A program made the position numbers and the translations under genes. DNA of 64,000 bases from Halomonas ventosae (lineage in GTDB: Bacteria; Pseudomonadota; Gammaproteobacteria; Pseudomonadales; Halomonadaceae): positions 62,001 to 126,000 of the forward strand of contig NZ_SNWH01000006.1 of assembly GCF_004361885.1 (NCBI RefSeq), in the 5' to 3' direction. Every line of letters starts with the position of its first letter. Positions within the stretch are counted from its first letter, which is position 1. Shown piece by piece: positions 1-64,000 of this stretch. The notes beneath the pieces are model-generated. The model was not told the DNA's origin, made no database searches, and was given only the letters and a program-made list of their open reading frames with translations.

Positions 1-29
1 AACAGGACGTTGATCACAAATTGACTCAT
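1..29 (-). CDS. Sodium:solute symporter large subunit (5' end only)
   Basis: Only the first nine codons (MSQFVINVL) lie in the window; the gene continues past the left edge. It starts just after the DUF4212 gene stops, with a GGGGAG Shine-Dalgarno formed by the last codons of that gene. A DUF4212 small subunit is normally followed by the large subunit of a VC_2705-type sodium/solute symporter. The assignment rests on this context because the visible peptide is too short to identify. Confidence 0.6.
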
Positions 30-35
30 GCCGAC

Positions 36-296
36 TTACTCCCCGAGGCCGAACTGTTTATCGAGTCGATTCATCTTCCAGGCATAGAAGAAGATCAACA
101 CTATGAAAGTCAGAATGGATCCCTGCTGGGCGAACCAGAACCCCAGGTCGGTGCCACCGACGGGGATGCCGGCGAGCAGGGGGCGAAACAGGATGGCGCA
201 TCCGTAGGACACCAGGGCCCAGACAATCAGGCACCCTGTAATCAGGCGCAAGTTTGCCTTCCAGTAAGCAGCGGCATTGGCTTTGTCGTCTGCCAT
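36..296 (-). CDS. DUF4212 small subunit of a sodium/solute symporter
   Basis: 86-residue membrane protein with two hydrophobic segments (about residues 17-37 and 50-70) and a charged C-terminus, matching the DUF4212 family that accompanies a VC_2705-type sodium/solute symporter in the inner membrane. Start chosen at the ATG giving MADDKANA, which has GGAGAG seven bases upstream; an in-frame GTG five codons earlier is less likely. The large-subunit gene follows directly. Divergent from the cNMP/CBS/DUF294 gene, an arrangement often seen in related bacteria. The substrate cannot be told from sequence; acetate or another organic acid is a guess from the usual neighbourhood. Confidence 0.85.
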   Translation of the reverse strand: MADDKANAAAYWKANLRLITGCLIVWALVSYGCAILFRPLLAGIPVGGTDLGFWFAQQGSILTFIVLIFFYAWKMNRLDKQFGLGE

Positions 297-311
297 AGTA
301 GAGCTCTCCAC

Positions 312-828
312 TTGTGAAGTTCAGGTTGGGAAGTTGCCCAGTGCGTTGCGGTGACTCAAGACGCGTCGTGTCGATGGAGCCAGCCTGGCCTGAGCGGTCT
401 TGATCAGCTTGTCATCAGGTTGCCCGCTTCTTGTCGAGATGCAATGTCGACGCGAGATTGTCCTGCATGGCTCGGGGGCAATAGTGGGCAGCAAACGCCT
501 AAAATGAATCCCATACTTTCGTATCATGAAAAGATACCGATGGAATGGATTTAAAAAAATATCATATATATCAATATCATGGATTTATTCTGCGCAAAAG
601 GTCGAGCGAGGGAGTCTGCGCGTATAGGACGATGGTATAGCCCAGAATTCCAGTGGGGGTTGACGTCAGCCAAGGGAGGTCTATGACGATGGTCTAACGC
701 TCTCAGGATGGGACGATTGTCTAGGTTATTTCCTCAAACCCGACTTTGCTATCTTGGGTGCTCGCAGGAATCGGGGCTCAACCCCGCCAGCGGTGCGGTC
801 GATGCCGCACGCAATAGAGGATGGTGCT
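312..828. promoter_or_regulatory. Divergent intergenic region with AT-rich TATCA cluster
   Basis: A 517-bp gap between the symporter pair and the cNMP/CBS/DUF294 gene; no convincing ORF. At 521-580 there is an AT-rich island, unlike the GC-rich surroundings, with four copies of TATCA (522, 560, 569, 575) and a GTATC/GATAC inverted pair (521-525 and 533-537). This looks like a promoter or operator region. I cannot name the regulator. Confidence 0.4.
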
Positions 829-2652
829 ATGGTCGACGTAGAACTCTCTCAGCCGCCTTTCAGCTTCCTCGACGAGGAGGGGCGGGATCGGGTGCGCAGC
901 GGTATCGACCTGGCCTATTTCGAGCGTGATCAGATCATCCTCGATGCCGGCCAGCCCGGGGAGTACGTCTTCCTGATCCACAAGGGGGAGGTCGCGGAAC
1001 TCGACCCGACCCTGCCCGGTGCCCAGTCACGCATTGGCCACTACACCGTCGGCGACCTCTTCGGTGCCATCAGCATCCTCAACGGCAAGAGTCGCTATCG
1101 CTTCCGGGCCGAGCAGGAGTGTCTGTGCTATCTGCTGCCCAAGGGACTGTTCAAGCAGCTCTGTGAGGCCTACCCGGCCTTTGCCGAGTTCTTCCGTCAG
1201 CGTCTGGCACACAAGACCCGACTGCTCACCGAGCGCCGCGCAGAGGGCGGGGTGGCGATGGCCGGCTTCATGCTCGCCAGGGTCGATCAATGCATGCGTG
1301 ACCCGATCCTTGTCGAGAGCACGACCAGCATCGCCGGCGCGGTGCATACCCTCAATGATAGCCATGCCGACAGCCTGCTGGTGCAGGGCGAGGAGGGGGC
1401 CGGCATGGTCACCAAGACCGACCTGCTCAATGCCCTGGTAGTGGAGGGGCTGCCCCAGCAGGAGCCGGTGCGGGAGATCGCTCACTTCGCTCTGATCACC
1501 GCCCGTCGCGACCAGTACCTGTTCGAGGTGCTGGTGCAGATGACCCGCTTCAAGGTGGAGCGAGTGGTCGTCATGGAGCAGGACGCTCCCGTTGGGGTCG
1601 TGGAACTCACCGACGTGCTCAGCTACTTCTCCAGCCGCAGCTACGTGGTCAGCCTGCAGGTGGAGCAGGCCAACAGCCTCGAGGCACTGGCCGGCGCCAG
1701 CCGCCGCACGCCGGAGCTGGTGCGTGCGCTGATGGCCCAGGGCGTCAAGCTGCGCTTCGCCATGGGACTGCTGGCCGCCATCAACGGGCGCATCATCAAC
1801 AAGGCTTGGGGCTTTGTGATCGACGAGTGCTACCACGCCGACAGCTGCCTGATGGTGATGGGCAGCGAGGGGCGCGGCGAGCAGATTCTCAAGACCGACC
1901 AGGACAATGGCTTGATCCTCGCCGATGACCTGGAATGGCCGGATTGCCATGAACAGATGCAGCGCTTCACCGAGACCTTGATCAAACTGGGCTACCCCTC
2001 CTGCCCGGGCAACATCATGGTCTCCAACCCGGAGTGGGTTGGCACCGAGACCGAGTGGCGCGGTCGCATCGCGCAATGGGCGGCGAGTCGCGACGGCGAG
2101 AGCCTGCTGCGGCTGGCCATCATGCTTGATTCCCATGCCGTGGCCGGCAAAACCACCCTTCTCGAGCGGCTGCGCGAGGAGCTCTTCGAGCGCTGCAGCC
2201 GCGATGAGATCCTGCTTTCCTACTTCGCGCGCACGGCGCTGCGCTTCTCCACGCCGCTGACGCTCTTCGGGTCGCTGAAGAAACCCCAGCACGGCATCGA
2301 TATCAAGAAGGGCGGCATCTTCCCCATCGTCCACGGCGTGCGCACCCTGGCGCTGGAGCGTCGCATCACCGCGACCTCCACCCTGGACCGCCTCGACGCG
2401 CTGGTGGCCGACGGTCGCCTGGAAGAGCGCTTCGCTGAGGACCTGGGGGAGGCCCTGTCGTTGTTCACCGAATTGCGTTTGCGTCAGCAGCTCGAACGCC
2501 TCGACAACCCGGACGGTCGGGACGAATCGCCCGACCGGGTGGTGGTTCAGGAGCTCTCGTCGCTGGAGCGGGACCTGCTGCGTGAGGCGCTGCATATCGT
2601 CAAGGACTTCAAGCAGCGGCTGTCTTACCGCTTCCACCTTGAGTACTCGTGA
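829..2652 (+). CDS. cNMP-binding / CBS / DUF294 nucleotidyltransferase-like signalling protein
   Basis: 607 residues. Domain order: a cyclic-nucleotide-binding beta-roll (about 10-130), a pair of CBS domains (about 150-275), a DUF294 nucleotidyltransferase-like domain with the GSEGRGE motif at 345-351 and the acidic pair D357/D359, and a DUF294 C-terminal helical domain to the end. This is the soluble, predicted signal-transduction protein usually found beside DUF4212 symporters; it may sense a nucleotide and modify a partner, but the target is unknown. ATG at 829 is preferred over upstream in-frame starts because AGAGG lies eight bases before it. An exonuclease-like gene follows 49 bases downstream, probably in the same operon. 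Confidence 0.85.
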   Translation: MVDVELSQPPFSFLDEEGRDRVRSGIDLAYFERDQIILDAGQPGEYVFLIHKGEVAELDPTLPGAQSRIGHYTVGDLFGAISILNGKSRYRFRAEQECLCYLLPKGLFKQLCEAYPAFAEFFRQRLAHKTRLLTERRAEGGVAMAGFMLARVDQCMRDPILVESTTSIAGAVHTLNDSHADSLLVQGEEGAGMVTKTDLLNALVVEGLPQQEPVREIAHFALITARRDQYLFEVLVQMTRFKVERVVVMEQDAPVGVVELTDVLSYFSSRSYVVSLQVEQANSLEALAGASRRTPELVRALMAQGVKLRFAMGLLAAINGRIINKAWGFVIDECYHADSCLMVMGSEGRGEQILKTDQDNGLILADDLEWPDCHEQMQRFTETLIKLGYPSCPGNIMVSNPEWVGTETEWRGRIAQWAASRDGESLLRLAIMLDSHAVAGKTTLLERLREELFERCSRDEILLSYFARTALRFSTPLTLFGSLKKPQHGIDIKKGGIFPIVHGVRTLALERRITATSTLDRLDALVADGRLEERFAEDLGEALSLFTELRLRQQLERLDNPDGRDESPDRVVVQELSSLERDLLREALHIVKDFKQRLSYRFHLEYS

Positions 2653-2701
2653 GTCATCGGGGCTGTTTCAGGGAACGATATTCACGACAGGAGGCTCTTC
2701 C

Positions 2702-3331
2702 ATGCTCAAGGCTCTGCGGCGTGCCGCCGACCGTCGACGACATGCCCATGGTGACTATGGCTGGCTCTTCACTCCCTACACGGGAAACGAGATGGTGGCC
2801 ATCGACTGCAAGACTACGGGGCCCGATGCCCGCCACGCCGAACTGGTGTCGCTGGCGGCGGTGCGTATCCGCGATGAGCGGGTTCTGACCAGCGATTCAC
2901 TGGACCTATGCCTGGCCCGGCCGGCAAGTCTTGCCGGCGACGCGATCGGTCTCCACGGCCTGCGGGGCATCGATCTAGCCGATGGGACGGAGATCGAGGA
3001 AGCTCTGGCGCGCTTTCTCGATTTCGTCGGCAATCGTCCGCTGGTCGGCTGGTGCCTGAAACTGGACTTGGCAGTGCTCAACCATTACCTGCGCCCCCTC
3101 TTCGGCTTCGACCTGCCCAATGCCGGTATCGACGTGGCACAGTGCTATCAGCGCCAGCTGCACCGCAACCACCCTGAGCGGGATGTGCGACTGTGCCTCG
3201 AGCAGGTAGCCGAGCTCCTAGAGATGCCGGTCATGAGGCGTTACAGCGCTCTGGGTGACGCCGTGACCACGGCGTTGATCCATCTGCGCCTGGCGCGAGG
3301 TGCCCTGTTGGCGGAACAGCGTTTCTGTTGA
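2702..3331 (+). CDS. DEDD exonuclease-like protein (DNA pol III epsilon type), catalytic residues altered
   Basis: 209 residues with an RNase T/epsilon-type exonuclease fold. Exo I is at 33-41 (AIDCKTTG), Exo II at 115-126 (VGW...LDLAVLN), Exo III at 181-187 (YSALGDA). Three acidic metal ligands remain (D35, D122, D186), but the Glu of the Exo I D-x-E motif is Lys37 and the His expected five residues before D186 is Tyr181. Activity is therefore doubtful. Start at 2702 has a perfect AGGAGG (2689-2694). The gene follows the DUF294 gene as in other genomes, where the pair is thought to act together; the function is unproven. It is not the replicative dnaQ. Confidence 0.8.
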
Positions 3332-3378
3332 ATGGGCATGGCCGCGGCATTTCGCCAGGCGAGCAGGAGGGTGGTAGG

Positions 3379-4341
3379 ATGTCGCCATTATTCCCAGCCG
3401 CCCAGTCAGCACCCGAAACCATGCAAGACGCCCTGATGTTCGATCCTCTTGATACCCCAGCACCCGATGGCCCGTCCGCCGATGTGCCGGCCTCGCCTCG
3501 CGAGAGGCTCGATGCCCGCGGCAGGCGCGAGTTCAACAAGCTGCACAAGCGCCTGCGTCGCCAGGTGGGTCACGCGATCATCGATTACGGGATGATCCAC
3601 GACGGCGATCGGGTGATGGTCTGTCTCTCCGGGGGCAAGGACAGCTACACATTGCTGGAGATCCTGCGCAACCTGCAGCGCAACGCCCCGGTGGCCTTCT
3701 CGCTGGTGGCGGTGAACCTTGACCAGAAGCAGCCCGGCTTTCCGAAGCAGGTATTGCCTGAGTATCTGGAGGGCCTGGGTGTCGAGTACCACATCCTTGA
3801 GCGCGATACCTATTCGGTCGTGAAGGAGAAGACCCCCGAGGGCAAGACCACCTGCGCGCTCTGCTCGCGGCTGCGGCGCGGCTCGCTCTACGGCTTCGCC
3901 GAAGAGATCGGTGCCACCAAGGTGGCGCTGGGCCACCACCGCGAGGACATCCTCGAGACGCTGTTCCTCAACATGTTCTTCGGTGGCAGCCTCAAGGCGA
4001 TGCCGCCCAAGCTGCTCTCAGATGATGGGCGCAACATCGTCATTCGCCCCCTGGCCTACTCCCGGGAGGCGGACATCGCCGAATTCGCCCGGCTGATGGA
4101 CTTCCCGATCATTCCCTGCAACCTGTGCGGCTCCCAGCCCAATCTGCAGCGTCAGGTGGTCAAGGAGATGCTCGCCGAGTGGGAGGCCCGGCAGCCGGGG
4201 CGTCTGGAGAGCCTGTTCAAGGCGGTGACCAATGTGGCACCTTCCCAGCTGGCTGACCGCGAGCTCTTCGACTTCGCCGGCCTCGAGGCGAAACAGGCGC
4301 AGAGGCAGGCCGACCGCATCGATATCCATCAGCAGCTGTAA
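3379..4341 (+). CDS. ttcA: tRNA 2-thiocytidine(32) synthetase TtcA
   Basis: 320 residues. TtcA uses ATP and a 4Fe-4S cluster to thiolate cytidine 32 in certain tRNAs. The PP-loop motif SGGKDS is at 84-89; cluster-binding cysteines are in CALC (C159, C162) and the C-terminal PCNLC (C247, C250). An N-terminal extension of about 45 residues before the conserved core is poorly conserved. Start chosen at 3379 with AGGAGG eight bases upstream; the in-frame ATG at 3328 has no such site. Its stop codon lies in the first heptamer array described separately. Confidence 0.95.
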
Positions 4342-4443
4342 GCTTTACGCCGTAAGGGCCAGACAATCGAATCGCCCCCGTGACAAGGTCACGGGGGCGA
4401 TTCGATTCAGGCTGCCTTCGAGCTTCGAGCTTCGAGCTTCGAG
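4332..4443. repeat. AAGC-heptamer arrays flanking a 20-bp perfect hairpin
   Basis: Between the convergent ends of ttcA and the FNR-type gene. At 4332-4355 heptamers related to AAGCNNN run on the plus strand (CAGCTGT, AAGCTTT, ACGCCGT, AAG). At 4416-4443 four exact copies of CTTCGAG run, which read AAGCTCG on the minus strand. Between them lies a perfect 20-bp inverted repeat (4365-4384 and 4388-4407, loop AAG). The layout suggests a bidirectional terminator or an intergenic repeat element. Similar arrays occur at 28111-28188 and 59044-59098. Confidence 0.7.
4365..4407. terminator. Perfect 20-bp stem-loop between convergent genes
   Basis: The arms 4365-4384 and 4388-4407 are exact reverse complements around a three-base loop. 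There is no long T-run on either side, so it is not a textbook intrinsic terminator, but its place between the stops of ttcA and the FNR-type gene makes a bidirectional terminator the likeliest role. Confidence 0.65.
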
Positions 4444-4445
4444 AT

Positions 4446-5180
4446 TTAGTGCGCGCCCTCCTCCTCGGCCAGCTCGGTCAGCGCCTGCAAGTCGAGGATG
4501 TTGACCTCACGACCCGAGACGGCCACCAGTCCTTGTGACTGAAAACGGCCGAGGATACGGCTCACGGTCTCGACGGCCAGCCCCAGGTAGTTGCCGATGT
4601 CGGCCCGGGACATGGAGAGTCTAAAGCTGTAGGGAGAGTAACCGCGGCGGCGGAAGCGGTCGGAGAGTCCGGTGAAGAAAGTGGCTAGACGCTGGTCGGC
4701 GGTCTTGCGCGAGAGCAGCCTCATCATGCGGCGATCATCCCGCATCTCCTTGCTCATACTGCGGTAGAGTTGGCCCCGGAGCTCGGGCAGCGACTCGGAG
4801 AGGGCGTCGAGACGGTCGAAGGGGATCTCGCAGACCGTGGTGGTCTCCAGTGCCACGACCGTGCCGGGATAGCGCTCCTCGTCGATGCCGTCGAGTCCCA
4901 CCAGTTCGCTGGGCAGATAGAAATTGGTCAACTGGTCATCGCCGCTGCCCTCGGTGGTCACCTGCTTGAGACTACCGGAGCGTACCGCGAAGACGCTGGT
5001 GAATGGGCTACCCTGCCTGAACAGCGCCTCGCCCTTCTTGAGAGGCGCCCGACGCCGGATGATGGCGTCGAACTGCTCCATGTCCTGAACCTCTAGCGCC
5101 AGAGGCAGGCAGAGCGAGCTGAGACTGCACGTCTGGCAGCGGGTCTCGTTCAGCAAGCAACGGCGCGCGGTGACAGGCAT
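4446..5180 (-). CDS. anr: FNR/Anr-type oxygen-sensing transcription regulator
   Basis: 244 residues. N-terminal cysteines C15, C18 and C24 plus central C117 match the four ligands of the FNR 4Fe-4S cluster that is lost in oxygen. A cNMP-type beta-roll, a dimer helix (about 125-155) and a winged helix follow; the recognition helix has E204, S207 and R208 as in FNR, which predicts binding to TTGAT-N4-ATCAA. ATG at 5180 is preferred (GGAGA just upstream); an ATG at 5192 and a TTG at 5195 are alternatives. It precedes the hemN-like and cbb3 genes, its usual targets; anr is the pseudomonad name for such a gene. Confidence 0.93.
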   Translation of the reverse strand: MPVTARRCLLNETRCQTCSLSSLCLPLALEVQDMEQFDAIIRRRAPLKKGEALFRQGSPFTSVFAVRSGSLKQVTTEGSGDDQLTNFYLPSELVGLDGIDEERYPGTVVALETTTVCEIPFDRLDALSESLPELRGQLYRSMSKEMRDDRRMMRLLSRKTADQRLATFFTGLSDRFRRRGYSPYSFRLSMSRADIGNYLGLAVETVSRILGRFQSQGLVAVSGREVNILDLQALTELAEEEGAH

Positions 5181-5287
5181 GCTCTTCTCCATCAATGATG
5201 AGTGCCATCACAGTATGGAGGATAGTGGCCCACCGGCAAAGTATTCCTGATGAGGTAGGCGTATCTGCAGGCGCGGTGGCATTGTGC

Positions 5288-6676
5288 TCATCCGCCGGCT
5301 CGGGCATCGAAGGCCTCGGCCAGGTGGTGGACCAGCAGCCTGCCCACTGGAGTGACCTTGAGGTACTGATCACCTCGTCGGAGCAGGCCGTCCCGTTCGG
5401 CAGGCGCCAGCCGAGCCAGGGCGACGGCCAGATGTCGTCGGTCGGCGTCCCCGCCGAATTCCTCGTCGAGCAGCGACAGGTCAAGGGACATGTCGCACAT
5501 CAGGCGCTCGATGGCGTATGCGCGCAGATGATCGTCGTCGCTAAGTACAAGGCCTTGCGCTACCGGCAGGTGCCCGGCATCGAGGCGTGCTGCGTAGTCG
5601 CTCAGTGCCAGGGGGTTGCGGGCGGCGATACCGCCTATTCGACTCAGGGCGCCCACGCCCAGGCCCAACTGGTCACCGGACGGAAGGGCGCTGTAACCCG
5701 CCAGGCCGCGTGACAACTGGCCCTGAACCTGCGCCTTGGCCAGTGGGTCGTCGCCACGAGCGAAGAGCTCCATGCCGATATGCACGTAGCCGGCGTCGGC
5801 AAGCATAGCGAGGGCAGTGTCGAGGATCGCCAGCTGTTCGTCCGGTGAAGGCAGTTCCTCGGCGCGGATTCGGCGCTGTGGCGGGAAGTGCGCGGGGCGG
5901 TGGGAATAGGGGAGCAGCGACAGGCGGGCCGGAGCCATGGCGAGTACCTGTTCGAGTGTCTCGGCAAGGCTCTCGCGGGTCTGGCCCGGCAGGCCATGCA
6001 TCAGCTCCAGCCCCAGCGAGCGGAAGCCCAGGCGGTGAGCCTCGTCGATCAGCTGTTCGGTGAGCACCCGGGGTTGGTATCGGTTGATGGCATGCTGGAC
6101 CCGCACATCCAGGTCCAGTACTGAGAGGCTCAGCCGGTTGAAACCCAGCGCCTGGAGATGGCGCAGGGTGAAGACATCGGCATCGCGTGGATCCACCTTG
6201 ATGCTGTAGTCCCGGTGATGCGAGTTCGAGAGCCCGAAGCGTGCATCGATTCTGTCGACCAGGTCGCTCATCTGGTTAAGGGTCAGGAAGCTCGGGGTTC
6301 CGCCGCCCCAGTGCAGTCGCGAGACTTCCCGTGTGCTGTCCAGGTGGCGCGAGGTGAGGAGCATTTCCCGGTCGAGCCGCGAAAGGTACGATTCGCTTCG
6401 CCGGGTGTCCTGGGTGGTGAGCGAGGGGCGGGCACAGTGGTGGCAGCTGTGGCGACAGAAGGGCAGATGCACATAGATGGACAGCGCATGTTCGCTGGCG
6501 TTGCTGCGCGCCAGTGCTGCCGTGAGGTCGGCCTCGGAGAAGTCCGCCGTGAAGTGCTCACTGGTGGGATAGCCGGTGAAGCGTGGCCCACCGGCGCCCA
6601 GATGACGCAGCACGGCTTTATCGAGGGTCAGGGCGGTACCGCGGGAACGGTCGTCGACGACGGCTCTAGCGGTCAT
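5288..6676 (-). CDS. hemN: HemN-like radical SAM protein (coproporphyrinogen III dehydrogenase family)
   Basis: 462 residues, the length of true HemN (oxygen-independent coproporphyrinogen III oxidase, heme synthesis). The CxxxCxxC radical-SAM cluster motif (C74, C78, C81) and GGGTP (124-128) are present. However, the fourth conserved cysteine of the HemN CxxxCxxCxC motif is replaced (CARP), the EVDPR motif reads KVDPR (K160), and the C-terminal region near CMCFD is changed. It may therefore be a divergent HemN or a paralogue with another role. Start chosen at 6676, with GGAG eight bases upstream. An FNR-type box lies about 60 bases upstream, so induction at low oxygen is likely. Confidence 0.8.
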   Translation of the reverse strand: MTARAVVDDRSRGTALTLDKAVLRHLGAGGPRFTGYPTSEHFTADFSEADLTAALARSNASEHALSIYVHLPFCRHSCHHCARPSLTTQDTRRSESYLSRLDREMLLTSRHLDSTREVSRLHWGGGTPSFLTLNQMSDLVDRIDARFGLSNSHHRDYSIKVDPRDADVFTLRHLQALGFNRLSLSVLDLDVRVQHAINRYQPRVLTEQLIDEAHRLGFRSLGLELMHGLPGQTRESLAETLEQVLAMAPARLSLLPYSHRPAHFPPQRRIRAEELPSPDEQLAILDTALAMLADAGYVHIGMELFARGDDPLAKAQVQGQLSRGLAGYSALPSGDQLGLGVGALSRIGGIAARNPLALSDYAARLDAGHLPVAQGLVLSDDDHLRAYAIERLMCDMSLDLSLLDEEFGGDADRRHLAVALARLAPAERDGLLRRGDQYLKVTPVGRLLVHHLAEAFDARAGG

Positions 6677-6735
6677 GGTGGGCACTCCGACACGTTAATA
6701 TATCGGTATGTTAGTGTCCGGTGCCGTAAGCCGCG

Positions 6736-6749
6736 TTGAGCTGCGTCAA
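6736..6749 (-). promoter_or_regulatory. FNR/Anr box upstream of the hemN-like gene
   Basis: On the minus strand the sequence TTGAC-GCAG-CTCAA matches eight of the ten conserved bases of TTGAT-N4-ATCAA. A TAACAT -10 element at 6708-6713 puts the box near -41.5, the class II activator position. The regulator gene lies directly downstream of hemN. Confidence 0.65.
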
Positions 6750-6772
6750 AAGGGGCGAAAATCCCCTCGGAT

Positions 6773-7471
6773 TCAGTGCCCCGCCGAGGCGGGGAGCAGC
6801 GTCCGCAACTGCCAGAGGGCGAAGGCGATGATCGACAGCGCAGCCAGCGTGCGAGTGGCCGGATGGCGGATCAGCGCACCGAGCTGGCGGGCGGCGAGTC
6901 CAGTGGCCAGCAAGGCCGGTAGGGTGCCGAGGCCGAAGGCACCCATCAGGGCGGCGCCGTACCAGGGATCGGCGATGGCCAGGCTCCAGGCCAGCATGGA
7001 GTAGACCAGCCCACAGGGCAGCCAACCCCATACAGCGCCCAGGGCTACTGCCTGGGGGATCTTTACCACCGGTAGCAGACGTCGACCCAGTGGTTCGAGA
7101 TGCTTCCATAGCCGGCGCCCCAGCGCCTCGACCCGCAGCAGTCCCTTCCACCAGTCGGCGATGTAGAGGGCCATCAGGATCAGCATCACCGCGGCCAGGG
7201 CCTGGAGAACCAGGCGGGCCTGGGGGGTCAGGGCGATCAAGGTGCCGAGTCCCGCCACCCCGGCGCCGGCCACCATGTAACTGGTGATCCGCCCCAGGTT
7301 ATAGCCCAGTAGCAGGCCAGCGAGGCGTGCCGGGCTGCGCATGCTGGGCGGTACGGCGAAGGTTAGAGCACTCATGATACCGCCGCACATGCCGATGCAG
7401 TGGGCGCCACCGAGCAGGCCGAAGACGAAGGCGGCGGCCAGCGGGGGCAGGTCGAGGCCGGTGGGGTCCAT
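6773..7471 (-). CDS. TauE/SafE-like (DsbD_2/COG2836) membrane protein of the cco cluster
   Basis: 232 residues with about six membrane segments. The first carries GGAHCIGMCGG and the middle segment has WGWLPCGLVYS, the paired cysteine motifs of the COG2836 family related to DsbD and CcdA. Members sit at the end of ccoGHIS clusters and are thought to serve cbb3 oxidase maturation, perhaps copper or thiol handling; often annotated as sulfite exporter. The start overlaps the ccoS stop by one base (TGATG), so translation is probably coupled. Confidence 0.85.
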   Translation of the reverse strand: MDPTGLDLPPLAAAFVFGLLGGAHCIGMCGGIMSALTFAVPPSMRSPARLAGLLLGYNLGRITSYMVAGAGVAGLGTLIALTPQARLVLQALAAVMLILMALYIADWWKGLLRVEALGRRLWKHLEPLGRRLLPVVKIPQAVALGAVWGWLPCGLVYSMLAWSLAIADPWYGAALMGAFGLGTLPALLATGLAARQLGALIRHPATRTLAALSIIAFALWQLRTLLPASAGH

Positions 7472-7686
7472 CAGTCGCGGCGGACCTCGTCCTCGGCGGG
7501 CGTATTAGGCTCGCAGGGCCGCCGCTCCTCCTTGGGGCGGTCGTTCTCATCCTCGTCGAAGAGGATGCGGTAGGCGGGCCCTTCCAGGTCCTCGAACTGG
7601 TCGTGCTTGACGGCCCAGAAGAAAGCCCAGACGGCCAGCCCCAGCAGGGTCAGCGAGAGGGGAATTAGCAGGTAGAGGATGCTCAT
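7471..7686 (-). CDS. ccoS: cbb3 oxidase maturation protein CcoS
   Basis: 71 residues: one N-terminal membrane helix (about 3-25), the conserved W-A-x-x-x-x-Q-F-x-D-L-E-G-P region, then an acidic tail. CcoS is needed to insert heme and copper cofactors into cbb3 oxidase in the species tested. It overlaps the stop of ccoI by four bases (ATGA) and the next gene by one base, so the maturation genes form one operon. Confidence 0.95.
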   Translation of the reverse strand: MSILYLLIPLSLTLLGLAVWAFFWAVKHDQFEDLEGPAYRILFDEDENDRPKEERRPCEPNTPAEDEVRRD

Positions 7687-10172
7687 GCGTTCACCAGCCT
7701 GGGGGCAGCGCTGCCGACCCGGCGTGAGGGGACGTGGCGAGTTAGGCGCAGGGCATTGCCGACCACCACCAGCGAGCTGGCCGACATGCCGATGGCCGCC
7801 AGCCAGGGTGGCACGAACCCCATCGCCGCCAGGGGTAGCGCCGAGACGTTATAGACCAGTGACCAGCTTAGGTTCTGGCGGATGATCCGCCGGGTGGCTT
7901 GGCCGGTCTCGATGGCCTCGACGATACGCCCCAGGCGTGGGCCGAGCAAGACGGCATCGGCGCGCGTGCGGGCCAGGTCGGTGGCCCCGTTCATGGCGAT
8001 GGCCACGTCGGCGCCGGCCAGCACTGGAATGTCGTTGATGCCGTCACCGACCATGGCCACGCGTTCACCGCCGGCCTGCAGGGTCTGGAGATGGGCCAGC
8101 TTGTCCTCGGGACTGGCCGCCGCCTGCCAGCTGTCGATGCCCAGGCGCCGGGCCATGTCCGCTACCGCCGCGGGGGTGTCGCCGGAGAGCAGCTCTACCG
8201 CCAGCCCCCGTGCCTGTAGAGCCTCGACGGTTTCACGGGCATCCTCCCGGAGGCGGTCGTGAAGGGCGAACCAGGCCCGCGGCCGGCCATCCTCAGCCAA
8301 TAGCAGCCATTGCCCCTCGCCGGGCACAGCCGGGAAGGCTTGGGGAGCGGCGAAATCGGGCTTGCCGAGCCGCCAGCGGCGACCACCGAGCCAGCCTTCC
8401 AGGCCCTGGCCGGGTCGGCTGAGCACTTCTTCGGCATTGACGGTGGTCTCGCGGAAGGGACGGAAGGCCCGTGCAATGGGGTGTTCCGAGTGAGCCTCCA
8501 GGGCTGCCGCCACACAGCGTGCCGTGGGCACATCGAGGGCATCGTCCGAGTCGCCGATCGGGCGGGTCTCTACCAGGCTCATCTCGCCGCTGGTCAGGGT
8601 GCCGGTCTTGTCGAAGATCACCCGGTCGAGCTGCGATAGGGTCTCCAGGGCATCGGCTCGAGTGATCAGCACGCCGCGCCGATGCAGGCGGCCATGCGCG
8701 GCCGTGAGTGCGGTGGGGGTGGCCAGCGCCAGGGCGCAGGGACAGGTGACCACCAATACCGATAGGGTCACCCACAACACCCGCTGCGGGTCGATGAACC
8801 ACCAGGCGAGCGCCACCCCGACGGAGATGATCAGCACCTGGAGCACGAAGTGGTGAGCCATGCGTGCTGCCAGTTGGGCGATGCGCGGCCGGCTGGCGAA
8901 GGCACGGTCGGTGAGGTCGACGATGCTGGCGACCCGGGCATCGGCCCCGGCGTGGGTGACGCGCACCGTCAAGGGGCTCTCGATGTTCTGGCTGCCACCG
9001 GTGACGCGGTCGCCGATTCCGCGAGCCACTGGCTGGTACTCCCCGGTGAGCATCGATTCGTCGAGGCTTGACTCGCCGGCCTCGATGATCCCGTCGGCCG
9101 GCACGCCATGGCCAGGCATGACCAGCACGCGGTCGCCAGCGGCAAGCTCGCTGGCGGGCAGGATGCGCTCCTGCCCTGCTTCGGTGAGACGAATCGCCGA
9201 GAGTGGCAGGGCGCCGGAGAGGGCATTGCCGCTGTGCCCGCTGCGGCGGCGCGCCCGCCCCTCCACGTAGCGGCCGAAGAGCAGGAAGAAGGTGAACATG
9301 GCCACCGAGTCGAAATAGACATCGCCATGGCCGGTGATCACCGCATAGCCGCTGGCCAGGTAGGCGGCGCCGATGGCCAGTGCCACCGTGACGTCCATGC
9401 CCAGCACCCGGGTCTTCAGGTCGCGCAGGGCGTTGCGGAAGAACGGCTGGGCTGAGAAAAGCACGACCGGTGTGGCCAGGGCGAAGGAGAGCCAGTGGAA
9501 GAGGGCGAGGAAATCGGCACTGATCTCATCGGGGCCAGCCACATAGAGGGGAATCGAGAACATCGTCACCTGCATCATGCCCACGGCGGCGACAATCAGG
9601 CGGCGTACGTTCATGCGCTCTTCGTGTTGCAGGCGCTGTTGAGCGGCATCGGGCTCCCAGGGCTGGGCCGGATAGCCGATGCCCGCCATCTCGGCAAGAA
9701 TCCGCGACAGGGCGATGCGTTCAGGATCCCAGCTGATCCGCAGACGGTGATGCGTGAGGTTGACCGCGCTGGCGGCGACCCCTTCCAGGGCATTGAGACG
9801 GTGTTCGATCAGCCAGGCACAGGCGGCACAGGTGATACCGTCAACCGACAGGGTGGCATGCACCGTGCCGTCGTCTCCCTCGGGATGCACGAAGCGCGCC
9901 TGCAGTCCCGGATCATCGAAGATTGCCCAGGTCTCGGCCTTGGCGGCTTGGCGATCGTTCGGTCGCTCGGGCAGTTCGGTGCGAAAGCGATAATAGCTCG
10001 CCAGGCCACCCTCGACGATGGCATGGGCCACTGCCTCGCAACCGGGACAGCACAGGGGGTATTCGCGGTCGTCAAGGCGGATCCGCCATGGCGCACCCGC
10101 CGGCACGTCACTGCCGCAATGGTAGCAGTCGGGCATTTTCCTGGTAGCAGCGGTTGTCGGCAATGCGGTCAT
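7683..10172 (-). CDS. ccoI: CcoI copper-translocating P-type ATPase
   Basis: 829 residues. An N-terminal cysteine-rich metal-binding segment (CYHCG..., CCPGC) comes before a heavy-metal-associated domain with CAAC, then the P1B ATPase core: TGEYQP actuator loop, CPC in the membrane (TCPCALALATP), DKTGTLTSGE phosphorylation site and GDGIND hinge. CcoI-type pumps move copper out of the cytoplasm for assembly of the cbb3 oxidase rather than for resistance. It starts directly after the ccoH stop codon and overlaps ccoS by four bases. Confidence 0.95.
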   Translation of the reverse strand: MTALPTTAATRKMPDCYHCGSDVPAGAPWRIRLDDREYPLCCPGCEAVAHAIVEGGLASYYRFRTELPERPNDRQAAKAETWAIFDDPGLQARFVHPEGDDGTVHATLSVDGITCAACAWLIEHRLNALEGVAASAVNLTHHRLRISWDPERIALSRILAEMAGIGYPAQPWEPDAAQQRLQHEERMNVRRLIVAAVGMMQVTMFSIPLYVAGPDEISADFLALFHWLSFALATPVVLFSAQPFFRNALRDLKTRVLGMDVTVALAIGAAYLASGYAVITGHGDVYFDSVAMFTFFLLFGRYVEGRARRRSGHSGNALSGALPLSAIRLTEAGQERILPASELAAGDRVLVMPGHGVPADGIIEAGESSLDESMLTGEYQPVARGIGDRVTGGSQNIESPLTVRVTHAGADARVASIVDLTDRAFASRPRIAQLAARMAHHFVLQVLIISVGVALAWWFIDPQRVLWVTLSVLVVTCPCALALATPTALTAAHGRLHRRGVLITRADALETLSQLDRVIFDKTGTLTSGEMSLVETRPIGDSDDALDVPTARCVAAALEAHSEHPIARAFRPFRETTVNAEEVLSRPGQGLEGWLGGRRWRLGKPDFAAPQAFPAVPGEGQWLLLAEDGRPRAWFALHDRLREDARETVEALQARGLAVELLSGDTPAAVADMARRLGIDSWQAAASPEDKLAHLQTLQAGGERVAMVGDGINDIPVLAGADVAIAMNGATDLARTRADAVLLGPRLGRIVEAIETGQATRRIIRQNLSWSLVYNVSALPLAAMGFVPPWLAAIGMSASSLVVVGNALRLTRHVPSRRVGSAAPRLVNA

Positions 10173-10685
10173 CTAGATTCCGGGGGAGAGCGTGATCCCA
10201 CCGTCTGTCGGAAAGTGCGCCTCACCCGTCAGCCGCCATTCGGCATCCTGCCCTTGCGTGGGCTGAAGGTGAAGGTACCAACGGTAGTTCAGCGGTGTGT
10301 CGATCATGGTCACATAGCGCCCGTTGCGGACATGTTCCAGAATCAGCGAGCGGTCGCGGCTGCTCTCGGTGGGAAAGATCAACTTCAGAAAGAGGCGCGC
10401 CGGTCGGCGATCCCCTTGCAGGTCGACGACAATGTCGCCGGTGAGAGGGTCGGCATGCATCACCGCTTCGAGCCCCAGCTCGCGGGCATGTTCCTGCTTG
10501 GCCAGTTGCTTGTTGATGGCCAGGCCCTGCTTGTAGTAGTCCTGTTCCACCGTGCCATCGTAGAAATGGATCGACAGGATCAGATAGACGATGCTGAAGA
10601 TTACCGATGAGGCCAGCAGACTGATCAGAAACCAGGGCCAGAACTGTTTGTACCAGGGCGGAATGAACTCGGGCTCCGCACTCAT
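10173..10685 (-). CDS. ccoH: FixH/CcoH cbb3 oxidase assembly protein
   Basis: 170 residues with an N-terminal PPWYKQFWPWFL stretch leading into a membrane helix (about 17-40) and a periplasmic domain, as in FixH/CcoH. It helps assemble or stabilise the cbb3 oxidase. The start overlaps the ccoG stop by one base, and the stop abuts the ccoI start. Confidence 0.93.
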   Translation of the reverse strand: MSAEPEFIPPWYKQFWPWFLISLLASSVIFSIVYLILSIHFYDGTVEQDYYKQGLAINKQLAKQEHARELGLEAVMHADPLTGDIVVDLQGDRRPARLFLKLIFPTESSRDRSLILEHVRNGRYVTMIDTPLNYRWYLHLQPTQGQDAEWRLTGEAHFPTDGGITLSPGI

Positions 10686-12118
10686 CAGCGCGTCTCTCCT
10701 ATGAAGCGGCTTTCCCGCTCGATGGCGATGTCCGCATCGAGCGCTTCCAGTCGCAGGACGATATCGGCGCTGGGACGGTCGATGGCCTCCGGGGGCACGC
10801 TGGCCTGGATAACCAGCTGGCGCGACTCGCCGGCAGGCACGCTGACCTCATGGGTGTCCAGGGTCAAGCCTGGCAGGCCCGAGGCCTTTAGCCGATAGTC
10901 ATGCTGTTGATTGTCCAGATTGCGTACGGTGAGGGTGTAGACATTGCTGATACGGCCGTCAGCTGCCATTTGGAACAGCTGGTTGCGCTCACGCTCGACG
11001 TCGAGGCCGAGTGGTGTGCGGTCCGCCACCGCCCAGGTGAAGGCAGCGATCATCGCCAGCAGGACGGCCAGATAACCTATTAGACGGGGGCGCAGGATAT
11101 GCGTCGGCTTGCCTTCCAGGGCATTCTCGGTGGTGTAGCGGATCAGGCCGCGAGGATAGTTCATCTTGTCCATCACGCTGTCGCAGGCATCGATGCAGGC
11201 GGCACAGGTGATGCACTCGTACTGCAGGCCGTCACGGATGTCGATGCCTGTGGGGCAGACCTGCACACAAAGCTCGCAGTCGATACAGTCGCCATAGCCT
11301 GCCTCGCGAGCCTGAGCATGGCTGAGGCTCTTCTTGCGGGGGCCGCGTGGCTCGCCGCGGGCACTGTCATAGGAGACGATCAACGTGTCACGGTCGAACA
11401 TTACCGACTGGAAGCGGGCATAAGGGCACATGTAGATGCACACCTGCTCGCGCAGCCAGCCGGCATTGAGGTAGGTGAAGACCACGAAGAAACCGACCCA
11501 GAAGTAGGACCAGCCATGGGCCTCGAGGGTGGGCAGCTCCACCACCAGGTCGCGGATGGGAGTGAAATAGCCTACGAAAGTCACGCCGGTGGCCAGGGCG
11601 ATCAGCAGCCAGATGGCGTGTTTGGCAGCCTTGCGCCTTAGCTTGTCGGCATTCATTGGTTGCTTGTCGAGCTTGATACGGCGGTTGCGCGACCCCTCCA
11701 GGCGATGCTCGACCCAGATGAACAGGAAGGTCCAGACGCTCTGGGGGCAGGTATAGCCGCACCAGACGCGACCGGCGAAAACCGTGATGAAGAACAGGCC
11801 GAAGGCACAGATGATCAGCAGCCAGGAGAGCAGCATGAACTCCTGGGGATAGAAGGTCGCCGAGAAGATATGGAACTCGCGACCGGGGAGGTCGAACCAG
11901 ATGGCTGGGCGATCACCCCAGGGCACCCAGGGCAACAGCAGGAAGGTCAGCATCAGCGCCCAGTTCGAAGTGCGACGCAAGCGCTGGAAGAAGCCCTTGA
12001 TCTCACGCACATAGAGGTGGCGCCGACTGGCGTACATATGCTGGGTGGCCGTTTCGTGGGGCGTGTGATGTCCCACGGCCTCCGGGGTGACATCACGGGT
12101 CGGTATCTTGTTGCTCAT
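10685..12118 (-). CDS. ccoG: CcoG/RdxA/FixG ferredoxin-like cbb3 maturation protein
   Basis: 477 residues, an integral membrane protein with about five helices. Two ferredoxin-type cysteine clusters are visible (CIDCELCVQVCP and CITCAACIDACD), plus a membrane cysteine set (WCGYTCP, CIYMCPY). A C-terminal immunoglobulin-like periplasmic domain closes the protein. CcoG acts as a copper reductase for cbb3 biogenesis in the species tested. Start taken at MSNKIPTR, the usual family start; the Shine-Dalgarno is weak and the frame stays open further upstream. Confidence 0.93.
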   Translation of the reverse strand: MSNKIPTRDVTPEAVGHHTPHETATQHMYASRRHLYVREIKGFFQRLRRTSNWALMLTFLLLPWVPWGDRPAIWFDLPGREFHIFSATFYPQEFMLLSWLLIICAFGLFFITVFAGRVWCGYTCPQSVWTFLFIWVEHRLEGSRNRRIKLDKQPMNADKLRRKAAKHAIWLLIALATGVTFVGYFTPIRDLVVELPTLEAHGWSYFWVGFFVVFTYLNAGWLREQVCIYMCPYARFQSVMFDRDTLIVSYDSARGEPRGPRKKSLSHAQAREAGYGDCIDCELCVQVCPTGIDIRDGLQYECITCAACIDACDSVMDKMNYPRGLIRYTTENALEGKPTHILRPRLIGYLAVLLAMIAAFTWAVADRTPLGLDVERERNQLFQMAADGRISNVYTLTVRNLDNQQHDYRLKASGLPGLTLDTHEVSVPAGESRQLVIQASVPPEAIDRPSADIVLRLEALDADIAIERESRFIGETR

Positions 12119-12262
12119 GGCAGGCTCACGGCTGGCAAGCAGGGCAGGGTCGAGGCCACTGCAGATGAGCCTATTGTATCGGGGTGGCCGTACAACGAGA
12201 AAGAGTGCGACCGGAGGCCGCACCCTTTTCTTTCAAGTTCTTTCAAGCCGATGGCCGATGCC

Positions 12263-13192
12263 TCACTGCTGGCGGCTCAGGCTGTAGACGTAGGCCGCGA
12301 CGAGATGAACCTTGTCCTCGCCGATGTAGGCAGCTTGGGCCGGCATTTGGCCGTTGCGGCCGTTGCGCAGGGTCTGGCGTATCGAGTCGGCCAGCGTCTG
12401 TCCCGGGGCCTGGTAGAGCCAGGCTTCATCGGTCAGGTTGGGTGCCCCTATTGCCTGATTGCCGGTGCCATTGGGGGTGTGGCAGGCGGCACACACCGAA
12501 GCAAAGACCGCTGCCCCTTTCTTGGCCCGTTCGGGATCCTCGGCCTTGCCGGAGAGCGAAAGCACATATTGGGTGACGTTTTCGATGTTCTCGCTACCCA
12601 GCTGCTGCCAGGAGGGCATCAGGCCGTTGCGGCCGTTGGTAAGGGTCTGGACGATGTTCTCCGGTGCACCTCCATACAGCCAGGCATCGTCGGTGAGGTT
12701 GGGGAAGCCATAGCCACCCTTGGCATTGGAACCATGGCAGACGGCGCAGTTATTGAGGAAGATGCGCTCGGCTACCTGCATGGCCTCGCCGTCCTGGGAA
12801 AGCTTGGGGATCGGCACCTCCTGGTACTGGGTAAAGATCGGGGCAAAGCGTTCCTCAGCACGTGCCACTTCCTCCTGCCACTGCTTCTCCTGGCTCCAGC
12901 CCAGCAGGCCAGAGAAGTTGCCAAGACCCGGGTAGAGCAGCAGGTAGCCCAGCGAGAAGATCACGGTGGCAATATAGAGCTGGAACCACCAGCGGGGCAG
13001 TGGATTGTCATACTCCTCGATCTCGTCGGCGGCATGGCCGGTGGTTTCGACGTTGCCTCCGGCATCCGGGGCCTTGTCGGTCTTGCGATTGGCAAACAGC
13101 AGCCAGAAGGCAATCCCGATGGTGCTCAGCGTGATGACGATGATCCAGGTACTCCAGAAGCTGGAAAGGGAGTCACCCCAAAGATTGTTCAT
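12263..13192 (-). CDS. ccoP: cbb3 oxidase diheme subunit CcoP
   Basis: 309 residues. Two N-terminal membrane helices (about 10-32 and 68-87) are followed by two cytochrome c domains, each with a CxxCH heme site (NCAVCH, VCAACH) and a later methionine ligand in the NGRNGLMP and NGRNGQMP loops. CcoP passes electrons from soluble cytochromes to CcoO and CcoN on the periplasmic side. It overlaps ccoQ by four bases. A 144-base gap separates it from ccoG, so the assembly genes may have their own promoter. Confidence 0.97.
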   Translation of the reverse strand: MNNLWGDSLSSFWSTWIIVITLSTIGIAFWLLFANRKTDKAPDAGGNVETTGHAADEIEEYDNPLPRWWFQLYIATVIFSLGYLLLYPGLGNFSGLLGWSQEKQWQEEVARAEERFAPIFTQYQEVPIPKLSQDGEAMQVAERIFLNNCAVCHGSNAKGGYGFPNLTDDAWLYGGAPENIVQTLTNGRNGLMPSWQQLGSENIENVTQYVLSLSGKAEDPERAKKGAAVFASVCAACHTPNGTGNQAIGAPNLTDEAWLYQAPGQTLADSIRQTLRNGRNGQMPAQAAYIGEDKVHLVAAYVYSLSRQQ

Positions 13193-13401
13193 GTGTTCCT
13201 CTCTCCCTTGTCGTGTCGGGAATCGGCCTCGGCGGAGGCTTTCTGGTCACGGTTCGGCTGTTCATCCTCGTCGGCGAAGGGCAGATTGGCCGCTTCGTCG
13301 AAGTCCGGCTTGCGTCGCTTCGAGTAGGCCCACAGGGTGAGTCCCACGAAGGCGATGATCAGCAGGATGATGATCACGCCATTGACGGTCCCGTTCTCCA
13401 T
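13189..13401 (-). CDS. ccoQ: cbb3 oxidase subunit CcoQ
   Basis: 70 residues: one membrane helix (about 8-26) with the conserved W-A-Y-S-K-R-R-K, then an acidic cytoplasmic tail. CcoQ stabilises the association of CcoP with the core oxidase. It starts two bases after the ccoO stop and overlaps ccoP by four bases. Confidence 0.95.
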   Translation of the reverse strand: MENGTVNGVIIILLIIAFVGLTLWAYSKRRKPDFDEAANLPFADEDEQPNRDQKASAEADSRHDKGERNT

Positions 13402-13403
13402 GG

Positions 13404-14012
13404 TCAGCGTGAATCCTTGAGCACGGTACCCAGCTGCTGCAGGTAGGCGATCAGGGCGGTGATCTCCCGCTGGCCCCTCACGGCCTCGCTGGCGCTGGCG
13501 ATCTGCTCGTCGGTGTAGGGCACGCCCAGCCTCTGCATGGTGCGCATCTCGCCGGCGATACGCTCACCGCTCAGGGTGTTCTCGAACAACCAGGGATAGG
13601 CGGGCATCACCGATTCCGGCACCACGTCCCGGGGGTTGTAGAGGTGGGCGCGGTGCCAGTCATCGCTGTAGCGGCCGCCCACGCGGGCCAGATCCGGGCC
13701 GGTGCGCTTGGAGCCCCACAGGAAGTTGTGGTCGTAGACCGATTCGCCGGCCACGCTGTAGTGCCCGTAGCGTTCCGTCTCGGCCCGGAAGGGACGTACC
13801 ATCTGCGAGTGGCAGCCCACGCAGCCCTCACGGCGGTAGATGCCGCGACCCGCCAGTTGCAGGGCAGATAGGGGCTCGAGACCCTTGACGGGTTCCGTCG
13901 TTTGCTTCTGGAAGAATAGCGGCACGATCTCGGCCAGGCCCCCGAAACTGATTACCACCAGGATCAGTATGGCAAGCAGGCCGACATTCTTTTCGACTAT
14001 CGCGTGTCTCAT
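13404..14012 (-). CDS. ccoO: cbb3 oxidase monoheme subunit CcoO
   Basis: 202 residues. One N-terminal membrane anchor (about 10-33) precedes a periplasmic cytochrome c domain with the heme site GCVGCH and a later Met ligand. Typical CcoO motifs are present ([23 protein letters not shown]). It relays electrons to the CcoN catalytic subunit. Confidence 0.97.
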
Positions 14013-14035
14013 TGGTGTCTCGTTCCCTGGTTGGC

Positions 14036-15460
14036 TCAGGCAGTCTGCGGAAGCGGCTGACGGGCGCCTTCACCGCGGCGTATGGTCATGAAGACGTTGG
14101 CGGCCATGATCAGCATGCCAGTCACCCAGCACAGGCCACCGATCAAGCGCACGATGTAGCCTGGGCCGCTGGCCTGCACGGCCTCGACGAAGGTGTACAT
14201 CAGGGTGCCGTCGGGATTCACGGCGCGCCACATCAGGCCCTGCAGGATGCCGTTGACCCACATGGATGCGATGTAGAGCACGGTACCCACGGTGGCCAGC
14301 CAGAAGTGTGTCGCGATCATGCCCACCGAGTACATCTCGGTACGCCCGAACAGCCGCGGGATCAGGTGGTACATGGAGCCGATGGTAATCATCGCCACCC
14401 AGCCCAGGGCGCCGGCATGCACGTGACCGATGGTCCAGTCGGTATAGTGGGACAGGGCGTTGACGGTCTTCACCGCCATCATCGGTCCCTCGAAGGTGGA
14501 CATCCCGTAGAAGGACAGGGCAACCACCAGGAAACGCAGGGTCGGGTCGGTACGCAGCTTATGCCAGGCCCCCGAGAGCGTCATCATGCCGTTGATCATG
14601 CCGCCCCAGGAGGGGGCCAGCAGGATGATTGACAACACCATGCCCAGCGACTGGGTCCAGTCGGGCAGGGCGGTGTAGTGTAGGTGGTGTGGGCCAGCCC
14701 ACATGTAGACCATGATCAGCGCCCAGAAGTGGACGATGGACAGACGGTAGGAATAGACCGGGCGCTCGGCCTGCTTGGGCACAAAGTAGTACATCATCCC
14801 CAGGAAGCCCGCGGTCAGGAAGAAGCCCACCGCGTTGTGGCCGTACCACCATTGCACCATGGCATCGATGGCCCCGGCATAGATGGAGACGGAGAAGGTT
14901 GCGGTGACCGGGAGGGAGGCGCTGTTGACGATGTGCAACACGGCCACGGTGATGATGAAGGCCGCGAAGAACCAGTTGGCCACGTAGATATGGGACGTCT
15001 TGCGCAGCTTGATGGTCCCCAGGAAAACGATGGCATAGCTGATCCACACCACGGCCAGCAGGATATCGATCGGCCACTCCAGCTCGGCATACTCCTTGGT
15101 GCTGGTGTAACCCAGCGGCAGGGTGACGACCGCGGACAGGATGACCGCCTGCCAGCCCCAGAAGGTGAAGGCTGCCAGCTTGTCCGAGAACAGGCGCACC
15201 TGGCAGGTACGCTGGACGACGTAGTAGGAGGTCGCAAAGAGTGCCGAGCCACCAAAGGCGAAGATCACGGCGTTGGTGTGGAGCGGACGCAGGCGACCGA
15301 AGCTCGTCCACGGCAGTCCAAGGTTGAGTTCCGGCCAGACCAGTTGCGAGGCGATGATGACACCAAGGGCCATACCCACGATGCCCCACACCACCGTCAT
15401 GATCGCGAACTGCCGAACTACCTTGTAGTTGTAGGTCGGGTGTTCAAATGCTGTGCTCAT
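14036..15460 (-). CDS. ccoN: cbb3 cytochrome oxidase catalytic subunit CcoN
   Basis: 474 residues with twelve predicted membrane helices; it carries the low-spin heme b and the heme b3-CuB site that reduces oxygen and pumps protons. Histidine ligands are visible in [23 protein letters not shown] and TIGHVHAG. Start taken at [15 protein letters not shown], the usual CcoN start, with a weak GGGAA site; the longer open frame upstream does not look like protein. First gene of the ccoNOQP operon. I see no good FNR box in the 160 bases upstream. Confidence 0.97.
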
Positions 15461-15623
15461 GTCAGGTTCCCATCGAACGCGGTTTGGGGGTTGCCGAGGC
15501 CTTTGTGACCCGGCGCGACCTCCACAGGATGATACAGGTCGATAACCAATCCTGATTCTAGCGCAGGTATGCCGTAAGCTGAACACACCAATGGATTGAT
15601 TCGTGAACTCGAGGAGGCATGGA

Positions 15624-16346
15624 TTGTCAGACTCATTTGGTTGGGATTTGCCGATTATCACACCCGAGGCGCTGCGCCGATTGCTGAAGCTTGGCGAAAC
15701 CGGTAGCTGGAATATCGCCGGGCTCGGGCCTCTGGAGGTGCGCGGAGAATGCCGCATTGGCCGGTTGCTGATGACCCACGGCGCCGGTGCCGGACAGGAT
15801 TCGCCCATGCTGCGAGGCTTGCGTCATGCCCTGGCCGGAGAGGGCGTTCAGACCCTGGCCTTCGAGTTCGCCTACCTGCAGCAGATGCGCCGTGAGGGGC
15901 GACGGCGACCGCCGCCGCAGGTTGATCGTCTGGTCGAGGAATTGGCGCAATGGTGCGACAGTGTGTCGCATACGGACCTTCCGAAACCTTGGTTTGGTGG
16001 CAAATCGCTGGGTGGGCGAGTCGCCAGTCTGCTGGCGGCTCGTGATACTGCCCGTGGCCTGGTGCTGTGCGGCTATCCCTTCCATCCGCCCGGTAAGCCC
16101 GAACGTCTGCGCCTTGCTCACTGGCCGCTGCTGGCATGTCCGACCCTGGTGGTGCAGGGCGCGCGCGATCCCTTCGGGAGCCGTGACGAGGTGGCAGGCT
16201 ATGCGCTTCCCGGGTCGGTGCGGTTTCATTGGCTCGAGGAGGGCGACCATGACTGGAAACCGCGCCGCGCCGGGGGCAGCACCCAGGCGCAGCTGATCGA
16301 CGAGGCGGCAGCGGCGATCGTCGCCTTTATGGCAGCCCACCCCTGA
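15624..16346 (+). CDS. Alpha/beta-hydrolase of the KANL3/Tex30-like family
   Basis: About 240 residues. The nucleophile elbow reads GGKSLGGR, the oxyanion-side motif TH-GAGAGQD follows strand 1, and GARDPFG and GDHDWKP carry the likely acid and base. This matches the bacterial COG3571 family of small hydrolases, whose substrate is unknown. I choose the TTG at 15624 because AGGAGG (15612-15617) lies six bases before it; a GTG at 15603 is the alternative, and the ATG at 15619 is out of frame. Divergent from ccoN; a short GTATCGC/GCGATAC hairpin (16354-16369) follows. Confidence 0.75.
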
Positions 16347-16436
16347 AACGCGCGTATCGCGTGCGATACTGGCAAGTCGATGAAAGGGCGAAGGTTCTTG
16401 GCTTTCGGAAAGCGGTTCCGGGCGATGCGAAAAGCG

Positions 16437-16464
16437 TTGACATCAGTCGGCACCCCTGTAGAAT
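16437..16464 (+). promoter_or_regulatory. Sigma-70 promoter of the tRNA operon
   Basis: Perfect -35 TTGACA (16437-16442) and TAGAAT -10 (16459-16464) with a 16-base spacer, 19 bases upstream of the first tRNA. Strong promoter, as expected for stable RNA. Confidence 0.8.
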
Positions 16465-16482
16465 GCAGCGCCACGTGACCGG

Positions 16483-16558
16483 GGGTGGTTAGCTCAGCTG
16501 GGAGAGCACCAGCCTTACAAGCTGGGGGTCACAGGTTCGAACCCTGTACCACCCACCA
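16483..16558 (+). tRNA. tRNA-Val (anticodon TAC)
   Basis: 76 bases including an encoded CCA. Acceptor arms GGGTGGT and ACCACCC pair perfectly; the anticodon stem CCAGC/GCTGG encloses CTTACAA, anticodon TAC; the T-loop is TTCGAAC. First of five tRNAs in the operon. Confidence 0.97.
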
Positions 16559-16600
16559 TCGTCCAGGCGATGCCCGATCATGTCGCAGCAAGCACGCAGC

Positions 16601-16677
16601 GGACCGGTAGTTCAGTTGGTTAGAATGCCGGCCTGTCACGCCGGAGGTCGCGGGTTCGAGTCCCGTCCGGTCCGCCA
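16601..16677 (+). tRNA. tRNA-Asp (anticodon GTC), copy 1
   Basis: 77 bases with encoded CCA. Acceptor arms GGACCGG/CCGGTCC, discriminator G, anticodon loop CTGTCAC. Nearly identical to the copies at 16705 and 16901. Confidence 0.97.
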
Positions 16678-16704
16678 TCGTGCTCCCCGTTGCAGTCATC
16701 TTGT

Positions 16705-16781
16705 GGACCGGTAGTTCAGTCGGTTAGAATGCCGGCCTGTCACGCCGGAGGTCGCGGGTTCGAGTCCCGTCCGGTCCGCCA
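16705..16781 (+). tRNA. tRNA-Asp (anticodon GTC), copy 2
   Basis: 77 bases with encoded CCA; differs from copy 1 by one base in the D-loop (CAGTC for CAGTT). Confidence 0.97.
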
Positions 16782-16820
16782 CGATGGCATGACGACAGCA
16801 GCAAACTTGCAGTAACGCGT

Positions 16821-16897
16821 GGGTGATTAGCTCAGTTGGTTAGAGCACCAGCCTCACATGCTGGGGGTCACTGGTTCGAGTCCGGTATCACCCACCA
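16821..16897 (+). tRNA. tRNA-Val (anticodon CAC)
   Basis: 77 bases with encoded CCA. Acceptor arms GGGTGAT/ATCACCC; anticodon loop CTCACAT gives CAC, which reads GTG, the favoured Val codon in GC-rich genes. It complements the TAC tRNA in the same operon. Confidence 0.96.
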
Positions 16898-16900
16898 TGC

Positions 16901-16977
16901 GGACCGGTAGTTCAGTCGGTTAGAATGCCGGCCTGTCACGCCGGAGGTCGCGGGTTCGAATCCCGTCCGGTCCGCCA
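16901..16977 (+). tRNA. tRNA-Asp (anticodon GTC), copy 3
   Basis: 77 bases with encoded CCA, starting only three bases after tRNA-Val(CAC). It differs from copy 2 by one base in the T-loop (TTCGAAT for TTCGAGT). Confidence 0.97.
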
Positions 16978-16994
16978 TCTGCAGACCACTTTTC

Positions 16995-17035
16995 CAGCCC
17001 CGAGACCCTTCAGGTCTCGGGGCTGTCTCATTTTA
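16995..17035 (+). terminator. Intrinsic terminator of the tRNA operon
   Basis: A perfect 13-bp GC-rich stem (16995-17007 with 17013-17025, loop CTTCA) followed by TCTCATTTT. Confidence 0.85.
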
Positions 17036-17433
17036 GGGGCTGTCTTGTTTTAGCCCAAGGCGTTCAGCTGCGCTTTTTTCATAGGCGTTGAAGATTTTTC
17101 ACCTCAGCGAAGATGCGAGACTCGCCGCTGTTTCACGCGGCTGGCGGCATGGCGCTGAAGCATGGTGAATGGCCGTCGTATCGGCCCTCCTGCCTGTCTG
17201 GGCAAACTTCGGCCGCCTTGCTCCCGAGCGTGGCATCGTTGCAGCGTTTAGTCCCCGGCTATTTCTGATGAACCGAGCGGCGCTCTCCGGGTTCTCAGGG
17301 AATAGGGCTCGGCTGCGTTGATTGGTGAGGCAAACCGTTTGCGCTGATGCTGTCTACGCTGATGAGACCCACTCCCCCGGTCTGTCATTCCCTTGTCGAC
17401 TGATCGGGGAACCGGGCATACAGGAGGGCATCG
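17036..17433. other. 398-bp non-coding leader region before prkA
   Basis: No ORF with protein-like composition. It holds a small GGGCT/AGCCC hairpin at about 17037-17056 and presumably the promoter of the prkA operon. In enterics this operon is driven by sigma-S and by NtrC/sigma-54. I looked for a -24/-12 element and found none I would defend. Confidence 0.4.
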
Positions 17434-19356
17434 ATGAGTATCTTCGATCATGTGCAGAACCGCTTCTCTCGCGTCCAGCAGGAAGAGATGAGCCTGCAGG
17501 AGTACCTGGAACTCTGTCGTCGGGAGCCCGTGGCCTATGCCACGGCAGCTGAGCGAATGCTGGAGGCCATCGGCGAGCCAGAGGTGATCGATACCGCGAA
17601 GGATTCGCGGTTGTCACGCATCTTCTCCAACAAGGTGATTCGCCGTTACCCCGCTTTTGCCGAGTTCTACGGCATGGAGGAGGCCATCGAGCAGATCGTG
17701 GCCTATTTCCGCCATGCCGCCCAGGGGCTCGAGGAGCGCAAGCAGATCCTCTATCTGCTTGGCCCGGTGGGCGGCGGCAAGTCATCCCTGGCCGAGCGGC
17801 TCAAGCTGCTGATGGAGAAGGTGCCCTTCTATGCCATCAAGAACTCGCCGGTCTACGAGTCGCCGCTGGGGCTATTTTCCCCGGAGGAGGATGGCGAGCT
17901 GCTGGAGAAGGAGTACGGCATCCCCCGGCGCTACTTGAAGAGCGTGATGTCGCCCTGGGCTGCCAAGCGCCTCAAGGAATACGGCGGCGATATTTCCCGG
18001 TTCCGCGTGGTGCGCCTTTATCCCTCGCGGCTCAACCAGATCGCTATCTCCAAGACCGAGCCTGGCGACGAGAACAATCAGGATATCTCCTCCCTGGTCG
18101 GCAAGGTCGACATCCGCCAGCTCGAGCTCTACTCCCAGGATGACCCGGATGCCTACAGCTTTTCCGGCGGGCTGTGTCGAGCCAATCAGGGGCTGATGGA
18201 GTTCGTCGAGATGTTCAAGGCACCGATCAAGGTGCTGCATCCGCTGCTGACGGCGACTCAGGAGGGCAACTACAACCCCACTGAGGGCATGGGGGCGATC
18301 CCCTTCGATGGCGTGGTGCTGGCCCACTCCAACGAGAGCGAGTGGCAGACCTTTCGCAACAATCGCAATAACGAGGCCTTCCTCGACCGGGTCTACATCG
18401 TCAAGGTGCCCTATTGCCTGCGGGTCAGCGAGGAGATCAACATCTATCGCAAACTGCTCGAGCACTCCTCGCTGGCCGAGGCGCCCTGCGCGCCGGATAC
18501 CCTGCGCATGCTGGCGCAGTTCGCGGTACTCTCGCGACTCAAGGAGCCGGAGAACTCGAGCATCTACTCCAAGATGCGGGTCTATGACGGCGAGAACCTC
18601 AAGGATACAGACCCCAAGGCCAAGTCGATCCAGGAGTACCGCGATGCCGCCGGGGTCGACGAGGGCATGGAGGGGTTGTCGACGCGCTTCGCCTTCAAGA
18701 TCCTCTCCAAGGTGTTCAACTTCGACAACCACGAGGTGGCAGCCAACCCGGTGCATCTGCTGTATGTGCTCGAGCAGCGCCTTGAACAGGAGCAGCTTCC
18801 CCGGGAGACCTTCGAGCGCTATCTGCGCTTCATCAAGGAGTTCCTGGCCCCGCGTTACGTCGACTTCATCGGCAAGGAGATCCAGACGGCCTATCTCGAG
18901 TCGTACTCCGAGTACGGCCAGAATATCTTCGACCGTTACGTCACCTACGCTGACTTCTGGATTCAGGATCAGGAGTATCGCGATCCCGAGACCGGTGAGT
19001 TCCTCGACCGTCAGGCCCTCAACGAGGAGTTAGAGAAGATCGAGAAGCCGGCCGGCATCTCCAACCCCAAGGACTTTCGCCACGAGGTGGTCAACTTCGT
19101 GCTGCGGGCGCGTGCCCAGAACAATGGCATGAATCCCAGCTGGCAATCCTACGAGAAGCTGCGCGGGGTGATCGAACACAAGATGTTCGCCAACACCGAG
19201 GAGCTGCTGCCGGTGATCTCCTTCAACGCCAAGGCTTCGTCGACAGACCAGAAGAAGCACGAGGACTTTGTGGCGCGCATGGTCGATCGCGGCTACACCG
19301 AGAAGCAGGTGCGCCTGCTCTCCGAGTGGTATCTGCGGGTACGCAAGTCGCAGTAG
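17434..19356 (+). CDS. prkA: PrkA/YeaG serine protein kinase
   Basis: 640 residues, the usual family length. An AAA+ domain with Walker A GPVGGGKSS at 110-118 occupies the N-terminal two thirds; the C-terminal domain resembles eukaryotic-type kinases and may hold the phosphotransfer activity. Cytoplasmic. In enterics YeaG is induced by starvation and other stress. AGGAGG lies upstream of the ATG. It leads a three-gene set with yeaH and spoVR, separated by 15 and 30 bases. Confidence 0.95.
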   Translation: MSIFDHVQNRFSRVQQEEMSLQEYLELCRREPVAYATAAERMLEAIGEPEVIDTAKDSRLSRIFSNKVIRRYPAFAEFYGMEEAIEQIVAYFRHAAQGLEERKQILYLLGPVGGGKSSLAERLKLLMEKVPFYAIKNSPVYESPLGLFSPEEDGELLEKEYGIPRRYLKSVMSPWAAKRLKEYGGDISRFRVVRLYPSRLNQIAISKTEPGDENNQDISSLVGKVDIRQLELYSQDDPDAYSFSGGLCRANQGLMEFVEMFKAPIKVLHPLLTATQEGNYNPTEGMGAIPFDGVVLAHSNESEWQTFRNNRNNEAFLDRVYIVKVPYCLRVSEEINIYRKLLEHSSLAEAPCAPDTLRMLAQFAVLSRLKEPENSSIYSKMRVYDGENLKDTDPKAKSIQEYRDAAGVDEGMEGLSTRFAFKILSKVFNFDNHEVAANPVHLLYVLEQRLEQEQLPRETFERYLRFIKEFLAPRYVDFIGKEIQTAYLESYSEYGQNIFDRYVTYADFWIQDQEYRDPETGEFLDRQALNEELEKIEKPAGISNPKDFRHEVVNFVLRARAQNNGMNPSWQSYEKLRGVIEHKMFANTEELLPVISFNAKASSTDQKKHEDFVARMVDRGYTEKQVRLLSEWYLRVRKSQ

Positions 19357-19371
19357 GCCGAGGAGGTCACC

Positions 19372-20658
19372 ATGACTTATTTTATTGATCGTCGAGCCAA
19401 TGCCAAGCACAAGAGCGCGGTCAACCGCCAGCGCTTCCTCGACCGCTACCGCACCCATATCAAGCGCTCGGTCGAGGAGGCGGTGAGCCGCCGTTCGATC
19501 ACCGACATGGAGCGTGGCGAGAAGGTCTCGATTCCTGCACGGGACATCTCCGAACCGGTCTTCCAGCATGGCCCGGGCGGCAAGCGCAGTATCGTTGCGC
19601 CGGGTAACAAGGAGTTCGTCGAGGGCGACCGGCTGCGCCGCCCAGGCGCCGGGGGCGGTGGTGATGGCGCCGGGGAGGGCGCTGCTTCCAACCAGGGCGA
19701 GGGCATGGACGAGTTCGCCTTCACCCTGAGTCGCGAGGAGTTCCTCGACTTCGTCTTCGATGGCCTCGAGTTGCCCCACCTGGAGCGCAAGAACCTGGTG
19801 GACCTTGATGAGGTGCGACCGGTGCGTGCCGGGCTTTCGAGGGAGGGGGTGCCGGCGCGTATTAACATCGTGCGTTCCATGCGCGAGGCCCATGCCCGGC
19901 GCATCGCCATGCGGGCGCCAATTCGCCGCGCCCTGCGCGAGGCCATGGAGGCGCTGGCCGAGGAGGAGCGCAAGGATCCGGTGCTGCGCAATCCGGCGCG
20001 CATCACCGAGCTCAAAGCGGAGATCGAACGTCTGGAGAAGCGTCTGGAGGCGGTGCCTTTCATCGATACCTACGACCTGCGCTACAACAACCTGGTCGAC
20101 CAGCCGCAACCCTCGAGCAAGGCGGTGATGTTTTGCGTAATGGACGTCTCGGGCTCCATGACCCAGGCTCACAAGGACATCGCCAAGCGCTTCTTCCTGC
20201 TGCTTTACCTCTTCCTCGAGCGTAACTACGAGAAGCTTGAGCTGGTCTTCGTGCGCCACCATACCGCGGCCAAGGAGGTCGATGAGGAGGAGTTCTTCTA
20301 CTCTCGCGAGACCGGCGGTACCATCGTCTCCAGTGCCCTGACGCTAGTCGAGGAGATCATCGAGGCGCGCTACCCGCCGGGGCAGTGGAACCTCTACGTG
20401 GCGCAGGCCTCCGACGGCGACAACTGGGACGACGACTCCATTACCTGCCGCAAGCTGCTCGTCGAGCGCCTGATGCCGCGGTTGCAATATTTCACCTACG
20501 TGGAAATCACTCCGCATGCCCACCAGGCGCTGTGGGAGGAGTATGAGCGTGTGGCGGCCGAGTACGCCGAGCGTTTCGCCATGCGCCAGATCGTCGAGGC
20601 CGGCGACATCTATCCGGTCTTCCGCGAGCTGTTCAAGCGCCGCATTGCCAGCAGCTGA
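19372..20658 (+). CDS. yeaH: YeaH/YhbH family protein (DUF444)
   Basis: 428 residues, DUF444 family. A von Willebrand A-like domain with a DVSGSM metal-site motif begins near residue 256. A charged N-terminal region and a glycine-rich linker (about 88-105) precede it. Its partner genes prkA and spoVR flank it in many bacteria; the three probably work in one stress response, but the biochemical role is unknown. GAGG lies just before the ATG. Confidence 0.95.
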
Positions 20659-20688
20659 CCACCAGTGCAGGCGGCCTTAGGAGGCAGT

Positions 20689-22242
20689 ATGACCCGACGT
20701 ACGCCTATCGCGACCGGTTCCGATTGGAACTTCGAGATTCTTGACGCCTTCGAGGAGGAGATTGCACGCCTGGCCGACGAATATCGCCTGGATACCTATC
20801 CCAACCAGATCGAAGTCATCACCACCGAACAGATGATGGATGCCTATGCCAGCGTGGGCATGCCGGTGGGCTACCATCACTGGTCCTTCGGCAAGCAGTT
20901 CCTGGCCGTGGAGCAGGCCTATCGCCGCGGCCAGATGGGCCTTGCCTACGAGCTGGTGATTAACTCCGACCCCTGTATCGCCTACCTGATGGAGGAGAAC
21001 ACGCTGATGATGCAGGTGCTGGTCATGGCCCACGCCTGCTATGGCCACAACTCCTTCTTCAAGGGCAACTATCTGTTCCGCACCTGGACGGATGCCTCGT
21101 CCATCGTCGACTACCTGGTGTTCGCGCGGAAGTACATCAGCGAATGTGAGGAGCGCCACGGTGTGGCCGCGGTGGAGCAGTTGTTGGATGCCTGCCACGC
21201 CCTGCAGAACTACGGCGTCGACCGTTACAAGCGCCCCTCGCCGGTTTCCGCCGCCGAGGAGGCGCGGCGCCAGAAGGAGCGTGAGGCGCACCTCCAGGCC
21301 CAGGTCAACACCCTGTGGCGCACTATCCCGGGGCGCCCGCGCGAAGAAGATGCCCTGCCCGGCATGGCCGACGAGGAGGACCCGCTGGGTCTGCACGAAG
21401 GCGGCCGTTATCCCCCCGAGCCCCAGGAGAACCTGCTCTACTTCATCGAGAAGAATGCCCCCTTGCTGGTTCCTTGGCAGCGTGAGGTGGTGCGTATCGT
21501 GCGCAAGCTGGCGCAATATTTCTATCCTCAGCGCCAGACCCAGGTAATGAACGAAGGTTGGGCGACCTTCTGGCACTACACCCTGATGAACCGGCTCTAT
21601 GATGAGGGTCTGGTCGACGAGGGGCTAATGCTGGAGTTCCTGCAGTCGCATACCGCAGTGGTCAACCAGCCGGCCTATGACAGCCCCTACTTCAGCGGCA
21701 TCAACCCCTACGCGCTGGGCTTTGCCATCTTCACCGACCTGCGGCGCATCTGCGAAGCGCCGACGGAGGAGGACCGGCAGTGGTTCCCCGATAGCGCCGG
21801 TAGCGACTGGCGGGAGACCCTTGAGTTCGCCATGAAGAACTTCAAGGACGAATCCTTCATCCAGCAGTTTCTATCGCCCAAGGTGATTCGTGAGCTCAAG
21901 CTGTTCATGGTGGTCGACGACGACCAGCAGGAGATGCTGGAGGTGGCGGCGATCCATGACGAGCGCGGCTATCGGCGCATCCGCGAGTCGCTTGCCACCC
22001 AGTATGCCCTGGCGCTGCGTGAGCCCAACATCCAGGTCTATTCGGCAGACATTCGCGGCGATCGTTCGCTGACTTTGCGCCACGTCCAGGATAGCCGGCG
22101 TCCGCTGGCGCGCAGCGTCTATCCGGTCATCCGTCACCTTTACCAGCTATGGGGCTTTCCGGTGCAGCTGGAGTCGGTGCAGGATGAGGAGGTAGTGCGC
22201 CGCTACCACTGGCCGCTGCCTGAGGAGCGGCGCCGTGACTGA
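20689..22242 (+). CDS. spoVR: SpoVR family protein
   Basis: 517 residues, family length. Named for a Bacillus spore cortex protein, but this organism shows no sign of sporulation; in Gram-negatives the gene (ycgB in E. coli) is a stress gene. Family motifs such as HHWSFGK, LMEEN, HACYGHNSFF and MNEGWATFWH are present. ATG at 20689 preferred because AGGAGG (20679-20684) precedes it. Last gene of the prkA operon, followed by a terminator. Confidence 0.95.
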   Translation: MTRRTPIATGSDWNFEILDAFEEEIARLADEYRLDTYPNQIEVITTEQMMDAYASVGMPVGYHHWSFGKQFLAVEQAYRRGQMGLAYELVINSDPCIAYLMEENTLMMQVLVMAHACYGHNSFFKGNYLFRTWTDASSIVDYLVFARKYISECEERHGVAAVEQLLDACHALQNYGVDRYKRPSPVSAAEEARRQKEREAHLQAQVNTLWRTIPGRPREEDALPGMADEEDPLGLHEGGRYPPEPQENLLYFIEKNAPLLVPWQREVVRIVRKLAQYFYPQRQTQVMNEGWATFWHYTLMNRLYDEGLVDEGLMLEFLQSHTAVVNQPAYDSPYFSGINPYALGFAIFTDLRRICEAPTEEDRQWFPDSAGSDWRETLEFAMKNFKDESFIQQFLSPKVIRELKLFMVVDDDQQEMLEVAAIHDERGYRRIRESLATQYALALREPNIQVYSADIRGDRSLTLRHVQDSRRPLARSVYPVIRHLYQLWGFPVQLESVQDEEVVRRYHWPLPEERRRD

Positions 22243-22254
22243 GGCGTTCTAACG

Positions 22255-22290
22255 ACGAGACCCGCGCCATGGCGCGGGTCTCGTAATTTC
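22255..22290. terminator. Terminator after spoVR
   Basis: A 14-bp perfect stem (22255-22268 and 22271-22284) with a two-base loop, followed by AATTTCTCTT. It lies between the spoVR stop and the convergent HiPIP gene and may serve both. Confidence 0.8.
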
Positions 22291-22318
22291 TCTTGCTTCC
22301 TGTGAGGGCGAGAGCAGC

Positions 22319-22633
22319 TCAGGCTTTGGCGGTCCAGGATTGACACCAACCTTGAGGATTGACGCTGTTTTGCGGGAACAGCTGGCAGCCTTGGTTTTCG
22401 GCCTTGAAGAACATGCAGTTGGCGCAGTGTTCGCCTTGCTCGTAGGCCGGGTTGTCACTGGCGTTGCTAGCATTCGTGACGTAGTTCAGAGCCTTGGCCT
22501 GGGCAGAGTTCGGATCCAGGGGCGGCAGCTCCTGGGCGAAAGCGCTCTTTGACAAGACACCTGCACCCAAGGGTAGGGCGGCAAGGCCCAACAGGCTATT
22601 GCGCATAAAATCACGACGGCGATGGTCGGTCAT
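22319..22633 (-). CDS. High-potential iron-sulfur protein (HiPIP)
   Basis: 104-residue precursor. The N-terminus RRRDFMRNSLLGL is a Tat signal, followed by a hydrophobic stretch and an SAFA-Q cleavage site (about residue 33). The mature part has four cysteines in the HiPIP order (C-AN-C, then GC and WC), binding one 4Fe-4S cluster. It is a periplasmic electron carrier that can feed terminal oxidases; the cbb3 oxidase in this window is a possible partner, which is an inference. Single gene, convergent with spoVR. Confidence 0.93.
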   Translation of the reverse strand: MTDHRRRDFMRNSLLGLAALPLGAGVLSKSAFAQELPPLDPNSAQAKALNYVTNASNASDNPAYEQGEHCANCMFFKAENQGCQLFPQNSVNPQGWCQSWTAKA

Positions 22634-22978
22634 GGTCTCTCCTTGTCATCACGATGGGTCTGGACGGTACAGCTGGCATTTCCTTCTGCCTGCCCCGTTT
22701 TCTTCTTGGCAGGTGGTTGGGCCACCTTCGATTCGACAGGCGCATCCCTGCACCATTCGTCCAGTCCATGATAGTAAACCCTCGGCAGGATCGCGAACCT
22801 GCCGGGTTGAATGCGACAATTCGGCGCATGGTCGTCGACCCTGGTGGCGTATCTTGCTAGCCGCTCGCCAGCCCGCGGTTCAGCGCCCGCCACGGCACTG
22901 CTATACTCGCGTCAGCTGCGGTGGTGACCCGCCGTAAACGAGATGCGCACACAAGCGCTCAGCGCGGGGAGATGTTCG
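22634..22978. promoter_or_regulatory. Divergent intergenic region between HiPIP and RAM-domain genes
   Basis: A 345-bp gap. It holds a CGGCAGG/CCTGCCG stem-loop at 22783-22804 and a TATACT -10 at 22902-22907, with a weak TTCAGC -35 at 17-base spacing, aimed at the RAM-domain gene. Short ORFs exist on the minus strand (such as 22630-22893), but their composition does not look like protein. Confidence 0.4.
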
Positions 22979-23254
22979 ATGCAGAACGCGGTGATTCTGA
23001 TTAATGCCGAGAAGGGGCAGGTGAAAGCTGTCGCCGAACGGCTGGCCGATATCGAGGGGATCAGCGAAGTCTATTCCACCTGTGGCCGCTATGACCTGGT
23101 GGCTATCGCACGTACGCCTGATTTCGAGAGCCTGGCGGAGCTGGTAACCGGACACCTCAATGCCGTGGAGGGCATTCGCGACACCGAGACGCTCAATGCC
23201 ATGCAAGTCCACTCCCGGCATGACCTGGAGACCATGTTCTCGCTGGGCTGGTGA
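22979..23254 (+). CDS. Stand-alone Lrp/AsnC ligand-binding (RAM) domain protein
   Basis: 91 residues matching only the C-terminal RAM domain of Lrp/AsnC regulators (motifs KGQVKAVAERLADIEGISEVY, GRYDLVAIAR), with no DNA-binding helix-turn-helix. Such stand-alone domains form ring-shaped oligomers and may bind amino acids or modulate full-length Lrp proteins. Start at 22979 with GGGGAG eight bases upstream. Monocistronic, or followed by the nuclease gene 52 bases later. Confidence 0.85.
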   Translation: MQNAVILINAEKGQVKAVAERLADIEGISEVYSTCGRYDLVAIARTPDFESLAELVTGHLNAVEGIRDTETLNAMQVHSRHDLETMFSLGW

Positions 23255-23306
23255 GGTGACGTCGGGCCACGCGCCCGCCTCTTGATCGGACAGGGAGCGT
23301 TGAGGC

Positions 23307-24173
23307 ATGGCTGCAAGACAACCGCGTGTAACCCACCGTTGGAGTTCGAAGCTGCGTCGCCTCGGCATCACGGCGCTGTTTGTGGCGGTGGCCACCGGGC
23401 TTTGGCACTTCCAGGAGCGCGAGCTGCGCGACACCCTCAGCTGGCAGGGCGTGACCACCTGGCAGGCACTCACGCCGCTGAGCTTCCATCGCGTGCTTCG
23501 CAACGATGGCTTCCTGGTGGGATGGTCCGACGTGCGGGTCAATCCGCTGTGGGTCAGTTACCTGCTGCGCGAGATCGATGACCCGAATATCGGGCCGCGC
23601 CCGGGCTTTCAGCGTGATTGGCGGACGCTGTGGCCGATCTCGCCGGAGAGCTACCTGGGCAGCGGCTACGATCGGGGACATCTCGCTCCCAACTATGCCA
23701 TCGCGGTGGTCCATGGCCGGGCGACGCAGCGCGATACTTTCCTGATGAGCAACATGTCGCCCCAGCGGCCCGATCTCAACCGGCGACTATGGCAGCGCCT
23801 GGAGGAGGTGGTCATGGATCACTTCGTGCCGCGCTTCGGCACCCTTCAGGTGATCACCGGTCCGGTCTTCCCTGCCTCGTTCAGCGACAACGTGCTCAAT
23901 CGGGTCGGCCTGGTGGAGGTGCCGGAGGCCTTCTACAAGATTCTGGTGGTGCCGGGCGATGCGCCGCGAGCCCTGGCCTTCCTCATGCCGCAGGGTGTGG
24001 CGGGCGACGAGCCACTGGATGCCTTTCTGGTGAGCATCGATGAGCTGGAGGCTCGCACCGGCCTGAACTTCTTTCCCCGCCTGCCCGAGGCGGCCGCCAT
24101 GGCGCTGGAGGCCGAGGTGCAGCCCGCGGGTTGGGGGCTTGAGGCCGTGGCCAGGCTGCCCGGCCGTTTCTGA
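23307..24173 (+). CDS. Membrane-anchored DNA/RNA non-specific endonuclease (NUC1 family)
   Basis: 288 residues. One N-terminal hydrophobic segment (about 20-35) follows a basic start, typical of a signal anchor, so the enzyme probably faces the periplasm. The catalytic motif DRGH (in YDRGHLAPNYA) and the downstream Asn-rich metal-site region (MSNMSPQ) mark the beta-beta-alpha metal nuclease family. No immunity gene is seen next to it, which fits a secreted or periplasmic enzyme. It may scavenge nucleic acids. Confidence 0.87.
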   Translation: MAARQPRVTHRWSSKLRRLGITALFVAVATGLWHFQERELRDTLSWQGVTTWQALTPLSFHRVLRNDGFLVGWSDVRVNPLWVSYLLREIDDPNIGPRPGFQRDWRTLWPISPESYLGSGYDRGHLAPNYAIAVVHGRATQRDTFLMSNMSPQRPDLNRRLWQRLEEVVMDHFVPRFGTLQVITGPVFPASFSDNVLNRVGLVEVPEAFYKILVVPGDAPRALAFLMPQGVAGDEPLDAFLVSIDELEARTGLNFFPRLPEAAAMALEAEVQPAGWGLEAVARLPGRF

Positions 24174-24188
24174 ACCGCGGGCACAAAA

Positions 24189-24214
24189 AAACCGCGAATA
24201 TGGCGTCGCGGTTT
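24189..24214. terminator. Bidirectional terminator between the nuclease and tRNA-Leu genes
   Basis: AAACCGCGA and TCGCGGTTT form a 9-bp stem with an 8-base loop; A-runs on one side and T-runs on the other give an intrinsic terminator in both directions. Confidence 0.75.
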
Positions 24215-24260
24215 CCTGAGGGGCTGCAATGTGGACTTGTCTGCATGAGGCGAGAAGTCG

Positions 24261-24347
24261 TGGTGCCCAGGAGAGGACTTGAACCTCCACATCCGTAAGG
24301 ATACTAGCACCTGAAGCTAGCGCGTCTACCCATTCCGCCACCTGGGC
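24261..24347 (-). tRNA. tRNA-Leu (anticodon CAG), copy 1
   Basis: 87 bases with encoded CCA, long variable arm, acceptor GCCCAGG/CCTGGGC; the anticodon stem CTAGC/GCTAG encloses TTCAGGT, anticodon CAG. Differs from copy 2 by a compensated pair in the variable arm (ATCC/GGAT against GTCC/GGAC). Confidence 0.96.
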
Positions 24348-24388
24348 GCATCATGCGGTCGTCGTGTTCGCGAACATCGCGTAGGCGA

Positions 24389-24475
24389 TGGTGCCCAGGA
24401 GAGGACTTGAACCTCCACGTCCGTAAGGACACTAGCACCTGAAGCTAGCGCGTCTACCCATTCCGCCACCTGGGC
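24389..24475 (-). tRNA. tRNA-Leu (anticodon CAG), copy 2
   Basis: 87 bases with encoded CCA, same acceptor and anticodon as copy 1. Confidence 0.96.
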
Positions 24476-24552
24476 GAACACGAGCGATTCGAGCTGACAA
24501 AGAGCATGGGAGAAAACTCCCGAGCATCCCACATCGAGCGATGGGACGCCGT

Positions 24553-24639
24553 TGGTGCCCAGAAGAGGACTTGAACCTCCACGTCCGTAAGGACACTAGC
24601 ACCTGAAGCTAGCGCGTCTACCAATTCCGCCATCTGGGC
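24553..24639 (-). tRNA. tRNA-Leu (anticodon CAG), copy 3
   Basis: 87 bases with encoded CCA. First in transcription order. The acceptor stem is GCCCAGA paired with TCTGGGC, a compensated change from copies 1 and 2, and the D-loop has TTGG where they have TGGG. Confidence 0.96.
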
Positions 24640-24650
24640 AGGCGAGGGGT

Positions 24651-24678
24651 ATGTTACCCGATTGACTTGCCGATGCAA
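24651..24678 (-). promoter_or_regulatory. Promoter of the tRNA-Leu cluster
   Basis: On the minus strand TTGCAT (24673-24678) and TAACAT (24651-24656) are 16 bases apart, 11 bases before the first tRNA-Leu. Confidence 0.65.
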
Positions 24679-24741
24679 GCGGATACGGCCCCGTCGCGAA
24701 GGATTTTTCTCGCCTGTCAGTCTTTGTTGGCGTCGCCATGG

Positions 24742-24770
24742 TTGGGTGACAGGGGTTGCGGCGCTATACT
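24742..24770 (+). promoter_or_regulatory. Promoter of rnr
   Basis: TTGGGT (24742-24747) and TATACT (24765-24770) with a 17-base spacer. Transcription would start about 100 bases before the rnr ATG. Confidence 0.6.
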
Positions 24771-24874
24771 GCGGCTATGACAATCGATTCGAAACGCCAG
24801 ATACCACGCGCCGGACGTCGTCCCCGCGCCCTTTCGATCACGCTGCTCCCGATGCCGCCAAGGATGCCCACTGC

Positions 24875-27253
24875 ATGACCCACTGGACGCTCAGCGACGA
24901 TCCGCACGCCAAGCGCGAAGCCCACAAGTACGACAAGCCCGCTCCCAGCCGTGAATACCTGCTGGCCCGCCTGGAAGAGGCCGGCAAGCCGCTCACCCAC
25001 GAGGCGATGAGCCAGCAGCTGGGCCTCGACGACGAGGATCTTCAGGAGGCGGTACGCCGACGCCTGGCAGCGATGGAACGCGACGGCCAGGTACTGCGCA
25101 ACCGGCGGGGCGCCTATGCACTGATCGACAAGCTCGACCTGATCAAGGGCAAGGTGCTGGGCCACCGTGACGGCTTTGGCTTCCTGCTCCGCGACGATGG
25201 CAAGAAGCCCGATCTGGTGCTGCCGCCGCGGCAGATGCGCCGGGTCTTCCACGGCGACCATGTGCTGGTGCGCATCAGCGGGCGCGACCGCCGCGGCCGC
25301 GACGAGGCGACCATCGTCGAGGTGCTGGCGCGCAATACCCAGACCATCGTCGGGGTCTACCGCGCCAACACGCAGGAGTTCGGGGTGCTGATCCCCGAGA
25401 ACGCGCGCATTACCCAGGAGATCATCATTCCCCACAGTGCCTGTGGCGGGGCCCAGGACGGCCAGGTGGTCTCGGCGAAGATCACTCAGCAGCCCGAGAC
25501 CCGAGTGCAGCCCGTGGGCGAGGTGGTCGAGGTGCTCGGCGAGCGCATGGACCCGGGGATGGAGATCGACATCGCCATTCGCAGCTACGAGATCCCCGCT
25601 GAGTTCCCGCCGGATGTCCATGACCAGATCGCCGGCATGTCCGCCGAAGTCGCCGAGCAGGACAAGCAGCATCGCATCGATCTGCGCGACGTGCCGCTGG
25701 TCACCATCGACGACGAGAGCGCCAAGGACTTCGACGACGCTGTCTGTGCCTGGAAGACCAAGTCGGGCAGCTGGAAGCTGCTGGTGGCCATCGCCGATGT
25801 TTCCCACTATGTACGCCCCGGCAGTGCCCTGGATCAGGAGGCAATCCGTCGTGGCAATTCGGTGTACTTCCCCGGCCAGGTAGTGCCGATGCTGCCTGAG
25901 CTGCTTTCCAACGGGCTCTGCTCGTTGAACCCGGCCGTCGACCGCCTGGCGCTGGTTTGCGAGATGAACATCTCACAGAGCGGGGCGATTAGCCGCTACC
26001 GCTTCTATGAGGCGGTGTTTCAGTCCCATGCGCGCCTCACCTATAACAAGGTGGCTGCCATCCTCGATGACGATGGGCAAGAGGGCGAGGCCCTGCGCGA
26101 TGAGCACCGCGCACTGGTTCCGTCGTTGAAGAACCTTCACGCCCTCTACCGACTGCTGCGCGAGGCCCGGGATGCGCGCGGCGCCATCGACTTCGAGACC
26201 ACCGAGACGGCCATCGTCTTCAACGATGAGCGCAAGATCGAGAAAATCGTGCCGCGCTCGCGCAACGATGCCCACAAGATCATCGAGGAGTGCATGCTGG
26301 CGGCCAACGTGGCCACCGCGCGCTTCCTCGACAAGCACGACCTGCCGGCCCTCTATCGTATCCACGAGAAGCCCTCGCCGGAGCGTTTGGACAAGCTGCG
26401 CTTGTTTCTCAATGAGCTGGGCCTGTCGCTGGGCGGCGGCGACGACCCGAGCCCGCAGGACTACCGTGACCTGGCCGAGGCGATCAAGGGGCGCGATGAT
26501 GCCGATGTCATCCAGACAGTGATGCTGCGCTCCATGAGTCGAGCCGTCTACTCCCCGCAGAACGAGGGGCACTTCGGTCTGGCCTATCCGGCTTATGCCC
26601 ACTTCACCTCGCCGATCCGGCGCTACCCGGACCTGCTGGTCCACCGCGCCATCCGTTCGGTGATCCGTGGCCCACGCAAGACCAATACCGTGTTGCGTGC
26701 CGAAGGGGCCAAGGTGGAGCCCCCCAGCAAGTGGGCGCCCTACACCTTCGAGCAGATGCTCGAGCTCGGCGAACACTGCTCGATGACCGAGCGGCGAGCC
26801 GATGATGCCACCCGCGATGTGGAGGACTGGCTCAAGTGCGAGTTCATGTCCGACAAGCTCGGCGAGGTCTATGATGGCAGTATCGCGTCGGTGACCCAGT
26901 TCGGCATTTTCGTGCGCCTCGATGAGGTGTACGTGGAGGGGCTGGTGCATGTCACCTCGCTGCCCTCGGACTACTACCATTACGAGCCCGAGAAGCATCG
27001 TCTCAAGGGGGAGCGTAGTGGCATGAGCTACCGTCTGGGCGATGGCGTCACCGTGCAGGTGGCCCGCGTCGACCTGGACGAGCGCAAGATCGATTTCGAG
27101 CTGGCTGACGACAAGCCACGTCCCAAGCGGGCGCCGCGCAAGCGCCGCGGTGGGGATAAGTCCGCCGCGGCGGGCGCCGGCAAGCCCGGTGACAAGTCCG
27201 GCAAGGGCGGTCGCCGTCGCCGCGGTCCGCGTCGCTCAGGGGCCCGCGGCTGA
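24875..27253 (+). CDS. rnr: Ribonuclease R
   Basis: 792 residues. Order: helix-turn-helix (about 20-75), two cold-shock OB domains, RNB catalytic domain with the metal-binding acidic motif DDESAKDFDDAV near residue 279, an S1 domain (about 665-745) and a lysine/arginine-rich tail. It degrades structured RNA 3' to 5' and acts in rRNA and tmRNA-linked quality control. Start taken at MTHWTLSDDPHAKRE with AAGGA ten bases upstream; the frame is open back to 24662 but that part is not protein-like. The stop overlaps the rlmB start (TGATG). Confidence 0.95.
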   Translation: MTHWTLSDDPHAKREAHKYDKPAPSREYLLARLEEAGKPLTHEAMSQQLGLDDEDLQEAVRRRLAAMERDGQVLRNRRGAYALIDKLDLIKGKVLGHRDGFGFLLRDDGKKPDLVLPPRQMRRVFHGDHVLVRISGRDRRGRDEATIVEVLARNTQTIVGVYRANTQEFGVLIPENARITQEIIIPHSACGGAQDGQVVSAKITQQPETRVQPVGEVVEVLGERMDPGMEIDIAIRSYEIPAEFPPDVHDQIAGMSAEVAEQDKQHRIDLRDVPLVTIDDESAKDFDDAVCAWKTKSGSWKLLVAIADVSHYVRPGSALDQEAIRRGNSVYFPGQVVPMLPELLSNGLCSLNPAVDRLALVCEMNISQSGAISRYRFYEAVFQSHARLTYNKVAAILDDDGQEGEALRDEHRALVPSLKNLHALYRLLREARDARGAIDFETTETAIVFNDERKIEKIVPRSRNDAHKIIEECMLAANVATARFLDKHDLPALYRIHEKPSPERLDKLRLFLNELGLSLGGGDDPSPQDYRDLAEAIKGRDDADVIQTVMLRSMSRAVYSPQNEGHFGLAYPAYAHFTSPIRRYPDLLVHRAIRSVIRGPRKTNTVLRAEGAKVEPPSKWAPYTFEQMLELGEHCSMTERRADDATRDVEDWLKCEFMSDKLGEVYDGSIASVTQFGIFVRLDEVYVEGLVHVTSLPSDYYHYEPEKHRLKGERSGMSYRLGDGVTVQVARVDLDERKIDFELADDKPRPKRAPRKRRGGDKSAAAGAGKPGDKSGKGGRRRRGPRRSGARG

Positions 27254-28110
27254 TGGCGTCAGAGCGCAGGGCTCGACACCACAGTCGCTCGGGGCAGGCG
27301 CACGATGCCCGCCGTCACTCAGCTAGTGAGAGGCCTCGCGTGCCGACGCCGCCCGGAGGGCTCGACGCCGTCTTCGGGGTACATGCAGTGCGCGCGCTGC
27401 TCGACCGTGGCGAGGTGCCCCGCGAGGTCTGGGTCCAGGAGGGCAGCGCCGCTACGCGCCTGGTCGAGCTGGTCGAGACGGCTCGTCAAGGAGGCGCACG
27501 CCTGCTTTCCTGCCCTCGGGACGCGCTCGACCGGCTCGCTCAGGGGGCCTCGCACCAGGGCATCATCGCCTTCGCCACGCCGCTCGTCTTCGACGGCGAG
27601 ACCTCGCTATGGTTAAGGCTCGAGGGCTGGCCGCATGCGGCGCCACCGTTGCTGCTGGTGCTCGACGGTGTTACCGACGTGCATAACTTCGGTGCCTGCC
27701 TGCGCAGTGCCGATGCGGCAGGTGTGCATGGGGTGATCGTGCCCAAGGACCGGGCGGCACCGCTCAATGCCGTGGTGCGCAAGGTGGCCTGCGGAGCTGG
27801 CGAGAGCATGCCGGTCTACCAGGTCACCAACCTGGCTCGCGCCCTGGCCAGACTCAAGGAGCTCGGCATATGGATCACGGGTACCGCTGGCGAGGCTGAG
27901 GCGAGCCTCTTCGAGGCCGATTTTAGCGGTCCTGCGGCGCTGGTGATGGGGGCCGAGGGCAAGGGCATGCGCCGCCTCACCCGCGAGGCCTGCGATACCC
28001 TGGTCAAGCTGCCCATGGCCGGCAGCGTCTCCAGCCTCAACGTCTCGGTGGCCACCGGCATCTGCCTATTCGAGGCGGTGCGTCAGCGCCAGGCTTCGCC
28101 TGGCGCTTGA
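27253..28110 (+). CDS. rlmB: 23S rRNA 2'-O-methyltransferase RlmB (SpoU/TrmH family)
   Basis: 285 residues. It methylates G2251 of 23S rRNA. A substrate-binding L30e-like domain (FGVHAVRALL from about 41) precedes the SPOUT knot with its three motifs (DGVTDVHNFGACLRSADAAG, MGAEGKGMRRL, PMAGSVSSLNVSVATGICLFE). The first 38 residues are a basic extension absent from E. coli RlmB; translation could begin further in, but the one-base overlap with rnr favours this start. A 10-bp hairpin overlaps its last codons. Confidence 0.93.
   Translation: MASERRARHHSRSGQAHDARRHSASERPRVPTPPGGLDAVFGVHAVRALLDRGEVPREVWVQEGSAATRLVELVETARQGGARLLSCPRDALDRLAQGASHQGIIAFATPLVFDGETSLWLRLEGWPHAAPPLLLVLDGVTDVHNFGACLRSADAAGVHGVIVPKDRAAPLNAVVRKVACGAGESMPVYQVTNLARALARLKELGIWITGTAGEAEASLFEADFSGPAALVMGAEGKGMRRLTREACDTLVKLPMAGSVSSLNVSVATGICLFEAVRQRQASPGA
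28085..28107 (+). terminator. Hairpin overlapping the end of rlmB
   Basis: Perfect 10-bp inverted repeat (28085-28094, 28098-28107) with a TTC loop, ending three bases before the end of the stop codon. No T-run follows directly, but the heptamer array comes next; the two together may end transcription. Confidence 0.5.
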
Positions 28111-28188
28111 AGTCTTGAGCTGGAAGCTTCAAGAAAAACTCTTGGTGTCAGGGTTGGTAGTACCATGCTGCCTTCCAGCTTACAGCTT
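28111..28188. repeat. AAGC-heptamer inverted arrays between rlmB and rpsF
   Basis: Plus-strand heptamers AAGTCTT, GAGCTGG, AAGCTTC, AAG (about 28110-28130) are followed by an A-run, then about 40 bases later by the inverted form (CTTCCAGCTTACAGCTT, 28172-28188). The arms share AGCTGGAAG/CTTCCAGCT, so a long stem-loop can form. Same type as 4332-4443 and 59044-59098. Confidence 0.6.
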
Positions 28189-28215
28189 GCGGAGCCCGCC
28201 TCTATTCTTTAGAAT
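28187..28215 (+). promoter_or_regulatory. Candidate promoter of the rpsF operon
   Basis: TTGCGG (28187-28192) and TAGAAT (28210-28215) at 17-base spacing, directly after the repeat arrays and about 115 bases before rpsF. Confidence 0.55.
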
Positions 28216-28270
28216 GCTTGCGCCCGCTCCTCCTGCGAGCGCGTCTTCCTGTCTTCTGACAATCACTCCT

Positions 28271-28328
28271 TGCTTCCCCTGAGCGATCCGAGATCGCCAC
28301 TGTGGAAGCTGCCAAACCGCAAGGAGAT
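28271..28328 (+). promoter_or_regulatory. Structured rpsF leader, possible S6:S18 autoregulatory motif
   Basis: GCTTCC (28271-28276) pairs with GGAAGC (28302-28307), enclosing an inner stem GCGAT/ATCGC with a CCGAG loop. AACCGCAAGGAGA follows at 28316-28328 and includes the ribosome-binding site. Known rpsF leaders in bacteria bind the S6:S18 complex through a conserved CCG. The match here is judged by eye only. Confidence 0.45.
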
Positions 28329-28331
28329 TTC

Positions 28332-28703
28332 ATGCGTCACTACGAGATCGTCTTCATGGTCCATCCGGACCAGAGCGAGCAGGTTCCGGCCATGGTTGAA
28401 CGCTACACCGGCCTCGTCACCGAGAGCGGCGGCACCGTCCATCGCCTCGAGGATTGGGGGCGTCGCCATCTGGCTTACCCGATCAACAAGATCCACAAGG
28501 CTCACTATGTGCTGATGAACATCGAGTGCAGCGGCGAGACCCTCGACGAGATCGAGAACATCTTCCGTTTCAACGACGCCATCATTCGCAGCCTGGTGGT
28601 CCGCGCCAAGGAAGCCGTCACCGAGGCCTCCCCGATGATGAAGCCGGTGGAAGAGAAACGTGTGCGTCGCGACGAGAAGCCGCGTAGCACCGAATCTGCC
28701 TGA
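28332..28703 (+). CDS. rpsF: Ribosomal protein S6
   Basis: 123 residues. Small-subunit protein that binds 16S rRNA as a dimer with S18. Ferredoxin-like fold from [14 protein letters not shown] to RAKEAV (about 1-97), followed by a charged tail. AAGGAGA lies four bases upstream. First gene of rpsF-rpsR-(membrane protein)-rplI. Confidence 0.97.
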
Positions 28704-28737
28704 GCCCATCCCATCGCCCCTCTGAAGGAGTCTTCCC

Positions 28738-28965
28738 ATGGCACGCTTTTTCCGTCGCCGCAAGTTCTGCCGTTTCACCGCTGAAGGCGTAAAACAGATC
28801 GACTACAAGGATCTGGATACGCTCAAGGCCTACATCACCGAGACCGGTAAGATTGTTCCCAGCCGTATCACCGGGACCAAGGCCCGTTACCAGCGCCAGC
28901 TGTCCACTGCCATCAAGCGGGCGCGCTACCTGGCCCTGCTGCCCTACACCGACAGCCACCAGTAA
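28738..28965 (+). CDS. rpsR: Ribosomal protein S18
   Basis: 75 residues, the usual length, with the [14 protein letters not shown] and [13 protein letters not shown] signature. Partner of S6 in the 30S platform. A single cysteine rather than a zinc motif. AAGGAG precedes the ATG. Confidence 0.97.
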
Positions 28966-28978
28966 TGTACTGCGCGTG

Positions 28979-29830
28979 ATGCTCGCCCTTGCCCGCTGGA
29001 TGATGCGCGGCACGCCCCACGCCGCTGCGGGGGCGGCCGTGGCTACCGCGATTCCCTGGCTGTTCTGGCTGGGGGCCGCGGTGGCGGCGCTGTTCGCGCT
29101 GCGCCACGGCCTGACCGCATCGCTGCCGGTCATCCTGGCCGCGGCTCTGCCAGCCGGTTGGTGGTGGACCCAGGGCGACGTCATTCCACTGGCCAGTGTA
29201 TTGCTGGTCGTGCTGATGGCGGTAGTGCTGCGTGCCCGACTGCGCTGGAGCGAGGCGCTCCTCGCCGGCACTCTGGCCGGGGAGGCGATGATCCAGCTGG
29301 ATATCTTCCTGCCGCCCGGTGGGGCCGGTCCCGTGCTGGAACAGCTGCGCCAGGGCTCGCCGGACATCGCTGCGATGCTCGCCGAGCTCTCCCGCCAGGG
29401 CATGGACACTGAGCAGCTGGCGGGCCTGCTGATCAGTAGCGTGAGCGCGCTGATCGTGTTGCTCGCCGCCGTGGCCTGCCTGGCCTTGGCGCGCGGCTGG
29501 CAGGCCTGGCTCTATAATCCCGGTGGATTCCGCGAGGAGTTCCACAGCCTGCGCCTGGCACCCCGAGAACTTGCCGTGCTGGTGGTGTTCGGCGTGTTGG
29601 GAGCGCTGCTGGGGCTTCCGGCCCTGGGCATGCTGACCTGGGTGCCATTGCTGGTGGCGGGCATCGCGCTGGTGCATGGTTTTATCGGATTGAAGGGAAT
29701 GAACGGGTTGTGGCTGGTCGCCTTCTACGTGCTGCTGATCACCACCTGGCCCATGATTCTCATCGTGCTGCTCGTGGCCTTCATCGATACGTTCGCGGAC
29801 TTTCGCGGACGACTGGCCCGCAGCCACTGA
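28979..29830 (+). CDS. DUF2232/YybS-like membrane protein in the S6-S18-L9 operon
   Basis: 283 residues with about seven hydrophobic helices and a soluble loop (about 115-145). Homologous membrane proteins sit between rpsR and rplI in pseudomonads and relatives, so the position is conserved; the function is unknown. It starts 13 bases after rpsR at ATG 28979 (an in-frame GTG is directly before it) with no clear Shine-Dalgarno, so expression may be low or coupled to rpsR. C-terminal [16 protein letters not shown] is characteristic. Confidence 0.75.
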
Positions 29831-29846
29831 CAAGAGGTTTTCGAGA

Positions 29847-30293
29847 ATGGACGTCATTCTGCTCGACAAGATTGGCAAACTGGGTAGCCTGGGTGACCAA
29901 GTCACCGTCAAGCCCGGTTTTGGACGCAACTACCTGGTACCCTACGGCCTGGCCGTGCCGGCCACCAAGGAGAACATCGAGGCCTTCCAGGCCCAGCGTG
30001 CCGAGCTCGAGGCCCAGGCCGCCGAGCGCAAGGCCGAGGCCGAGGCGCGCGCCGAACAACTCAACGAGATCGAACTGTCGCTAGTCGCCAAGTCAGGCGA
30101 TGAAGGCAAGCTGTTCGGTTCCATTGGTCCGCGTGATCTGGCCGAGGCCATCTCCAGTGCCGGGATCGAGGTCGCCAAGAACGAGGTGCGCATGCCCCAG
30201 GGGCCGATTCGCCAGACTGGCGAGTACGACATCGATCTGCACTTGCATGCCGAAGTCGACGCCACCGTGCGTGTGGTGGTGGTGGCCGAGTAA
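29847..30293 (+). CDS. rplI: Ribosomal protein L9
   Basis: 148 residues. N-terminal RNA-binding domain ([35 protein letters not shown]), a long charged helix (about 45-75) and a C-terminal domain, as in all L9. It binds domain V of 23S rRNA and limits frame errors. AAGAGG lies upstream; a strong terminator follows. Confidence 0.97.
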
Positions 30294-30343
30294 CGCTAGC
30301 GCGACAGCGCCGCCTCTTGGGGTCGCTGTGCAGTGCTGTGTGA

Positions 30344-30373
30344 GGGGGCGAGGAGCGGATCCTCGCCCCCTTT
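30344..30373 (+). terminator. Intrinsic terminator of the rpsF-rplI operon
   Basis: 11-bp perfect GC-rich stem (30344-30354 and 30360-30370), loop GCGGA, then TTT. Confidence 0.8.
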
Positions 30374-30488
30374 GCTGCGTGCTTCCTTGCCGTCCCGGTG
30401 ATCTCCCGTATCCGGCCCCGAGCATGGGGTCACGGTGTGGCATCGCGTAGAATACGCCTGCTCTTTTCTTCCTGAAGGTCCGCGCACC

Positions 30489-31877
30489 ATGAACGAACTC
30501 CTCACCTTCGATCGCGAAACCGCCGCCCTCAAGGTCCCGCCGCACTCGCTTGAGGCCGAGCAGTCTGTGCTCGGCGGTCTGATGCTCGACAATCCGGCAT
30601 GGGACAACGTGGCCGATCGCCTGGTGGCGGATGATTTCTATCGCTATGAGCATCGCCTGATCTTCAATGTCATGGCCGGTCTGGCTGAAGCGAACCGGCC
30701 GTTGGATGTTGTGACCCTTTCCGAGGCGCTGGAAGGGCGCGACCAACTCGATACCGTAGGCGGCCTCTCTTACCTGGCGGAGCTGGCCAGGAACACGCCG
30801 TCGGCCAGCAATATCCGTGCCTATGCCGACATCGTCCGCGAGCGCGCCACCCTGCGTAAGCTGATTCGTGCGGCCGGTCAGATCGCCGAGGGGGCCTTCA
30901 GCCCCCAGGGGCGTCCCGCCGACGAACTGGTCGACGAGGCCGAGCGGCTGGTGTTCCAGATCAGTGAGGAGCGCCCCAAGTCAGGTGGGCCGATCGGCAT
31001 GAGCGAGCTGTTGACCAAGGCGGTGGATCGCATCGACGAGCTGTTCAATCTGCAGGGCGAGATGACCGGGCTCTCCACCGGCTTTCGGGACCTCGATGAG
31101 ATGACCTCGGGGCTTCAGCCCTCGGACCTGGTGATCATTGCCGGGCGGCCCTCCATGGGCAAGACCACCTTTGCCATGAACCTGGTTGAGCATGCGGTGA
31201 TCTCAAGCGACAGGCCGGTGATGGTGTTCTCCATGGAGATGCCGGCCGACTCGCTGATGCTGCGCATGCTCTCCTCGCTGGGGCGTATCGATCAGACCCG
31301 GATGCGTACCGGGCAACTGGAGGACGAAGACTGGCCACGGCTGACCTCTGCGGTCAATCTGCTCAAGGATAAGCAGCTGTTCATCGACGACACCGCCGCG
31401 CTCTCACCCAACGAGCTGCGCTCGCGGATTCGCCGGGTGGTGCGTGAACATGGCAACCTCGCCCTGATCATGATCGACTACCTGCAACTGATGCAGATCC
31501 CCGGCTTCTCCGAGAACCGCACCGGCGAGATCTCCGAGATTTCCCGTTCGCTCAAGGGACTGGCCAAGGAGTTCGGCTGCCCGGTGGTGGCGCTCTCCCA
31601 GCTCAATCGCTCGTTGGAGCAGCGCCCCAACAAGCGACCGGTGATGTCGGACCTGCGTGAGTCCGGTGCCATCGAACAGGATGCCGATATCATCGGCTTC
31701 GTCTATCGCGATGAGGTCTACAATCCGGATAACCCCGATAATCAGGGACTGGCTGAGGTGATCATCGGCAAGCAGCGTAACGGCCCCATTGGCACCGTAC
31801 ACATGGCGTTCATCGGCAAGTACACTCGCTTCGAGGATCTGGCTCCGGACAGCTACCGCGAGGCCTTCGGCCAGTGA
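30489..31877 (+). CDS. dnaB: Replicative DNA helicase DnaB
   Basis: 462 residues. N-terminal helical primase-binding domain (about 15-115), linker, then the RecA-type motor with Walker A GRPSMGKTT near 219-227, Walker B LIMIDYLQLM and DLRESGAIEQDAD. It unwinds DNA at the replication fork and recruits the DnaG primase encoded at 60755. ATG at 30489 begins MNELLTFDRE; no intein interrupts it. Confidence 0.96.
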   Translation: MNELLTFDRETAALKVPPHSLEAEQSVLGGLMLDNPAWDNVADRLVADDFYRYEHRLIFNVMAGLAEANRPLDVVTLSEALEGRDQLDTVGGLSYLAELARNTPSASNIRAYADIVRERATLRKLIRAAGQIAEGAFSPQGRPADELVDEAERLVFQISEERPKSGGPIGMSELLTKAVDRIDELFNLQGEMTGLSTGFRDLDEMTSGLQPSDLVIIAGRPSMGKTTFAMNLVEHAVISSDRPVMVFSMEMPADSLMLRMLSSLGRIDQTRMRTGQLEDEDWPRLTSAVNLLKDKQLFIDDTAALSPNELRSRIRRVVREHGNLALIMIDYLQLMQIPGFSENRTGEISEISRSLKGLAKEFGCPVVALSQLNRSLEQRPNKRPVMSDLRESGAIEQDADIIGFVYRDEVYNPDNPDNQGLAEVIIGKQRNGPIGTVHMAFIGKYTRFEDLAPDSYREAFGQ

Positions 31878-31885
31878 CGGCGCCC

Positions 31886-31913
31886 TTGAGTCCGATGATT
31901 GGCCCCGTATAAT
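31886..31913 (+). promoter_or_regulatory. Promoter of the 97-residue gene
   Basis: TTGAGT (31886-31891) and a perfect TATAAT (31908-31913) with a 16-base spacer, 34 bases before the ATG. Confidence 0.7.
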
Positions 31914-31947
31914 GCCGAGCCCTCGAATCTCACAGGAAGGAGGCAGC

Positions 31948-32241
31948 ATGGCAGGCGGATTTCGACGTGGCAATCGCCAGCGTATCCCTAAGCTCGAGGG
32001 GCGCGGGGAGCTCCAGTCGATCGAGCGTGAAGGCCCCTTCAAGGAGTGGCTGGGGATGCCCGACCTCTATCGCTACTACCTGGTGGTGGATGGCCAGACC
32101 TACAGCTACCAGACCGAGGACGCCGATTTGCCGGTCGAGGTCGGTGATCGGGTGGTCTTCCGCTATAAGGAGACCAAGGCCGGCAACTGGGTGGACCGCA
32201 ACTCCCTGGGCAAGGCGATCGATCCCTCCGCCTATCAGTAG
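31948..32241 (+). CDS. Uncharacterised 97-residue protein
   Basis: Not recognised. It has its own sigma-70-type promoter and a strong AAGGAGG (31937-31943), so it is likely a real, well expressed gene. The first 20 residues are basic (RRGNRQR). The middle has a beta-rich pattern (YRYYLVVDGQTYSYQTEDADLPVEVGDRVVFRYKE) that suggests a small barrel, perhaps an OB or SH3-like fold. That is inferred from alternating residues only. No cysteines, signal peptide or membrane helix. Confidence 0.8.
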   Translation: MAGGFRRGNRQRIPKLEGRGELQSIEREGPFKEWLGMPDLYRYYLVVDGQTYSYQTEDADLPVEVGDRVVFRYKETKAGNWVDRNSLGKAIDPSAYQ

Positions 32242-32381
32242 CTCCGGAACCTGACGAAACGGGCAGGGTCATAGCGTGATAATACCGACGACACATTACC
32301 GTCATCGGTTGCCGTCAGGCTGTGATCCTGTGTTTATCTCGACACCATCGACGACGACTCGGATATCAGGAGAAAGGAGCC

Positions 32382-32684
32382 ATGGAATTCCAACAATTGA
32401 AAGCCTTCGTGGCGCGCCACGACAACTTCGAGATCCGCGTGATCGGCCATGCCGGCAGCCGGTTCTACCAGGTCGAACTGGAGGACGTGGAGGGGCAGCG
32501 CCACATGCTGACCCGTGCCGGCAAGCCGATTCTCTTCCGTTCTCTGGATGATGTCTATCTGGAACTCAAGCGTGCCGGTATCCATCGCGCCTACCTGGTA
32601 CAGCAGGTGCCCCACGATGAAGTCATCGGGCGCGAGACCCACTACCAGGATCCGCTGACCTCGCGCATGCCGCTGGTCTTCTGA
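32382..32684 (+). CDS. Uncharacterised 100-residue protein, possibly DUF6482
   Basis: Soluble, no signal or membrane segment. It begins MEFQQLKAFVARHDNFEIRV and ends YQDPLTSRMPLVF, a pattern I associate with the DUF6482 family of pseudomonads and halomonads, function unknown. AAAGGAG lies just before the ATG. Monocistronic, 140 bases after the previous gene. Confidence 0.8.
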   Translation: MEFQQLKAFVARHDNFEIRVIGHAGSRFYQVELEDVEGQRHMLTRAGKPILFRSLDDVYLELKRAGIHRAYLVQQVPHDEVIGRETHYQDPLTSRMPLVF

Positions 32685-32855
32685 TTGGACCCCTTGCCTG
32701 TGGTGGTATCATCTCCTCCTCACCGTCACGACAAGCCAGAATCGACAAGAGCTGGCCAAAAGCCGTACAGATAACATCCATAGTATAACTTTATTCGGTG
32801 CCCGGCGATTGCCTGATAGACTGGGGCAATACCGACAAGACACCGAGTGCAAGCT

Positions 32856-33953
32856 ATGCAAGGCATGACATCGGCCAACATCGGCCAGACCCCGAACGAC
32901 CTTGATGCCCCCGGCAATGGCCGGCTGGCCCATGCACCGCCCAACCACCCGCCGGTACCTCGGCCGAAGGTCGGCGTGGTGCTCGCCAACCTGGGGACGC
33001 CGGATGCCACCGACTACTGGTCGATGCGCCGCTACCTGAGCGAATTTCTCTCCGACAAGCGCGTGGTGGATTATCCAGACTGGAAGTGGCAGCCGCTGCT
33101 GCAGCTGATTATTCTCTCGCGACGCCCCTTCGCGTCCGGCAAGGCCTATCGAGGGATATGGAACACCGAGCGCGACGAGAGCCCTCTGCTGACCATCACC
33201 CGCGAGCAGACGCGCAAGGTGGCGGAAGGGCTCCACGCGCAGTATGGCGAGGGCGTGATGGTCGACTTCTGCATGCGTTACGGCAATCCCTCCACCGACA
33301 GCGTGCTGACACGCATGCAAGCGGCGGGTTGCGAACGGATCCTGTTCTTTCCGCTCTATCCGCAGTACGCCTCCCCGACCACCGCTACGGCCAACGACCA
33401 GGCCTTCCGTACCCTGATGAGGCTCAAGTGGCAGCCGGCAATTCGCACCGTGCCCGCCTACTTCGAACACCCCGACTACCTCGACGCCCTGGCCAATTCA
33501 GTGCGCGAGGCCTACGAGGCCGCCGAGACCCCGCCGGAGGTACTGGTGGCCTCTTACCACGGGGTGCCCAAGCGCTACCTGCTGGAAGGTGACCCTTATC
33601 ACTGCCAGTGCCAAAAGACCACGCGCCTGCTGCGCGAGCGTCTAGGCTGGGAGGAGGACGCCATCCAGACCGCCTTCCAGTCCAAGTTTGGCCCCGAGGA
33701 GTGGGTGGGGCCAGCTAGCGTGGAACACGTCGCCGAGTTGGCCCGTCAGGGCAACAAGCATATCGCGGTGGTCTCGCCGGCCTTCTCCTCGGACTGCGTG
33801 GAGACCCTCGAGGAGATCAATGAGGAGATCCGCGAGAGTTTCCTTGCCGCCGGAGGCGAGAGATTTACTTACATCCCCTGCCTGAATGATCGCGACGACC
33901 ATGTCGCCGCGCTGCTATCGATCATCGACAACGAGCTTAGTGGCTGGATGTAG
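32856..33953 (+). CDS. hemH: Ferrochelatase
   Basis: 365 residues. Inserts iron into protoporphyrin IX, the last step of heme synthesis. Motifs: VVLANLGTP, the catalytic His in ASYHGVP (near 235), the family signature FSSDCVETLEEI with its active-site Glu. The PYHCQCQKT segment has two cysteines but no cluster motif at the C-terminus. An N-terminal extension of about 35 residues precedes the core. The start is uncertain among GTG 32847, ATG 32856 and ATG 32865. It converges on mrpG with six bases between stops. Confidence 0.95.
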   Translation: MQGMTSANIGQTPNDLDAPGNGRLAHAPPNHPPVPRPKVGVVLANLGTPDATDYWSMRRYLSEFLSDKRVVDYPDWKWQPLLQLIILSRRPFASGKAYRGIWNTERDESPLLTITREQTRKVAEGLHAQYGEGVMVDFCMRYGNPSTDSVLTRMQAAGCERILFFPLYPQYASPTTATANDQAFRTLMRLKWQPAIRTVPAYFEHPDYLDALANSVREAYEAAETPPEVLVASYHGVPKRYLLEGDPYHCQCQKTTRLLRERLGWEEDAIQTAFQSKFGPEEWVGPASVEHVAELARQGNKHIAVVSPAFSSDCVETLEEINEEIRESFLAAGGERFTYIPCLNDRDDHVAALLSIIDNELSGWM

Positions 33954-33959
33954 ACAGGA

Positions 33960-34349
33960 TCAGTGGCCACGATCCGGGTGAAGGACGGGCTTCACACCTA
34001 CCTCGTCGTCGTGCAGCTCCACGGGCTTTCCGCGGGTCTTCTGTACGTGCTCGAGCTTGAGGTGTAGCCCCGTCTTGGCCAGCAGGTGGGCGCTCACCGG
34101 AGCGGTGATGAACAGGAACAGCGTGATCAGCAGTTCCTGGATGACCGGCTGTCCCTGGGTCGTCGAGAAGTAAAATATCGAGCCGATCAGGATACAGCCG
34201 ATACCCAGGGTGGTGGACTTGGTGGGACCATGCAGGCGCATGTAAAAGTCTTTCAGCAGCGTCATGCCCAGCGAGCCGATGAAGGCGAAAGTACCCCCGG
34301 CGATCAGAAAGAAGGAAATGACGCCTTCGAGAAACACATAGAAGTTCAT
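33960..34349 (-). CDS. mrpG: Mrp antiporter subunit G
   Basis: 129 residues, three membrane helices and a hydrophilic tail, matching MnhG/PhaG (GTFAFIGSLGMTLLKDFYMRLHGPTKSTTLG). Part of the multi-subunit Na+(K+)/H+ antiporter in the inner membrane. Last gene of the operon. Confidence 0.95.
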   Translation of the reverse strand: MNFYVFLEGVISFFLIAGGTFAFIGSLGMTLLKDFYMRLHGPTKSTTLGIGCILIGSIFYFSTTQGQPVIQELLITLFLFITAPVSAHLLAKTGLHLKLEHVQKTRGKPVELHDDEVGVKPVLHPDRGH

Positions 34350-34370
34350 GGTTGCTCCGTGGGTGCTGAG

Positions 34371-34640
34371 CTATTCGATGATGTCGCCACGCAGGATGTA
34401 CTTGCAGATGGCTACCGTACTGATGAAACCGAGCATGGCGATCAGCAGGGCCGCCTCGAAATACAGCTTGGTGTTCAACCACAGCCCCATCAGCACGATC
34501 AGCGCGATGGAGTTCACGTACATGGTGTCCAGTGCCAGGACACGATCCGGCAGGCTCGGGCCGATGGTCAGGCGAAAGGCATTCAGGAGAATAGCCATCA
34601 GGATCAGCGCCAGGCTGATCTTTAGCGCGATGTCTAACAT
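34371..34640 (-). CDS. mrpF: Mrp antiporter subunit F
   Basis: 89 residues with three membrane helices; the MnhF motif GPSLPDRVLALDTM is present. The start overlaps the end of mrpE by seven bases. Confidence 0.95.
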   Translation of the reverse strand: MLDIALKISLALILMAILLNAFRLTIGPSLPDRVLALDTMYVNSIALIVLMGLWLNTKLYFEAALLIAMLGFISTVAICKYILRGDIIE

Positions 34641-35131
34641 TCGTAGATCTCCTTCAACGGCCGCTCGTAGCGTTCGCGTATCGTTGTGATCAGCGTCTCC
34701 TCATCCTCCATGTCCAGGGTATGGATCAGCAACGACTTGCCATCCAGGCGCACATTGGCGGATACCGTCCCCGGCGTGAGACTGATGGTGCTGGCCAGGA
34801 TTGTGATGGTGAAGCGCTCCTCAAGCATCAGCGGATATTCCACGAAGGCTGGCTGCATGCGCTGCCGGGGATTGATGATCAGCCAGGCCACATGCAGGTT
34901 GGCGATGATGATGTCACCCAGCACGCGTAGTACATAGTGCAGCAGCTTGCCTGGGTTCTTGACATGGGGCTGTGCGTCCCAGAAGCGATAGGTCAGTAGT
35001 GGGATAACCAGGGCGAGGACGCCTCCCAGCAGGATATGGCCCGGCGCCATGCTGCGGGCCATCATCAACCATACCACCAGCAGCAGGATCGATAGCAGGG
35101 GCAGGGGCAGCCAGGGACGGGGTTTGATCAT
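34634..35131 (-). CDS. mrpE: Mrp antiporter subunit E
   Basis: 165 residues, two N-terminal helices and a cytoplasmic domain with the MnhE signature (TISLTPGTVSANVRLDGKSLLIHTLD). Overlaps mrpD by four bases. Confidence 0.95.
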   Translation of the reverse strand: MIKPRPWLPLPLLSILLLVVWLMMARSMAPGHILLGGVLALVIPLLTYRFWDAQPHVKNPGKLLHYVLRVLGDIIIANLHVAWLIINPRQRMQPAFVEYPLMLEERFTITILASTISLTPGTVSANVRLDGKSLLIHTLDMEDEETLITTIRERYERPLKEIYEC

Positions 35132-36636
35132 GGCGATTCTCCGGCATTTGACAGGACCGCACGCACCATAATATCAGGATCGGCCAGCTGTTCGGCGGTG
35201 GCGCAGGTATAGTCGCTGACCGGTCCCGCGAGGATAACCAGCAGCGGTGAGGCACCGAGCAGCCAACCCACGCCCAGCCAGCGCGATCGCGAGAGGGACA
35301 CGCCGGCAACCTCGCCCTCGTGGCTGCGCCAGAACAGCGTCGAGCCTGCCCTTGAGAGGGCGATGAGGGCGGCCAGGCCGGTGGCCAGCAGGATCGGCCA
35401 TAGCCACGGCTGCTGAGAGGTCTCGGCAGCGTTCAGCAGCAGGGCCTTGCCGATGGCTCCAGACAGCGGCGGCAGGCCTGCCACGGCCACTGCACCGATG
35501 AAAAATAGCCCGGCCAGCCAGTTCCCGTGATGCATCGGGCGACCCTTGACCAGCCGCGTGGCGGCCTTGCCTCGTTGTAGGCCGATCATCTCGGCCAGCA
35601 GGAAGAGTCCGCCAGTGACCAGGGTGGTATGCACCAGGTAGTAGAGCAGGGCGGCGGTGGCCGCCGGTGAGCCCATGCCGATGCCGGCCAGCAGGGTGCC
35701 CACCGAGACCACGATCAGATAGGCCACCAGCAGGCGCAGGTCGCGGGCGGCAAGCACGCCGATGCCGGCCACCACCATGGTCGCCAGTGACAGCCACCAG
35801 ACCCAGGGTTGCTCGAGGGCGGCCAGTGAGCCTGCCTGTTCGCCGAATACCAGGCTATAGACCCGCAGGATGGCGTAGATGCCAACCTTGGTCATGATCG
35901 CGAACAGTGCTGCCACCGGGGCCGGAGCGGCAGCATAGGCTCGTGGCAGCCAGAAATAGAGAGGCAGGAGGGCACTCTTGAGGCTGAACACCACGAGCAG
36001 CATCAAAGCGCCGGCGGTGACCAGTCCCTCTCTGTCGGCAGGCAGGTCCGACAGGCGAACCGCCATGTCGGCCATGTTGAGGGTGCCGGTGGCGCCATAG
36101 AGCACGCCGACGCTGATCAAGAACAGGGACGAACCTACCAGGTTGAGGACCACATAGTGTACCGCCGACTGGATTCGCGACTTGCCGCCGCCATGGATCA
36201 ACAACGCATAGGAGGCCAGCAGCAGCACCTCGAAGAACACAAAGAGGTTGAAGATGTCGCCGGTGAGGAAGGCGCCGTTGATGCCCATCAGCTGCAGCTG
36301 GAAGAGGCCGTGGAAGTTGCTTCCGCGCTCGTCGTCGCCAGCACAGGCGAATACCACCGCGCCCAGGGCAAGCACCGCGGTGAGCAGCACCATCAGGGCC
36401 GAGAGGCGGTCGAGTACCAGCACGATGCCGAAAGGCGGCTGCCAGCCACCCAGTGCGTAGTATGTAACCTCGCCATCGGCGGCTCTTGCCACCATGACCA
36501 TCGCGACGACCACCAGCAGGGCAGTGGCCGTGACACCCACCACGCGGTGCGTGCGCATGGTGCCATGCCGGCTGCGCAGCAGAAAGAGTCCTACCAGCAG
36601 CGGCAGCACGACGGGAAGAACGATCAGGTGCTGCAT
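35128..36636 (-). CDS. mrpD: Mrp antiporter subunit D
   Basis: 502 residues with about fourteen helices, homologous to proton-pumping NuoM/NuoN subunits of complex I. The conserved charged residues expected in the channel helices (for example E in FNLFVFFEVLLLASY, K in LFAIMTKVGIYAI) are present. ATG at 36636 overlaps the mrpC stop (TGATG); a GTG one codon earlier is possible. Confidence 0.95.
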   Translation of the reverse strand: MQHLIVLPVVLPLLVGLFLLRSRHGTMRTHRVVGVTATALLVVVAMVMVARAADGEVTYYALGGWQPPFGIVLVLDRLSALMVLLTAVLALGAVVFACAGDDERGSNFHGLFQLQLMGINGAFLTGDIFNLFVFFEVLLLASYALLIHGGGKSRIQSAVHYVVLNLVGSSLFLISVGVLYGATGTLNMADMAVRLSDLPADREGLVTAGALMLLVVFSLKSALLPLYFWLPRAYAAAPAPVAALFAIMTKVGIYAILRVYSLVFGEQAGSLAALEQPWVWWLSLATMVVAGIGVLAARDLRLLVAYLIVVSVGTLLAGIGMGSPAATAALLYYLVHTTLVTGGLFLLAEMIGLQRGKAATRLVKGRPMHHGNWLAGLFFIGAVAVAGLPPLSGAIGKALLLNAAETSQQPWLWPILLATGLAALIALSRAGSTLFWRSHEGEVAGVSLSRSRWLGVGWLLGASPLLVILAGPVSDYTCATAEQLADPDIMVRAVLSNAGESP

Positions 36637-36974
36637 CACCGGTGGGGCTCCTCTTGCTTGCGACCGTCGACATGGTCATTGCCCATCTCGCTGCGTGCGC
36701 GCATCGCCAGGATCACGACGAAGGCGGTCATCGCGAAGCCGATTACGATGGCAGTGAGTACCAGTGCCTGGGGCAGTGGATCGGCAAAGTGCGTCTGACC
36801 ATCGATGATGGCGGCTCCCCCGGTGGTCAGTCCGCCCATGGAGAATAGGAAGAGGTTGACTGCATAGGAGAGCAGGGTCAGCCCGACCACGACCGGGAAG
36901 GTCCGTCCGCGCAGGGTCAAGAAGAGCCCGCAGGCGGTCAATATGCCGGTGGTGATGGCATAGAGGCTTTCCAT
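36636..36974 (-). CDS. mrpC: Mrp antiporter subunit C
   Basis: 112 residues, three helices, homologous to NuoK (GLFLTLRGRTFPVVVGLTLLSYAVNLFLF). ATG at 36974 overlaps the mrpA stop and has AAGGAG upstream. Confidence 0.95.
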   Translation of the reverse strand: MESLYAITTGILTACGLFLTLRGRTFPVVVGLTLLSYAVNLFLFSMGGLTTGGAAIIDGQTHFADPLPQALVLTAIVIGFAMTAFVVILAMRARSEMGNDHVDGRKQEEPHR

Positions 36975-39805
36975 CAATGTTTCTCCTTGCTGGACTGCGA
37001 GAGATTCTCGTCATTGGCTGGTGCGCCCTTGGCCGGGCTGTAGGCCGTGGTGACCTTGCCGAGATTGGCCAGGATCATCAGGGTGGCGCCAACCACCGCC
37101 AGATAGACGCCCAGGTCGAAGAGGATAGCGGTGGCCAGCTCGACATCGCCGATCAGTGGCAGATAGAAGTGCCCGAAAGCCGACGTCAGGAAGGGCTTGT
37201 CGAACAGCCAGCTGCCGACCCCCGTCAAGGCGGCGATTCCGACCCCCGCAATGGCGACCGGTTGATACTCGAACTGCAATCGTTCCTGGGTCCAGTCCAC
37301 GCCGCGGGCTATGTAGAGAAGAATCAGCGCCACGGCGGTGATCAGCCCGGCGATGAAGCCGCCACCGGGAAAGTTGTGCCCGCGCAGGAAGATGAACACC
37401 GAGACCAGCAGCGCCAGCGGCAGCAGCGCCATGGAAATGGAGGTCAGGATCATCGGGTAGCGGTCCGGAGACCACAGGCGACCCTCGGCATCGCTGTGGG
37501 GCATGAACAGGCGCAGGCGCCGCAGCAGCTTGAAGATAGCCAGCCCGGCCAGCGCCAACACGGTGATTTCGCCCAGGGTATCAAAACCCCGGAAGTCGAC
37601 GAGGATGACGTTGACGACATTATGGCCCCCACCGCCAGCTACGCTGTTGTTGAGGAAGAAGCTAGAGATGCTGGCATTGTCACGGGTCAGTACGGCGTAG
37701 TTGAGACTGGCGACCACCATGCCCAGGGCACTCGCCACTATCGCGTCGTACAGGTTGCGAGGCGGCGAGGACTCCCGGTAGGTCTTCTGCGGCAGGAAGA
37801 ACAGCGCGAGCATGAGCAGGATCATGGTCACCACCTCCACCGACAGTTGAGTCAGCGCCAGGTCTGGAGCGGAGAAGCGGGCGAAGGTCAGCGACACCAT
37901 CAAACCCACCACGGACAGCATCAGCAGCGAAATCAGACGATGGCGGTGGGTCAATACCGTGCCCAGCCCACCGAAGATCAGCAGGGCCGCGCCCACTAGC
38001 AGGACACCATCTACTGGTCGCTGTGCCTCGTCGCCGGCCAGGCTCGGCATCATCAATAGGCCTAGGCCGCCGAGCAGCAGGGAGGCCAGCAGTAGCAGCC
38101 CCACATAGCGCTGCAGTGAGCCATTGTCGATCCTCTTTAGAATGATCTCGGCCCATCGTGCCAGACCCTGCATGGCGCACTCGAAGACGATTCGCGCATC
38201 CACCGGGCGAAAGCCCTTCAGGAAGCGACGCAGATCGGGGTGTCGCCAGTAGGTGGCAATGCCGGCAACGATGGCCACCCCGCTCATGGCCAGCGGCAGG
38301 TTGAAGCCGTGCCAGATCGCCAGGTGGAACTCGAGCGGCTTGCCCACCACCGCCCGTGTCGCGAGATCCATCAGTCCACCGGCCGTAAGCGAGGGAAACA
38401 GACCGACCAGCACGCACAGTGTCACCAGCAGTTCCATCGGAGCTCGCATCATGTGCGGCGGTTCGTGGGGCGTTTCCGGGGACGCTTCCCGTGGAGGTGC
38501 GAAGAAGACCGCATGCACCAGGCGCAGCGAGTAAGCCACCGAGAGGATGCCGCCAAGCGTGGCGAGTACCGGCAACAACCCGCTCAGCCCACCGAGCATC
38601 GGGGTGGCCAGTGTCTCGGTGAAGAACATCTCCTTGGAAAGAAAGCCGTTGAGCAGCGGTACCCCCGCCATGGCGGCACCCGCCAGGGTGGTCAGCAGGG
38701 CGGTGATCGGCATGCTGTGTCTGAGCCCTCCCAGGTACTTGAGCTCGCGGGTGCCGGCCTCGTGGTCGATGATGCCCGAGCTCATGAACAATGCCGCCTT
38801 AAAGGTAGCGTGGTTAAAGATGTGGAAGAGCGCAGCCAACACCGCCATGGGACTGCCGATGCCCAGCAGCACCGTGATCAACCCCAGGTGGCTGACCGTG
38901 GAGAAGGCCAGGATCCCCTTGAGGTCGGTCTTCATCAGCGCGAACCAGGCGCCATAAAGCATCGTCGTCATGCCGATCAGGGAGACGATCACGGTCCACA
39001 TCTCGCTGCCGGCGATCGCCGGATGCAGGCGAGCCATCAGGAAAATGCCCGCCTTGACCATAGTCGCCGAATGCAGGTAGGCCGAGACCGGCGTCGGGGC
39101 GGCCATGGCATGCGGCAACCAGAACTGGAAGGGAAACTGGGCCGACTTGGTGAAGGCGCCCAGCAGCACCAGTACCAGCATTATGGGGTAGCGCGGGTCG
39201 GCGAGGATGACCGCGCCGCTGTCGAGCACCGTGTCCATGTCGTGGCTGCCGACGATGTCGCCCAGCAATAGCAGGCCCGCCAGCAGCGCCAGCCCCCCTG
39301 CGCCGGTTACGGCTAGCGCCATGCGCGCCCCCTTGCGAGCATCGCTGCGATGTGACCAGAAGCCGATCAGCAGGAAGGAGGAAATGCTGGTCAGCTCCCA
39401 GAACAGCCACAGCAGCAGCAGGTTGTCGGACATGACGATGCCGACCATCGAGGCCATGAACAGGATCAGGTAGGCATAGAAGCGCCCGAAGGGCTCCTCG
39501 GGAGAGAGGTAGTAATGCGCATAGAGCAGGATCAACAGGCCGATGCCAAGAATCAGGATATTAAAGAGCAGCGATAGCCCATCGAGGCGAAAGGCCAGCT
39601 CCAGCCCCAGCATTGGCACCCACTCGGCGGTAAAGCGCAGCGCCTCGCCGGTCTGCAAGGCGGGCACCTGACTCAGGGTCAGCAGCAGTGCCAGGGCAGG
39701 CAGCAGCGCGGTCGACTGCGTGCAGTGGCGTCGGCCGCTTCTCTGGGTGAATGCTGGCACCAGCATCCCTAGCAAGGGAAGCAGGGCTATCCACAGTAAT
39801 ATCAT
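36974..39805 (-). CDS. mrpA: Mrp antiporter fused subunit A/B
   Basis: 943 residues. The N-terminal 500 residues are NuoL-like with the conserved [16 protein letters not shown] and [35 protein letters not shown] segments. The C-terminal part has the MrpA-specific domain and then a complete MrpB-like domain (from about residue 800: [32 protein letters not shown]). This AB fusion defines group 2 Mrp systems (PhaAB, MrpA'). The complex exchanges Na+ or K+ for protons, which supports growth in salt and at alkaline pH. First gene of the six-gene operon. Confidence 0.95.
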
Positions 39806-40194
39806 CGGTCAGTCGTCCTGCGGGATCTCGGGGAATGAGCTACCAGTTCGCGTGCGTCTCTCGGTCGGACGCCTTTGCGTTTTCTCCATACTCTAACGCA
39901 AAGAGGCAGCTCTCGCGCACCTTGCGCATTCAATGTCTTGTCATCGGTGGGGGGCTGCCAGAAGCCGTTAATTGTACAGTAGTTATACATGAGAATGGAG
40001 CTTGTTCGTCTTGTTCGTGCCTTGGCCGAGCCGTTTTCATAACGCCTCTCAAGGGCGCCGATGCGCAAGGTGACAAGAGATCGGTATCGTGTCGGTATTG
40101 CTTCGATCCGCTCGCCGGCGCCTGAACGGGCTGGCCTGACGGGCGGTTCTAGGTGATGATCGGACGGTTCATGGAATGTCCTGCAGGAGCGACG
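39806..40194. promoter_or_regulatory. Divergent promoter region of the mrp operon and mltB
   Basis: A 389-bp gap with lower GC content around 39880-40030, no convincing ORF. It has two direct copies of CTTGTTCGT (about 40003-40020) and TGTA/TACA inverted bases near 39974-39990 with -10-like TACAAT on the minus strand. No operator can be named. Confidence 0.4.
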
Positions 40195-41463
40195 ATGAGA
40201 CGGATGCTGACCACCCACCTGCTGCTGGCCCTGCTGGCGGGCTATTCGGCGGTGCCTGCCAGCGAGACCAACCTGGCCGTGGCTGACGAGCGCGGCGAGA
40301 CGAGCGGCGCTGTGGCCAAGCGCGAGGCCGGCGAGCAGGCGACCCGAATGGACTTCGCCCGCTGGCTCGCTGACTTTCGGCGCGAGGCGCGCTCAGAGGG
40401 CATCGGCGAGGCGACCCTGGCACGGGCCCTGGACGGCCTGCGCTATCGTCCGCGGGTGATCGAGCTCGATCGCGCCCAGCCCGAGTTCGTGCGGCCCATC
40501 TGGCAGTACCTGGACAGCGCCGTCTCAGCAACCCGGGTGACCACCGGGAGGCAGCGCCTGGCCGCGCATCGCGCCACGGCGCGGCAGATGGAGCAGCGCT
40601 ACGGCGTACCCGCCGAGGTGATCGTCGCCATCTGGGGCATCGAGAGCAACTATGGCGGCAACTTCGGCAACTTCTCGACCCTGGAGGCCCTGGCCAGCCT
40701 GGCCTATGAGGGCCGCCGCCGCGACTTCGCCCGCAGCGAGCTGCTCGCGGCGTTGCGCATCCTCGAGGACGGGGATATCGCCCCGGAGCGCATGCTCGGC
40801 TCCTGGGCCGGCGCCATGGGGCACACTCAGTTCCTCCCGTCGAGCTTCGAGGCCTATGCCGTGGATGGCGATGGCGACGGCCGACGTGACATCTGGGGCA
40901 GTATCCCGGATGTGATGGCCTCTACCGCCCACTATCTCGACCGGGCCGGCTGGCAGGCAGGACAGCCCTGGGGCATTGAAGTCCGTGTTCCCGACGGTTT
41001 CCCCTTCGCTGACGCCGAGCTCTCCATCCGTCACCCCAGTCGCGACTGGACCCAGCGCGGCGTGCGCACCCTGGATGGCACGCCGCTGCCCGACTTCGCC
41101 GCGGCCTCGGTGATCGTGCCCGCTGGCGCCAAGGGCCCGGCCTTTCTGGTTGGCCCCAACTTTCGGGCCATCCTGCGCTACAACAACGCCACCAGCTATG
41201 CCCTGGCGGTGGGCATCCTGGCCGATAAGATTGCCGGACGCGGCGGCGTGGTGCAGACATGGCCCCGGGCAGAGCAGCCGCTGAGTCGTGACCAGCTGCG
41301 CGAGATGCAGCGTCTGCTCAACCAGCGGGGCTTCGCGGTAGGAGTGCCGGACGGGATCATGGGTCCCAATACCCGCCGCGGCCTGCGGGAGTTCCAGGCT
41401 GCCGTCGGCACACCCCCCGATGGCTTCGCCACCCGCAGTCTGCTCGAGCGCCTGAAACGCTGA
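40195..41463 (+). CDS. Lytic murein transglycosylase, MltB family, with peptidoglycan-binding domain
   Basis: 422 residues. An N-terminal signal sequence (MRRMLTTHLLLALLAGYSAVPAS) sends it to the periplasm; no lipobox cysteine is seen. The SLT_2 catalytic domain has the active-site Glu in IWGIESNYGG (near 150), followed by MGHTQFLPSSF. The last 60 residues are a PG_binding_1 domain (LNQRGFAVGVPDGIMGPNTRRGLREFQ). It cleaves peptidoglycan glycan strands to 1,6-anhydro products. Start with AGGAG upstream at 40184-40188. Confidence 0.92.
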   Translation: MRRMLTTHLLLALLAGYSAVPASETNLAVADERGETSGAVAKREAGEQATRMDFARWLADFRREARSEGIGEATLARALDGLRYRPRVIELDRAQPEFVRPIWQYLDSAVSATRVTTGRQRLAAHRATARQMEQRYGVPAEVIVAIWGIESNYGGNFGNFSTLEALASLAYEGRRRDFARSELLAALRILEDGDIAPERMLGSWAGAMGHTQFLPSSFEAYAVDGDGDGRRDIWGSIPDVMASTAHYLDRAGWQAGQPWGIEVRVPDGFPFADAELSIRHPSRDWTQRGVRTLDGTPLPDFAAASVIVPAGAKGPAFLVGPNFRAILRYNNATSYALAVGILADKIAGRGGVVQTWPRAEQPLSRDQLREMQRLLNQRGFAVGVPDGIMGPNTRRGLREFQAAVGTPPDGFATRSLLERLKR

Positions 41464-41659
41464 CCCCTTGGCCCAGAGGAGGCCATTACCCTGACACCAT
41501 CGCCTGCCCTTGCTGGTCGCCCTGCTGCTCGGTCGCCGCTCCATCGGCCATCTGGGGCTGCTCGACGTAGATGAGACCTTCCTCCACGAGCCTGTTTGCG
41601 ATGAGGATTCGCCGTTTGTTCCCCACGACCGGGACGAGTCGCGGTGATCTCTCGGTAGC

Positions 41660-42373
41660 TCAGAAGAGCCGGGCAAGCAGGGCCGTCACCGCGGTCTCCA
41701 CGCGCAGGATGCGCGGTCCCAGGTGAATGCCCTGGCAGCCTGCGACGAGCAGCTGGTCCACTTCCCAGGGGATGAAGCCACCCTCTGGCCCCACCACCAG
41801 CAGCACCGGTTCGTCGAGGCCGCGGGGGCAGTCGCTCGGCATACCGGGGTGAGCCACCAGGCCCCGGCGGTCGGTCATCAGGCCTGGCAGTTGCTTCTCG
41901 ATGAAGGGGCGAAAGCCCTTGGCCAGGGTGACCTCGGGCAGCCGGGTGTCGCGGGCCTGCTCCAGGCCGAGCACCAGGTGGCGTCGAATCTTCGCCGCGT
42001 CGAGTTCCGGCGACTGCCAGTAGCTCTTCTCCACCCGGCGGGTGTTGAGCAGGGTCATGTGCTTTACCCCGAGGGCGGTGACATGCTCCAGGGTGCGCGC
42101 CAGCATTCGCGGGCGGGGCAGGGCGAGCACCAGGTGTACCGGCAGGCCCGGCGGCGGCGACTGGTCCAGGGCAGTGACATCGAAGCAGGCTTCCTGCTCG
42201 TCCAGGGTCAGCAACTGGCCGCGTCCCAGGCGCCCTCCCTCGATCCCCAGGGTCAGGCTGTCGCCGGGCCTCGCCCGATGGACCTCGCGCAGGTGGGCCA
42301 GGCGTCGCGGGTCGTTGACTCGGGCTAGGCGGTGATTCTCGATGTCGTCGGGAGAGAGCAGTATCAGGTTCAT
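41660..42373 (-). CDS. rsmE: 16S rRNA m3U1498 methyltransferase RsmE
   Basis: 237 residues. An N-terminal PUA-like domain, then a SPOUT fold with the knot motif VVGPEGGF and GPRILRVETA near the C-terminus. It methylates N3 of U1498 in the decoding region. Start taken at MNLILLSPDD, the family start; the frame is open upstream into the divergent phaR region. A 196-base gap to the end of mltB holds no certain gene. Confidence 0.93.
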   Translation of the reverse strand: MNLILLSPDDIENHRLARVNDPRRLAHLREVHRARPGDSLTLGIEGGRLGRGQLLTLDEQEACFDVTALDQSPPPGLPVHLVLALPRPRMLARTLEHVTALGVKHMTLLNTRRVEKSYWQSPELDAAKIRRHLVLGLEQARDTRLPEVTLAKGFRPFIEKQLPGLMTDRRGLVAHPGMPSDCPRGLDEPVLLVVGPEGGFIPWEVDQLLVAGCQGIHLGPRILRVETAVTALLARLF

Positions 42374-42485
42374 GGGCCTCGCCGCGTTGGAGACGGAATG
42401 ATGGCTATGCCTTGCATGGTCGGTGTCGCGATGCACAATGGCCATACAGGAGTATCCGCTTCTGCGTATAACAAGGAGCAGCGCC

Positions 42486-42950
42486 GTGCGCGTGATTCGC
42501 AAGTATGCCAACCGCAGGCTCTATGATACCGAACAGAGCCGCTACGTGACCCTCGAGGACCTGCGCGGCCTAATCCTCGACGAGGTGCCCTTCCGTGTCG
42601 AGGACGCCAAGAGTGGCGAGGATCTGACCCGTACCATCCTGCTGTCGATCATCATCGAGCAGGAACAGGCCGATGGCGATGCCCAGGTGTTCTCCAACGA
42701 CCTGCTCGCCCAGTTCATTCGTGTCTATGACATGGCCCAGCCCCTGCCCCTGGCCCGCTACCTGGAGCAGGGCACCAAGCTAATGCTTGAGCAGCAAAAA
42801 CGCGTGCAGGACCAGTGGCAGCAGGCCATGCGTCACTCGCCCATTGAACTGATGCGCGAACTGGCCGAGGAGAACATGAAGTTCTGGCAAAAGACCATCA
42901 ATCAGGCCGGCTCCCCAGACGATGACGACAAGGGCAGCGGCACGCCGTGA
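42486..42950 (+). CDS. phaR: Polyhydroxyalkanoate synthesis regulator PhaR
   Basis: 154 residues. The N-terminal DNA-binding PHB_acc_N domain is clear (IRKYANRRLYDTEQSRYVTLEDLRGLI, 3-30), followed by the PHB_acc domain and a charged tail. PhaR binds both PHA granules and promoters such as phaP, repressing until polymer forms. No phaC, phaP or phaA is in this window. GTG start at 42486 with AAGGAG seven bases before it. Confidence 0.9.
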   Translation: MRVIRKYANRRLYDTEQSRYVTLEDLRGLILDEVPFRVEDAKSGEDLTRTILLSIIIEQEQADGDAQVFSNDLLAQFIRVYDMAQPLPLARYLEQGTKLMLEQQKRVQDQWQQAMRHSPIELMRELAEENMKFWQKTINQAGSPDDDDKGSGTP

Positions 42951-43020
42951 ACGACGTTGCAGACGCGTTTCTGACATAATGCCGCGATGTTTCCTGCATG
43001 ATGGTGAGGTAGTCCAGCGG

Positions 43021-44316
43021 ATGAAGGTTTTGATCATCGGCGGCGGTGGCCGCGAACATGCCCTGGCCTGGAAGGTCGCCCAGTCCCCTCGAGTCGAGAC
43101 CGTCTTTGTGGCGCCGGGCAATGCCGGCACCGCCCGCGAGCCCGGCCTTGAGAACGTAGTCATCGGCGCCGAGGACCTGGATGGCCTGGTGGCCTTCGCC
43201 CGGGCGCAGGAGGTGGCGCTGACCATCGTCGGGCCCGAGGCGCCGCTGGTGGCGGGTGTGGTGGACCGCTTTCGCCAGGTGGGCCTGGCGATCTTCGGGC
43301 CGACGGCCGGCGCGGCCCGCCTTGAGGGCTCCAAGGCTTTCTCCAAGGACTTCCTGGCCCGCCACGCCATTCCCACTGCCGACTACCGCAGCTTCACCGC
43401 GGTGGCGCCGGCGCTCGAGTACCTCGAGGAGAAGGGGGCGCCCATCGTCATCAAGGCCGACGGCCTGGCTGCCGGCAAGGGCGTCATCGTGGCCATGACC
43501 CATGATGAGGCAGAGGCCGCGATCCGCGACATGCTCGAGGCTAATGCCTTCGGCGATGCCGGGGCCCGGGTGGTGATCGAGGCATTCCTCGAGGGCGAAG
43601 AGGCGAGCTTCATCGTCATGGTCGACGGCGAGACGATCCTGCCCATGGCCACCAGCCAGGACCACAAACGGGTCGGCGATGGCGACACTGGCCCCAACAC
43701 CGGCGGCATGGGGGCGTACTCCCCGGCACCGGTGGTCACCGACAAGGTCTTCGAGCGCATCATGGCGCGGGTCATCCGGCCCACGGTGCAGGGCATGGCC
43801 GAGGAGGGACATCCCTACACCGGCTTCCTCTATGCCGGCCTGATGATCGACGCCGACGGCAACCCGCGGGTGATCGAATATAATTGCCGCTTCGGCGACC
43901 CCGAGACCCAGCCGATCATGTTGCGCCTGGCGTCAGACCTCGCCGAGTTATGCCTGGCCGGCGCCCATGGCGAGCTGGCCGGCCATGCCTGCGACTGGGA
44001 GCCGCGCGCCGCGGTGGGCGTGGTGATGGCCGCGGGCGGGTATCCGGGCCGCTACCGCAAGGGGGATGCCATCGCGGGGCTCGAGGCCGCCGAAGCCAGC
44101 GGCTGTAAGGTCTTTCATGCCGGCACCGCCGAGGATGAAATGGGCCGGGTGGTCACCGCCGGGGGGCGGGTGCTGTGTGTAACCGCGTTGGGTGAAGGTG
44201 TCGCGGCGGCTCGCGACCTGGCTTATCGGGGGGTGGCCAAAATTAGCTGGCCCGATGTGCTCTACCGCCGGGATATCGCGCATCGGGCGATCGCCCGTGA
44301 GCGCGTCGACGCCTGA
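43021..44316 (+). CDS. purD: Phosphoribosylamine-glycine ligase PurD
   Basis: 431 residues. ATP-grasp enzyme of purine synthesis, forming GAR from phosphoribosylamine, glycine and ATP. Motifs: KVLIIGGGGREHALAWK at the start, IVIKADGLAAGKGV, NTGGMGAYSPAP, YNCRFGDPETQ. No purH or purine operator is next to it here. Confidence 0.97.
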   Translation: MKVLIIGGGGREHALAWKVAQSPRVETVFVAPGNAGTAREPGLENVVIGAEDLDGLVAFARAQEVALTIVGPEAPLVAGVVDRFRQVGLAIFGPTAGAARLEGSKAFSKDFLARHAIPTADYRSFTAVAPALEYLEEKGAPIVIKADGLAAGKGVIVAMTHDEAEAAIRDMLEANAFGDAGARVVIEAFLEGEEASFIVMVDGETILPMATSQDHKRVGDGDTGPNTGGMGAYSPAPVVTDKVFERIMARVIRPTVQGMAEEGHPYTGFLYAGLMIDADGNPRVIEYNCRFGDPETQPIMLRLASDLAELCLAGAHGELAGHACDWEPRAAVGVVMAAGGYPGRYRKGDAIAGLEAAEASGCKVFHAGTAEDEMGRVVTAGGRVLCVTALGEGVAAARDLAYRGVAKISWPDVLYRRDIAHRAIARERVDA

Positions 44317-44346
44317 CAGCAGGTAACCATACGATCAGGAGCGAGC

Positions 44347-44781
44347 ATGGAACGTGTCAGACTGAGCTTTCCCGCCGAACAGGTGATGCATCGCCACCCG
44401 CTGACGGTGCGCATCACCGACATGAACTATGGTCGCCATCTGGGCCATGATGCCCTGGTATCGCTGCTGCACGAGGCCCGCGTCGCGGCCCTCGCATCGC
44501 GCGATCTGCACGAGTGGAACCTGGGCGGCTATCCCAGCATGGCCGCGGATCTCGCTGTGCAGTACCAAGCCGAGACGCGTTGGCCCGATGCGCTGGTGGT
44601 GGAGACGGCCATTCCCGCGCCGGGGCGCAAGGCGATTAGCGTCTACCATCGCATCCTGCGTAAGGCCGATGGCGTGACGGTGGCTACTGCGCGTATCAAC
44701 CTGATGCTGGTCGAGGCGCAAAGCGGCCGGCCGGTAGCGATTCCGGACGCCGTGCGCGCTGCCCTGGCAGGAGTGAGCTGA
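44347..44781 (+). CDS. Hotdog-fold acyl-CoA thioesterase
   Basis: 144 residues of the 4-hydroxybenzoyl-CoA thioesterase/YbgC-like family: VRITDMNYGRHLGHDALVSLLHEAR matches the hotdog helix and its catalytic D/N region. The acyl substrate is unknown. Its stop overlaps the prkB start by one base (TGATG), so the two are translationally coupled. AGGAG precedes the ATG. Confidence 0.85.
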   Translation: MERVRLSFPAEQVMHRHPLTVRITDMNYGRHLGHDALVSLLHEARVAALASRDLHEWNLGGYPSMAADLAVQYQAETRWPDALVVETAIPAPGRKAISVYHRILRKADGVTVATARINLMLVEAQSGRPVAIPDAVRAALAGVS

Positions 44782-45653
44782 TGTCCCGGGAATATCCGAT
44801 CATCGCCCTGACCGGCTCTTCCGGTGCCGGCACCACCACCGTCAAGCGTACCTTCGAGCGCATGTTCGCCCGGGAAGCCGTGCATGCCGCCTTCGTCGAT
44901 GGTGACGCCTTTCACCGCTATACCCGACAGGAGCTGGCGCGGATCATCCTCGACGAGCCGGAGCGCAAGGACGAACTCTCCCACTTCGCCGTGGAGGCCA
45001 ATCTGCTCGACCGTCTCGAGGCGCTGTTCCAGGAGTACGGCGAACATGGCAATGGCACCTTCCGTCACTACATCCATGCCGAAGACAAGCAGATGATCGA
45101 GGCCGGCTGCCAGGTGGGCACCTTCACCGAGTGGCAACCGCTGCCTTGCGGCACGGACCTGCTGTTCTACGAGGGTCTGCATGGCGGGCTGGTCACCGCC
45201 GAGTTCGACATTGCCCGCCACGTGGATCTGCTGGTGGGGGTGGCGCCGACCATGAACCTGGAATGGATCCAGAAGATCGACCGCGACATGCGCCACCGCG
45301 GTTACTCCCAGGTCGCGGTGATCGAGACCATCCTGGGACGCATGGATGACTACGTGCGCTACATCCAACCGCAGTTCTCGCGCACCCATATCAATTTCCA
45401 GCGAGTGCCCACGGTGGATACCTCCAACCCCTTCGAGGTGCAGGATATTCCCACCGATGCCGAGTCCTTCGTGGTGATCCGCTTCCGCGATCCTGCCACG
45501 GTGGACTTCCCTTACCTGCTGGCAATGATCCAGGATGCCTTCATGAGCCGGCCGCACACCCTGGTGGTCCCAGGGTCGCGGTTGTCACTGGCCATGGAGC
45601 TAATCCTGGGCCCGCTGGTTCGCCATCTGCTCGCCCAGCGGCGCTTTCGCTGA
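44781..45653 (+). CDS. prkB: Phosphoribulokinase-family protein PrkB
   Basis: 290 residues. P-loop GSSGAGTTT (12-20), then the phosphoribulokinase domain (VDGDAFHRY, FYEGLHGGL, MNLEWIQKIDRD). Related to class I phosphoribulokinase, which makes ribulose 1,5-bisphosphate, but the window has no RuBisCO. In E. coli prkB lies near yhfA and crp, as here near an OsmC/YhfA gene. Its real substrate is uncertain. Confidence 0.9.
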   Translation: MSREYPIIALTGSSGAGTTTVKRTFERMFAREAVHAAFVDGDAFHRYTRQELARIILDEPERKDELSHFAVEANLLDRLEALFQEYGEHGNGTFRHYIHAEDKQMIEAGCQVGTFTEWQPLPCGTDLLFYEGLHGGLVTAEFDIARHVDLLVGVAPTMNLEWIQKIDRDMRHRGYSQVAVIETILGRMDDYVRYIQPQFSRTHINFQRVPTVDTSNPFEVQDIPTDAESFVVIRFRDPATVDFPYLLAMIQDAFMSRPHTLVVPGSRLSLAMELILGPLVRHLLAQRRFR

Positions 45654-45679
45654 CCCGAGACCCGACCGGAGGAACAACC

Positions 45680-46021
45680 ATGGATTGCCTGTTTTGCAAG
45701 ATCATCGACCGCGAGATTCCCGGCGACATCGTCTACGAGGACGACCAGGTGCTCGCCTTCAACGACATCAATCCTCAGGCCCCCACCCACATCCTGATCG
45801 TGCCCAAGCAGCACATCGCCACCCTCAACGACATCAAGGAGGACGATCTGGCGCTGGTCGGTCGTCTGCAATACACCGCTGCGAAGCTGGCATCGAAGCA
45901 GGGCTTTGCCGAGGACGGCTACCGGGTGGTGATGAACTGCAATGAGCAGGGTGGCCAGACCGTCTATCATATCCACATGCATCTGATGGGCGGGCGCCGC
46001 TTCACCTGGCCGGCTGGCTGA
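45680..46021 (+). CDS. hinT: HIT family nucleotide-binding protein (HinT-like)
   Basis: 113 residues. The histidine triad HIHMH is at 97-101; CLFCKII at 3-9 gives a possible zinc pair. HinT-type proteins hydrolyse AMP-lysine and related phosphoramidates. GGAGG lies upstream. Could be in one transcript with prkB, 26 bases away. Confidence 0.92.
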
Positions 46022-46094
46022 TCGACGCCCTGCGGCTCACCACCGCGGGCGACCGAGCCCACGACGCCTCAGCTGCCTTCTCGAGAGACCCGCC

Positions 46095-46733
46095 ATGCGC
46101 CTTTCCCGCACCGACAACCTGATCCACCAGTTCGATACCGTATTGAGAACCCTAGTGCCCCATGCGGCTGCGCCCTCGCGGCCGTCACCGGCGACCGCGG
46201 AGATCCACGACGAGCCGCTGAGCGACGAGCAGCGCCGACATGCCGCCGGGCTGATGCGCATCAACTACACCGGCGAGGTCTGCGCCCAGGCCCTCTACCA
46301 GGGCCAGGGATGCACTGCCAAGCTGCCTGAGGTGCGCGGCCAGATGGAGCAGGCCGCCCAGGAGGAGATCGACCATCTGGCCTGGTGCGACGCCCGGCTA
46401 CAGGAGCTGCATGACCGACCCAGCCTGCTTAACCCGCTGTTCTACGTGGCCTCCTTCGGCCTGGGGGCCACGGCTGGCGCCGTGGGCGACCGGGTCAGCC
46501 TGGGTTTCGTGGCGGCCACCGAGGAGCAGGTGGGCCACCACCTGGAGGAGCACCTGGTCAAGTTGCCGCCGGGGGACCAGCGCTCCCGGGCGGTGCTGCG
46601 CCAGATGGCCATCGACGAGGCCCACCACGCCCAGTTGGCCCTGGAAGCCGGCGGCGCCCGCTTCCCCGCCCCGGTCAAGCTGGGCATGAAGCTAATGTCG
46701 AAAGTGATGACCAAGAGCGTTTATCGCATCTGA
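46095..46733 (+). CDS. coq7: 2-polyprenyl-3-methyl-6-methoxy-1,4-benzoquinone monooxygenase Coq7
   Basis: 212 residues. Di-iron hydroxylase of ubiquinone synthesis (5-hydroxylation step), peripheral to the membrane. Iron ligands in the expected order: E61, E91 with H94 (EIDH), E143, and E175 with H178 (DEAHH). Uses a ferritin-like four-helix fold. Followed by repeat copy A. Confidence 0.95.
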
Positions 46734-46764
46734 ACACGCTTGGCCAGTGGGTCGCTAGGGAAGC

Positions 46765-46846
46765 GGCGCTGGGGACAGGTCGTAGAGGGGGTTCTACGCC
46801 ATGGATGGCGTCGGTAGCGCCCAGGGAGGGGTTCACAGTGCCCCCT
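46765..46846 (+). repeat. Intergenic 80-bp repeat, copy A
   Basis: About 82 bp nearly identical to the reverse complement of copy B (47461-47535) and related to copy C (53656-53736). The core ACGCCATGGATGGCGTCGGT can form a short hairpin; ACAGG, AGAGGGGGT and GGGAGGGGTTCACAG blocks flank it. No ORF. It lies between the convergent coq7 and OsmC genes. Confidence 0.8.
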
Positions 46847-46913
46847 CGGCGGTCCGGCGCTCCGGGATCTGTCGCCAGAATAGCCGCTGGTGCGAGATCC
46901 TCCAGTAAAGTGC

Positions 46914-47333
46914 CTACTCCTCAACAATGGTGAAGGAGTGGGTGATCTTGACCCCGCCCTTGACCAGCATGATGGAGGCGCTGCAGTACTTCTCGGCCGA
47001 GAGTTCCACGGCGCGCGCCACTTGCTTCTCCTTCAGGCCCTTGCCGCTGACGGTGAAGTGCACGTGGATCCTGGTGAACACGCTGGGGATCTCGTCGGCG
47101 CGCTCGGCCTCGAGGCTGGCCACACAGTCGGTGACGTCGGCGCGGGCCTTGTCGAGGATATTGAGGACATCGAAGGAGGTGCAGGCGCCCATGCCCATCA
47201 GCAGCATCTCCATGGGCCGCGGGCCGGTGTTGTGTCCGCCGTGGTCGGGCGGGCCGTCGATCACCACGCTGTGGCCGCTGCCGCTCTCGGCAACGAATTG
47301 ACGACCATCGGTCCATTTCACGCTGGCTTTCAT
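46914..47333 (-). CDS. OsmC family protein (YhfA-like)
   Basis: 139 residues. The two cysteines of OsmC/Ohr peroxidases are present (C51 in MGACTSFD and C117 in EKYCSAS), so a thiol peroxidase function is possible, although YhfA members are uncharacterised. In enterics yhfA sits beside prkB and crp, as here near prkB and coq7. It is the only gene between repeat copies A and B. Confidence 0.9.
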   Translation of the reverse strand: MKASVKWTDGRQFVAESGSGHSVVIDGPPDHGGHNTGPRPMEMLLMGMGACTSFDVLNILDKARADVTDCVASLEAERADEIPSVFTRIHVHFTVSGKGLKEKQVARAVELSAEKYCSASIMLVKGGVKITHSFTIVEE

Positions 47334-47460
47334 GGGATCGGCTTCCTTCAGTTGAGTTCGATGACAGCAGGCCAGGCAGCATAGCAGCTGCGACTCCTGT
47401 GCTCAGCCCTGGTGCATTGCTCGGATATCGCTTGAGGCTTTATCGGCGACAGTCCTGGGA

Positions 47461-47535
47461 GGGGGCGCTGTGAACCCCTCCCTGGGCGCTACCGACGCCA
47501 TCCCTGGCGTAGGACCCCCTCTTCGGCCTGTCCCC
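47461..47535 (-). repeat. Intergenic 80-bp repeat, copy B
   Basis: About 75 bp in the opposite orientation to copy A; on the minus strand it shares the CCTACGCCAGGGATGGCGTC core and the GAGGGGTTCACAGCGCC block. Copies A and B thus form an inverted pair about 0.6 kb apart around the OsmC gene. Confidence 0.8.
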
Positions 47536-47553
47536 GATGCCTCTCGCTTCGAG

Positions 47554-49256
<1,703 letters not shown>

Positions 49257-49353
49257 CTGAACTCCTGGTGTGAGAGGGCGGGTGCGGTTGACGGCCCCCT
49301 GGAGGCCCCGCATGCTGAGTTCCCGGCCGCGTCGGTGATGGCCGAGCGCATGC

Positions 49354-49385
49354 TGGCAGGACAAGCCGGATGCGGCCTGTATAAT
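49354..49385 (+). promoter_or_regulatory. Promoter of the lptD operon
   Basis: Perfect TATAAT at 49380-49385 with a poor -35 (TGGCAG, 49354-49359, 20-base spacer), 32 bases before the lptD ATG. The -10 is convincing; the -35 is not. Confidence 0.5.
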
Positions 49386-49417
49386 ACCGATTCACCCCGC
49401 CAAGGACATCGTGGAGC

Positions 49418-51898
49418 ATGGGCAAGCGATTCTCGTGGACATGGACGACCCTGGCAGGCCTGGCCTGTACCGGCCTGGCGAGCGGGCCGCTGATGGCGGC
49501 GCCGCCCGAGTCGCTTCCGGCGGATCAGCTCGACTGGCAGCCGTGGGGCGAGGCGCGCCCCGCCGGCGAGCTGTGTAGCGGCCGCTACGTGATGCCGGAC
49601 TACCGGCTGCCGCCGCCGCCCGGCGATAAGGTCAGCAGCGAGTCCGACCGCGCCGACTACGGAGCCCAGGGCGATACGATGCTCACCGGTGAGGTGTTGC
49701 TGCGCCGTGGCACGGCGCAACTCGAGGCGCCCCAAGTGCGCGTACCCGGGCCCCGTGAGACTGCCTACGCCGAGGGGCCGCTGACGCTTCGCGATACTGG
49801 CCTGCTGGTGCGCGGCGAGGCCGCACAGCTATCGCTGACCGGCGATGCCGCGCGCATCGACACGGCCCACTACGTGGCCCACGAGCAGCACCTGCGGGGT
49901 GACGCGGTACGTCTGGCGCGTCTCGAGGATGGCCGCTACCGCCTCACCGAAGCGAGCTTCACCACCTGCGAGCCGGGCAGCGACCTCTGGCGCCTGGTGG
50001 GCAATGACATCCTGCTCGACCGCGAGCGCGGGGTGGGCACTGCCACCCATGCCCGACTGGAGGTAGGCAAGGTACCGGTCTTCTACTGGCCATGGGTGCG
50101 CTTCCCCCTCGACGAGCGCCGTCAGACCGGTTTTTTGTGGCCGGTGCTCGGCCTCTCCAGCGACTCGCTGGACTATGCCCAGCCCTTCTACTGGAACATC
50201 GCCCCCCATCATGACGCCACGCTCACGCCGCGCTGGATCAGCGACCGCGGCCTGCTGCTGGGCGGCGAGTACCGCTACCTGTTCGAGCAGAACGCGGGGC
50301 AGGTCGAGGGGGCCTATATCGCCAATGATCGCGCTGCGGCAGAGGATGCCTCCGCCGCCTCGGAACTGGATAACGGCGATGCTCGCTGGTACCTTGACTA
50401 TCGCCATGCGGGCCGTTTCGACGCCCGTACCCGCTACCAGTTGCGCTACGGGGCCGCCAGCGACGGGCGCTACTTCGACGACTTCGGACGCACCATCGGC
50501 GAGGGCGACATCGGCAGCTTGCCGAGGCTGGCCCAGCTCGACCACCGCGGTGACCGCTGGCAACTGCAGGCTAAGGCCCAGGGTTATCAGAAGCTCGACG
50601 ACCCGCTGCTCGAGCGCGACAAGCCCTTCTACCGCCTGCCGAGCCTGACCGCCAACGCCAACTGGGCAGAGGACAGTGGCCTCTACCAGCAGTGGCGCTC
50701 CAATGTTACCTACTTCTGGCGTGACGTGACGGCCAACGAGCAAGGCATCTATGAGGTCGGGGGGCGGCGCCAGCAGATCCCCATTGCCGAGGCGGCTAAC
50801 GGCACTCGACTGCATCTCGCCCCGGCTATGGGTTGGCGTTTCGACGCGAGCTGGGGCCACTTCGAGCCCCGCCTCGAATGGCTCGCCACCGCCTACCAGC
50901 TTGACTACGGCGATCGCCAGACCGCGCGCGACGAGTCTCTCACCCGCAGCGTGCCAGTGGGCAGCCTCGATGCCGGCCTGGAATTCGAGCGCGAACTCGA
51001 GCTGGATGGCCACGGCTACCGCCAGACCCTGGAGCCGCGGGTCAACTACGCCTATGTTCCGGCCCGCGACCAGAGTGAGTTTCCCGACTTCGATACCGCC
51101 GAGCAGGCCTTTTCCTGGAACCAACTCTGGTCGCCCCACCGTTTCAGCGGCAGCGACCGAGTGGGCGATCTCAATCGCGTCTCCGTCGGGCTCGAATCAC
51201 GATTGCTGGCCGATGCCACCGGCCGCGAGCGGCTCTCGCTGGGGCTGGGGCAGGCCTACTACCTGGAGGATCGCACCATCGACATGGCGGGCGACCCGGA
51301 TACCCTGCCGGATCCCGAGACCCGCGACATGGACTACTATCGGGCGACGCGCGATCGCTCGCCGCTGGTCACCCGGGCCGACTGGCAGATCACCGACCAC
51401 TGGCAAACGCGCTGGCAATGGCTCTACGACGACCGTCGTGAGCGGACCGAGAACACCTCGCTGGCCCTGCAGTATCGCGCCCCTGCCGGTCACGTGTTGA
51501 ACCTCGGCTACCGCTGGCAACTCGAAGGCTTCGATCCGTCCCTGGAGGACGAGGACGCCATCAACTACAACCGTGAGGAGATCGACGTCTCGTTTGCCTG
51601 GAAGGCCAGCCGCCGCCTGGACCTGATCGGACGGTTGCTCTACGACAATACCAACAGCCGTGCCCTGGATCAGTTGGCGGGTATCCAGTGGAACGACTGC
51701 TGTTATGGTCTGCAGCTGGTCTGGCGCGAATGGATCGACGACAACGACACCGCCAACACCATTCAGGACGACCTCACCGACCGCGGGGTATTCCTGCGCT
51801 TCGTGCTCAAGGGGTTGGGCGGCGTCGGCGGCAAGGCCGACAGCTACTTCTCTGAGGCGGTGCCGGGCTATCGTCCCGCCGCTCTCGGCCTGCCCTGA
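49418..51898 (+). CDS. lptD: LPS assembly outer membrane protein LptD
   Basis: 826 residues. Signal peptide to about residue 28 (GPLMAA), a beta-jellyroll domain (about 60-220) and a C-terminal 26-strand barrel. The four cysteines needed for its two disulfides are in place: C53, C184 and the adjacent pair C761-C762. With LptE it places lipopolysaccharide on the outer leaflet. First gene of lptD-surA-pdxA-rsmA-apaG-apaH. Confidence 0.96.
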   Translation: MGKRFSWTWTTLAGLACTGLASGPLMAAPPESLPADQLDWQPWGEARPAGELCSGRYVMPDYRLPPPPGDKVSSESDRADYGAQGDTMLTGEVLLRRGTAQLEAPQVRVPGPRETAYAEGPLTLRDTGLLVRGEAAQLSLTGDAARIDTAHYVAHEQHLRGDAVRLARLEDGRYRLTEASFTTCEPGSDLWRLVGNDILLDRERGVGTATHARLEVGKVPVFYWPWVRFPLDERRQTGFLWPVLGLSSDSLDYAQPFYWNIAPHHDATLTPRWISDRGLLLGGEYRYLFEQNAGQVEGAYIANDRAAAEDASAASELDNGDARWYLDYRHAGRFDARTRYQLRYGAASDGRYFDDFGRTIGEGDIGSLPRLAQLDHRGDRWQLQAKAQGYQKLDDPLLERDKPFYRLPSLTANANWAEDSGLYQQWRSNVTYFWRDVTANEQGIYEVGGRRQQIPIAEAANGTRLHLAPAMGWRFDASWGHFEPRLEWLATAYQLDYGDRQTARDESLTRSVPVGSLDAGLEFERELELDGHGYRQTLEPRVNYAYVPARDQSEFPDFDTAEQAFSWNQLWSPHRFSGSDRVGDLNRVSVGLESRLLADATGRERLSLGLGQAYYLEDRTIDMAGDPDTLPDPETRDMDYYRATRDRSPLVTRADWQITDHWQTRWQWLYDDRRERTENTSLALQYRAPAGHVLNLGYRWQLEGFDPSLEDEDAINYNREEIDVSFAWKASRRLDLIGRLLYDNTNSRALDQLAGIQWNDCCYGLQLVWREWIDDNDTANTIQDDLTDRGVFLRFVLKGLGGVGGKADSYFSEAVPGYRPAALGLP

Positions 51899-51929
51899 AC
51901 ATTCGATAATGACGAGAGGAAAGACAGAC

Positions 51930-52607
51930 ATGCGCAGTCGACGTATCGCCACCCTGGCGCTGGCCCTGTGTCTGGCCACCCTGCCGCTGGCGGGACAGGC
52001 CCAGGACGCCGGCGCCTCGGACTCCCGGCAGGTAGAGCGCCAGCCGCTGGAGCGCCAGCCGCTGGATCGCATCGTCGCGGTGGTCAATGACAGTGCCATC
52101 ATGCACAGCGAGCTCGAGGAGCGGGTCGACCAGACACGCGCCCAGATCGCTCGCCAGTCGCAGCAGGGCGTGCCCCCTGAAGACGTGCTGCGCCAGCAGG
52201 TGCTGGATCGCATGATCGTCGAGGAGATCCAACTGCAGCTGGCCCGTGATGCCAACCTGAGCGTTGACGACACCGAGCTCAATCGCCAGGTACGGGCTAT
52301 CGCCGAGAGCAACGGCATGACACTGGATCAGTTCGCCGATGCCCTCGAGGCCGACGGCCTCTCGCTGGCCGTGGTCCGCGACCAAGTACGCCGTGAACTG
52401 CTGATGCGCCAGCTCCAGCAGCGCCAGGTTGCCAGCCGCGTCAGCATCTCCGAGCGAGAGGTGGATCGCTTCATGGCCCAGCAGGGCGTCAGCCGCGAGC
52501 AGGCTCGCCAGGCGCTTTTTCAGCGCAAGGTCAATGCCGAGATGGAAGCGTGGATCCAGGAGATTCGCAGCCGCGCTTTCATCGACAATCGCCTCGCGGA
52601 GCGCTGA
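51930..52607 (+). CDS. surA: SurA-type periplasmic chaperone lacking both PPIase domains
   Basis: 225 residues against about 430 for E. coli SurA. A signal peptide (1-25, AGQAQ) is followed by the SurA N-domain (about 46-185; LDRIVAVVNDSAIMHSELEERV) that joins directly to the C-terminal helix (about 190-225; ALFQRKVNAEMEAWIQEIRSRAFI). Both parvulin domains are absent; the frame is intact and ends normally. In E. coli the N- and C-domains alone keep most chaperone activity. The linker carries a perfect 15-bp tandem duplication (52035-52064). It sits at the normal place between lptD and pdxA; its stop overlaps pdxA (TGATG). Confidence 0.92.
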   Translation: MRSRRIATLALALCLATLPLAGQAQDAGASDSRQVERQPLERQPLDRIVAVVNDSAIMHSELEERVDQTRAQIARQSQQGVPPEDVLRQQVLDRMIVEEIQLQLARDANLSVDDTELNRQVRAIAESNGMTLDQFADALEADGLSLAVVRDQVRRELLMRQLQQRQVASRVSISEREVDRFMAQQGVSREQARQALFQRKVNAEMEAWIQEIRSRAFIDNRLAER

Positions 52608-53653
52608 TGGCGACGGCTAACATTCCGCTGCTGGCCCTGACCTGTGGCGAACCGGCGGGCATCGGGCCGGAGCTCGCAGTGATGCTGGTCGCCGACGAAG
52701 TGCCGTCGGCACGGCTGGTGGCGGTGGGCGACCCGGCGCTGCTGGCCGAGCGTGCTGCGCTGCTCGGCCGCCGGGTGGAGGTCCGCGTGCTGACGCCCGA
52801 CGAGCCTGTACCGGCACCGCGGCGCGGCGTGCTGCCGGTATGGCCGGTGGCGCTGCGGGCCCCCTCACAGCCTGGCCGGCTCGAGCCGGCCAATGCCGGC
52901 CATGTGCTCGAAACTCTGGACGTGGCGATCGCTGCGTGTCTCTCCGGTCACGCCGCCGGCATGGTCACCACCCCCTTGCACAAGGGCGTGATCCTCGATG
53001 CCGGCCATGTCGGCTTCACCGGCCACACCGAGTACCTGCGCGATGCCTGCGGGATGAAGGAGGTGGTGATGATGCTCGCCACCGATAGCGCCCTGCATGC
53101 CCGCGGGCCGGGCATGTTGGCCCTGAGGGTGGCGCTGGCCACTACCCACCTGCCGCTGCGCGAGGTGGCCGACGCCATCACTGCGCCCCGGCTCGAACGC
53201 CTGCTGCGCATCCTTTACGCCGACCTGCAGCGCTGGTTCGGCGTGGTGGCACCGCGTATCGCCGTGTGCGGCCTCAATCCCCATGCTGGGGAGGGCGGCC
53301 ACCTGGGCCGCGAGGAGCTGGACGTGATCATTCCCACCCTGGAGGGCCTGCGTGCCGAGGGGCTGGCCCTTGATGGCCCCCTGCCCGCCGATACCCTGTT
53401 CACTCCGCGCCACCTCGAGGGCGTCGATGCGGTGCTGGCCATGTACCATGACCAGGGCCTGCCGGTGCTGAAGTATGCCGGCTTCGGCCGCGCCGCCAAT
53501 ATCACCCTGGGGTTGCCGCTGGTGCGCACTTCGGTGGATCACGGCACCGCCCTTGACCTGGCCGGCACGGGGCGCGCCGATCTCGGCAGCCTGCGGGTGG
53601 CGGTGGCGCTGGCCGCCCAGATGGCTGGACGTTCCACTACGACACCTGCGTGA
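52607..53653 (+). CDS. pdxA: 4-hydroxythreonine-4-phosphate dehydrogenase PdxA
   Basis: 348 residues, vitamin B6 synthesis: NAD-dependent oxidation of 4-phospho-hydroxythreonine. Family motifs: TCGEPAGIGPE, TTPLHKGVI, GFTGHTEYL, CGLNPHAGEGG, AMYHDQGLPVLKY, VRTSVDHGTA. Zinc-binding histidines lie in the last three. One-base overlap with surA. Confidence 0.96.
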   Translation: MATANIPLLALTCGEPAGIGPELAVMLVADEVPSARLVAVGDPALLAERAALLGRRVEVRVLTPDEPVPAPRRGVLPVWPVALRAPSQPGRLEPANAGHVLETLDVAIAACLSGHAAGMVTTPLHKGVILDAGHVGFTGHTEYLRDACGMKEVVMMLATDSALHARGPGMLALRVALATTHLPLREVADAITAPRLERLLRILYADLQRWFGVVAPRIAVCGLNPHAGEGGHLGREELDVIIPTLEGLRAEGLALDGPLPADTLFTPRHLEGVDAVLAMYHDQGLPVLKYAGFGRAANITLGLPLVRTSVDHGTALDLAGTGRADLGSLRVAVALAAQMAGRSTTTPA

Positions 53654-53655
53654 GG

Positions 53656-53736
53656 GACGCTGGGGGCAAGCCGAAGAGGAGGTCCTACGCCATGGATGGC
53701 GTCGGTAGCGTACAAGGATGTATTTACAGCGCCTCA
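53656..53736 (+). repeat. Intergenic 80-bp repeat, copy C
   Basis: About 81 bp with the same order of blocks as copy A (GGGGGCAAGCCGAAGAGGAG, CCTACGCCATGGATGGCGTC, then GGATGTATTTACAGCGCC). It shows the more widespread variant in which the last block contains TGTATTTACAG instead of GGGGTTCACAG. It lies between pdxA and rsmA. Confidence 0.75.
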
Positions 53737-53812
53737 TCGCAGGTTTGCCACCAGATCAGTGCCGATTTTCGCCGAAATCGCATACAAGTTTAAGACAGAA
53801 GGACACCCCTGA

Positions 53813-54631
53813 ATGGCATCTCCCTCCCCGGTTCACCGGGCCCGCAAGCGCTTCGGCCAGAACTTCCTGCGCGACCCTGGCATCATCTCGCGCATCGTGC
53901 GCGCCATCGGGCCCCGTCCCGGTGACCGGCTGGTGGAGATCGGCCCCGGCCAGGGGGCGCTGACCGAGCCGCTGCTCGAGGCGGCCGGTGGCCATCTCGA
54001 GGTGATCGAGCTCGACCGCGACCTGATTCCCGGGCTGCGGGTGCAGTTCTTCGACAAGCCCGGTTTGGTCATCCACGAGGGCGACGCCCTCAAGGTGAAC
54101 TTCCGGGCCCTGAGGGGCGAAGGGGCGGCGCTGCGGGTGGTGGGCAACCTGCCCTACAATATCTCCACGCCGCTGATCGTCCACCTGCTGGCAGCCGGCG
54201 ATGACGTGGCCGACATGCACTTCATGCTGCAAAAGGAGGTGGTCGAGCGCCTGGCCGCCGTCCCGGGCGGCCCCGAGTGGGGGCGGCTCTCGATGATGGC
54301 GCAATATCACTGCCAGGTCGACGCGCTGTTCACGGTGCCGCCGGAGGCCTTCGTGCCGCGCCCCAAGGTAGCGTCGGCGATCGTGCGCCTCACGCCCCAT
54401 GCTACGCTGCCGCATGCGGCCCGCGATGAGTCGCTGCTCTTCGACCTGGTGCGCCAGGCCTTCGGCCAGCGCCGCAAGACCCTGCGCAACAACCTCAAGG
54501 GGCGCATCGACACCGTGGCCCTCGAGGCGCTGGGCATCGACCCGGGGCGGCGACCCCAGACACTGTGCATCGAGGAATTCGTGCGTATCGCCAACCACCT
54601 GGCCGCGGCCGGGCAAGGAGATGCCTCATGA
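53813..54631 (+). CDS. rsmA: 16S rRNA dimethyladenosine transferase RsmA (KsgA)
   Basis: 272 residues. Dimethylates A1518 and A1519 of 16S rRNA. SAM motif I VEIGPGQGALTEPLL, catalytic NLPYNISTPL and FVPRPKV are present. The apaG start lies in the last codons (ATGA overlap). Confidence 0.97.
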   Translation: MASPSPVHRARKRFGQNFLRDPGIISRIVRAIGPRPGDRLVEIGPGQGALTEPLLEAAGGHLEVIELDRDLIPGLRVQFFDKPGLVIHEGDALKVNFRALRGEGAALRVVGNLPYNISTPLIVHLLAAGDDVADMHFMLQKEVVERLAAVPGGPEWGRLSMMAQYHCQVDALFTVPPEAFVPRPKVASAIVRLTPHATLPHAARDESLLFDLVRQAFGQRRKTLRNNLKGRIDTVALEALGIDPGRRPQTLCIEEFVRIANHLAAAGQGDAS

Positions 54632-55026
54632 CCCTGACCATGCCAGAGGGGCTCGCCCCGGCCATCCGCGTCGACGTGGCACCGGCCTTTCGCCGTGACG
54701 AGTCCGCCCCCGACCAACGACGCTTCGTCTTCAGCTATACCGTGACGGTACACAATGGCTCTTCGCACAGCGTACAGTTGCTTGCCCGCTACTGGAGGAT
54801 CACCCAGGGCAGCGGCAAGGTGCAGGAGGTGCGTGGCAAGGGCGTGGTGGGCCAGCAACCGCTGATCGGCCCCGGCCAGACCTTCCGCTACACCAGCCGG
54901 GCGATCCTCGACGGCCCGGTGGGGGTGATGGAAGGGGCCTACACCTGCGTCGACCCTGCCAGTCAGCGCCTCTTCGAGGTGGCCGTCGCCCCCTTTCGGC
55001 TGGCCGGGCCCAATCAGGTGCATTGA
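54628..55026 (+). CDS. apaG: ApaG family protein
   Basis: 132 residues, beta-sandwich ApaG domain (FVFSYTVTVHNGSSHSVQLLARYWRITQGSG, RYTSRAILDGPVGVMEGAY). Usually near apaH; may bind nucleotides and help Ap4A homeostasis, but the role is unclear. GGAG lies eight bases before ATG 54628. Confidence 0.95.
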   Translation: MTLTMPEGLAPAIRVDVAPAFRRDESAPDQRRFVFSYTVTVHNGSSHSVQLLARYWRITQGSGKVQEVRGKGVVGQQPLIGPGQTFRYTSRAILDGPVGVMEGAYTCVDPASQRLFEVAVAPFRLAGPNQVH

Positions 55027-55067
55027 CCCGCGAACCGATCCTGTCCAACCGATTTCGAGGAGCCGCG

Positions 55068-55892
55068 ATGACCACCTATGCCATTGGCGATCTGCAGGGC
55101 TGCCACGATGAGTTCGTCGCCCTGCTTGACAAGCTCGACTTCGACCCGCGTCGCGACCACCTGTGGCTGGCCGGCGACCTGGTCAATCGTGGCCCCGGCT
55201 CGCTTGCCTGCCTGCGCGAGGTGATGGCGCTAGGCGAGGCCGCCACCGCCGTGCTTGGCAACCATGACCTGCACCTGCTGGCGGTGGCGCGCGGCGCGGC
55301 CCGGGAGAAGCCCAAGGACACCCTCTCGGCGATCTTTGCCGCCCCCGACCGCGAGCGCCTGCTCGACTGGCTGCAGTCGCGCCCGTTGCTGGTGCGCCGG
55401 CGCTCAAGGGAGCAGGGCGATATCGTCATGACCCACGCCGGCCTGCTGCCGCAATGGTCGGTAGATCTGGCCGAGGAGCTGGCTGGCGAGGCCGAGACGC
55501 GCCTTGCCAGCGAACACTCCGGTGCCTTCCTCGAGCAGATGTATGGCAACCAGCCGGCCTGCTGGCGCGACGACCTCGACGGCATCGACCGCCTGCGGGG
55601 GATTATCAATGTCTTCACCCGTATGCGCTTCATCGATGCCGCGGGGTGTCTTGACTTTGCTGCCAAGGAGGGGCTCGACAGCGCCCCGGCGGGTTTCGCC
55701 CCCTGGTTCCAGTTCCCCCGTGACGACGATCCCTGGTTGCTGTTCGGCCACTGGGCCGCGCTGCAGGGCGAGACGCCGGCCAGCCGAGTGCGCGCCGAGG
55801 CGTTGGACACGGGGTGCGTGTGGGGCAACCGCCTGACCGCCCTGGACCTTGCGAGCGGCAGACGCACCAGCGTGCCGAGCCGCCAGTGCTGA
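55068..55892 (+). CDS. apaH: Symmetrical diadenosine tetraphosphatase ApaH
   Basis: 274 residues. Hydrolyses Ap4A to two ADP and removes Np4 caps from RNA. Metallophosphatase motifs: [41 protein letters not shown] precedes the ATG. Confidence 0.96.
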
Positions 55893-55924
55893 TCCGCTCA
55901 CTTCATGATGACCACGAGGCTGCC

Positions 55925-56248
55925 ATGACGACCTTTGAGCATCTCGATATCCCGACCCTGGCTGACTGGCTCGATGCACGACGCGACCTGGCACTGGTGG
56001 ATATTCGCGACCCGCAGAGCTTTGTCCAGGGTCATATCCCCGGCAGCCGCCGGCTGGACAACGCCACGGTGGACGCCTTCATCGAGCAGGCCTCGCGCGA
56101 TGCGCCGCTGGTGGTGGTCTGCTACCACGGCCACTCCAGCCAGCAGGCCGCGGCCTGGCTGGCCGGCCAGGGCTTTGCCGAGGTCTACAGCCTCGACGGC
56201 GGTTTCAGCGACTGGCAGCTTCGCCATCCAGACCGGGTGGCGCACTGA
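55925..56248 (+). CDS. glpE: Thiosulfate sulfurtransferase GlpE
   Basis: 107 residues, a single rhodanese domain. The active-site loop is CYHGHSS with catalytic C66. It moves sulfur from thiosulfate to cyanide or a thiol. It lies three bases before cca, so both may be in the apaH transcript. Confidence 0.93.
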
Positions 56249-56251
56249 GCC

Positions 56252-57412
56252 ATGGCTGAGGTCGAGGATCCGCACCTGCAGGGGCTCGAGGTCTATCGGG
56301 TCGGTGGGGCGGTGCGCGATGCCCGGCTCGGCTGGCCGGTCAAGGACACCGACTGGGTGGTGGTGGGAAGCACGCCCGAGGAGATGAGCCGGCGCGGCTT
56401 CAAGCCGGTGGGCCGCGACTTCCCGGTCTTCCTGCATCCTGTCAGCCACGAGGAGTTCGCCCTGGCGCGCACCGAGCGCAAGTCGGGACACGGCTACACC
56501 GGCTTCGAGGTCCATGCCAGTCCCGAGGTGACGCTGGAGGAGGACCTGGCACGTCGCGACCTGACCATCAATGCCATGGCCGAGACCCCGGAAGGAACGC
56601 TGGTCGACCCCTACGGCGGCCTGGCCGACCTCAAGGCGCGCCGGCTGCGTCACGTCTCGCCGGCCTTCGTCGAGGACCCCTTGCGGGTGCTGCGCACGGC
56701 ACGCTTCCTCGCTCGCTATACCGGGCTGGGATTTGTCATCGCCGAGCAGACGTGGCGGCTGATGCGCGAACTGGTGGCAAGCGGCGAGCTGGCCCATCTG
56801 GTGGCCGAGCGGGTCTGGACCGAGACCGAGAAGGCGCTCTTCGAGCCCTGGCCGGAGGTCTACTTCCAGGTTCTGCATGACTGCGGCGCCCTGGCGGTGC
56901 TGATGCCGGCGCTGGCGGCCGACCCGACGGCCCTCGACACAGCCCTCGGGCGCCTGCATTGCCTACCGGAGGACATCGAGGCCGAGTCACAAGCCCGCTG
57001 GCGCTGGGCACGGCTGGTGGAGCACTTGGATGATGCCGACCGCGATGCTCTGGCCGAACGGCTGCGCTTGCCCCGCGCTCATCGCGAGCTGGCTCGCCAC
57101 ACGGCCCGCACCCGCACCCTGCTGGCGCGGGTGGCGAGCCATGGCCTGGATGGGGCCAAGGTGATGGCCTGGCTCGACGCTATCGATGCCTGGCGTCGCA
57201 GTGATCGGGTGGCGCCGCTGATCAGCCTGGTGAGCTTGGCGGCTCCGCTGCTGGCCGCAGATCTGGCCCTGGCCTGGCGCATGGCCCAACAGGTGTTGCC
57301 CCAGACGCTGGTGGCCGAGGGCTATCGGGGGCGCGAACTGGGCGAGGAACTGGCGCGGCGGCGCTGGGAGGTCATCGAGGGGGTGCTCGCCGGGCCCGAG
57401 GGGAGGGCCTGA
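56252..57412 (+). CDS. cca: CCA-adding tRNA nucleotidyltransferase
   Basis: 386 residues. Adds or repairs the CCA end of tRNAs. N-terminal class II nucleotidyltransferase motifs: [15 protein letters not shown] (catalytic aspartates), [31 protein letters not shown]. Shorter than E. coli Cca (412); the HD phosphohydrolase motif (HD...) seen there is missing in the C-terminal helical part. It ends three bases before the stop of convergent folK. Confidence 0.93.
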
Positions 57413-57415
57413 GGC

Positions 57416-57934
57416 TCACTCCGCCGCGGAGATATGGCGGCCCTGCCAGACGAACGCAACCGGCCAGAGGCGCTGCTGGCCAGCCTCGAATTCGCCCCAG
57501 TGGTCGCGGTAGCACCTGCCGGTGAGCGGGTGATGGGCCGTGGGAAGCAGCTCGGCCAGCGGCTTTAGCACGAAGGCATGCTGGAGGATCTCGTCACGGG
57601 GCAGGTCGACGTCATCGTGGCGGCCGGTTAGCTCGCCCACGGTGAGCAGATCAATGTCCAGGGTTCGGGGGCTGAACTTGGGAACGCCCTTGCGACGACC
57701 ATTAGCGAGCTCCAGCTGCTTGCACCAGGCCTGCAACTCGCCTACGGATCGGTTGCTGTCGAAGGCCACCACCAGGTTGTAGAAGTTGCGTCCATCCTCG
57801 AAGCCCACTGGCTCGCTCTCGAAAACCCGCGAGATGGCAAGCGGGCCGAAGGTCTCGTCCAGGGCATCGAGGCAGGCCCGCACATGACGCTCGCGCTCGA
57901 TGTTGCTGCCGATGCTGACGGTGATCCGGGCCAT
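57416..57934 (-). CDS. folK: 2-amino-4-hydroxy-6-hydroxymethyldihydropteridine pyrophosphokinase FolK
   Basis: 172 residues. Folate synthesis enzyme transferring pyrophosphate from ATP. Typical FolK start VSIGSNIERE and RTLDIDLLT motif with the metal-binding aspartates. It overlaps the folB stop by one base (TGATG). Confidence 0.94.
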   Translation of the reverse strand: MARITVSIGSNIERERHVRACLDALDETFGPLAISRVFESEPVGFEDGRNFYNLVVAFDSNRSVGELQAWCKQLELANGRRKGVPKFSPRTLDIDLLTVGELTGRHDDVDLPRDEILQHAFVLKPLAELLPTAHHPLTGRCYRDHWGEFEAGQQRLWPVAFVWQGRHISAAE

Positions 57935-58299
57935 CAGGTGTCTCCCTTCCACTGGCCGCGTTCGATCGAGACACCCACCGCGGCGGCGGCAGGCACAGCC
58001 CCGGGCTTGCGCACGGTGAGGCGCAACCAGACAATGTCGAAATCTTCACGCAGGGTCTCAGCCAGGCGCTCGGCGAAGGTTTCCACCAGGGCGACGTCGT
58101 GCTCATCGGCGAAGGCCTGGATGCGAGCGCTGATGGTGGCGTAGTCCAGGGTCCGGGCGATATCGTCATCGGCTGCGGCGGCACGGATGTCGGTGCCCAG
58201 CATCAGGTCGAGGCGTAGCTTCTGGGTAAGGGTGCGCTCCCAGTCGTAGACGCCGATCACGGTGTCCACCTCGAGCGCTTCGATCAGCACAAGATCCAT
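57934..58299 (-). CDS. folB: Dihydroneopterin aldolase FolB
   Basis: 121 residues. It cleaves dihydroneopterin to the FolK substrate. Motifs: VDTVIGVYDWER, LDYATI, and VETFAERLA. Start at MDLVLIEA with GGGGAG upstream; an in-frame ATG six codons earlier is less likely. Two-gene operon with folK. Confidence 0.93.
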   Translation of the reverse strand: MDLVLIEALEVDTVIGVYDWERTLTQKLRLDLMLGTDIRAAAADDDIARTLDYATISARIQAFADEHDVALVETFAERLAETLREDFDIVWLRLTVRKPGAVPAAAAVGVSIERGQWKGDT

Positions 58300-58456
58300 C
58301 GGGGCTCCCCGGGCCATGAGTGGTCGTGGACCGGGCGAGTGGCCGGGTCCGCCTCAGGCGCCTGATTGTACGCCAGCCAGATGGCAGGTGACAGCGACCT
58401 GTCGTGTATCGGCCATGGCTGGCAGAATCAGCGTTTCACCTCACAGGAGGCCGCCC

Positions 58457-59044
58457 GTGAAGGCGCCACTTGAGCTCGTTTTGTCGCTGATGGCGATCGG
58501 TTACCTGAGCGGTACCTGGCTCGGTGCGCTGACGGTGTGCCGGCTGGCGGGGGCGAGCGATCCGCGGCAGACCGGTTCCTGCAATCCGGGCTTCTCCAAC
58601 GTCCTGCGTCTGCACGGGCGTCGCCTGGCCCTGGCCACCCTGGCGGTGGACGTGGTCAAGGGCATGCCGGTGCTGTGGCTGGCCATGAGGCTCGGTTTGA
58701 CGCCTTGGGAACTGGGACTGGTGGGGCTGGGCGTGCTGCTGGGCCACAGCTACCCGGCCTGGCATCGCTTCCGGGGCGGCAAGGGCGTGGCCAGTGCCTT
58801 CGGCGTGATGCTGATACTCACGCCCTGGGTGGCGCTGTGCTGTGCCGTGCTGTGGATGCTGCTGGCCTGGCACATGCGCACGGCGGCCATCGCCTCCCTG
58901 GCTAGTGCCGCCATGGCGCCGCTGGCCAGCCTGTGGCTGGCACCGGAGTTCACCGGTGTGGTGATCGTCTTCACCCTGCTGGTGCTCGGGCGTCATGTGC
59001 TCAATATCCAGCGTCTTGGCAGGGGTGACGAGCCACCCCTGTAA
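58457..59044 (+). CDS. plsY: Glycerol-3-phosphate acyltransferase PlsY
   Basis: 195 residues, five membrane helices. It transfers acyl from acyl-phosphate to glycerol 3-phosphate, the first step of phospholipid synthesis. The three PlsY motifs are present: near the start GYLSGTWLGA, GSCNPGFSNVLR, and GHSYPAWHRFRGGKGVAS. GTG start with AGGAGG (58445-58450) six bases before it. Divergent from folB and convergent with tsaD. Confidence 0.94.
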   Translation: MKAPLELVLSLMAIGYLSGTWLGALTVCRLAGASDPRQTGSCNPGFSNVLRLHGRRLALATLAVDVVKGMPVLWLAMRLGLTPWELGLVGLGVLLGHSYPAWHRFRGGKGVASAFGVMLILTPWVALCCAVLWMLLAWHMRTAAIASLASAAMAPLASLWLAPEFTGVVIVFTLLVLGRHVLNIQRLGRGDEPPL

Positions 59045-59098
59045 AGCTGTAAGCGATAAGCTCTAAGCGGTAAGAAAAAAACCTGGCTTACGGCTCCC
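59044..59098. repeat. AAGC-heptamer inverted arrays between plsY and tsaD
   Basis: Plus-strand heptamers AAGCTGT, AAGCGAT, AAGCTCT, AAGCGGT, AAG (59044-59074) followed by an A-run, then an inverted copy (GGCTTACGGCTCC, about 59084-59096) that overlaps the last codons of tsaD. Same element as at 4332-4443 and 28111-28188. Confidence 0.65.
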
Positions 59099-60116
59099 GA
59101 AGGGTATCCATCGGCCAGCGAGGTACCGCCTTCATGATGCCGGTCTCGTCGTGTTCGCCGGCCAGCAACCGCTGGGCACCGAGATACGCAATCATCGCCC
59201 CGTTGTCGGTGCAGAAGCGCCCGCGAGGGTAGAAAGCCCGGGCGTCGCGCTTGGCGCACTCCCGCTCCAGGCGTTCGCGCAACCGCACATTGGCGCTCAC
59301 CCCGCCGGCCACTACCAGCCGCTTGAGGTCGGTGGCGTCCAGCGCGCGGCGACATTTGATCACCAGGGTATCGACTACCGCCTCCTCGAAGGCGCGGGCC
59401 ACGTCGGCACGGGCCTGGTTATCGAGGCTGCCGGCCTGCTCGAGGTGGCGGATGGCGGTCAGGGTGTGGGTCTTGAGCCCCGAGAAGCTGAAGTCGAGCC
59501 CCGGACGGTCGGTCATCGGCCGCGGAAAGCGCAGACGCCCGGGGTCGCCGGCCTCGGCCAGCTTCGCCACCTGGGGGCCCCCGGGGTAATCGAGGCCCAG
59601 CATCTTGGCCGCCTTGTCGAAGGCCTCGCCGGCGGCGTCGTCCACCGATTCGCCGAGCAGGCGATACCGGCCCAGGCCACGCACCTCGACCAGCTGGGTA
59701 TGCCCCCCGGAGACCAGCAGGGCGACGAAGGGGAAGTCGGGGGGGGCGTCTTCCAGCATGGGGGCCAGCAGGTGGCCCTCCATGTGGTGGACACCAAGCA
59801 CCGGAATTCCCAGCGCTCGTGCCATGCCATGGGCGGTGCTGGCTCCCACCATCAGCGCGCCGACCAGTCCTGGGCCAGCAGTGTAGGCGATGGCATCCAG
59901 CTTGCTGCGTGCCAGGCCGGCCGCGTCCAGCACCTGCTGGATCAACGGCAGCAAGCGGCGCGTGTGGTCGCGGGAGGCGAGCTCCGGGACCACGCCACCG
60001 TACTCGGCGTGCATGGCGATCTGGCTGTAGAGGGCGTCGGCCACGAGGCCGCGCCCGGTGTCGAAGAGGGCGACGCCAGTCTCGTCGCAGGAGGTCTCGA
60101 TGCCCAGTACGCGCAT
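59088..60116 (-). CDS. tsaD: tRNA N6-threonylcarbamoyladenosine synthase subunit TsaD
   Basis: 342 residues. With TsaB and TsaE it adds threonylcarbamoyl to A37 of ANN-reading tRNAs. ASKHA fold; metal histidines in HHMEGH (near 110-115), GIETSCDET at the start, [12 protein letters not shown] near the end. Divergent from rpsU, the classic order around the macromolecular synthesis operon. Confidence 0.96.
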
Positions 60117-60199
60117 GATGATGGCTCGGTGTTGCGTGAAAGGCGGTATTCTACGCTTTTTGCCCTGCAGGCACAGGGCGGACGCCGGGCGGAAACGAT

Positions 60200-60228
60200 T
60201 TGCACGCCTTTGCTGGGGCGACTATAAT
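60200..60228 (+). promoter_or_regulatory. Promoter of the rpsU-dnaG-rpoD operon
   Basis: TTGCAC (60200-60205) and a perfect TATAAT (60223-60228) with a 17-base spacer. It leaves an untranslated leader of about 160 bases before rpsU. Confidence 0.75.
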
Positions 60229-60393
60229 ACTGTCCGCTGCAAGACTGGGTCGTGCATCCAGGAGTGGCTTTCCGCTTTCACGCATCGTTCCGGTTCGCCT
60301 GGCGATTCCGGTGACCCTTGCGTGATGGCGAGTGGTCCTCGCAAGGTGTGCGTACAAACCGAACTCAAGTTACCCAAGGTAGGTGAGTGCTTA

Positions 60394-60609
60394 ATGCCTT
60401 CTGTCAAAGTACGTGATAACGAGCCGTTTGACGTCGCGCTGCGTCGCTTCAAGCGTTCCTGTGAAAAAGCCGGTGTTCTCTCGGAAGTGCGTCGTCGCGA
60501 GCAGTACGAGAAGCCCACCGCGGAACGCAAGCGTAAGGCGGCAGCTGCCGTCAAGCGTCATGCCAAGAAGCTTCAGCGTGAGCGCAAGCGTTTCGAACGG
60601 CTCTATTGA
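60394..60609 (+). CDS. rpsU: Ribosomal protein S21
   Basis: 71 residues, very basic, full family match ([29 protein letters not shown]). Needed for mRNA binding by the 30S subunit. First gene of the macromolecular synthesis operon; dnaG follows after 145 bases. AGGTGAG lies upstream. Confidence 0.97.
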
Positions 60610-60754
60610 TCCGTACGCGAGGCGGTAGGGGCATTCAGCCCCTGTCGTTTCAAGAGGGATGCCAAGCGGCCGCCTAACGGTGGCCGCTTGTTTTTCGGCG
60701 TCTTTCCCGTCTCCCTCTCCCATCCTCCTCTCACGTCATCAGCAGGGTGTCCGC

Positions 60755-62575
60755 ATGGCCGGCCAGATTCCCCAGCGCTTCATCGATGACCTCCTCGCTC
60801 GCGTGGACGTGGTGGAGGTGGTTGGCGAGCGGGTGACGCTGAAGAAGGCCGGACGTAACCACTCGGGCCTGTGTCCCTTCCATCAGGAGAAATCGCCCTC
60901 GTTCACCGTCAGTGCCGACAAGCAGTTCTATCACTGCTTCGGTTGCGGCGCCCACGGTAATGCCCTGCGCTTCCTGATGGAGTACGACAAGTTGCGCTTT
61001 CCTGAGGCCGTGGAGCAGCTTGCCGCGCGACTGGGCATGGAGGTGCCCCGCGAGGGCGCCGACGACCCACGTGCTCAGGCCCATGAGCGCAAGCGCAAGG
61101 AGGGGGTCAACCTGCTCGAACTTGCGGGGAGCTACTATCGCGAGCGGTTGAAGATGCCCGAAGGTGAGGGCGCGCGGCGCTACCTGGCCGCGCGCGGGCT
61201 GTCGCCCGAGGTACAGCAGGCCTTCGCCATCGGCTATGCCCCGGCCGGCTGGGAGGCGCTCAAGGGCCACCTCGCGGAGCGCGGCATCAGTGAGGCGGTG
61301 CAGATTGAGTATGGCCTGCTGGTGCATCGTGAGGAGAGCGGACGGACCTATGACCGCTTCCGCGACCGGGTGATGTTCCCGATCCGCGATATCCGCGGGC
61401 GGACCATTGCCTTCGGCGGGCGGGTGCTGGGCGATGCCAAGCCCAAATACCTCAATTCACCCGAGACGCCGGTATTCCACAAGGGGCGCGAGCTCTACGG
61501 CCTCTTTGAGGCCCGGCAGGCCAACTCGCGACTCGAGCGGCTAGTGATCGTCGAGGGCTACATGGACGTGGTGGCGCTGGCCCAGTTCGGCATCCGCAAC
61601 GCCGTGGCGACCCTTGGCACCTCCACCAGCGAGGAGCATCTGGGACGGCTGTTCCGGATGGTCGGCGAGGTGGTGTTCTGCTTCGACGGCGACCAGGCCG
61701 GTCGCCAAGCGGCCGCCCGGGCACTACAGGCGGTGCTGCCGCAGATGATCGACGGTCGCCAGGCACGTTTCATGTTCCTGCCCGAGGGGGAAGACCCCGA
61801 CAGCCTGGTGCGCCGAGAGGGGTCGGGGGCCTTCGCGGATCGCATCACTTGCGCCAGCCCCCTGTCGGAATTCCTGTTCGATCACGCCGCCGAGGGCCGC
61901 GACCTGGCAACGATCGAGTCGCGTGAACGCTTTGCCAGTCAGGTGCTCTCGGCGATTGGCAAGCTACCGGAAGGGGTGCTCAAATCGCTGCTGCTGACGG
62001 AGCTCTCACGGCGCACCGGCGTCGCTCAGTCGCGCTTCGAAGCGTTGGTCGCGCCAGGCGATGTTCCCGAGGCTGAGCCTGCCCGCGCTGCGCGGTCTGA
62101 GCGTGACACCGTACCGCGCACCAGGCCGTCGCGAGGCGGCGGCTCGTCGGGTGGGGCGTTAAGCCTGATGGGGCGGGTGCTGCAGTTGCTGGTTCACGAG
62201 CCGCGGCTGGTGTCGCGTTTGCCCGAAGGGGGTGACTGGTATCCCATGCAGGACCCGGAGGCTCAGCTGTGCCACGAGGTGGAGCGACTGTTGCGAGCCG
62301 GGCGCTACCGCAGCGCCCAGGTGCTGCTGGCGCACTTCCACGGCACGCCGGAGGGCGAGCGGTTGACCGAGCTGGCGCGACGCGAGCTGCTCATCCCCTC
62401 GGAAGCGCGGGCCGCCGAGCTGGACGGGTTGGTCGAACACTTCCGGCGCTACCGTCTCAAACCGTCGCACCAGGAGGAAGTCGACGCCTTGCTGTCAAAG
62501 CAGCAGCGGGGCGAGCGACTCTCGCAGGAGGAGCGCCAGCACCTCATGGAGCTGCTCACCGAGCTCAAGGGGTGA
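60755..62575 (+). CDS. dnaG: DNA primase DnaG
   Basis: 606 residues. N-terminal zinc-binding domain CPFH...CFGCG (C40, H43, C61, C64), TOPRIM core with VIVEGYMDV and FCFDGDQAG acidic motifs, and a C-terminal DnaB-binding domain after a glycine-rich linker (about 480-500). It makes RNA primers at the fork with the DnaB encoded at 30489. ATG at 60755; weak Shine-Dalgarno (CAGGG). Confidence 0.96.
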   Translation: MAGQIPQRFIDDLLARVDVVEVVGERVTLKKAGRNHSGLCPFHQEKSPSFTVSADKQFYHCFGCGAHGNALRFLMEYDKLRFPEAVEQLAARLGMEVPREGADDPRAQAHERKRKEGVNLLELAGSYYRERLKMPEGEGARRYLAARGLSPEVQQAFAIGYAPAGWEALKGHLAERGISEAVQIEYGLLVHREESGRTYDRFRDRVMFPIRDIRGRTIAFGGRVLGDAKPKYLNSPETPVFHKGRELYGLFEARQANSRLERLVIVEGYMDVVALAQFGIRNAVATLGTSTSEEHLGRLFRMVGEVVFCFDGDQAGRQAAARALQAVLPQMIDGRQARFMFLPEGEDPDSLVRREGSGAFADRITCASPLSEFLFDHAAEGRDLATIESRERFASQVLSAIGKLPEGVLKSLLLTELSRRTGVAQSRFEALVAPGDVPEAEPARAARSERDTVPRTRPSRGGGSSGGALSLMGRVLQLLVHEPRLVSRLPEGGDWYPMQDPEAQLCHEVERLLRAGRYRSAQVLLAHFHGTPEGERLTELARRELLIPSEARAAELDGLVEHFRRYRLKPSHQEEVDALLSKQQRGERLSQEERQHLMELLTELKG

Positions 62576-62730
62576 GCCAGGCTCAAGCGCCCGCCTGGCG
62601 ATGGGGAAGAAACTGGCGGCGGGGTTGATTTCTCTCCTACGATCACCACATAGAGCATTTAGATAGGTGCCTGCATACAGGGTAACCTGACAACCTAACA
62701 CACCTGAATGACCGCGCAAATACATCGAGC

Positions 62731-62760
62731 TGGCAGAAATGGGGTTTCACCCGCTATACT
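62731..62760 (+). promoter_or_regulatory. Possible internal promoter of rpoD
   Basis: TATACT (62755-62760) with a weak TGGCAG (62731-62736) 18 bases upstream, inside the 258-base gap between dnaG and rpoD. An extra promoter for rpoD is common; this one is plausible. The rest of the gap shows no gene. Confidence 0.4.
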
Positions 62761-62833
62761 GTTCGACTTATTGAGTTTTTTACCGCCTCAGTGCTTCAGG
62801 TGCTTCATTCTTCTTCGTCGAGATAGGATTTCT

Positions 62834-64000
62834 ATGGCTGGAAATGCGCAGCAGCAGTCACGTCTGAAGGAGTTGATCGCGCGCGGCAAGGAACAGGGCT
62901 TCCTGACCTATGCCGAGGTCAACGACCACCTTCCAGAGGATATCGCCGATCCGGATCAGGTGGAAGATATCATCGGCATGATCAACGACATGGGCATCAG
63001 TGTCGTCGAGGAAGCCCCCGATGAAGACACCCTGATGATGTCGGATCATTCCACCGACGAGTCGGCCGCCGAAGAGGCCGTCGCCGCGCTTGCCGCCGTG
63101 GAGAGCGACGTCGGTCGCACTACCGATCCCGTGCGCATGTACATGCGCGAGATGGGCACGGTGGAGCTGCTGACTCGTGAGGGCGAGATCGAGATCGCCA
63201 AGCGCATCGAGGAGGGCACCCGTGAGGTGATGTCGGCGCTGGCTTACCTGCCCGGTGCCGTGGACTCCATCCTCGACGCCTATGATGCCACCCAGGACGA
63301 GGAGGCACCTGGACGCCTCTCGGATCTCTTTTCGGGCTTTATCGATCCCGACGAAGGGATTCCCGGCGTGGCCGAGGCGGAGGTGCCCGAGGAGGAGCAC
63401 GATGGCGAGTCCGAGGGCGATGCCGACGAGGAGGCTGAAGCCGAGGAGGAGACGACCGGCGGTCCTGATCCCGAGGAAGCCCGGGCTCGCTTCGAGCAGA
63501 TCCGTGAGCAGAATGCAGCCGCACAGGCCGCCATCGAGGCCCATGGGCGCGCTTCCAGGGAGGCTCAGGAGGAGCTGGCGCGTCTTGCCCAGCTGTTCTC
63601 GCCGATCAAGCTGGTGCCCAAGCACTTCGAGCGTTTGGTAGGGCAGGTGCGTATCAGCGTCGAGCAGATACGCACCCAGGAAAAGGCCATCATGCAGCTG
63701 TGCGTGAAGAAGGCAAAGATACCGCGCAAGACTTTCATCAAGGCCTTCCCGGGCAGCGAGTCGAATCCCCAGTGGCTCGACGAGTTCATTGCCAACCATC
63801 CTAAGTACGCGGCACGTCTGACGCCGCTGCGCGGCGACATCCAGCGTGCCCAGCGCAAGATCGCCTTCGAGGAGGAGATGCTCCAGCTGCCGGTGACCGA
63901 GATCAAGGAGATCAACCGCCGGCTATCCATTGGCGAGGCCAAGGCGCGGCGTGCCAAGAAGGAGATGGTTGAAGCCAACCTGCGGCTGGTGATTTCCATC
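62834..64000 (+). CDS. rpoD: RNA polymerase sigma factor RpoD (3' end outside the window)
   Basis: The first 389 codons of the primary sigma factor; the frame is open to the right edge. Visible: region 1.1 (1-80), region 1.2 with DPVRMYMREMGTVELLTREGEIEIAKRIEEG, a non-essential region with a long acidic stretch (about 175-215), and the start of region 2.1 (KKEMVEANLRLVISI). Regions 2.2-4 lie beyond the window. Confidence 0.97.
   Translation, partial: MAGNAQQQSRLKELIARGKEQGFLTYAEVNDHLPEDIADPDQVEDIIGMINDMGISVVEEAPDEDTLMMSDHSTDESAAEEAVAALAAVESDVGRTTDPVRMYMREMGTVELLTREGEIEIAKRIEEGTREVMSALAYLPGAVDSILDAYDATQDEEAPGRLSDLFSGFIDPDEGIPGVAEAEVPEEEHDGESEGDADEEAEAEEETTGGPDPEEARARFEQIREQNAAAQAAIEAHGRASREAQEELARLAQLFSPIKLVPKHFERLVGQVRISVEQIRTQEKAIMQLCVKKAKIPRKTFIKAFPGSESNPQWLDEFIANHPKYAARLTPLRGDIQRAQRKIAFEEEMLQLPVTEIKEINRRLSIGEAKARRAKKEMVEANLRLVISI

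Follow-up and report, generated by a model that had tools for sequence, protein, structure and literature searches.

What the two parvulin domains of SurA (P1 and P2) do for the cell, and why SurA coexists with Skp, are unsettled questions; laboratory deletions work partly, and in a client-dependent manner. A gene of Halomonas ventosae, located in the 64,000 bp stretch of contig NZ_SNWH01000006.1 analyzed here (positions 62,001 to 126,000; hereafter, the window), raises both questions in a natural setting, as it encodes the SurA N-domain joined directly to the C-terminal helix. Is this protein (P0001) a working chaperone, and which proteins remain around it for prolyl isomerization and for the handling of outer-membrane-protein clients?

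A surA gene without parvulin domains

The gene lies between lptD and pdxA, in the same order and orthologous place as in E. coli (Table 1). The original prediction of an intact frame with normal neighbor junctions stood, given the 225-residue frame, the lptD end at 51898, and the surA stop codon (52605-52607), which shares one base with the pdxA start at 52607. Using Pfam, the N-domain (SurA_N, PF09312) scored 122 bits against a curated cut-off of 30.8, and no Rotamase family was present in P0001 at E ≤ 0.1. The nearest solved sequences found via phmmer were those of E. coli SurA (best match 8pz1_F, E 8.4e-22), with residues 43-189 aligned to the N-domain and residues 176-218 aligned, as a separate and weak piece (7.2 bits), to the C-terminal helix (406-445 of 8pz1_F). 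The two pieces skip P1 and P2, and both searches therefore bear out the predicted joining of the N-domain to the C-terminal helix with both parvulin domains absent.

Table 1. Positions in the window of surA, its parts, and the adjoining genes.
Feature	Position	Strand	Details
surA, core-only form (P0001)	51930..52607	+	225 aa + stop
Signal-like N-terminus, residues 1-25, ends AGQAQ	51930..52004	+	Putative; hydrophobic and cleavage site, both judged by eye
SurA N-domain, residues 45-162	52062..52415	+	PF09312, E 1.9e-35
Junction G186-V187	52485..52490	+	Alignment with L034; G161 and G213 (same genus) hold one parvulin domain at G186-V187
Core C-terminal helix, residues 189-224	52494..52601	+	Model secondary structure, superposition on 1m5y, phmmer
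lptD, upstream neighbor	49418..51898	+	Order as in E. coli
pdxA	52607..53653	+	Start codon overlaps surA stop

The NCBIfam equivalog PRK10770.1 (peptidylprolyl isomerase SurA) gave P0001 99.2 bits against a cut-off of 394 and, as this model spans the parvulin domains, P0001 is not a full-length SurA isomerase. A SurA-type peptidyl-prolyl isomerase (PPIase) carries at least one parvulin domain, and none was found in P0001 or near surA. What P0001 does have of SurA is PF09312 above its cut-off, the C-terminal helix that completes the core, and the lptD/pdxA location; it is a core-only SurA, the product of the surA ortholog in the canonical lptD-surA-pdxA place.

Two findings elsewhere in the genome would speak against the original prediction, namely a parvulin domain in frame near surA or a second full-length SurA. 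Upon a six-frame search of the assembly (3,238,660 bases in 64 contigs; completeness 99.99), only two matches to the parvulin family PF00639 were seen, both on other contigs than surA, corresponding to PpiD (607 aa, SurA_N_3 plus one parvulin) and a NifM/PpiC-like protein of 274 aa in which no signal peptide is apparent by eye, and hence no parvulin in frame near surA. P0001 matched its own genome once at E ≤ 1e-15, and the PF09312 profile matched twice, with the second match taken to be PpiD (the N-domain of which scores 36.5 bits); neither search revealed a second full-length SurA.

The same form of the gene is widespread in the genus of the window. P0001 found a match in 89 of 90 genomes. 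In 87 of these (several being single-contig genomes), the alignment is unbroken, spans no more than 675 bases, and reaches at least residue 222; the two exceptions, G213 and G161, carry an insert. This spread excludes a sequencing slip, the deletion artifact against which the original prediction had cautioned. Compared to six Halomonas relatives (81-87% identical in the locus comparison and 84-89% in the dN/dS analysis), surA displayed a dN/dS of 0.13-0.20, a ratio that indicates purifying selection on the sequence. Given the intact frame, this selection, and the genus-wide conservation, the gene is not a broken one, as originally proposed.

Domain loss across the family

The core-only class itself has been described, and the single gene adds little to it. 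Of 14,244 SurA homologs, 99.5% reportedly carry one or more PPIase domains, with 73 classed as core-only, 49 of the 73 from Halomonas and largely from extreme environments (PMC11401910, Schiffrin et al. 2024); like P0001, these Halomonas proteins comprise SurA_N and the C-helix with no PPIase domain. The available text of that paper gives counts only, and the order of P1/P2 loss, one-domain relatives, and Skp are not treated there. SurA-like proteins with fewer parvulins on a SurA-like core are also known, such as HP_0175 of Helicobacter pylori (PMC9820271), although proteins of this type are described as keeping one parvulin where P0001 has none. The laboratory SurA-core (SurAN-Ct) shares the architecture of P0001, with the construct removing residues 172-389 and the natural junction lying near E. 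coli 165/386; unlike the construct, P0001 is natural, stable over a genus, and combined with the loss of skp.

A comparison across the family, suggested in the original prediction as a check, covered 121 SurA genes from 24 genera and showed that domain loss recurs, a point absent from that prediction. The sample, which is not a random draw, comprised the 30 best-scoring loci of a family SurA_N search, 60 chosen to cover genera and both exceptions, 30 further loci, and the window gene, with the genus of the window supplying 27 of its 90 genomes. Using the tail length after the N-domain (rather than a per-protein domain search) to set the class, the genes fell into three separate bands of 37-41, 147-168, and 259-292 residues (n = 121), corresponding to 35 genes with two parvulins, 59 with a single one, and 27 without any. 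When compared to the P1 and P2 domains of two-domain relatives, the single parvulin was nearest P1 in 35 of the 59 and nearest P2 in the remaining 24 (margin of at least 57 bits each). The P1-type domain is kept in the genera g4, g9, g12, g13, g14, g16, g20, g21, and g23, and the P2-type domain in every one-domain gene sampled from the sister genus g11 (20 genes), two genes of g2, and the two exceptions in the genus of the window. In g2, the P2 domain of a gene with both parvulins remains ~95% similar to that of two P2-only genes, and the loss of P1 in this genus is, on sequence grounds, recent.

When mapped onto a tree built from the adjoining lptD and pdxA segments, the three states require a minimum of 10 changes, and well-supported branches force 3 to 6 per class; only the inner part of this tree is taken as reliable, as the outgroup does not form one side of a branch and the outer genera are joined by long branches. 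Change counts do not tell gain from loss, and the changes are read as losses given that the outer genera have two domains. The core-only state occurs in no fewer than two separate places, namely the window's own genus and a pair of g11 genomes (G158 and G135), with core-only G158 placed as sister to one-domain G080 in an eight-gene tree (support 100/100). The same eight-gene tree placed G213 and G161 (one P2) inside the genus of the window. A tree constrained to group the 12 core-only members of that genus had the better score and passed the AU test (p 0.655); either one loss or several within the genus would therefore fit.

Two minor observations concern individual genomes. At the junction, the separate core-only SurA of G158 and G135 (loci L047 and L055) has a linker that is longer and rich in glycine. 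In G137 (g4; single contig, 93% complete), the SurA_N match is weak (7.4e-8), unlike the clear matches in other members of g4, and may reflect a damaged surA or the absence of the gene from the assembly.

Loss of skp

A search for Skp (PF03938) in the genome of the window gave no match at E 0.001, with the best at E ≤ 1 being 0.002 and under the cut-off, while the remaining 47 of the 48 genomes tried have a match over the cut-off. In this genome, bamA is followed by lpxD with 146 bases between the two (contig C12, outside the window; L176, 3399-3543). Aligned with H. ventosae, this gap keeps the ribosome-binding stretch, a signal-peptide remnant starting with ATT, and the bases before lpxD, while the body of skp is gone; as read from this alignment, the genome has lost skp, and the gap is its scar.

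Across the genus, Skp is present in 80 of 90 genomes, with no match in the other 10. One of the latter (G236; 79% completeness, without Skp and LpxD matches) was left out of the checked losses. The bamA-lpxD gap is 146-372 bases in the nine checked genomes without Skp (two of which, G141 and G167, are single-contig genomes) versus 554-575 bases in 12 of 12 with Skp. The AU test rejected a single loss in the nine (p 2.8e-6); nor do the Skp-less genomes other than that of the window, eight in number, form one clade (p 0.0014). Counted by the starred branches, these topologies indicate at least three losses of skp in the genus. In G167, G195, and G219 (L212, L225, and L220), the gap measures 148-150 bases and still contains a short open frame resembling the skp signal peptide, followed by a stop.

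In the wider family sample, 14 of 201 genomes had no Skp match, comprising five of the core-only genus, seven of 14 of g20 (G038, G051, G073, G083, G091, G110, and G118), and two of g3, with g20 and g3 assessed by profile search only. We considered whether skp loss is a consequence of a core-only SurA; this is not supported, as all three Skp-less g20 genomes represented in the SurA sample (G038, G091, and G118) carry a two-parvulin SurA. The three one-domain SurA genes of g20 come from genomes with Skp.

Taken together, we lean towards regarding the family as a natural SurA deletion series, with N-P1-P2-C, N-P1-C, N-P2-C, and N-C forms reached several times and with skp deleted at least three times in the core-only genus, such that here, and in similar genomes, the SurA/Skp pair of dedicated soluble chaperones would be reduced to the core SurA. 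No natural P1/P2 loss series or skp loss in Halomonas was found in the literature searched (with few subscription journals and preprints among it), nor was the separate loss of P1 and P2 in different genera, together with repeated skp loss beside a core-only SurA. This family, where the deletions arose one by one in evolution and where Skp has gone from some of the same genomes, allows the purpose of these parts to be asked in living strains, and this salt-loving bacterium is an apparent natural test of a minimal chaperone for the outer membrane. If true, a free-living bacterium would be able to build its outer membrane with neither the parvulin domains nor Skp.

A core SurA as a probable holdase

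The structure prediction called for as a check on the original prediction is consistent with the N-domain and C-helix packing as in the E. coli SurA core. The AlphaFold model (21 aligned sequences; mean pLDDT 70.6, mostly 70-94 in residues 58-219 and below 50 in residues 1-57) superposes over residues 54-220 on residues 25-425 of E. coli SurA (1m5y_A) with a Z of 14.6 and an rmsd of 2.2 (162 residues aligned, 28% identity). The top twelve Foldseek rows are all SurA, including BAM-bound SurA chains. The model is helical throughout, with no strand of three or more residues; it thus displays the core fold and lacks a PPIase domain, the features by which PMC11401910 defines core-only SurA from predicted structures. 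P0001 therefore shares with E. coli SurA the gene neighborhood and, as predicted, the core fold, whereas the E. coli protein has P1 and P2, ~220 residues more.

The crevice positions tied to client binding in E. coli SurA, as reported in PMC11401910 (I91, M109, M114, I132, and M136), are V, M, F, V, and L in P0001 and hydrophobic in all 121 family genes, whatever the parvulin number. Tyr128, for which the same report proposes stacking against aromatic residues of clients in E. coli, is Val in P0001 and in the majority of family members, irrespective of SurA class. Given that Tyr128 is not kept, client choice may differ in the core-only SurA.

The domain content, predicted core fold, dN/dS, spread over 87 of 89 genomes, and hydrophobic crevice together make it very probable, in our view, that P0001 is a SurA ortholog cut down to its core and working as an outer-membrane-protein holdase. 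The proposal that this lineage kept only the holdase part gains support from the intact and selected gene, its conservation in the genus, the modeled fold, and the lack of a second SurA in the searches. P1 and P2 would have been removed in frame from surA, leaving the core, and the last step before the core-only form was probably N-P2-C, given that the one-domain genes of the sister genus (20 sampled), G213, and G161 hold a P2-type domain. Periplasmic prolyl isomerization would then be left to an FkpA/Mip-type FKBP and PpiD and, with skp gone too, soluble holdase function for outer-membrane-protein clients would fall mainly to the core SurA here.

Laboratory work on E. coli SurA lends plausibility to this reading by analogy. 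In a strain depleted of SurA and deleted for skp, SurAN-Ct is reported to complement the growth defect fully (PMC2956729), and this living laboratory strain has the same combination (core SurA, no skp) as the genome of the window. SurA-core was reported to bind BAM with a Kd of 1.3 uM, compared to 2.6 uM for whole SurA (PMC9177699), and the core alone to expand OmpX (PMC11401910). As counterpoints, P2 is described as needed for maximal acceleration of tOmpA folding (PMC9177699), and work cited in PMC9820271 found that SurA without PPIase domains fails to prevent OmpT aggregation.

A less favorable reading is that the gene is a decaying remnant and that outer-membrane protein traffic relies on PpiD, DegP, or an unknown holdase. 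The repeated loss of domains in the family and the loss of a second chaperone gene, skp, from this genome would fit such decay, as would the reported rescue of surA skp E. coli cells by multicopy PpiD; however, the same source indicates that PpiD cannot replace SurA in general (PMC2956729), and a remnant would sit poorly with a dN/dS of 0.13-0.20, an intact gene of the same length throughout those 87 genomes, and a kept core crevice and C-helix. We consider this decidedly unlikely.

Equally unlikely, in our assessment, is a split SurA, in which the isomerase job has moved and an FkpA-type FKBP or PpiD works in trans with the core. The original prediction had asked which enzyme isomerizes proline in the periplasm, and our search answers it in part, with candidates rather than an assignment. 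Five FKBP_C matches are present in the genome, including one FKBP_N-FKBP_C protein of the FkpA/Mip type with a signal-like N-terminus and one 153-aa FKBP that is SlyD-like in appearance, together with a single cyclophilin (by eye, without a signal-like N-terminus). From these sequence features, the FkpA/Mip-type FKBP and PpiD are the likely candidates for periplasmic prolyl isomerization. Both genes being present is what a split SurA would require, but bacteria that have a full SurA commonly possess FkpA and PpiD as well, and their presence here thus shows no replacement. Moreover, PPIase activity is reported to be dispensable in E. coli SurA (PMC9820271).

Lastly, an assembly or annotation artifact, to which a single draft genome of 64 contigs could be prone, is refuted by the recurrence of the same form across the genus, in several genomes of one contig, and can be set aside.

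The 274-aa NifM/PpiC-like parvulin lies at L002 1135-1959 (contig C2), downstream of an apparent narI, and could belong to the nitrate reductase operon as a cytoplasmic isomerase.
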